IMG/VR virus record: IMGVR_UViG_3300028272_000005
Coordinates: 1 to 23,052 of that record
From: a virus
DNA: 23,052 nt
Reading direction: 5' to 3' (one strand)
Shown here: in pieces, positions 1 through 23,052 of the stretch
Layout of the letters: each line of letters starts with the position of its first letter
Numbering within the stretch: position 1 is the stretch's first letter
Notes under the pieces: model-generated
What the model was told of the DNA's origin: nothing
The model's database searches: none
Seen by the model: only the letters and a program-made list of their open reading frames with translations
Position numbers and translations under genes: made by a program

Positions 1-32
1 TTTAAATTTCTCCTTTGAAGTGAGGTTAGATT

Positions 33-1058
33 ATGAAAAGAATGTTTTTATTTAGAAGTAATTTGAGAATATTAGAAAAGTATCATACTATTAAAGATGT
101 TGAAACTTTTGAAAAAGAATGTCATGATTTTTATTTGTTAATGGGTATTAATTTTTTAAGAAAAAATTATATAGATGAATTTATAGTTTGGAGACTAAAA
201 CCTAAAAATAGTAATATTAAAGATATTTATTTTGAGATAAATAATAGAAAATTTATACAAAAGTTTGTAAATAGTTTTAAAGAATGTTTTCAATATCCAA
301 AACCATTTATTACATTATGGAGAGGTGGGTTTAAAGAGTATGATGATTTAACTAGAAATAATTATAAATTTTTTAGTAATTTGAGTTTATATTTAGGTGC
401 TGGTAAAAGAGTATTACCTCAATATGGAGGTAAGTATGATTTTATACTTGTAGAAGATGAAAAGGACTTAAACAATAATTATAGTTGCTTACCGTTTTTT
501 AAAACTGCCAATTCTAAGATATTTAAAAATTTAGATCTAGATAAAAAGTATGATATATGTTGGCCATGTAATTTTAGCCAAATTAAATATAAGGGACAAG
601 AATTTTTTATATCAATTATATCTAAATCCCTCTTTCTTAAGTCACTCAAAATAATACATATAGGGAATAAACCTAAAGATGGTATGAAATTATGTAATAA
701 ATATAATGTTAAAAATATAAATTTTATGGATTGGGTTGATAAAAAAAATTTAAATAAATTTATGAATGAAAGTAAATTTGGAATTAATTTATCTAATATT
801 CAAGATGGTTGTCCAAGAGTTAGTACAGAAATTTTGTCGGCGGGAATTCCTTTATTATTAAGAGATACTACAAGACTTCTTAAATATTATAAAAATGACA
901 ATGTTATTATATTTAACGATAATAATATTGAATTAGTTATTAAGGAAGCTTTTGATAATTATCATTTATATTATAATAATATTAAGCAAAATGATAAAAT
1001 TTCAATGGATTTAATATGTAAGAAAAACTTTGAAATATGGTTAGAAAAAATAACTTGA
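33..1058 (+). CDS. Glycosyltransferase, GT4/GT-B-like
   Basis: A 341-residue protein that probably moves a sugar from a nucleotide-sugar donor to an unknown acceptor (DNA base, virion or cell-surface glycan). The C-terminal half carries the best signal: an IIHIGN strand near residue 208, then DGCPRVSTEILSAGIPLLLRD at about 258-278. This matches the conserved donor-binding segment of GT-B retaining transferases, where a glutamate precedes an AGxP turn. The N-terminal half is divergent and I cannot place it. ATG follows GTGAGG at a normal distance. The gene ends inside a bidirectional hairpin terminator shared with the convergent gene. A second, unrelated-looking glycosyltransferase lies at 9833-10777. 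Glycosyltransferase is fairly secure; the acceptor is unknown. Confidence 0.72.
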   Translation: MKRMFLFRSNLRILEKYHTIKDVETFEKECHDFYLLMGINFLRKNYIDEFIVWRLKPKNSNIKDIYFEINNRKFIQKFVNSFKECFQYPKPFITLWRGGFKEYDDLTRNNYKFFSNLSLYLGAGKRVLPQYGGKYDFILVEDEKDLNNNYSCLPFFKTANSKIFKNLDLDKKYDICWPCNFSQIKYKGQEFFISIISKSLFLKSLKIIHIGNKPKDGMKLCNKYNVKNINFMDWVDKKNLNKFMNESKFGINLSNIQDGCPRVSTEILSAGIPLLLRDTTRLLKYYKNDNVIIFNDNNIELVIKEAFDNYHLYYNNIKQNDKISMDLICKKNFEIWLEKIT

Positions 1059-1083
1059 TGATTATAAAAATCAAGTTATTTTT
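1046..1083. terminator. Bidirectional hairpin terminator
   Basis: A perfect inverted repeat pairs AAAAATAACTTGA (1046-1058) with TCAAGTTATTTTT (1071-1083) around a 12-base loop. The stem ends in A-runs and T-runs, so it can end transcription from both sides. It sits between convergent genes and includes the stop codon of the rightward one. Confidence 0.8.
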
Positions 1084-1089
1084 CTAAAA

Positions 1090-1767
1090 TTATTTTAATT
1101 CTATTAGCTCAACATAATCTTTGAGGTCTATGAAATCTCTAATAACATCCTCTTTGCTCTTATTTTCAAATTTTTTTAATAATTTTATTTTTTCAAGATC
1201 CCTTATTTTTTCTGTCATCTCCTCTTCTATATTTTCTATAATTTTCATATTTGAATATGTTTTTCGTATTTTTCTTTTTAGATCTAATGGATATTGATCT
1301 ATTTTTTTTAGCCATTTGAGTATTTTTTCATCACCTGTTTTCTCCCATACATAACTTGTAAAAATATGGTAAGGATATAAGATACAACTAGTTAAATATT
1401 TTGAAGCAGATGAATATGTACTTTTGCATATATACTTAAATGAACTAATAGATTTTAGAATATTTTTTGCTTTTATCTCTGGATCGTTTCTTTTTGATAT
1501 TCTTACTAATTGGCTTCTTTTCTTTTTCCATATCATTTCCTCATTTTTATTATACGAGATATTAATCTCCTTAGATAGATTATTATAATAGTCTATCATA
1601 CTAATGATCTCTATTGATTTTTCTCTTTCAATGCTTTTGAATTTGTTGTCAACTATAATGTTAACATATTTTCCAGCATTCTCAAGAAAGTAAGATCTTG
1701 GTTTTTCTAGTTGTTTGTTAAGATATTGTTCAGTCACAGTGTTTAAAACTAGTTTTTGAATTTCCAC
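1090..1767 (-). CDS. Unknown helical phage protein
   Basis: A 225-residue protein I do not recognise. It is rich in Lys, Glu and Ile, predicted mostly helical, and has no signal peptide, membrane segment or catalytic motif I can see. A tyrosine- and serine-rich stretch (about residues 111-140, SFKYICKSTYSSASKYL then ILYPYHIF) sits between two charged helical parts. The last 50 residues could form a coiled coil. The start is GTG, placed by a strong AAAGGAGG site a few bases upstream. The small membrane protein gene at 1789-2013 precedes it by about 20 bases, so the two are probably co-transcribed leftward, converging on the terminator at 1046-1083. It is probably an early accessory gene, by position only. 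Confidence 0.7.
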   Translation of the reverse strand: MEIQKLVLNTVTEQYLNKQLEKPRSYFLENAGKYVNIIVDNKFKSIEREKSIEIISMIDYYNNLSKEINISYNKNEEMIWKKKRSQLVRISKRNDPEIKAKNILKSISSFKYICKSTYSSASKYLTSCILYPYHIFTSYVWEKTGDEKILKWLKKIDQYPLDLKRKIRKTYSNMKIIENIEEEMTEKIRDLEKIKLLKKFENKSKEDVIRDFIDLKDYVELIELK

Positions 1768-1788
1768 TTTTTCCTCCTTTTTGAGTCT

Positions 1789-2013
1789 TTAAATATTATC
1801 TTTTGGTTCATTGTTGATTGTATCTTCTCTGGAATTTAGAGACTTAATAAAGAAGATACCTAACCAAATAACTATTACTCCACTCACTACAAATATTATA
1901 TTGTAAAAGATTGGTTTGAAGAAATGAGAAATTAACATTAACTCGATAATTGTTATAGATACTATTCCAATTATCCATAACTTATTGATGGTATTGCTTG
2001 AAAATTTTTTCAT
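1789..2013 (-). CDS. Small two-helix membrane protein
   Basis: A 74-residue protein with two hydrophobic segments, about residues 11-29 (LWIIGIVSITIIELMLI) and 35-57 (IFYNIIFVVSGVIVIWLGIFFI). A short basic N-terminus precedes them and a charged tail follows. It probably sits in the host inner membrane with both ends in the cytoplasm. ATG follows a good GGAGGTG site. It is the first gene after the divergent intergenic region at 2014-2136, which carries the ATTAATATATATAG motif about 32 bases from this start. The family is unknown; phages use such proteins for exclusion, lysis control or envelope remodelling, but nothing here picks one. Confidence 0.72.
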   Translation of the reverse strand: MKKFSSNTINKLWIIGIVSITIIELMLISHFFKPIFYNIIFVVSGVIVIWLGIFFIKSLNSREDTINNEPKDNI

Positions 2014-2044
2014 AATTTCACCTCCATATTTTTATCTTTCAAAT

Positions 2045-2064
2045 ATTAATATATATAGAAGATT
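2045..2064. promoter_or_regulatory. ATTAATATATATAG motif, copy 1
   Basis: ATTAATATATATAG followed by AAGATT, in the divergent region between the small membrane protein and QueC. The same 20 bases recur at 7003-7022 and the first 14 recur at 11983-11996, always in a divergent intergenic region. It is probably a promoter core or operator. The direction is uncertain because the core is nearly palindromic. Confidence 0.55.
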
Positions 2065-2101
2065 CTAACAAAACTGGTTTAAGAAACTTATTTTTATTTA
2101 A

Positions 2102-2117
2102 AGAACAAATATCAAAA
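2102..2117 (+). promoter_or_regulatory. AGAACAAA promoter-like motif, upstream of QueC
   Basis: AGAACAAATATCAAAA, one of eight intergenic copies of a shared element. It ends a few bases before the GAAGGAG ribosome site of the QueC gene. Transcription starting 8-12 bases after AACA would give a very short leader. Confidence 0.55.
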
Positions 2118-2136
2118 TAAAGAAGGAGTTTGATAA

Positions 2137-2802
2137 ATGGTGAAGAAGGGGAAAAAAGAAGATTTAATTATTTTATTTAGTGGGGGAGCAGATAGTGTTC
2201 TATTAATGGAATTAGCTGTACAACTTGGAAAGAAACCATTTTGCATTATGTTTAATTATAATCAGAAACATGTTCAAGAATTAGATTTTGCTAAAAGATA
2301 TCTAAAAAAAAGGAATATAAAATTTAGAGAAATAAAATTAGATCTAAAAGTAAATAGTGCTTTAACAGGAGATCTTAAAGAAAATAAATTTGATAATGTT
2401 TCTGAATTTTATGTTCCAGCCAGAAATTCTATTTTTCTATCTATTGCTAGTTCTATATCAGAAGATTTAGATATTTCTGAAGTTTGGTATGGTGCTGATT
2501 GGAGTGATATGGAAAATAGGTTTCCTGATTGTACTCAAACATTTATTGATAATATGAATATATTATTAGAATCTGGAATGAGTAAACCTGTAAAAGTATA
2601 TGCACCATTATTGGGTTTTACAAAAGAAATGGTTTTGATTATGTTAGAAAATATTAATTTAATTGAAGGAAGAGATTTTTTTAGTGGTTATGAAAATAAA
2701 AATGAAGAGGATGGTGTAATAAATTATGAAAATAAAAATGAAGAGGATGGTGTAATAAATTATGAAAATTTACAATACTGGTTTAACCGTCAAAAGAGAT
2801 AA
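2137..2802 (+). CDS. queC: QueC-like 7-cyano-7-deazaguanine (preQ0) synthase
   Basis: A 221-residue PP-loop ATPase. QueC converts 7-carboxy-7-deazaguanine and ammonia to preQ0 using ATP. Visible marks are the PP-loop SGGADS (15-20), FNYNQKHVQELDFAKR (39-54) matching the family's D/N-YGQRH-x-E region, VPARNSIFLSIA (93-104), and a FPDCTQTFIDNMN region (129-141) equivalent to YPDCRPEFI. The usual C-terminal zinc site (WSCY, then CGxCxxC) is missing. FFSGYE stands where WSCY is expected, and the cysteine region is replaced by two exact copies of a 12-residue unit. ATG follows GAAGGAG at an ideal distance. Its last 41 bases overlap the next gene. With QueE (16217) and the DpdA-like protein (18797) it suggests DNA guanine modification. 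Whether this copy is fully active is open. Confidence 0.82.
   Translation: MVKKGKKEDLIILFSGGADSVLLMELAVQLGKKPFCIMFNYNQKHVQELDFAKRYLKKRNIKFREIKLDLKVNSALTGDLKENKFDNVSEFYVPARNSIFLSIASSISEDLDISEVWYGADWSDMENRFPDCTQTFIDNMNILLESGMSKPVKVYAPLLGFTKEMVLIMLENINLIEGRDFFSGYENKNEEDGVINYENKNEEDGVINYENLQYWFNRQKR
2689..2769 (+). repeat. 36-bp in-frame tandem duplication at the QueC end
   Basis: Two exact 36-base units (2689-2724 and 2725-2760), then a 9-base partial third copy (2761-2769) that contains the start codon of the next gene. The unit begins TATGAAAATAAAAATGAAGA. In the QueC frame it encodes YENKNEEDGVIN twice. The exact identity points to recent duplication. Confidence 0.95.
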
Positions 2803-3100
2803 TTTTGAGAAGTTTATTAAATTGATTTCAAATCAATTTGAGCATGGTGGGGAGAAGTATGCTTTAGGAGAAGATAAGGAACTAACTGATTGGGTGTGTG
2901 AGCTTGCGCCTGGAAATACTGGAGTAGATTGGATTTTGCAGACTATGGCAAAATATTTAGGAAGATTTAAGAATGTTAAAAGAGAAAGAGATTTATTAAA
3001 GATTGCAACCTATGCGTATATTTGCTGGATTAAATTGGGATTTCATATACAAAGCGAACATGATGAAGATGTAGAAGAAAATAGAGGTGATTTTGAATGA
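2762..3100 (+). CDS. Small helical protein, possibly NTP-pyrophosphohydrolase-like
   Basis: A 112-residue protein with the core FEHGGEKYALGEDKELTDW (about 27-45), then WILQTMAKYLGRFKNVKRERDLLKIATYAYICWIKLGFH (about 57-95). The order (a GxxKYA segment, then a helix with a basic GRFKN turn, then a conserved D-x3-IA helix) resembles the small phage proteins annotated as dATP/dGTP diphosphohydrolase-like or MazG-like domains. The resemblance is moderate, and I do not see a full ExxE...ExxD metal site. The start overlaps the QueC end by 41 bases inside the tandem repeat; the stop overlaps the next start by four bases (ATGA), so translation is probably coupled. Its place between QueC and a deoxyribosyltransferase-like gene supports a role in nucleotide handling, by inference only. 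Confidence 0.6.
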   Translation: MKIYNTGLTVKRDNFEKFIKLISNQFEHGGEKYALGEDKELTDWVCELAPGNTGVDWILQTMAKYLGRFKNVKRERDLLKIATYAYICWIKLGFHIQSEHDEDVEENRGDFE

Positions 3101-3480
3101 AGATTCAAGTATATTTAGCTGGAAAAAAAGATGAATTTGGTTATAGAGACTATGTAAAGAAAAATTATAGTTTCTTAAATTTATTTGATCCAATTGAAGA
3201 AGTAGATTCTAAAATAGATGATTATGAACAAATAGTTATAAATGATAAAATAGCTATTGAAAATTCTGATATTATAGTAGCTTATATTAATGAATTATCT
3301 TTTGGCACTATTATGGAGATACACCATTCGTGGAATTTTCAAAAACCAGTTTATGTAATTAATCCTGGAGGAAAATATAAAGATGATGTTTGGTTGAAAT
3401 ATCATACTACAAAGTTTTTTGATAAAATTAGTGAATGTTTTGACTATATTAAATATGATATGATTAAGCATTTAAATTAG
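3097..3480 (+). CDS. Nucleoside 2-deoxyribosyltransferase-like protein
   Basis: A 127-residue protein of Rossmann-like fold. It begins with the strand IQVYLAGKKDE and has the family's middle block, KIAIENSDIIVAYINELSFGTIMEIHHSWNFQKPVYVINPGG (about 50-91). In deoxyribosyltransferases the D-x-IVA strand, the G-T-x-x-E turn carrying the nucleophilic glutamate and the KPV strand form the nucleoside site. Here the likely nucleophile is the Glu of GTIMEI. Such enzymes exchange the base of a deoxynucleoside, or hydrolyse the bond in related nucleotide hydrolases. It overlaps the previous gene by four bases. In a genome coding for 7-deazaguanine synthesis, it might make or remove modified deoxynucleosides. 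Family fairly sure; substrate unknown. Confidence 0.72.
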   Translation: MKIQVYLAGKKDEFGYRDYVKKNYSFLNLFDPIEEVDSKIDDYEQIVINDKIAIENSDIIVAYINELSFGTIMEIHHSWNFQKPVYVINPGGKYKDDVWLKYHTTKFFDKISECFDYIKYDMIKHLN

Positions 3481-3489
3481 GGGTAAAAT

Positions 3490-3675
3490 ATGTGTTTACA
3501 TAAATGGGAAAATGGCTTAGTTATATTTGTTGAAAATGAACCAAAAATAAAAACTAAATGTATTATATGTGGTGAAGATATTATAGTAGATTTTAATAAG
3601 GGTTCTGTTTTTGCAAAAGAAGATAGAAGTGAATTAGAAGATTTTTTGAGAATAAACAATAGGAGAAATATTTAA
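3490..3675 (+). CDS. Small zinc-ribbon-like protein
   Basis: A 61-residue protein. Cys2 with His4 (MCLHKWE) and the later CIIC pair (about residues 24-27, KTKCIICGED) could form one small zinc site. The rest is acidic and probably disordered at the C-terminus. ATG follows AGGGGT at a suitable distance, and the stop lies directly before the dCMP deaminase start, so it belongs to the same operon. I do not know its function. Confidence 0.7.
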   Translation: MCLHKWENGLVIFVENEPKIKTKCIICGEDIIVDFNKGSVFAKEDRSELEDFLRINNRRNI

Positions 3676-4179
3676 ATGAATTGGGATCAATATTTTATGA
3701 CTTTGACTTATTTTGTTGCTATGAAAAGTAAAGATGATAACACACATATAGGTGCGATTATAATAGATCAAAATAAATCTATAATATCAACTGGGTATAA
3801 TAGTTTTCCAAGAAAAATAAATGATTTTAAAAGAGAACGTCAAGAGCGACCAGAGAAATACTTCTGGTTTGAACATGCAGAAAGAAATGCTATTTATAAT
3901 GCTGGTAGAGTTGGGATTCCTTTAGAAAATTGTATTATGTATACGCAGGGAATACCATGTATGAATTGTGCAAGAGGTATTGTTCAAGTTGGAATTAAAG
4001 AAGTTATAGTTCATAAATATTGGATAGAAAGTGATTCTAGCGAAATATGGACAGATAATGCTAAAAAGTCAATAATTTTATTTAATGAAGCTAATGTAAA
4101 ATTAAGAGTGTGGGATGGAGAATTAAGACAAATTTCTGGTATTAGAAACAAAGAAATTTTAATGCTAAATTTTGATTAG
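3676..4179 (+). CDS. Deoxycytidylate (dCMP) deaminase
   Basis: A 167-residue zinc-dependent deaminase converting dCMP to dUMP, the substrate for thymidylate synthase. The zinc and proton-transfer motif HAERNA is at 67-72 (His67, Glu69), and the second zinc motif PCMNCAR at 94-100 supplies Cys95 and Cys98. The N-terminal segment (AMKSKDDNTHIGAIII, then GYNSFPR) is typical of the family. Length fits phage and bacterial dCMP deaminases. The start follows AGGAG. ThyX, which uses its product, lies about 1.1 kb downstream in the same direction. Sequence alone does not show whether it has the dCTP/dTTP allosteric site of the T4 enzyme. Confidence 0.93.
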   Translation: MNWDQYFMTLTYFVAMKSKDDNTHIGAIIIDQNKSIISTGYNSFPRKINDFKRERQERPEKYFWFEHAERNAIYNAGRVGIPLENCIMYTQGIPCMNCARGIVQVGIKEVIVHKYWIESDSSEIWTDNAKKSIILFNEANVKLRVWDGELRQISGIRNKEILMLNFD

Positions 4180-4189
4180 GAGAAGAAGA

Positions 4190-4663
4190 ATGGAAAGTAA
4201 GAAAAAGGATTTAAATATAGGAGAAAAGATTTTAGAAGAAAGAAATCTTGAAGATGGAAGGTTTGGATTTGAAGATAGTAAAGTTGCTACTAAATTATTA
4301 GACAAATCTTATTCACCAATGATTATTCGACGATATACTAGACTTGGATTTCCTTTGTTTGTTCATTTAATATGTGACTATAATTTAGATGATTTAGATA
4401 ATATTGTACATGACTGTATTGATTTTTGTAAACAAAAAGGAATTCTAGAAAATAATATTCAGTCTCTAAGAAATTTTACAGGCATTTTATCAGAATGGTT
4501 AACTGAATATTATGATAAAAAGAAGAGAGGATGTGTAGAAAGTGTGGGTGTTATTTTTTATGCTGATAAGATGTTAATTTCTTCTCTTTGTGGAGATTCA
4601 ATGAATTGTTTTATGTGCAGACAAGAGTTATATTATGGTTTAGGTTTAATGACTCAAATGTAG
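4190..4663 (+). CDS. Unknown conserved-looking protein
   Basis: A 157-residue protein I do not recognise. I chose ATG 4190 over an upstream in-frame TTG (4172) because TAGGAGAAGAAG lies just before it and because TTG would overlap the deaminase. The fold looks mixed: a charged N-terminus, a SPMIIRRYTRLGFPLFVHLI core, and a cysteine-rich C-terminal part (CDYN, HDCIDFCKQKG, then LCGDSMNCFMCRQELYYGLGL). The late CGDSMNCFMC cluster could bind a metal, but the spacing matches no family I know. Context (dCMP deaminase upstream, ThyX downstream) hints at nucleotide metabolism or regulation. Confidence 0.7.
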   Translation: MESKKKDLNIGEKILEERNLEDGRFGFEDSKVATKLLDKSYSPMIIRRYTRLGFPLFVHLICDYNLDDLDNIVHDCIDFCKQKGILENNIQSLRNFTGILSEWLTEYYDKKKRGCVESVGVIFYADKMLISSLCGDSMNCFMCRQELYYGLGLMTQM

Positions 4664-4686
4664 AAATTTTTGTTCTCTTAAAGATA

Positions 4687-4702
4687 AGAACAAATTATAA
4701 AA
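4687..4702 (+). promoter_or_regulatory. AGAACAAA promoter-like motif inside the ThyX operon
   Basis: AGAACAAATTATAAAA just before the TAGGAG ribosome site of the gene at 4718. The same bases can pair with TTTGTTCT at 4669-4676 to form an 8-bp stem with a 10-base loop. The site may therefore act as an internal promoter, an RNA hairpin, or both. Confidence 0.5.
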
Positions 4703-4717
4703 ATAGGAGAAAAGATT

Positions 4718-5131
4718 TTGAGATTTATAGATATTACTTGTCCTAATGTTAATTGCAAGACACATATTAGAACTACTATAGAAGATTTATTAAAACCTGG
4801 TTTCTTTTGTTTTGCTTGTAATACTCCTATTGATACTTCTGATATATTTAAAGATGACAATATACATAAAGAAATGAAGCTATGGATAACTGATTCTATA
4901 GTTAAATTTTATTTTTTAAATTTAGAAATTCAAGATCTTAAAATAAATAACCAAAGAAGTATTGAGCTAGAGTATAGAGTTTTAATGTTATCTCAAGAGA
5001 TTATGGTAAAAACAAGAATTTTAGTAGATAATAATATAGAAGAATATATTGAATTTAAAAAGAGAGAGAATAATTTGTTTTATAGATTAAAACAGTGGTT
5101 AAAATTCAAATTAAAGGGGGGAAAGCCATGA
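4718..5131 (+). CDS. Zinc-ribbon protein with helical tail
   Basis: A 137-residue protein starting with TTG, placed by TAGGAG a few bases upstream. The N-terminus has CPNVNC (about residues 8-13) and CFAC (about 31-34), a likely C-x4-C...C-x2-C treble-clef or ribbon site. The remaining 100 residues are helical with alternating Leu/Ile and charged residues, probably a coiled coil, ending in a basic FKLKGGKP tail. This layout suits a nucleic-acid or protein adaptor. I cannot name a family. It lies between two unknown genes in the ThyX operon. Confidence 0.68.
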   Translation: MRFIDITCPNVNCKTHIRTTIEDLLKPGFFCFACNTPIDTSDIFKDDNIHKEMKLWITDSIVKFYFLNLEIQDLKINNQRSIELEYRVLMLSQEIMVKTRILVDNNIEEYIEFKKRENNLFYRLKQWLKFKLKGGKP

Positions 5132-5162
5132 CGTAAATATTTAAGAAAAGGAGATAAAAAAC

Positions 5163-5357
5163 ATGGCTAAATCTACTTCACATGGCAAAAAGGTTGGGAG
5201 AGGTATAAGAAAAAATAAGAGATATGTTTTAGAAGGAAGACGAGAAAAGAATAAAGATAAAAAAAGAAAGAAACAACAAAATTTTGAAGAAAAAAAGAAA
5301 ATGAAAAAGGAGCTAAACAGTGAAGTTAATAAAACCAAGTCACGAGATAATGACTGA
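5163..5357 (+). CDS. Small highly basic protein
   Basis: A 64-residue protein made mainly of Lys, Arg, Glu and Asn (MAKSTSHGKKVGRGIRKNKR at the start), almost surely disordered alone. AAGGAG lies at a good distance before ATG. Its last 38 bases overlap the ThyX start in another frame, so the two are probably translationally coupled. Such a charge profile suits RNA, ribosome or DNA binding. It is not a bS21 homologue (that is at 16913). It could be spurious because AAA/AGA-rich DNA gives long open frames, but the ribosome site favours a real gene. Confidence 0.65.
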   Translation: MAKSTSHGKKVGRGIRKNKRYVLEGRREKNKDKKRKKQQNFEEKKKMKKELNSEVNKTKSRDND

Positions 5358-5916
5358 TATTAATTCTATGATTATTTTGAAAAAAATAGAATTAGCTGGA
5401 AGAACTTGTTATAAAAGCGAAGAAAAAATTTCAGAAGGTTCAGCAAAAAAATTCGTTAATATGATTTTAAAAAGAGGTCATGAGTCTGTTATTGAACATG
5501 AGAATTTAACGGTTAGATTTATTTGTGATCGTGGTGTTACTCATGAAATGGTACGTCATAGATTATGTGCATTCTCGCAAGAAAGCTCGCGGTACTGCGA
5601 CTATGGTAAAATGGGAATAAGATTTATAATTCCTGTAGATTTTGAATTAGATGAAGATGATTATAAATTATTAGAACATATTGAAAAACATTATAATAAA
5701 TGTTTAAATGAAAAACATCGTATACCTCAACAAGCTAGATATTTCTTACCAAATGGATTAAAAACAGAAATTGTTGTAACTGCTAATTTAAGGGAATGGA
5801 GACATATTTTAAAATTGAGAACTTCTAAAGCTGCTCATCCTCAGATGAGAGAAATTATGATTCCTTTACTAAATGAACTTAAAGAAAAAATTCCTGTAAT
5901 TTTTGATGATATTTAA
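5320..5916 (+). CDS. thyX: Flavin-dependent thymidylate synthase ThyX
   Basis: A 198-residue enzyme making dTMP from dUMP with FAD, NADPH and methylenetetrahydrofolate. The signature RHRx7S is present as RHRLCAFSQES (79-89), with Ser89 in the dUMP site. HESVIEHENLTVRFICDRGVTHEMVRHR (54-81) and the C-terminal NLREWRHILKLRTSKAAHPQMREI also match. The start is GTG at 5320, eight bases after AAAGGAG. It is the last gene of a rightward operon carrying dCMP deaminase, giving a complete dCMP to dUMP to dTMP route. It ends a few bases before a convergent tRNA gene. Confidence 0.96.
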   Translation: MKLIKPSHEIMTDINSMIILKKIELAGRTCYKSEEKISEGSAKKFVNMILKRGHESVIEHENLTVRFICDRGVTHEMVRHRLCAFSQESSRYCDYGKMGIRFIIPVDFELDEDDYKLLEHIEKHYNKCLNEKHRIPQQARYFLPNGLKTEIVVTANLREWRHILKLRTSKAAHPQMREIMIPLLNELKEKIPVIFDDI

Positions 5917-5920
5917 TTTG

Positions 5921-5996
5921 TGGTCGGGGTGAGGTGACTTGAACACCTGCCTTCTGCATCCCAAATGCAGCACTCTACCAACTGAGCTACACCCCG
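5921..5996 (-). tRNA. tRNA-Pro (anticodon UGG), with encoded CCA
   Basis: On the minus strand a complete 76-base cloverleaf folds: a 7-bp acceptor (CGGGGTG/CACCCCG), a 4-bp D stem closing on AGTTGGTA with one G-U pair, a 5-bp anticodon stem CTGCA/TGCAG around TTTGGGA (anticodon TGG), a 5-base variable loop, and a 5-bp T stem AGGTG/CACCT around TTCAAGT. The discriminator is A and the 3' CCA is encoded. UGG reads CCA and probably other proline codons, suiting an AT-rich phage. It lies opposite ThyX, downstream of the proposed non-coding RNA and the hairpin at 6011-6063. Confidence 0.96.
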
Positions 5997-6010
5997 AATT
6001 TAACCAAAAA

Positions 6011-6063
6011 AAAACCACCAAGAAAAAATTAATAAAATATCATTTTTTTTTCTTGGTGGTTTT
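6011..6063. terminator. Strong 18-bp hairpin, terminator or processing site
   Basis: AAAACCACCAAGAAAAAA (6011-6028) pairs perfectly with TTTTTTCTTGGTGGTTTT (6046-6063) around a 17-base loop. GC pairs form the core and A/T runs flank it on both sides, so it can act both ways: for the ThyX operon rightward, and for the proposed RNA or the tRNA leftward. Since the tRNA begins only 15 bases beyond, it could instead be a cleavage site in a joint leftward transcript. Confidence 0.8.
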
Positions 6064-6077
6064 GGTTTGTAAATTTT

Positions 6078-6373
6078 AAAAAAGGATCCAGATAACAGCC
6101 AGAAGTGGTAGAATGCTTAAGAGATAGCTCCACTTAATTCTGGATTTTTCCACAAGATGATATTCTTGCCAACCTTGAATCTTTACATCTTTAAACTTGA
6201 AAACCCACTGTTTATCCACGAGGGCTCGTGTTAATCTTTAATTCTTAAATCTTAAATCTTAAAAAGTAAGCTTTCTATCCTATTGACTTGAAATTATCAT
6301 TTCAATACTTTACTATCATACCCAGATAGTTTAGGGCTCTTACTTTTTCAATTTTTTCGTTATTGAATCCATT
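6078..6373 (-). ncRNA. Proposed structured non-coding RNA of about 300 nt
   Basis: The only long gene-free stretch in the window. It has no coding frame of note and an unusual density of inverted repeats. Read leftward, it starts about 10 bases after an AGAACAAA motif (6372-6386). A 10-bp helix (6339-6348 with 6261-6270) encloses TAGG/CCTA (6332-6335 with 6279-6282) and two hairpins: ACTATC/GATAGT (6312-6330, 7-base loop) and TTGAAAT/ATTTCAA (6288-6305). Next come an A/T-rich linker with AAGATTT repeats, a hairpin CACGA-GCCC-TCGTG on the minus strand (6217-6230), and a 3' domain (6086-6145) where TCTGGAT can pair with either of two CCAGA copies. It ends GGATCC then six T. It matches none of RNase P RNA, tmRNA, 6S RNA or group I/II introns as far as I can tell by eye. 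The direction is inferred from the motif and the end T-run. Confidence 0.5.
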
Positions 6374-6386
6374 TTAATTTTGTTCT
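6372..6386 (-). promoter_or_regulatory. AGAACAAA promoter-like motif, upstream of the proposed RNA
   Basis: Minus strand AGAACAAAATTAAAA. Its first base is the last base of the stop codon of the DIP1984-like gene. No leftward coding gene follows, only the structured region and the tRNA, so this copy suggests that region is transcribed for its own sake. Confidence 0.55.
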
Positions 6387-6907
6387 TAATCTTCTATAAG
6401 ATCAGTAGTAGCGTTAATAACTTCGAGTCTAGAATCTATTGTGTTATAGAGATCTTCCCATTTTCTGAGACCTTTGTTACGATCTTCTTCTTTGTAAAAT
6501 CTTATTACATGAGGTGTTTTATCTCCTCCTGATACATTTGATGAATGTTGTTGTCGTAATCTAGAAGAGCCTTCATTATCGTTCATAGATCTAAATGTAT
6601 TAATTTGAAGGGCTGCCAATTTTCTTTTGATAATTAACATATCACTCAAAGAATAATCTTTACTGTCGATATATACAATAGTTTCCAGATTAGTTTTTTC
6701 GATTTGTTTTTTAATTTTTAAATATTCGATTATGAGATCATTATTAGACTGAACTAGATTTAGTACTTCTTGTTCTTGTTTAGATTCTGTTTCAAATAAT
6801 GGCCTTTCAGTTGATACCATTGATGAATATCTAGTTATTTCTTCACAGTTACTCTTCATCCTTTTTTCAATTACTTTTAGTTTTTTCATTGCTTCAACAA
6901 GTTTCAT
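6386..6907 (-). CDS. DIP1984-like (septicolysin-like) helical protein
   Basis: A 173-residue protein whose first 120 residues follow the plan of the bacterial DIP1984 family: a MKLVEAMKKLKVIEKRM opening (family MKLAEALxxRxxLQxR), a central charged segment, an LIxxIxxxNxxT-like helix (here KIKKQIEKTNLETIVYI), then the SLSDMLIIKRKLAAL helix (family TLTDALAxRDxLxxR). The C-terminal 60 residues add a basic, Ser/Asn-rich stretch and a final acidic helix. The biochemical role of the family is not settled; it is sometimes named septicolysin, and I would not infer toxicity. ATG follows GGGAGG. It is a lone leftward gene after the divergent region 6908-7097. Confidence 0.6.
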   Translation of the reverse strand: MKLVEAMKKLKVIEKRMKSNCEEITRYSSMVSTERPLFETESKQEQEVLNLVQSNNDLIIEYLKIKKQIEKTNLETIVYIDSKDYSLSDMLIIKRKLAALQINTFRSMNDNEGSSRLRQQHSSNVSGGDKTPHVIRFYKEEDRNKGLRKWEDLYNTIDSRLEVINATTDLIED

Positions 6908-7002
6908 TTGGTTTTTCCTCCCTTAGTCTTTCTTTTATTTTTTATAGTTAAAAAATTATTAAAAAATAAAGTTAGTTTATATCTAACTTTTTCTTCTCAA
7001 AA

Positions 7003-7022
7003 ATTAATATATATAGAAGATT
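7003..7022. promoter_or_regulatory. ATTAATATATATAG motif, copy 2
   Basis: ATTAATATATATAG followed by AAGATT, identical over 20 bases to copy 1 at 2045-2064. It lies between the divergent DIP1984-like and PIG-L genes, 44 bases before the AGAACAAA motif at 7066. Confidence 0.55.
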
Positions 7023-7065
7023 GTTTTTAAACATATTTTTAGATGAGAATCTTTTCTATATAATA

Positions 7066-7080
7066 AGAACAAAATAAAAA
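7066..7080 (+). promoter_or_regulatory. AGAACAAA promoter-like motif, upstream of PIG-L
   Basis: AGAACAAAATAAAAA, ending about eight bases before the ATAGGAG ribosome site of the PIG-L-like gene. Confidence 0.55.
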
Positions 7081-7097
7081 GAAAAATAGGAGAATAT

Positions 7098-7571
7098 ATG
7101 AAAAAGAAAGAAGTACTTATAATAGCACCACATTGTGATGATGAAATTATTGGATGTTATGAAGTTTTAAAAAAACATAAATCTATCATAATATATACTG
7201 AAGAAGCAGATACTAAACGAAAAGAAGAAGCAAAAAATTTAAGAAAATATATTGATATCAAATCTCAGTTATTTCTTAGAACAATTCCTGAATCATTTAT
7301 TAATAAAGATACAACACTATATTTTCCAGATCCAATTAATGAAATTCATCATGCTCACAGATTACAAGGAATAGTAGGTGAACAATTAGTTAGAGCTGGT
7401 TTAGATGTTATTTTTTATTCGGTTAATATGTTAGCTCCATATTGTCACGAAGTAGAAAATTCAGTAGAGAAAGAGAAAGTTTTAAATTCTGTTTATCCTA
7501 GTCAGTCTGATTTATGGAAATACGATAAGAGGTATATTTTATTTGAAGGAAGATGTAAATGGATATTGTGA
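7098..7571 (+). CDS. PIG-L/LmbE-family deacetylase-like protein
   Basis: A 157-residue member of the zinc-dependent family that removes N-acetyl groups from sugar substrates such as GlcNAc conjugates. The hallmark AHPDDE motif appears as APHCDDEIIGC (10-20), with His12, Asp14/15 and Glu16 as metal and base residues; the distal histidine motif is probably IHHAHR (83-88). It is shorter than typical members (200-280 residues), so some substrate loops are missing. ATG follows ATAGGAG, with an AGAACAAA motif just before. A tiny membrane peptide overlaps its end. Two phage glycosyltransferases elsewhere in the window could make its substrate, but that link is speculative. Confidence 0.75.
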   Translation: MKKKEVLIIAPHCDDEIIGCYEVLKKHKSIIIYTEEADTKRKEEAKNLRKYIDIKSQLFLRTIPESFINKDTTLYFPDPINEIHHAHRLQGIVGEQLVRAGLDVIFYSVNMLAPYCHEVENSVEKEKVLNSVYPSQSDLWKYDKRYILFEGRCKWIL

Positions 7572-7639
7572 AAATTATAGAGATTGCATCTACTATTTTA
7601 GTTTGTATAGGAGTTCCATTAAACTATCTAAACAAATAA
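7559..7639 (+). CDS. 26-residue hydrophobic peptide
   Basis: A very short frame encoding MDIVKIIEIASTILVCIGVP then LNYLNK. ATG lies seven bases after GAAGGAAG, a better ribosome site than most chance frames have, and it overlaps the end of the PIG-L-like gene by 13 bases. The middle could span a membrane once. Real use is plausible but unproven. Confidence 0.5.
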   Translation: MDIVKIIEIASTILVCIGVPLNYLNK

Positions 7640-7678
7640 AATCTAATTAAAAGAATATAAATGTACTCTAGATTTTAT
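7636..7678 (-). terminator. Terminator of the TnpB-like gene
   Basis: On the minus strand, ATAAAATCTA (7678-7669) pairs with TAGATTTTAT (7645-7636), a 10-bp stem followed by TTGTTT. It contains the last codons and stop of the TnpB-like gene and is also where the rightward peptide gene ends. Confidence 0.6.
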
Positions 7679-8950
7679 ATTATATAGACTGAAAACTCTA
7701 AAAGTAAAGTTATTTAGAGAACTTCTGTAGTTCAATTTCGAAGTTTTTGCAACAGAAAATAAGTCTTTCCAAGATGTATAAGTCAAATCTTTAGCTTCTT
7801 TCCATAAGTTTGAAAGATCATCTACCTTGATAAGTCTTGGATAAAACCAGTTTTTCTGCCATTTGTGAAAACCTCGTCTTGAAATTTCGATTGACGAAGC
7901 CACCATATCGGGGTGTTTTTCTCCGTGAAGAATATTCCCGACAAAACTTGAGTAAACTGGATTAATCTCTACAAATTCTATTTCATAAATGTTACATCTT
8001 TTTCTTAAGTTGTTTGTTAAATCATTTCGATTCCAACAGTTATTTACTAATCTATTGAAATTTTTACCTTTCTTATGGTTTTTAGTTTCAATTTGTAGTT
8101 CTTCAATTGAAAATTTAGAACACTTGAAATGTAAAGATTGAGAAATTAAAAATTTCGAAATTTCAAAAATCTCAAATGATTTCTTGTTATTTTGATGAAT
8201 TTGTTTTGAATGATTAGAACTTACTCTAAGTTTTTGATTTAATTCTTTATTTTCGATAACTCCAGTTTTTAGAATTTGAAAATTATCTTGAGAATCAAAT
8301 TCTAGTACAGACCAACCGATATAATTTGGATTTAAGTCAATTCCAAAAACTCGAGATTTGTTTAATTGAATTTGTTCTTGTTTTAGAATTTTTTCATCAA
8401 ATATAATCCAAATTTCTGAATTTGATAATCTAATTGTAAATGGAACTTTACAATTTTTACTAAGTTCCTCTAGTTTAAATAAATTTCTTTTATGGTTTTT
8501 TCTAAGATTTGGAAGTTCAATTTTAATTTTAATTCCAGATTTTGGTTTAAAGATAATTCTGTTATTTTCGATTACATCTAACTCAAACTTTCTGTTGCCT
8601 TTTTTAGGAGCTTCACCTTGAATACAAAGAGGATGAAGTCGAAGTTCTTTCCACTGATCTTTGGAAATCTTACCTTCTGATCTTAGTTTTAGATTTTTCT
8701 TTCCACCAAAGACTATTTTACCACTAGGAACTTTTTGAAACCATGATTTACCTTCTTTAATTGCACACTGGACAAACCAGGAATCAGATAAACTATTGAA
8801 AATATTCTTACTTTTAATAAGCTGTCGAATATCTTTCTCATTCAAACCCTCGACAAAACGATTATAAGAGAATCTCATACAGGAATTAAATTCTCGAAGA
8901 TAATCACTGATATCAATTTGGTTTTGAATAGGAAGTTTTATGGTTATCAC
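7643..8950 (-). CDS. TnpB-like RuvC nuclease without zinc finger
   Basis: A 435-residue protein related to the TnpB/Cas12 RuvC group. RuvC-I is VFGIDLNPNYIGWSVLEF (201-218, Asp205). RuvC-II is FSIEELQIETKNHKKGKNFN (280-299, Glu283). RuvC-III is EINPVYSSFVGN...EKHPDMVASSIEISRRGF (328-361, Asp348). All three catalytic acids are present. Classical TnpB has a CxxC...CxxC finger between RuvC-II and III; here there is none, as in a branch of TnpB-related proteins ending TSxxG...HxAAxxIxRR. No TnpA gene lies beside it, and I see no IS200/IS605 terminal hairpins. It has its own AGAACAAA motif and terminator, so it looks like a resident phage gene. ATG follows AAGGAAC. It may be an RNA-guided nuclease or a derived regulator. 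Confidence 0.78.
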   Translation of the reverse strand: MITIKLPIQNQIDISDYLREFNSCMRFSYNRFVEGLNEKDIRQLIKSKNIFNSLSDSWFVQCAIKEGKSWFQKVPSGKIVFGGKKNLKLRSEGKISKDQWKELRLHPLCIQGEAPKKGNRKFELDVIENNRIIFKPKSGIKIKIELPNLRKNHKRNLFKLEELSKNCKVPFTIRLSNSEIWIIFDEKILKQEQIQLNKSRVFGIDLNPNYIGWSVLEFDSQDNFQILKTGVIENKELNQKLRVSSNHSKQIHQNNKKSFEIFEISKFLISQSLHFKCSKFSIEELQIETKNHKKGKNFNRLVNNCWNRNDLTNNLRKRCNIYEIEFVEINPVYSSFVGNILHGEKHPDMVASSIEISRRGFHKWQKNWFYPRLIKVDDLSNLWKEAKDLTYTSWKDLFSVAKTSKLNYRSSLNNFTFRVFSLYNIKSRVHLYSFN

Positions 8951-8977
8951 TTTTCAAAAGTTCCTTCTTAGATTTAT

Positions 8978-8992
8978 TTTATATTTTGTTCT
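8978..8992 (-). promoter_or_regulatory. AGAACAAA promoter-like motif, upstream of the TnpB-like gene
   Basis: Minus strand AGAACAAAATATAAA, identical over 15 bases to the copy at 16182-16196 on the other strand. It lies about ten bases before the AGAAGGAAC ribosome site of the TnpB-like gene. Confidence 0.58.
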
Positions 8993-9103
8993 AAAGAATA
9001 CAAGAGGTTAGAATATAATAAAAATTTAAACAAATTTTAAATTCTTTTTAGGAGGCTAAATTAAATTCTATGTATATCTATTCCGAGAATTGAAGGACTT
9101 TAT

Positions 9104-9244
9104 ATGTTAATATTTGCACAAATTGGTTGGAGTATATTTGCATTTTTAAATAATCTTAATTTTTTCTTAGTTCAAAGTATTTTTTTACTAATTATGAATT
9201 TTGTTGGAATTTATAATTGGAGAAGGAAGAAGGTTGGAGCATGA
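9104..9244 (+). CDS. 46-residue membrane protein
   Basis: A short gene encoding MLIFAQIGWSIFAFLNNLNF, a second hydrophobic stretch LVQSIFLLIMNFVGIYNW, and a basic end RRKKVGA. The pattern is two membrane helices with a positive cytoplasmic C-terminus. The QS-F-L-N-x-x-GIYNW part recalls the last helices of PnuC-like or YgjV-like small phage membrane proteins, a weak resemblance. GAAGGAC lies six bases before ATG, and the stop overlaps the next start as ATGA at 9241-9244. That overlap supports both this gene and the start chosen for the HAD protein. Confidence 0.7.
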   Translation: MLIFAQIGWSIFAFLNNLNFFLVQSIFLLIMNFVGIYNWRRKKVGA

Positions 9245-9831
9245 GATGGGGATTTGATTTAGATGGATGTGTGATAGATCTTCAATCATCTCTTTCACAT
9301 AATATACAAAAATATCATAATATAGATCTTTCTTATGAAAGGGTAATAAAATATGATATCTCAGAAATAATAAATATATCAAAAAAAGAGTTTTTAGATT
9401 GTGTAGATATAACAATTTTAGATTTTGAAAATATCAAACCATATAATGGATCTTTAGATTTTCTTTCATATTATTATAAAAAAACTAGATCTGAAATTAT
9501 ATTTATAACTAGTCGTTTAGATCATTATAATACAGAAAATTGGTTAAAAAAACATATAAGAAATATTCCTTATAAATTAGTTTTTGCATCTTCTCTTTAT
9601 TCTTCAGATAATAATTTTTCAAAAATTGATGAAATTATAAAAAATAAAATAGAAATTTTTGTTGAAGATAATTCTGAAACTTGTCAAGAGCTGTCTGAAA
9701 GTAATATTGTTAGAGTTTTATGTATGAACAGACCATGGAATCAAGATCTAAATGAAGAAGAATATAAATGTATTACTCGGGTTAAAGATTGGAATGAAGT
9801 CAAACAAATTTTTGATATAAATAGGAGATAG
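9241..9831 (+). CDS. HAD-superfamily hydrolase, 5'-nucleotidase-like
   Basis: A 196-residue protein beginning MRWGFDLDGCVIDL, where FDLDG supplies the nucleophile Asp6 and the acid/base Asp8. Motif II is IIFITSRL (about residues 87-94), and motif III/IV is KIEIFVEDNSETCQEL (about 139-154). The helical cap between motifs I and II and the EDN-type final motif fit the 5'(3')-deoxyribonucleotidase branch that removes phosphate from nucleotides, though sugar or polynucleotide phosphatase is possible. I chose ATG 9241 over an upstream TTG (9217) because it makes an ATGA overlap with the preceding membrane protein. The glycosyltransferase start follows one base after its stop. Confidence 0.8.
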   Translation: MRWGFDLDGCVIDLQSSLSHNIQKYHNIDLSYERVIKYDISEIINISKKEFLDCVDITILDFENIKPYNGSLDFLSYYYKKTRSEIIFITSRLDHYNTENWLKKHIRNIPYKLVFASSLYSSDNNFSKIDEIIKNKIEIFVEDNSETCQELSESNIVRVLCMNRPWNQDLNEEEYKCITRVKDWNEVKQIFDINRR

Positions 9832-9832
9832 T

Positions 9833-10777
9833 ATGTCTAGAATAATTTGTGCTATGCAATACCCAATTAAATTAAGATATAGTGATTGGTGGTTTTCAGA
9901 ATTTCCAAAACAATTTGAAAAATATTATGACGAAGTAATTGTATTGGGAAGAAAGTTTATAGAGAATCAAGATATTGTATTATCTGATGAAGGTTTATTC
10001 TCTTCATCAATTCAATCTATTCAGTTTGAACAAAAGCAAATTAAAGAATTTTTATCTTTACCTTTAAGAGAAGATGATACTCTTTTTCTTTCAGATTTAT
10101 CATATCCTGGATTTTTCAGTAATGTTTTATACCATAAAAAACCTAATAAATGTTTTGTATTTTGTCATGCTACATCAAAAAATAGAGGAGATATATTTGA
10201 AGGAGTTAGAGAATCAAAATGGTTAGTTGAAAAAGGTCATTCTTTAATGTTTGATAAGATTTTTGTTGGGACAGATTACCATAAAATTAAACTTGGTATT
10301 TTGAATGTGGTAAAAACAGCTCTTCCTAATCCTCCTTTAGAAATTTTTAATTTAGAAAAAGAAAATAATATTGTATCTGCAGCTAGACTAAATCCTCAAA
10401 AAATAAATTATGATTTAGAAGAAAAAGTTGAAAAAAAATATGGTAAGATTTTGAGACAAGATTCTAATTCATGGAAAGATTATTATGAATTTTTGTCAAA
10501 ATCAAAAGTTCTCATTATATCTAGTTATGAAGAAACATATGGATATCAAATTGTTGATGCTATATTAAATAATTGCATTCCAATAGCACCAAAAAAATTC
10601 TCGTATATTGAGTTATTAACAAGAGAGTATTTATATGATAATGAAGAAGAGTTATTTTCTATTTTAGATATTGCTTTAAATGGAAAACTAGAAGTACCAA
10701 GAGAATTATTGTGTCAATATTTGGTTGATAATTTTTATAAAAATATTTGTGAAATTATGAAAGGAGAAATTAAATGA
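9833..10777 (+). CDS. Glycosyltransferase, GT4/GT-B-like
   Basis: A 314-residue transferase. The C-terminal half has the GT-B pattern: IVSAARLNPQK (about 180-190) where family members have a VGRL strand, then YYEFLSKSKVLIISSYEETYGYQIVDAILNNCIPIAP (about 217-253). The latter matches ExFGxxxxEAxxxGxPxI, the donor-binding motif, with Asp replacing the second Glu. The N-terminal half has FVFCHATSKNRGD (about 108-120) in the acceptor domain. ATG follows ATAGGAGATAGT. It lies directly after the HAD gene. The acceptor could be modified DNA, virion protein or cell-wall glycan. Confidence 0.75.
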   Translation: MSRIICAMQYPIKLRYSDWWFSEFPKQFEKYYDEVIVLGRKFIENQDIVLSDEGLFSSSIQSIQFEQKQIKEFLSLPLREDDTLFLSDLSYPGFFSNVLYHKKPNKCFVFCHATSKNRGDIFEGVRESKWLVEKGHSLMFDKIFVGTDYHKIKLGILNVVKTALPNPPLEIFNLEKENNIVSAARLNPQKINYDLEEKVEKKYGKILRQDSNSWKDYYEFLSKSKVLIISSYEETYGYQIVDAILNNCIPIAPKKFSYIELLTREYLYDNEEELFSILDIALNGKLEVPRELLCQYLVDNFYKNICEIMKGEIK

Positions 10778-10815
10778 TAGAAATCAGAGACATTAAATTC
10801 TTAAGGATGAATTAA
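10774..10815 (+). CDS. Possible 13-residue leader peptide
   Basis: MIEIRDIKFLRMN, starting on an ATGA overlap with the glycosyltransferase stop and seven bases after a strong AAGGAG. It ends two bases before the next start. It may only carry ribosomes onward to the gene at 10817, whose own AAGGAT site is weak. No function is claimed. Confidence 0.35.
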   Translation: MIEIRDIKFLRMN

Positions 10816-10816
10816 A

Positions 10817-11347
10817 ATGTTTAAAACTTTAAATAATTGGTTATTTGATGGATCATTAAACTCACCTATTCCTAAACCAAAAACTGATAGTGGAGGAGAT
10901 ATTGTAATACCTGATATCTTAAAATATAACTCTCCAATAACACACACATATATTATAAAGATATTTTTAAGAAATGGTCCTCTTAATTATTTTTTAGATA
11001 GTTATTTAAATAATATTAATCTAAGATATTTAGACAAATCTGAATTATTTAAATTTATAAAGAAATGTGTTATAGATTTTAGATTTAGAAAACAAGATTT
11101 GACTTTCTTTCGATATAATCAAAAAGATAAATTATTTGAGAAACTAAGGGGTAAAATTTCAATTTTGAAAGATGAAGATATTTCTCTATTGTCTGAAATA
11201 ATAATGAGATCAAAAGATAAAGAAAATATATATAGTTCTTTAGGTCTTGAAAAAATTAAGAAAAAAGTTAAAAACAAAAAAAAGAATGAAAAAATTTCAC
11301 TGAAACAATTAATTGAGAAGAACTTCTCTATCGTTACTTTAAAATAG
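10817..11347 (+). CDS. Unknown helical phage protein
   Basis: A 176-residue protein I do not recognise. The N-terminal 30 residues are Pro/Gly/Ser-rich (GSLNSPIPKPKTDSGGDIV), so flexible. The middle (ILKYNSPITHTYIIKIFLRN, then YLDKSELFKFIKKCVIDFRF) looks helical and amphipathic. A very basic stretch KIKKKVKNKKKNEKISLKQL (about 145-164) precedes the end and could contact nucleic acid. The last codons lie inside the terminator hairpin at 11320-11364. It is in the same direction as and close behind the glycosyltransferase. A small clamp-loader or replication accessory protein crossed my mind, but no motif supports it. Confidence 0.68.
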   Translation: MFKTLNNWLFDGSLNSPIPKPKTDSGGDIVIPDILKYNSPITHTYIIKIFLRNGPLNYFLDSYLNNINLRYLDKSELFKFIKKCVIDFRFRKQDLTFFRYNQKDKLFEKLRGKISILKDEDISLLSEIIMRSKDKENIYSSLGLEKIKKKVKNKKKNEKISLKQLIEKNFSIVTLK

Positions 11348-11364
11348 TTTGAATAGAGAAGTTC
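11320..11364. terminator. Hairpin terminator between convergent genes
   Basis: GAACTTCTCTAT (11320-11331) pairs perfectly with ATAGAGAAGTTC (11353-11364), followed by CTCTTTTTCTTT, a good rightward tail. The leftward tail (TTCTTCTC) is weaker. The stop codon of the upstream gene lies in the loop. Confidence 0.82.
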
Positions 11365-11374
11365 CTCTTTTTCT

Positions 11375-11902
11375 TTATTTGTTTTTTCTAATATTTTTTC
11401 TAATTGTGTTTGCTAATTTAATTGATATAACTGGAGTTCCAAGATTATATTTGTTTCTTATTCCAGTTCCCTTACATTCTTTACATGAAGTAGAGTAATC
11501 AATTTTAAGAAGATTTATGATCTTTGAAATATGTCCACGACCAAGACATTTAAGACAATTATATTCTCCTATAACACCTTTACCATTACAGTTTTTACAA
11601 GGTACAGAAATTACTTCTTTTTTAAATTTATAAATTTCTCCTGTGCCTTTACAATTAGGACATATATTATTTAAATCAGGTTCAATTTCAAATCTTCCTT
11701 TTTCTGACATTTGAAATTCAATTAATCTTTGAATCAATAAATTTCTTGCCTTGATAAGATCTTTAACGGGTAATTTATTTGAATTTATTTTGGTTCTAAA
11801 TCTAGTAATTACATGTGAAATAGCTTTTGTTGAAGTTTCTTGTTCTTTAATACTTAGTAAGTTACATGCCTTTTTGATTTCTAAAATTTGTTGATCATTC
11901 AT
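11375..11902 (-). CDS. DnaJ-type four-repeat zinc-finger protein
   Basis: A 175-residue protein with four CxxCxGxG repeats: CPNCKGTG, CKNCNGKG, CLKCLGRG and CKECKGTG, at about residues 81-147. In DnaJ/Hsp40 four such repeats form two zinc sites that bind unfolded protein. There is no J-domain (no HPD motif), so it is not a complete DnaJ. The N-terminal 75 residues are helical, and the end is a basic tail TIRKNIRKNK. I chose the ATG at 11902 (AAAGGAGTG upstream) rather than an ATG 22 codons earlier with no ribosome site. It is the sole leftward gene after the divergent region 11903-12064. Shorter two-repeat relatives lie at 18071, 20176 and 20630. Confidence 0.75.
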   Translation of the reverse strand: MNDQQILEIKKACNLLSIKEQETSTKAISHVITRFRTKINSNKLPVKDLIKARNLLIQRLIEFQMSEKGRFEIEPDLNNICPNCKGTGEIYKFKKEVISVPCKNCNGKGVIGEYNCLKCLGRGHISKIINLLKIDYSTSCKECKGTGIRNKYNLGTPVISIKLANTIRKNIRKNK

Positions 11903-11982
11903 TTTTACACTCCTTTTTATAAAATTAAAGTTTAAAAATTTTGAATGTTTCTTAAAAATAACATCCAACTTATTCTCTAGTA

Positions 11983-11996
11983 ATTAATATATATAG
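11983..11996. promoter_or_regulatory. ATTAATATATATAG motif, copy 3
   Basis: The same 14 bases as the copies at 2045 and 7003, here followed by TTAG rather than AAGATT. It lies between the zinc-finger protein and the polymerase, 41 bases before the AGAACAAA motif at 12038. Confidence 0.55.
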
Positions 11997-12037
11997 TTAG
12001 TTTCATTTATAAATAAATGATTTTTATTTTCAAATTT

Positions 12038-12052
12038 AGAACAAAAAAATAA
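12038..12052 (+). promoter_or_regulatory. AGAACAAA promoter-like motif, upstream of the polymerase
   Basis: AGAACAAAAAAATAA, running straight into the AAAAGGAGG ribosome site of the polymerase gene. If it is a promoter, the transcript would start at or just before the ribosome site. Confidence 0.55.
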
Positions 12053-12064
12053 AAGGAGGATATT

Positions 12065-15000
12065 TTGTTTTCTATCAAAAATTCTTTTGCTAATTGTTCA
12101 ATATGTCCTTTACTAGATGCACCATCATGTATTCTTGAAACAAATTGTGAAGATGACTTGACTCAAGTAGAGATTATTTTTATAGCTGAAAATCCTGGAA
12201 AGGAAGAATGTAATAGTGGTGTTCCTCTAATTGGCAAAGCAGGTAAAATTTTTCGAGAACCGTTTAAAAGATATGGTTTAGATAAGTTAAAATATCTTCT
12301 AATTAATATTGTATTATGTCAAACAATTAATAAGGATGGTACGACAGGAAACCCTACAGATGAAGTTATTAATTTATGTAAATCTAATTGTTTTAATATT
12401 ATAGATATATGTAAACCTAAGCTTATAGTTCTAATGGGATCAACACCCATGAAAGCTTTTGAAATAGCTAAAACAGGAATTACTGGTTTTAGAGGCAAAG
12501 TATATGAATGGAAGAAGTATAAAACATTTTTAACTTTTCACCCATCATTTATAAATTATAATAGAAATATGAAACCAGTTTTTGAAGGAGATTTCTTGAC
12601 AATATCTAATTTAATGGGAGGAGAGCAAATTAAAAAACAAAAAACTAAAACAACAGGAAAAAAAGGAGTACACTATTATAAGATTCCAGAAAAATTTTAT
12701 TCTAATGATTATAGATTAGTAGATATTCAATATATGAATTATACTGGAGAAGTATTATATATATTTAGAGATAAAGATAATGTTAAAATATATCATAAAG
12801 AAAAGATAGATTATATATGTTATCAAGTACCAGATGGAGTAGAAGCCAGACATATAATAAACTATAATGATCTAGAACAAGTAAAAGTTCCATATAAGGA
12901 GAAATATAGTTTAAATCCTGAAATAACATATGAGGGGGATGTTCGACTTACAACTAAACTAGCTCAAGATTATTATTTACAAAGCAAAGGTGAAGCAGAT
13001 GAAGTTGATCTAAATATATTATATATTGATATAGAAACTTTTTCTAAAGAAAAAGGATTTCCAAAAGTTGAAGAAGCTAATCAAAATATAGTTATGATAA
13101 CTTATTCATATCATAATAATAAAACTACTTATGTAGTAGATAATAAAACTTTTTTAAATAAAGAAGATAAAACTGTAGATATTAATTTTAAAGATAATGA
13201 ACTGAAAATATACAATAATGAAAAAGATCTTTTAAACAACTTTATAAAAGATTTTAAAGATATTGATTGTGATATAGTTTCTGGATGGCATAGTACAGGT
13301 TTTGATATTCCTTATATTTTTTATAGATGTAAAAAAATAGGAATAAACCCAGAAAAATTATCTAAGTTTAATAATGTAGATGTAGATTTAAGATATAATT
13401 CATGTAATATTATTGGTTGTGTTGTTTTAGATCAATTAACCTTATATAGAAGTTATACTAGTACTAAAAAGGAGAATTACAAACTTGGTACAATTTCTAA
13501 TATAGAAGTTGGGGAAACTAAACTTGAAGAAGGAAGTAATTTTAGTAATATATATCTAGAAGATATTAATCAAGCTATTAAATATAATGTTAGAGATGTA
13601 GATCTTCTTGTAAGATTAGAAAATAAATTAAAACATATTTCCCTTCAAAATGAAACAAGAAAGTTAAGTAAGAATACTTTTAAATCTTCATCTAGTGTTA
13701 TGGGCATGTTAGATTCCTTGGTTAATGTCTGGTTAAAAGAAAAAGGTCTATCTTCTAAAAATGCCAATTTACATTCTGAATCTGTTAAGTTTGAAGGAGC
13801 ATTTGTTCAAGATCCAATAAGAGGTTTACATCAATATATTTGTGATTTTGACTTTTCAAGTCTGTATCCATCAAATGTTATCACTTATAATATTGGAATT
13901 AATACTTTTGTAATGAAGTTTAAAGATACAAGTTTAGCTTATGAGTTTTTATATGATATAGATAATTTACCAGAAGAGATTGAAATTATTGAAGATCCAG
14001 TTTTTTCGAGTAAATTAATTAAAATTACTAAAAAAGAACTTATTGATAGAGTTTATAATAAAAGTTTAATATGTACTATATCTGGCTGCTTTTTCAAACC
14101 TCATCATGAAGAATTGTCTTTTTATAGTGAAATTTTAGAGAATCTTTTATCAATTAGAAAAGATTTTAAAGATAAGATGTTTGAATTTAAACAAAAAGGA
14201 GATGAAGAAAAAAGAGCTAGATATGATACTATGCAAAGTGCTGCTAAAATCTCAGCAAATGCATTATATGGTTTGTTGGGAAATCATATTTTTAGATTTT
14301 TTAATGTAGATCTTGCTCGTTCAATTACTTTATCTGGACAAGAGGCTTTGAAAAGAACTATCATAGAATCTGAATATTTTGTAGATAATTTAAAAAGTGG
14401 AGATTGTAATACTCCAAATAAGTTAAGTAAAAAAGAAATGTATGGTGAATTAGATCGAGAATTAAAGTATGTTATAGCTGGAGACACAGACTCTGTTTTT
14501 ATAATGTTTGATAGTCTAGTTGATAGAAGTAAAAAAGAAGATGAAATTTTAAATGATATTCACTTGTGGTGTGATAAAACTCAAGATTTTTTGAATAATG
14601 AAATTATTAGTAAAATGGTTGAAAATCATAATGTTCCTTCTGAAAGAAATAGATTAGAATTAAAAAATGAACTATTAATTAGAAAAGCTTTATTTTTAGA
14701 AAAAAAGCATTATGCTATGTGGACAATCGAGCAGGAAGGCAGAAAAACAGATCAGATTGTTTCTATGGGCATTTCTACCAAGCGGTCTGATCGATCTACA
14801 GCATCAAAAGAATACTTAGAAGAATTGCTTAATATAATGTTAAAAGATGATAAATTCTCAATAGTTAAAATAAACAAATTTGTTGAAAGAAGAGCCAAAG
14901 ATGTTTTAGAAAAAATTAAAAACGGAGATAAGAGCATTGCAAAACCTGCTGCATGGACTAAAGATTTGAAAAGTTATAAAGTTGTCCCTCAAAATGTTAG

Positions 15001-15301
15001 AGGTTGTTTAACATGGAACAAACTATTATATGAGGAATTCTCAGCTGGAGATAAGGGGTATCTCTTTAAAATTCAAGGGATAGATAGAGATAAAGCACCA
15101 AAAGAAGTTGTAGAAAAATATGAAAAAGAATTTGTAGCAAAAGGGAAAAAATTAGATGTGATTTGTGTGCCAGATTCAGAAAAGAGATTACCTGAATATT
15201 TTATTTCTGATGTCAAGGCTATGTTTAAGTTTCACTGGCAAGATCGTGTAGATGAATTTTTAAAGTCGCTGATTAAAACTGATAAAGTTTTAAAAATTTA
15301 G
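12065..15301 (+). CDS. Fused family-4-like uracil-DNA glycosylase and family B DNA polymerase
   Basis: A 1078-residue replicative polymerase with an added N-terminal repair domain. Residues 1-186 resemble family 4 uracil-DNA glycosylase: AENPGKEECNSGVPLIGKAGK (41-61), FHPSF (158-162), and cysteines 11, 14, 85 and 105 in the 4Fe-4S order. Residues about 315-530 form the 3'-5' exonuclease: YIDIET (Asp322, Glu324), STGFDIPY (Asp414) and YNVRD (Asp511). The polymerase motifs are DFDFSSLYPS (594-603), KISANALYG (728-736) and AGDTDS (805-810), plus KKHY (880-883). Key residues look intact in both enzymes. The start is TTG, five bases after GGAGG; I see no better one. The role would be copying phage DNA while detecting or removing uracil. 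A homing endonuclease gene follows at 24 bases. Confidence 0.93.
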   Translation: MFSIKNSFANCSICPLLDAPSCILETNCEDDLTQVEIIFIAENPGKEECNSGVPLIGKAGKIFREPFKRYGLDKLKYLLINIVLCQTINKDGTTGNPTDEVINLCKSNCFNIIDICKPKLIVLMGSTPMKAFEIAKTGITGFRGKVYEWKKYKTFLTFHPSFINYNRNMKPVFEGDFLTISNLMGGEQIKKQKTKTTGKKGVHYYKIPEKFYSNDYRLVDIQYMNYTGEVLYIFRDKDNVKIYHKEKIDYICYQVPDGVEARHIINYNDLEQVKVPYKEKYSLNPEITYEGDVRLTTKLAQDYYLQSKGEADEVDLNILYIDIETFSKEKGFPKVEEANQNIVMITYSYHNNKTTYVVDNKTFLNKEDKTVDINFKDNELKIYNNEKDLLNNFIKDFKDIDCDIVSGWHSTGFDIPYIFYRCKKIGINPEKLSKFNNVDVDLRYNSCNIIGCVVLDQLTLYRSYTSTKKENYKLGTISNIEVGETKLEEGSNFSNIYLEDINQAIKYNVRDVDLLVRLENKLKHISLQNETRKLSKNTFKSSSSVMGMLDSLVNVWLKEKGLSSKNANLHSESVKFEGAFVQDPIRGLHQYICDFDFSSLYPSNVITYNIGINTFVMKFKDTSLAYEFLYDIDNLPEEIEIIEDPVFSSKLIKITKKELIDRVYNKSLICTISGCFFKPHHEELSFYSEILENLLSIRKDFKDKMFEFKQKGDEEKRARYDTMQSAAKISANALYGLLGNHIFRFFNVDLARSITLSGQEALKRTIIESEYFVDNLKSGDCNTPNKLSKKEMYGELDRELKYVIAGDTDSVFIMFDSLVDRSKKEDEILNDIHLWCDKTQDFLNNEIISKMVENHNVPSERNRLELKNELLIRKALFLEKKHYAMWTIEQEGRKTDQIVSMGISTKRSDRSTASKEYLEELLNIMLKDDKFSIVKINKFVERRAKDVLEKIKNGDKSIAKPAAWTKDLKSYKVVPQNVRGCLTWNKLLYEEFSAGDKGYLFKIQGIDRDKAPKEVVEKYEKEFVAKGKKLDVICVPDSEKRLPEYFISDVKAMFKFHWQDRVDEFLKSLIKTDKVLKI

Positions 15302-15324
15302 ATAATTATAAGGATTTAAAGTTT

Positions 15325-16170
15325 ATGATTCATATATGTGATTATGGATGTGGGCAAGAAGCTAAATTTCAATTTAAGAATGGAAAATGGTGTTGTTCTA
15401 AAAGTTGTAAATCTTGTCCAGCTCAAAGAGAGAGATTTAGGGGAGAAAATAAATCAAAAGGGTTTTTTGGAAAACACCATTCTAAAGAAACTAGAAAGAG
15501 ACAAAGTGAAGCCAATAGTGGAGAAAATCATCCCAGAGGAATGCTTGGAAAACATCATTCTGAAGAAACTAGAAAGAGACAAAGTGAAGCCAATAGTGGA
15601 GAAAATCATCCAAATTTTGGAAAAAACTTTTCAGAAGAACATAAGAAGAAATTAAGTGAATCACATACTGGAAAAAGAAGAATTACATATGAAAGGATTA
15701 AAGAATTTGCTGAAAATGAAGGTTTTGAATTTCTCATGACTGAGAATGAATATAAAGAAAATTATAAAGATCAATATTCAGAATTATGGTTTAGATGTTC
15801 AAAAGGTTTCAAGTTTCCTACAAATTGGAGTAATTTCAGAGATGGAACTATTAGATGTCCAGAATGTGTTAAAGAAAGACAAAGACAAAGCGGAATTGTT
15901 CCAAACTACAATCCAGAAGGATGTAGAATGATAGACAAGTATGGAAATGAAAATAATTATAATTTTCAACATGCTGAGAATGGTGGAGAATATCATATTA
16001 AAGAACTAGGTTATTGGGTTGATGGATATGATAAAGAAAGAAACACAGTTATAGAAATAGATGAGTACCATCACTTTGATAGAGATGGAAATATATCTGA
16101 AAAAGATGTTCAAAGACAAAAAGAAATAACAGATTTTTTGGGATGTAAATTTGTAAGATTGAGAATATAA
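15325..16170 (+). CDS. Homing endonuclease: zinc N-terminus, NUMOD3 repeats, PD-(D/E)xK-like end
   Basis: A 281-residue free-standing endonuclease. Parts in order: a cysteine-rich N-terminus (CDYGCGQEAKF, then WCCSKSCKSCP); three NUMOD3-type DNA-binding repeats of the GKHHSEETRKRQSEANSGEN kind (about 49-115); a CxxC-containing domain with YSELWFRCSKG, WSNFRDGTIRCPEC (about 151-180); and a C-terminal nuclease-like segment YWVDGYDKERNTVIEIDEYHHFD, RQKEITDFLGCKFVRLRI. The D-x(n)-EID pattern with late KFVR resembles Vsr/EDxHD-type homing nucleases. Two of the NUMOD3 repeats share 47 identical bases. ATG has only a weak AAGGATT site. A relative with the same N-terminus begins at 22518. Its place next to the polymerase gene fits mobile endonucleases that target replication genes. 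Confidence 0.8.
   Translation: MIHICDYGCGQEAKFQFKNGKWCCSKSCKSCPAQRERFRGENKSKGFFGKHHSKETRKRQSEANSGENHPRGMLGKHHSEETRKRQSEANSGENHPNFGKNFSEEHKKKLSESHTGKRRITYERIKEFAENEGFEFLMTENEYKENYKDQYSELWFRCSKGFKFPTNWSNFRDGTIRCPECVKERQRQSGIVPNYNPEGCRMIDKYGNENNYNFQHAENGGEYHIKELGYWVDGYDKERNTVIEIDEYHHFDRDGNISEKDVQRQKEITDFLGCKFVRLRI
15487..15611 (+). repeat. Near-tandem repeat of NUMOD3 modules
   Basis: 47 bases at 15487-15533 recur exactly at 15565-15611, a 78-base (26-residue) period. It encodes ETRKRQSEANSGENHP twice. Identity at the base level suggests recent module duplication or gene conversion within the endonuclease. Confidence 0.92.
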
Positions 16171-16181
16171 ATCAATAATTG

Positions 16182-16196
16182 AGAACAAAATATAAA
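16182..16196 (+). promoter_or_regulatory. AGAACAAA promoter-like motif, upstream of QueE
   Basis: AGAACAAAATATAAA, identical to the minus-strand copy before the TnpB-like gene. It lies about eight bases before the AGAGAGG ribosome site of QueE. It would start a transcript for QueE, bS21 and GroES independent of the polymerase and endonuclease genes. Confidence 0.58.
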
Positions 16197-16216
16197 TTAG
16201 AGAAGAGAGGATTGAT

Positions 16217-16891
16217 ATGGAAAAAGAAGTTCATTTAATTGAAAACATGACTAGCTGGCAAGGGGAAGGTGTTTCTAGTGGTCAAAGGATGATAATTCTT
16301 AGGTTTAAAAGATGCAACAGGATTGAATCTGGAAACGGTTGTCCTTGGTGTGATACAGCGACTAAACTGAGAATTAGTCAGGAATCAAGATATAAAGTTT
16401 CAGAAATACAAAAAGTTATAAATATGGAGAAAGCTGGGATTATGATAACCGGAGGGGAGCCGACTTATGATAATAACTTTAAGGAAACAGTTCTTCTTCT
16501 AAATAATTTAGAATATAATATAGCTAATGTGGAAACAAATGGTTTTAATCTTATTGATCTTATTAAAGAAGTCGACAAATCTAAGCCAGTATTATATTCT
16601 TACTCTCCAAAGATTTTTACAAAAAAAGAATTAAAAGAAGAGAAAGAAAGAAGTAAAATTTTATCTAAATATTCAAACGTATATTATAAAGTAGTTTATG
16701 AGTATAGACAAATTATACATGAATATTTAAAGTTTCTTGAAGAGTTAAAAATTCATAATCGAGTATTTTTAATGCCACAGGGTTCTACAAAAACTGATTT
16801 ACTAGTAAATGCACCAGATGTTTTTGATGTAGCAGAAAAATATAAATTTGGATTTAGTTCTAGAAATCATATTATTTATAGTTTTATTTAG
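16217..16891 (+). CDS. queE: QueE-like 7-carboxy-7-deazaguanine synthase (radical SAM)
   Basis: A 224-residue radical SAM enzyme. QueE rearranges 6-carboxytetrahydropterin to 7-carboxy-7-deazaguanine, the substrate of QueC. The opening SWQGEGVSSGQRMIILRFKRCN (13-34) matches the family E-x-x-x-GEG-x-x-G...R-x-x-x-CN. The cluster cysteines are Cys33, Cys42 and Cys45 (CNRIESGNGCPWCDT), spaced C-x8-C-x2-C. ITGGEP (77-82) is the SAM-binding motif. The late YSPK and KVVYE segments fit the family too. ATG follows AGAGAGG. Together with QueC (2137) and the DpdA-like protein (18797) it forms a partial phage 7-deazaguanine pathway. FolE and QueD, needed upstream, are not in the window. Confidence 0.9.
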   Translation: MEKEVHLIENMTSWQGEGVSSGQRMIILRFKRCNRIESGNGCPWCDTATKLRISQESRYKVSEIQKVINMEKAGIMITGGEPTYDNNFKETVLLLNNLEYNIANVETNGFNLIDLIKEVDKSKPVLYSYSPKIFTKKELKEEKERSKILSKYSNVYYKVVYEYRQIIHEYLKFLEELKIHNRVFLMPQGSTKTDLLVNAPDVFDVAEKYKFGFSSRNHIIYSFI

Positions 16892-16912
16892 AAGGGAGGT
16901 ACTTTGTAAAAA

Positions 16913-17194
16913 GTGAGACATAAAATCAAAGAAGAAGGAATTTCTGTAGCTTTAAGGGACAATGAATCTATAGATTCATTGATTAGAAGATTCAAAAAGA
17001 AATTTGTTAAAAGTGGAATAATGAAGGAGATTAGAAATAAGGAATTTTATTTAAAACCAAGCATGAGAAAAAAATTAAAAAGAAGAGAAGCTGAAAGAAC
17101 TAGAAGAAGAGAAGAAGCAAAAATAGCTAAAAAAATGTTTAGATCAAAAAGAAGGAGAAAAGATGACAATGTACGTACAAGCGGTGGAAGATAA
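16913..17194 (+). CDS. rpsU: Ribosomal protein bS21 homologue
   Basis: A 93-residue protein whose first 60 residues align with bS21: ISVALRDNESIDSLIRRFKKKFVKSGIMKEIRNKEFYLKPSMRKK (10-54), against bacterial V-x-V-x-x-NESID-x-ALRRFKR...G-x-L-x-E-x-RKREHYEKPS-x-KRK. The tail is longer and very Arg/Lys-rich (RREAERTRRREEAKIAKKMF and on). In bacteria bS21 sits on the 30S platform near the anti-Shine-Dalgarno end and helps initiation. Phage copies, known from very large phages, are thought to bias host ribosomes toward phage messages. The start is GTG, about 12 bases after GGGAGGT, slightly long. Its end overlaps GroES by 32 bases. Confidence 0.9.
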   Translation: MRHKIKEEGISVALRDNESIDSLIRRFKKKFVKSGIMKEIRNKEFYLKPSMRKKLKRREAERTRRREEAKIAKKMFRSKRRRKDDNVRTSGGR

Positions 17195-17441
17195 GGTTGT
17201 TGTAGAATTAATGACTCTAAAAGATAATGTAACAGCTGGTGGAATTATAATTCCTGATACTGTTGAAAAGGATCCACAGAAATATGGTAAAGTGGTGTCT
17301 GTAGGAGAGAAAGTTTCTGGAATAAATGTTGGTGATATTTTACTTTTTGCAAAATTTGGTGGTCAAGATATTATAATAGAAAATAAAATTTTTAGAGTTC
17401 TAGGATTGCCAGAAATATATGGTATTTTAAAGGAAAATTAG
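17163..17441 (+). CDS. groES: GroES (Cpn10) co-chaperonin
   Basis: A 92-residue co-chaperonin. VQAVEDKVVVELMTLKDNVTAGGIIIPDT (5-33) contains the mobile-loop region and GGIIIPD signature; KYGKVVSVGEKVSGINVGDILLFAKFGGQDI (39-69) matches the GKVVAVG...VGD-x-VLF-x-K...G core; the end is ENKIFRVLGLPEIYGIL. It caps the GroEL folding chamber. No groEL is visible, so it probably works with the host chaperonin, as T4 gp31 does for capsid folding. ATG 17163 lies five bases after GGAG; ATG 17169 is an alternative. It overlaps the bS21 end in another frame, so their expression is linked. Confidence 0.94.
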   Translation: MTMYVQAVEDKVVVELMTLKDNVTAGGIIIPDTVEKDPQKYGKVVSVGEKVSGINVGDILLFAKFGGQDIIIENKIFRVLGLPEIYGILKEN

Positions 17442-17519
17442 TGGGAGGAGAGAAGACTAAGATAAAATAGGGAAAATTGTTTAAACAACAACCTAGATTA
17501 TAGTTTTCATACCTCCCAC
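17441..17519 (+). promoter_or_regulatory. Structured leader or intercistronic hairpin before the Ntn hydrolase
   Basis: GTGGGAGG (17441-17448) pairs perfectly with CCTCCCAC (17512-17519), enclosing 63 bases that hold a 12-base palindrome TTGTTTAAACAA (17477-17488) and a possible inner GAAAA/TTTTC helix. No T-run follows, so it is a poor terminator. The left arm GGGAGGAG looks like a perfect ribosome site with no start codon behind it. It may be an RNA switch, a processing site or a protein-binding site. Confidence 0.5.
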
Positions 17520-17543
17520 ATTTAAAATAAAAAGAGGTTTAAT

Positions 17544-18074
17544 ATGTCGTGTGTTGTAGGTATTTCTCAAAAAGGAATAGTTTATATAGGTGGTGATAGT
17601 TTGTGTTCTTTTGAAGGTGAAGTTAGACATGTAACAACACCTAAAGTTTTTAAAAATAATGATTATTTGATTGGTTTTTGTGGTAACGTTCGACAAGGTC
17701 AATTACTTTATAGTTGTTGTTGGAAACCTCCAATTAATATTGTAAATTTTGTAGATGAAATTAGAAGACATTTTGATAAAAAAGGTTGTTTAAAAACTGG
17801 AGAAAATGGCGAAGATTTATGTGGGTGTAATTTTCTTATAGGTTTTAAAAAGAAGTTATATGAAATACATGCTAATTTTCAAATTGTTGAATTAGAAGAT
17901 AACTTTTCTGCTATTGGAGAGGGTAGTGTTTTTGCTTTAGGTTCTTTGTATGAAACAAGTAAAAAAAATTCAGGTTTAAATATAGAGCCTACAGAAAGAA
18001 TTATTAGATCTCTAAATTGTTCCTCATATTTTTGCAGTAGTGTAGGAGGAGATTTCAATATCTTAGAAATATGA
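17544..18074 (+). CDS. HslV/proteasome-like Ntn hydrolase
   Basis: A 176-residue protein of the proteasome beta/HslV fold. It begins MSCVVGISQKGIVYIGGDSL (compare HslV TTIVAVRRGGKVVIGGDGQ). If Met is removed, Ser2 would occupy the nucleophile position that is Thr in HslV; Cys3 is an alternative. Other matching parts are KVFKNNDYLIGFCGNVRQG (34-52), NFLIGFKKKLYEIHANFQIVELEDNFSAIGEGSVFALGSLYE (96-137), and a late SVGGDFNI. Length fits HslV (about 175). It would cut proteins, or amide bonds, in a ring with a partner ATPase such as HslU or ClpX, but no ATPase lies beside it. ATG follows AAGAGG. It overlaps the next gene by four bases. The fold is fairly sure; catalysis is not. Confidence 0.78.
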   Translation: MSCVVGISQKGIVYIGGDSLCSFEGEVRHVTTPKVFKNNDYLIGFCGNVRQGQLLYSCCWKPPINIVNFVDEIRRHFDKKGCLKTGENGEDLCGCNFLIGFKKKLYEIHANFQIVELEDNFSAIGEGSVFALGSLYETSKKNSGLNIEPTERIIRSLNCSSYFCSSVGGDFNILEI

Positions 18075-18310
18075 AATTAAATGAAGGTGAGATAATTTGT
18101 GATAGGTGCAATGGAACTGGTAATGAACCAGGAAAAATAATATGTAGTAAATGTAGAGGAGAGGGAAAAATAGATTGGATTGATAATATATTTAATGGGA
18201 AAAGGGAAGGAAGTTGTTATTATATAAAACCTGGGGTTTATGCCAACGAGATTGATTTCAGTGTTTATTTTCCTAATTCATCTATAAAAACATCAGGGAG
18301 TGTGACATGA
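18071..18310 (+). CDS. Small CxxCxGxG protein with WIDNI motif, copy 1
   Basis: A 79-residue protein with two DnaJ-type half-fingers, CDRCNGTG and CSKCRGEG (about residues 10-34), enough for one zinc site, followed at once by KIDWIDNIFNGK. The same block (GEEICSKCNGTG...CxKCxGAGKLxWIDNI) occurs in the proteins at 20176 and 20630, so these are paralogues. The C-terminal 35 residues (YYIKPGVYANEIDFSVYFPN) look beta-rich and differ between copies. Start and stop both overlap neighbours as ATGA, so it is translated with the Ntn hydrolase and the macro-domain protein. I recall similar two-finger blocks inside phage proteins of unknown or structural role; function here is unknown. Confidence 0.75.
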   Translation: MKLNEGEIICDRCNGTGNEPGKIICSKCRGEGKIDWIDNIFNGKREGSCYYIKPGVYANEIDFSVYFPNSSIKTSGSVT

Positions 18311-18768
18311 ATGAAATATATGGAAATATGTTTTCAAATGAAAACCTAAATTTTGCTGATGCTATTTGTATAACTACGAATGGTATTGTTAAAAAGAATG
18401 GCAGAGCTGTAATGGGAGCTGGAGTTGCTAAGAGTGCTGCACAGAAGTTTAATAACATTGATTATGATTTTGGTCAATTATTATTACATAATGGACATTA
18501 TACTCAAATTATAAAAGATGAATATGTAAACAATAAAAAAGTTTCTATCATTTCTTTTCCAACAAAATTTCACTTTAAAGATAAGTCAGATTTAGAATTA
18601 ATTGAAAAATCAGTTAAACAATTATTAATGTTGGCTATCAGACATCTTTGGCAAAAAATTATTCTTCCTCGACCTGGCTGTTTGAATGGAGGATTAAATT
18701 GGGAAACAGAAGTGAAACCATTACTTAAAGAATATTTAGATGAGAGGTTTTATATTATTTCTTTATAA
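18307..18768 (+). CDS. Macro-domain protein (ADP-ribose binding or hydrolase)
   Basis: A 153-residue stand-alone macro domain. Visible are the ADENIC-like ICITTNGIVKKNGRAVMGAGVAKSAAQKF (about 21-49) holding the catalytic-loop G-x-AVMGAG-x-A pattern, and LPRPGCLNGGLNWETEVKPLL (about 120-140) forming the second phosphate-binding loop. Such domains bind ADP-ribose and often remove it from proteins, nucleic acids or ADP-ribose-1''-phosphate. ATG overlaps the previous stop by four bases. In phage it could recycle NAD products or reverse ADP-ribosylation used by host defences such as DarT-type enzymes; the latter is inference. It precedes the DpdA-like gene by about 30 bases. Confidence 0.85.
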   Translation: MNEIYGNMFSNENLNFADAICITTNGIVKKNGRAVMGAGVAKSAAQKFNNIDYDFGQLLLHNGHYTQIIKDEYVNNKKVSIISFPTKFHFKDKSDLELIEKSVKQLLMLAIRHLWQKIILPRPGCLNGGLNWETEVKPLLKEYLDERFYIISL

Positions 18769-18796
18769 TAAATGAAATTGAAACAGAGGTGAATAG

Positions 18797-20179
18797 GTGG
18801 TAAGATCTGGATATGTACTTGCTGGTTTTGAAACATTAGCAGCTATAATGAATAATTTTTTAAATAATACAAAAGATAGATATTTTGACAATTTTACAAG
18901 AAAAGACATTTCAAATTTCCTTTCTAAAACCTGTTCTGGGTTTCTTCATTCTTATGGACAAAGTTTCTCAAATAAAAAGAGCTATAAAAATTATAATAAA
19001 CTTGAAGCTAATCTTTATAGAAAATGTAGAGAAACTAGAATTTTTGATGATTCAAAATTTATTTCTGACAGTGGGGGATTTCAAATTTCTATTGGGAAAT
19101 TGACAAAAAAAGAATCATATTTACTTCTTCAGATGTATTATGAATTTTTAAAAGATCACCATGAAGTTTTAGATCAAGCTTTTGTTTTAGATGTACCTCC
19201 TGGTCCGAATTGTAATATTTTTAATGATTTTAATGATATATATCAGCTTAATCTAGAGTCATATCTTAAAGCTAAGAATCTTCCAGATGAAGTTCGGAAA
19301 AAAATGATTTACATTCATCATTTTAGAACACCTAAACTATGGGAAATATATACAAAAATTATGCGTGATAATGATATGTTTTCATCTTTTGAATATCATG
19401 GCACTGGAGGGATAGTCGCTAATATAGCTGGAGATATGTCAATTCCTTGTATTATATATGTTCTTCCAATTATTCCATTATTAAATGAATGTAAAAAATA
19501 CAATAGAAATTATTTGAATTTTCATGTACTAGGTGGAGCTAATTTTAGAGATATTTTGTTTTATGAACTTTTTAGAATTCATGTTCTAGAACAACATAAA
19601 ATTGATCTTAATATAACTTATGATTCATCAGGGTTATTTAAAGGTTTAATGATAGGAAGATTTATTAATGTTGTTGATGAAAATATTTTTAAGAAAATAG
19701 ATATTAGATCTCAAAAACTTGACAAGAGATTTAAAGATAATATAAGAGTTGTTGATAAATATCAACAAGAAATTGATAGGCTTTCTAAAGATTATAATTT
19801 CAAATCAATTGGTCTAAATAATGTTTATGATGATAATACTGGAACATTTCATGAAGATGTAAAAGTTTATACTATGTTATATGTTTTAAACCAGTTTTCG
19901 GAAATACAAACTTTTTTGAGAGAAGTAGTAATTGATTTATATGATAAGTACAAATCTAATGATATAGAAGAGTTTACTAAAAGTGTTGTTGAAGTAACTA
20001 AAAATCTAAATAGTGGGAAGGTAACAAAAAAACAAAAAGTTAAATCTTATAGTATTTTTAAATCTTTAGATATGTTAACTAATTTAGATGAAGATTATTG
20101 TCAATATATTGTGAATAAATTTTTGTCTAAAGATGAATTTGTGAATTTAGATCAAAATAGAAGGGTGTTGAAGATATGA
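18797..20179 (+). CDS. dpdA: DpdA-like tRNA-guanine transglycosylase homologue
   Basis: A 460-residue protein of the TGT superfamily, which swaps guanine for a 7-deazaguanine; phage DpdA members act on DNA. The signature DSGGFQ is at 91-96 (TGT base-recognition Asp). Further parts are QAFVLDVPPGP (127-137), IHHFRTP (173-179), FHVLGGANFRDILFYEL (242-258), where TGT has its GLGxG loop, and NITYDSSGLFKG (272-283), with Asp276 in the place of the nucleophile. I see no CxCxxC zinc motif after it. The C-terminal 140 residues are helical and have no TGT counterpart I know. GTG start follows AGAGGT. It is flanked by paralogous zinc proteins, and the DnaB gene lies three genes downstream. The DNA target is inferred from phage context plus QueC and QueE. 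Confidence 0.82.
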   Translation: MVRSGYVLAGFETLAAIMNNFLNNTKDRYFDNFTRKDISNFLSKTCSGFLHSYGQSFSNKKSYKNYNKLEANLYRKCRETRIFDDSKFISDSGGFQISIGKLTKKESYLLLQMYYEFLKDHHEVLDQAFVLDVPPGPNCNIFNDFNDIYQLNLESYLKAKNLPDEVRKKMIYIHHFRTPKLWEIYTKIMRDNDMFSSFEYHGTGGIVANIAGDMSIPCIIYVLPIIPLLNECKKYNRNYLNFHVLGGANFRDILFYELFRIHVLEQHKIDLNITYDSSGLFKGLMIGRFINVVDENIFKKIDIRSQKLDKRFKDNIRVVDKYQQEIDRLSKDYNFKSIGLNNVYDDNTGTFHEDVKVYTMLYVLNQFSEIQTFLREVVIDLYDKYKSNDIEEFTKSVVEVTKNLNSGKVTKKQKVKSYSIFKSLDMLTNLDEDYCQYIVNKFLSKDEFVNLDQNRRVLKI

Positions 20180-20619
20180 AAATAGAAAATGTAGTGAATT
20201 TTTTTAAAAATATTTCTTTACCTTTTGTAATTGAAAAGAATGTTTTTTTAGAAGAAGGTGAAGAAATTTGTTCTAAATGTAATGGAACAGGTAAATATAA
20301 TAAAGATGTTTGTTTAAAATGTTTTGGAGCAGGAAAATTAAACTGGATAGATAATATTACTAATAGTGAGAGAATTATTAAAAATAAAGATGATTTTTGT
20401 ATAAATAATTTATTTATAGAACCTTTAAAATATAGTATAATTAGAATTGAAAATTGTAATAGATTAAAATTATACAATTGTTCATTTAAGAATATTAATT
20501 TTAAAATTAAAAATTGTTTATATTTAAATGTTTGTAATTCATTTTTTGAAGGTTGTTTTCTTGAAATTTTATCATCATCAACAACAATTTGTTCAAATAA
20601 TTTTATTCAAAATAATTAA
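20176..20619 (+). CDS. CxxCxGxG-WIDNI protein with beta-helix-like end, copy 2
   Basis: A 147-residue protein. The N-terminal 25 residues are a short helix. Then comes the shared zinc block GEEICSKCNGTGKYNKDVCLKC then FGAGKLNWIDNI (about 28-61). The remainder has a regular pattern of short strands with repeated N-C-x pairs (IRIENCNRLKLYNCSFKN, FKIKNCLYLNVCNSFFEG, then CSNNFIQNN), like rungs of a right-handed parallel beta-helix. The start overlaps the DpdA-like stop by four bases (ATGA), so the two are co-translated. Zinc block plus beta-helix is unusual for an intracellular adaptor and could suit a virion or surface-binding role. Function unknown. Confidence 0.75.
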   Translation: MKIENVVNFFKNISLPFVIEKNVFLEEGEEICSKCNGTGKYNKDVCLKCFGAGKLNWIDNITNSERIIKNKDDFCINNLFIEPLKYSIIRIENCNRLKLYNCSFKNINFKIKNCLYLNVCNSFFEGCFLEILSSSTTICSNNFIQNN

Positions 20620-20629
20620 AGAGGTAATA

Positions 20630-20959
20630 ATGAATTATCAAATATTTTCTTTAGATGAAAAAAAATCTAATCTATTACAAGGTGAAGAAATTTGTTCTAA
20701 ATGTAATGGAACAGGTAAATATAATAAAGGTGTTTGTAATAAATGTTTTGGTGCAGGAAAACTAGATTGGATTGATAATATAATTGGTATGAATAGAAAA
20801 TTTTTTTGGTGGGGTGCAATTGATCATCCTCCTAAAGTTAATAACTATCTTGTAGAAATTTTTGATGAAATGGCTTTAAAGATGGCGAAGGAAATAGACA
20901 AAGAAATTTTAGAGACAATTTTTACTAACATAGGAATGAAACAAAAAGCAAAGGAGTAA
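20630..20959 (+). CDS. CxxCxGxG-WIDNI protein, copy 3
   Basis: A 109-residue protein, start ATG 20630 just after AAAGAGG; an upstream in-frame start would lie inside the previous gene. The zinc block GEEICSKCNGTGKYNKGVCNKC then FGAGKLDWIDNI (about 18-51) is nearly identical to that of copy 2, including long base-level identity at 20263-20303 and 20681-20721. The C-terminal half (GMNRKFFWWGAIDHPPKVNN, then LVEIFDEMALKMAKEIDKEI) is different, ending in an amphipathic helix. The WGAIDHPP segment recalls short C-terminal parts of some phage structural or head-completion proteins, a weak impression. It is followed three bases later by the helicase gene. Confidence 0.75.
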   Translation: MNYQIFSLDEKKSNLLQGEEICSKCNGTGKYNKGVCNKCFGAGKLDWIDNIIGMNRKFFWWGAIDHPPKVNNYLVEIFDEMALKMAKEIDKEILETIFTNIGMKQKAKE

Positions 20960-20962
20960 TTT

Positions 20963-22450
20963 GTGATAACTGAATCTTTTTTAAATTCTTGTTTTTCTTT
21001 AGTTTTATGTAATTCTAAAGTTAGAAAAACAAAAGATTTCTATAGAGATATTTTAGAGATAATTGAATCATATGAAAAGAAAGAAACTTTAGAAATTCCT
21101 TTAGTTGTAAAGAATAAGGTAGATTGTTTAAAGAAAATATGTTCTATGAGTATTAATGGTAAAACAGTAGATAATATATTAGATAGTATATCTTTCAGTG
21201 AAAAATTTAAACAATATCAAGATTTTTTAAGTTTGAAGTCTAATGAGGAACTAAAAGATAATATTGTTGAAGATATAATTAAACAAATAAGATTACGTAA
21301 AAAAATAAACTCTCTTTTTATAAATTATGATGATTTAAGTAATGTTTTAGAAACAATAAGGGATGGTAGTTTCGATTCTATAGATGATATTGTTGAAGAT
21401 TATGAAGTAACTATTAAAAAACTATATTCTAATATGATGGAGAATAATAGAGCAATAACTATTGAAGCATCAGCTTCTCTAGATTTAGCTAAAGATAATT
21501 ATGATCATGTTGTTGAAATGATTAAGAAGAAATATGAAAGAAAAAATACAACACCTAGTGGAATACCTATTTTTGATAATGATGTGTTTATGGGTGGATT
21601 TGAGCCTAGTAGACTTTATATTTTTGGAGGTGGTTCTGGTGCAGGCAAATCTACTTTATTAAGTAATTTTATAATAAAATCAATATCGAGTCAGAGAAAT
21701 ATATTAGATGCAAAATTAGAGCCAAATACAATTAATAAAGTTTATATTTATATTACTATGGAAAATACAATAGAAGAAGCTCTATTGAGAATTTATCAAC
21801 CTTTATTTGATAGAACAACAATTCAAGTTTTACGAGATATATCTCAAGATGTTGATATTAAGCAGAAAATGAATGATGAACTTTCTAAAAATAATGCTAC
21901 TATAATTATGAAGTATTTTCCTGCTATGTCTATTTCCCCCACTGATATAATGTCAGTTATTGATGATGCTATAACTACTTATGGAAAAGACGCAATTGCC
22001 GGTGTATATATTGATTATTTAGACTTGTTAAGATCAGATACTAGATATGACTTGTATAGATTAGAATTAGGTCATATTACACTCAGCTTGAAAACTTTAG
22101 CTGTGCAATATAATGTGCCTGTCATAACTGTATCTCAATTAGGAAGATCTGTTTATTATGTGCAATCTTCAAAAGATCTCAGTGTTGGAATGATGGGTGA
22201 ATCAATCAAAAAGGTTGAACATGCAGATTTTATAGCATTGATTGCTAAAGATAATGTAGATGATAGTGTTGTTTATTGTAGTGTTGGAAAAAATCGATCT
22301 GGCAAATCTGGGATAAATATTACTTTTAAAGTTGATTTTGAAAAGTTTAATTTCTTAACAGCTAGTTTAGTATCTAATAAAGATAAAAAAGATGATATGA
22401 CTATTGATGATAAAGTTATTCACTTTGGAGGATTTGATACTAATTTATAA
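20963..22450 (+). CDS. dnaB: DnaB-like replicative DNA helicase
   Basis: A 495-residue hexameric helicase of the RecA-like DnaB/gp41 family. The C-terminal motor is clear: GIPIFDNDVFMGGFEPSRLYIFGGGSGAGKSTLL (200-233) with Walker A GGGSGAGKST, YIYITMENTIEEALLRI (261-277) with the catalytic Glu of motif H1a, GVYIDYLDLLRS (347-358) as Walker B, PVITVSQLGRSVY as motif H3 with Gln, and the arginine-finger region GKNRSGKSG. The N-terminal 190 residues are helical and divergent from bacterial DnaB; they may hold the primase- or loader-binding part. GTG start follows AAGGAG. It lies in the same direction as the polymerase about 5.7 kb upstream. No primase is visible in the window. Confidence 0.93.
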   Translation: MITESFLNSCFSLVLCNSKVRKTKDFYRDILEIIESYEKKETLEIPLVVKNKVDCLKKICSMSINGKTVDNILDSISFSEKFKQYQDFLSLKSNEELKDNIVEDIIKQIRLRKKINSLFINYDDLSNVLETIRDGSFDSIDDIVEDYEVTIKKLYSNMMENNRAITIEASASLDLAKDNYDHVVEMIKKKYERKNTTPSGIPIFDNDVFMGGFEPSRLYIFGGGSGAGKSTLLSNFIIKSISSQRNILDAKLEPNTINKVYIYITMENTIEEALLRIYQPLFDRTTIQVLRDISQDVDIKQKMNDELSKNNATIIMKYFPAMSISPTDIMSVIDDAITTYGKDAIAGVYIDYLDLLRSDTRYDLYRLELGHITLSLKTLAVQYNVPVITVSQLGRSVYYVQSSKDLSVGMMGESIKKVEHADFIALIAKDNVDDSVVYCSVGKNRSGKSGINITFKVDFEKFNFLTASLVSNKDKKDDMTIDDKVIHFGGFDTNL

Positions 22451-22472
22451 ATTCTCCCTCTCTAGATTTTTT

Positions 22473-22487
22473 AGAACAAAATTTAAA
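22473..22487 (+). promoter_or_regulatory. AGAACAAA promoter-like motif, upstream of the second endonuclease
   Basis: AGAACAAAATTTAAA, 23 bases after the helicase stop and about 17 bases before the GGGAG ribosome site of the second endonuclease. The spacing is longer than in other copies. Confidence 0.5.
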
Positions 22488-22517
22488 TGATTATATCTTA
22501 CATGGGAGACTAAAATT

Positions 22518-23052
22518 GTGGTTCACTTTTGTGATTATGGTTGTGGACAAGAAGCAAAATACCAATTTAAGAATGGAAATTGGTGCTGTTCTAAATATTG
22601 TCGTTCTTGTCCTGTTATTAGAAAGAAAATAACAAAAAAATTAAGAACTCCATTTAAAGGGATTAAAGAATTTGCTGAGAATGAAGGGTACGAGATTCTA
22701 TCAAAAGAAAAAGAATATAAAAATCAATTTTCATATTTAAAGTTCAGATGTCCAGAAGGCCATGAATATCTAGCTAAATGGAGCGACTTTAAACATTTAG
22801 GAATTAGATGTCCAATATGCTATGATAAAAAAATAAGAACTCCATTTGAAGATATTATAAAAATTGTTGAAAATAAAGGTTATACACTTATATCAAAAAA
22901 AGAAGATTATAAAAATGCATGTTCAAAATTGTGGTTTAGATGTTCAGAAGGTCATGAATTTCTTATGAGATGGGATAATTTTAAAAATGGAGGTCAAAGA
23001 TGTCCAGAGTGTTATAATGAAAAACGAAGAAATCCTTCTTTAAAAACTAGAA
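22518..23052 (+). CDS. Homing-endonuclease-like protein, 3' end beyond the window
   Basis: An open frame of 178 codons with no stop before the window ends. Start GTG 22518, seven to nine bases after GGGAG, aligns exactly with the start of the endonuclease at 15325. The N-terminus CDYGCGQEAKYQFKNGNWCC, SKYCRSCP is nearly the same as in that protein. There are no NUMOD3 repeats. Instead it has repeats of the unit IKEFAENEGYEILSKEKEYK...FRCPEGHEY...W-x-x-F...RCPxC, at about residues 50-110 and 112-172. These probably are small zinc-binding DNA-recognition modules. A nuclease domain would be expected beyond the edge, so the call rests on similarity to its partner. Confidence 0.72.
   Translation, partial: MVHFCDYGCGQEAKYQFKNGNWCCSKYCRSCPVIRKKITKKLRTPFKGIKEFAENEGYEILSKEKEYKNQFSYLKFRCPEGHEYLAKWSDFKHLGIRCPICYDKKIRTPFEDIIKIVENKGYTLISKKEDYKNACSKLWFRCSEGHEFLMRWDNFKNGGQRCPECYNEKRRNPSLKTR

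Follow-up and report, generated by a model that had tools for sequence, protein, structure and literature searches.

Does the interval at positions 6078-6386 of the window, by which we mean the whole 23,052-nt stretch of viral DNA analyzed here, encode a functional RNA, and what would such an RNA act with? A first-pass annotation had described it as a gene-free stretch holding an unrecognized structured RNA that has a promoter motif of its own. The interval is indeed not filled by any open reading frame of at least 50 aa. The sense strand of the RNA is the minus strand, where 287 nt, from the first base at 6370 to the end of the closing helix at 6084, occupy the gap between two phage genes. 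Read along this strand, the order of elements is the promoter-like motif AGAACAAA (6386-6379), the RNA (6370-6084), a T6 run, a terminator-like hairpin with a T9 run (6069-6005) and a tRNA-Pro (TGG) gene (5996-5921). The terminator-like hairpin between the RNA and the tRNA belongs to the window only and is not conserved across the RNA family.

With respect to folding energy, the minus strand of 6070-6390, from which the terminator is excluded, gave a z score of -2.05, which is modestly unusual at most; the values were -1.18 for the plus strand and -4.08 once the terminator hairpin was included. Because the single-sequence energy was just modestly unusual, the structure needed testing by comparison. 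Helices picked out by eye would not have proved an RNA, and it is the comparative evidence described below that does so. Specifically, the 10-bp helix AAAAAGUAAG/CUUACUUUUU that had been singled out earlier is part of the minimum-energy fold of the window but is not clearly conserved among relatives, in which a conserved form was sought and could not be established.

Relatives were found mainly through neighboring genes. With the DnaB-like helicase as anchor, IMG/VR relatives sharing the PolB-to-helicase gene order were recovered, and BLASTN inside these records identified RNA homologues in G002 (a 248-kb record; E 1.3e-6), in G004/G005 (E about 1e-20) and in G009. Alignment of the protein encoded upstream of the RNA added L125, L126 and L128 as carriers, and an exact-match scan of 2.9 million viral contigs for the RNA 3′ end, CACTNCTGGCTGYTNNNNGGAYCC, returned seven stretches, each belonging to a member, with L138 new. 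This gives seven further distinct homologues, all from uncultivated phages, and eight distinct sequences with the window (window, G002, G004/G005, G009, L125, L126, L128 and L138), each on an uncultivated fragment. The G004 and G005 RNAs are near-identical to each other, and G010 is the record of L126. Across the eight members the G+C content of the 3′ half spans 36% to 61%.

Other routes were less productive. Among 50,697 phage records, BLASTN with the RNA gave no convincing match and tblastn with the upstream protein gave none. ThyX as anchor yielded 53 loci with no common neighborhood, and TnpB and PolB as anchors led to no IMG/VR relative. LR756500 carries relatives of ThyX and TnpB, but neither the RNA nor the upstream gene, both of which were also missing from G003, though a tRNA array is present on its contig. 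The pattern CAAGTTTAAAGNNGTAAAG matched 15 contigs and was real in G002 alone, and the 3′-end pattern matched five times in about 85,000 bacterial and archaeal genomes (GTDB), each time in the absence of the remaining RNA, so that these matches were attributed to chance.

What the members have in common is a helix that closes the RNA, a pair of pseudoknots and another four hairpins, with many compensatory changes. The conserved helices, designated P1-P6, PK1 and PK2, were written out segment by segment, and each string was verified against its source. In the window, P1 closes the RNA through a 5′ strand GGAUUC AAUAACG (6370-6358) and a 3′ strand UGUUAUC U GGAUCC (6097-6084). PK1, an H-type pseudoknot (6337-6313), joins GCCC (6337-6334) to UGGG within the loop of the hairpin P2 (CUAUC/GAUAG, UGGGU in the loop), and it is followed by the hairpin P3, GAAAU-GAUA-AUUUC (6303-6290). 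In PK2 (6230-6203), the hairpin P4 (CACG/CGUG) is followed by a linker containing UAAA and then by GGGU (6206-6203), the pairing partner of the P4 loop GCCC. Beyond it lie the hairpins P5 (CAAGA/UCUUG, 6168-6153) and P6 (CCAG/CUGG plus GUGG/CCAC, 6143-6099), the latter just before the 3′ strand of P1. G002 has, immediately ahead of the RNA, a long and stable hairpin (L072:12016-12100) that was not seen in the other members.

The test for covarying pairs, which the first-pass annotation had proposed, revealed compensatory changes in two alignments. In a hand alignment fitted to the helices, 360 of 368 cells were canonical and 31 of 46 pairs showed double changes, and none of 5000 shuffles came close. 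P2 was canonical in all eight members with double changes in 5/5 pairs; P3 was canonical in 39/40 cells, with double changes in all pairs; and P5 was canonical in 38/40, with 13 further pair types. The PK2 pairing takes the forms CCGC/GCGG, CCCC/GGGG, CUCC/GGAG, GCAA/UUGC and GCCC/GGGU in different members. The GCCC/GGG pairing of PK1 is nearly invariant, and PK1 is therefore proposed from its geometry and unproved by covariation.

Since the hand alignment had been built to fit the helices, the count was repeated on the full-length RNAs as aligned by MAFFT without manual adjustment. In this blind alignment 93.3% of cells were paired, as against 37-46% when the partner was slid by 1-3 columns, and 14 pairs showed double changes; none of 500 shuffles reached any of these measures. 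P4 was paired in 100% and PK2 in 96.8% of cells, while P2 aligned less well (70% paired). Free of any choice of alignment, covariance models built from G002, G009, L126 and L128 only were then applied to the held-out members. The model of the 3′ half recovered the window (2e-16), L138 (3e-15), G004 (7e-12) and L125 (1e-5), and that of the 5′ half recovered L138 (4e-7), the window (9e-7) and G004 (2e-5) and missed L125. No convincing second copy of the RNA was found in any genome with the 3′-half model.

In terms of known RNA classes, Rfam cmscan of the window stretch returned nothing but the tRNA at the gathering thresholds and nothing relevant at E values up to 10, in line with what had been judged by eye, and the G002 RNA likewise had no match at E up to 10. 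As for tmRNA, which is marked by an RF00023 match, tRNA-like ends and a tag ORF, the RNA showed no match over the cut-off. A degraded protein gene is excluded because of the covariation and because the length differences among members break the frame. Overall, we regard the existence of this RNA family as close to certain. The alignments support a conserved, folded minus-strand RNA that is unrecognized both in Rfam and in the open-access papers that we checked, much as the first reading of the locus had anticipated.

A feature of the RNA that lacks conserved pairing is a pair of repeat arrays, each with about four copies of the 7-nt unit NYUHAAG, giving about eight periodic repeats per RNA. 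One array precedes P4 (array A, UUUAAGA UUUAAGA UUUAAGA AUUAAAG AUUAA, 6263-6231) and the other follows PK2 (array B, UUUCAAG UUUAAAG AUGUAAAG AUUCAAG, 6202-6169); in L125, a hairpin replaces part of the second. An AAG-to-AAG spacing of 7 nt occurs 33 times in nine RNAs (the eight members and L130, described below), compared with 2.0 ± 1.5 expected from dinucleotide shuffles, and echoes appear at 14-15 and 21-22 nt. The RNAs are related, so that these spacings are not independent events, yet the period is still evident inside single RNAs. Such a single-stranded 7-nt register would suit a docking strip for a repeated or oligomeric RNA-binding protein. A TRAP-like gene was sought in six phage records and none was found.

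Two further loci resemble the family. At L130:3513-3820, P1, P3, array A, PK2 and P6 can be made out by eye, with a covariance-model score of just E 0.19; this is a likely but unproven ninth member, which we left out of the count of eight. In L132, a 210-kb phage with a tmRNA, a long run of UNAAGG 7-nt repeats (L132:3773-3838) lies behind a distant DIP1984-like gene. The remaining RNA structure was looked for there and not found, and L132 is not counted as a member; its repeat stretch is possibly a far relative of the RNA.

With regard to transcription, the promoter-like motif AGAACAAA (6386-6379) lies 8 nt before the RNA and shares bases with the stop codon of the gene upstream. It occurs 12 times in the window against 3.0 expected, a count reached by none of 100 shuffles, and seven of the copies stand 27-45 nt before the start of a gene on the same strand, with one before the RNA. 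Three genomes, namely the window, G004 (L120:2539) and L138 (L138:660), have an AGAACAAA copy in this place, overlapping the stop codon and followed after 8-10 nt by P1. This constant spacing lends support to the earlier proposal of a promoter of the RNA's own, here termed promoter-like, and its position makes the first base of the RNA, or one close to it, the likely transcription start in these genomes. The remaining members lack AGAACAAA before the RNA, which in them is probably made by processing. A second promoter-like motif, CTATATATATTAAT (7016-7003), precedes the upstream gene, and its core, TATATATTAAT, is found before that gene in the window, G004 and L138.

The two motif classes are present on both strands of the window, AGAACAAA serving seven genes and the RNA and CTATATATATTAAT preceding minus-strand genes with their 5′ side at 2013, 6907 and 11968; they may mark differently timed transcription. 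Several other genes of the window can also be read. The family B DNA polymerase (12065-15301), which has full-length relatives in G001-G003 at about 47% identity, carries at its N-terminus a stretch reminiscent of a uracil-DNA glycosylase, as in a fusion. Genes that by eye are QueC-like (2137-2802), QueE-like (16217-16891) and TGT/DpdA-like (18797-20179) suggest 7-deazaguanine modification of the phage DNA. CxxCxGxG zinc-binding paralogues occur at 11375-11968, 18071-18310, 20176-20619 and 20528-20959, the first of which has anti-TRAP, DnaJ-like and antitermination Q-like profile matches. The related genes at 15325-16170 and 22518-23052 share a zinc ribbon-like start, CDYGCGQEA, and are perhaps homing endonucleases; the former also has a Vsr-like EIDEYHH motif.

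Which protein, then, might work with the RNA? In all eight members, the gene that precedes it on the same strand belongs to one protein family, represented in the window by a 173-aa DIP1984/DUF6847-like coiled-coil protein (6907-6386, minus strand). The RNA lies close behind the stop codon of this gene in seven of the eight, and in G002 one additional small gene lies between them. The AlphaFold model of the partner protein is confident (pLDDT 92), and its fold matches the Corynebacterium diphtheriae protein DIP1984 (3kdq), with a VIA-align Z of 12.4 over 149 residues (rmsd 6.0), the rows that follow having a Z of 8.6. Foldseek likewise places 3kdq at first rank (E 2.6e-3). Profile matches are weak and confined to some members (NF038048, best 5e-4; PF20935, best 1e-3), and the pI is near neutral, at 5.9-9.3 across members. 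We know of no RNA-binding role for DIP1984, and no RNA partner for its family appeared in the open-access literature searched; related proteins occur without the RNA in L131 and L133/L134. It is the gene order that points to a partnership between the RNA and the DIP1984-like protein.

The setting of the RNA is also shared. Downstream tRNA genes begin from about 10 nt (G002, L125) up to 1.3 kb (L138) away, and wherever the contig is long enough, the RNA of the relatives lies in or near an array of many tRNAs. A separate, true tmRNA is present in three large genomes (G002, G004 and G010). The nearest tRNA differs between genomes, so that the tRNA link may be one of location only. A tRNA with a CTA anticodon (called tRNA-Pyl), resembling an amber suppressor, was noted at L074:3726-3803 (G003), L076:784-860 (G002) and L138:8035-8112, and TAG recoding in these phages is possible.

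The constant protein neighbor and the nearby tRNA genes together suggest an RNA-protein tool of large phages. We assign a probability of roughly 0.4 to the reading in which the RNA and the DIP1984-like protein are the two halves of a ribonucleoprotein in a phage translation module. Under this model, the free-standing RNA of ~290 nt and the coiled-coil protein encoded upstream of it would form a complex expressed within a module of tRNA array and tmRNA. In the window, G004 and L138, AGAACAAA would direct transcription from the first base of P1 onward, and in the other members the RNA would be cut out of the partner-gene transcript. The unpaired UHAAG repeats on both sides of the pseudoknot would provide a multivalent docking strip, held in place by P1, the pseudoknots and P6, for a repeated or oligomeric protein, be it the partner or some other protein of phage or host. 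The most likely use during infection would be to sequester or rearrange a translation factor or subunit, or to aid tRNA maturation. The more specific proposal of a new class of phage ribonucleoprotein, in which a pseudoknotted RNA with two heptanucleotide arrays is loaded with DIP1984-like copies and acts on the host translation apparatus, is one that we hold tentatively and consider rather doubtful as a whole. If it were true, the DIP1984 family would gain its first RNA partner.

The same strongly conserved, intricate structure could also serve an assembly made of RNA only, of the GOLLD/ROOL sort, in which copies of the RNA would assemble with one another into a homo-oligomer or cage inside infected cells and the protein would be incidental. 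The setting of phage genomes, tRNA islands and pseudoknots is the same, but the RNA has at most half the length of GOLLD and ROOL and matches neither in Rfam, and its protein neighbor is constant, while ROOL has no known protein partner (PMC12286853); we consider this reading unlikely, if the best of the alternatives. Also unlikely, and next in order, is a decoy or sponge, whose UHAAG repeats would soak up the ribosome or an RNA-binding protein of the host, the neighboring protein being dispensable. About eight periodic unpaired repeats per RNA, within a translation module, are what a sponge might look like, but the constant neighbor gene and the elaborate pseudoknotted frame would be left unexplained, and the six phage records contained no TRAP-like protein.

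If the RNA were a cis element belonging to the upstream gene, or formed a small two-gene module with it (a 3′ UTR stabilizer, a processing signal or a type III RNA antitoxin), its position close behind the stop codon in seven of eight members would be accounted for, and repeats are also a feature of type III antitoxins. In type III toxin-antitoxin systems, an RNase toxin of ToxN fold is encoded beside an RNA of tandem ~36-nt repeats; here the neighbor has the DIP1984 fold and the repeats measure 7 nt. These differences, together with the small gene that intervenes in G002 and the promoter-like motif that the RNA has of its own in three genomes, make this explanation quite improbable.

The locus of an omega RNA is the 3′ end of tnpB, and the RNA terminates in a variable guide. 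The first-pass annotation suggested, as one possibility, that the RNA guides the TnpB-like nuclease at 7643-8950, and this phage RNA of a few hundred nucleotides does share window, strand and promoter motif with that gene. The suggestion is very improbable, given that the RNA does not overlap tnpB but lies 1.3 kb from it with other genes between, that it adjoins another gene in every genome, that both its ends form the conserved closing helix and leave no variable guide, and that no TnpB relative was found in the eight, possibly incomplete, records G002-G009, four of which (G002, G004, G005 and G009) carry the RNA. The TnpB-like protein (minus strand), with relatives in LR756500, Lak phages and Campylobacter phages, has apparently intact D/E/D residues and lacks the CxxC zinc finger.

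Compared with known systems, the partner protein shares its fold with the DIP1984/DUF6847 family (3kdq), to which some members also have weak profile matches, and differs in forming a phage branch with 15-18% identity and its own motifs, NC..I..YSS and RLEVINATT. TRAP-binding leader RNAs, such as the trp attenuator, present NAG-type triplets in a single strand with a period of about 5. The periodic triplets of the present RNA suggest a comparable multivalent docking strip, by analogy only, but they have a period of 7 and are arranged as about four units on either side of a pseudoknot, and no TRAP gene was found in the six phage records. With this RNA, the short list of intricate phage RNAs that lack an assigned function gains a well-supported family, and two questions become testable, namely the role of tRNA-island RNAs in large phages and the role of the DIP1984 family. 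On that list, GOLLD and ROOL are phage or prophage RNAs that often lie near tRNA islands and have elaborate folds with pseudoknots, with a ROOL example of 659 nt and many GOLLD RNAs exceeding 800 (PMC12286853). Our RNA resembles them in its phage location near tRNA islands and in its elaborate, conserved, pseudoknotted fold, but at ~290 nt, and with no covariance-model match to either, it offers what ROOL does not: a constant protein gene upstream and regular 7-nt repeat arrays that predict a binding register.
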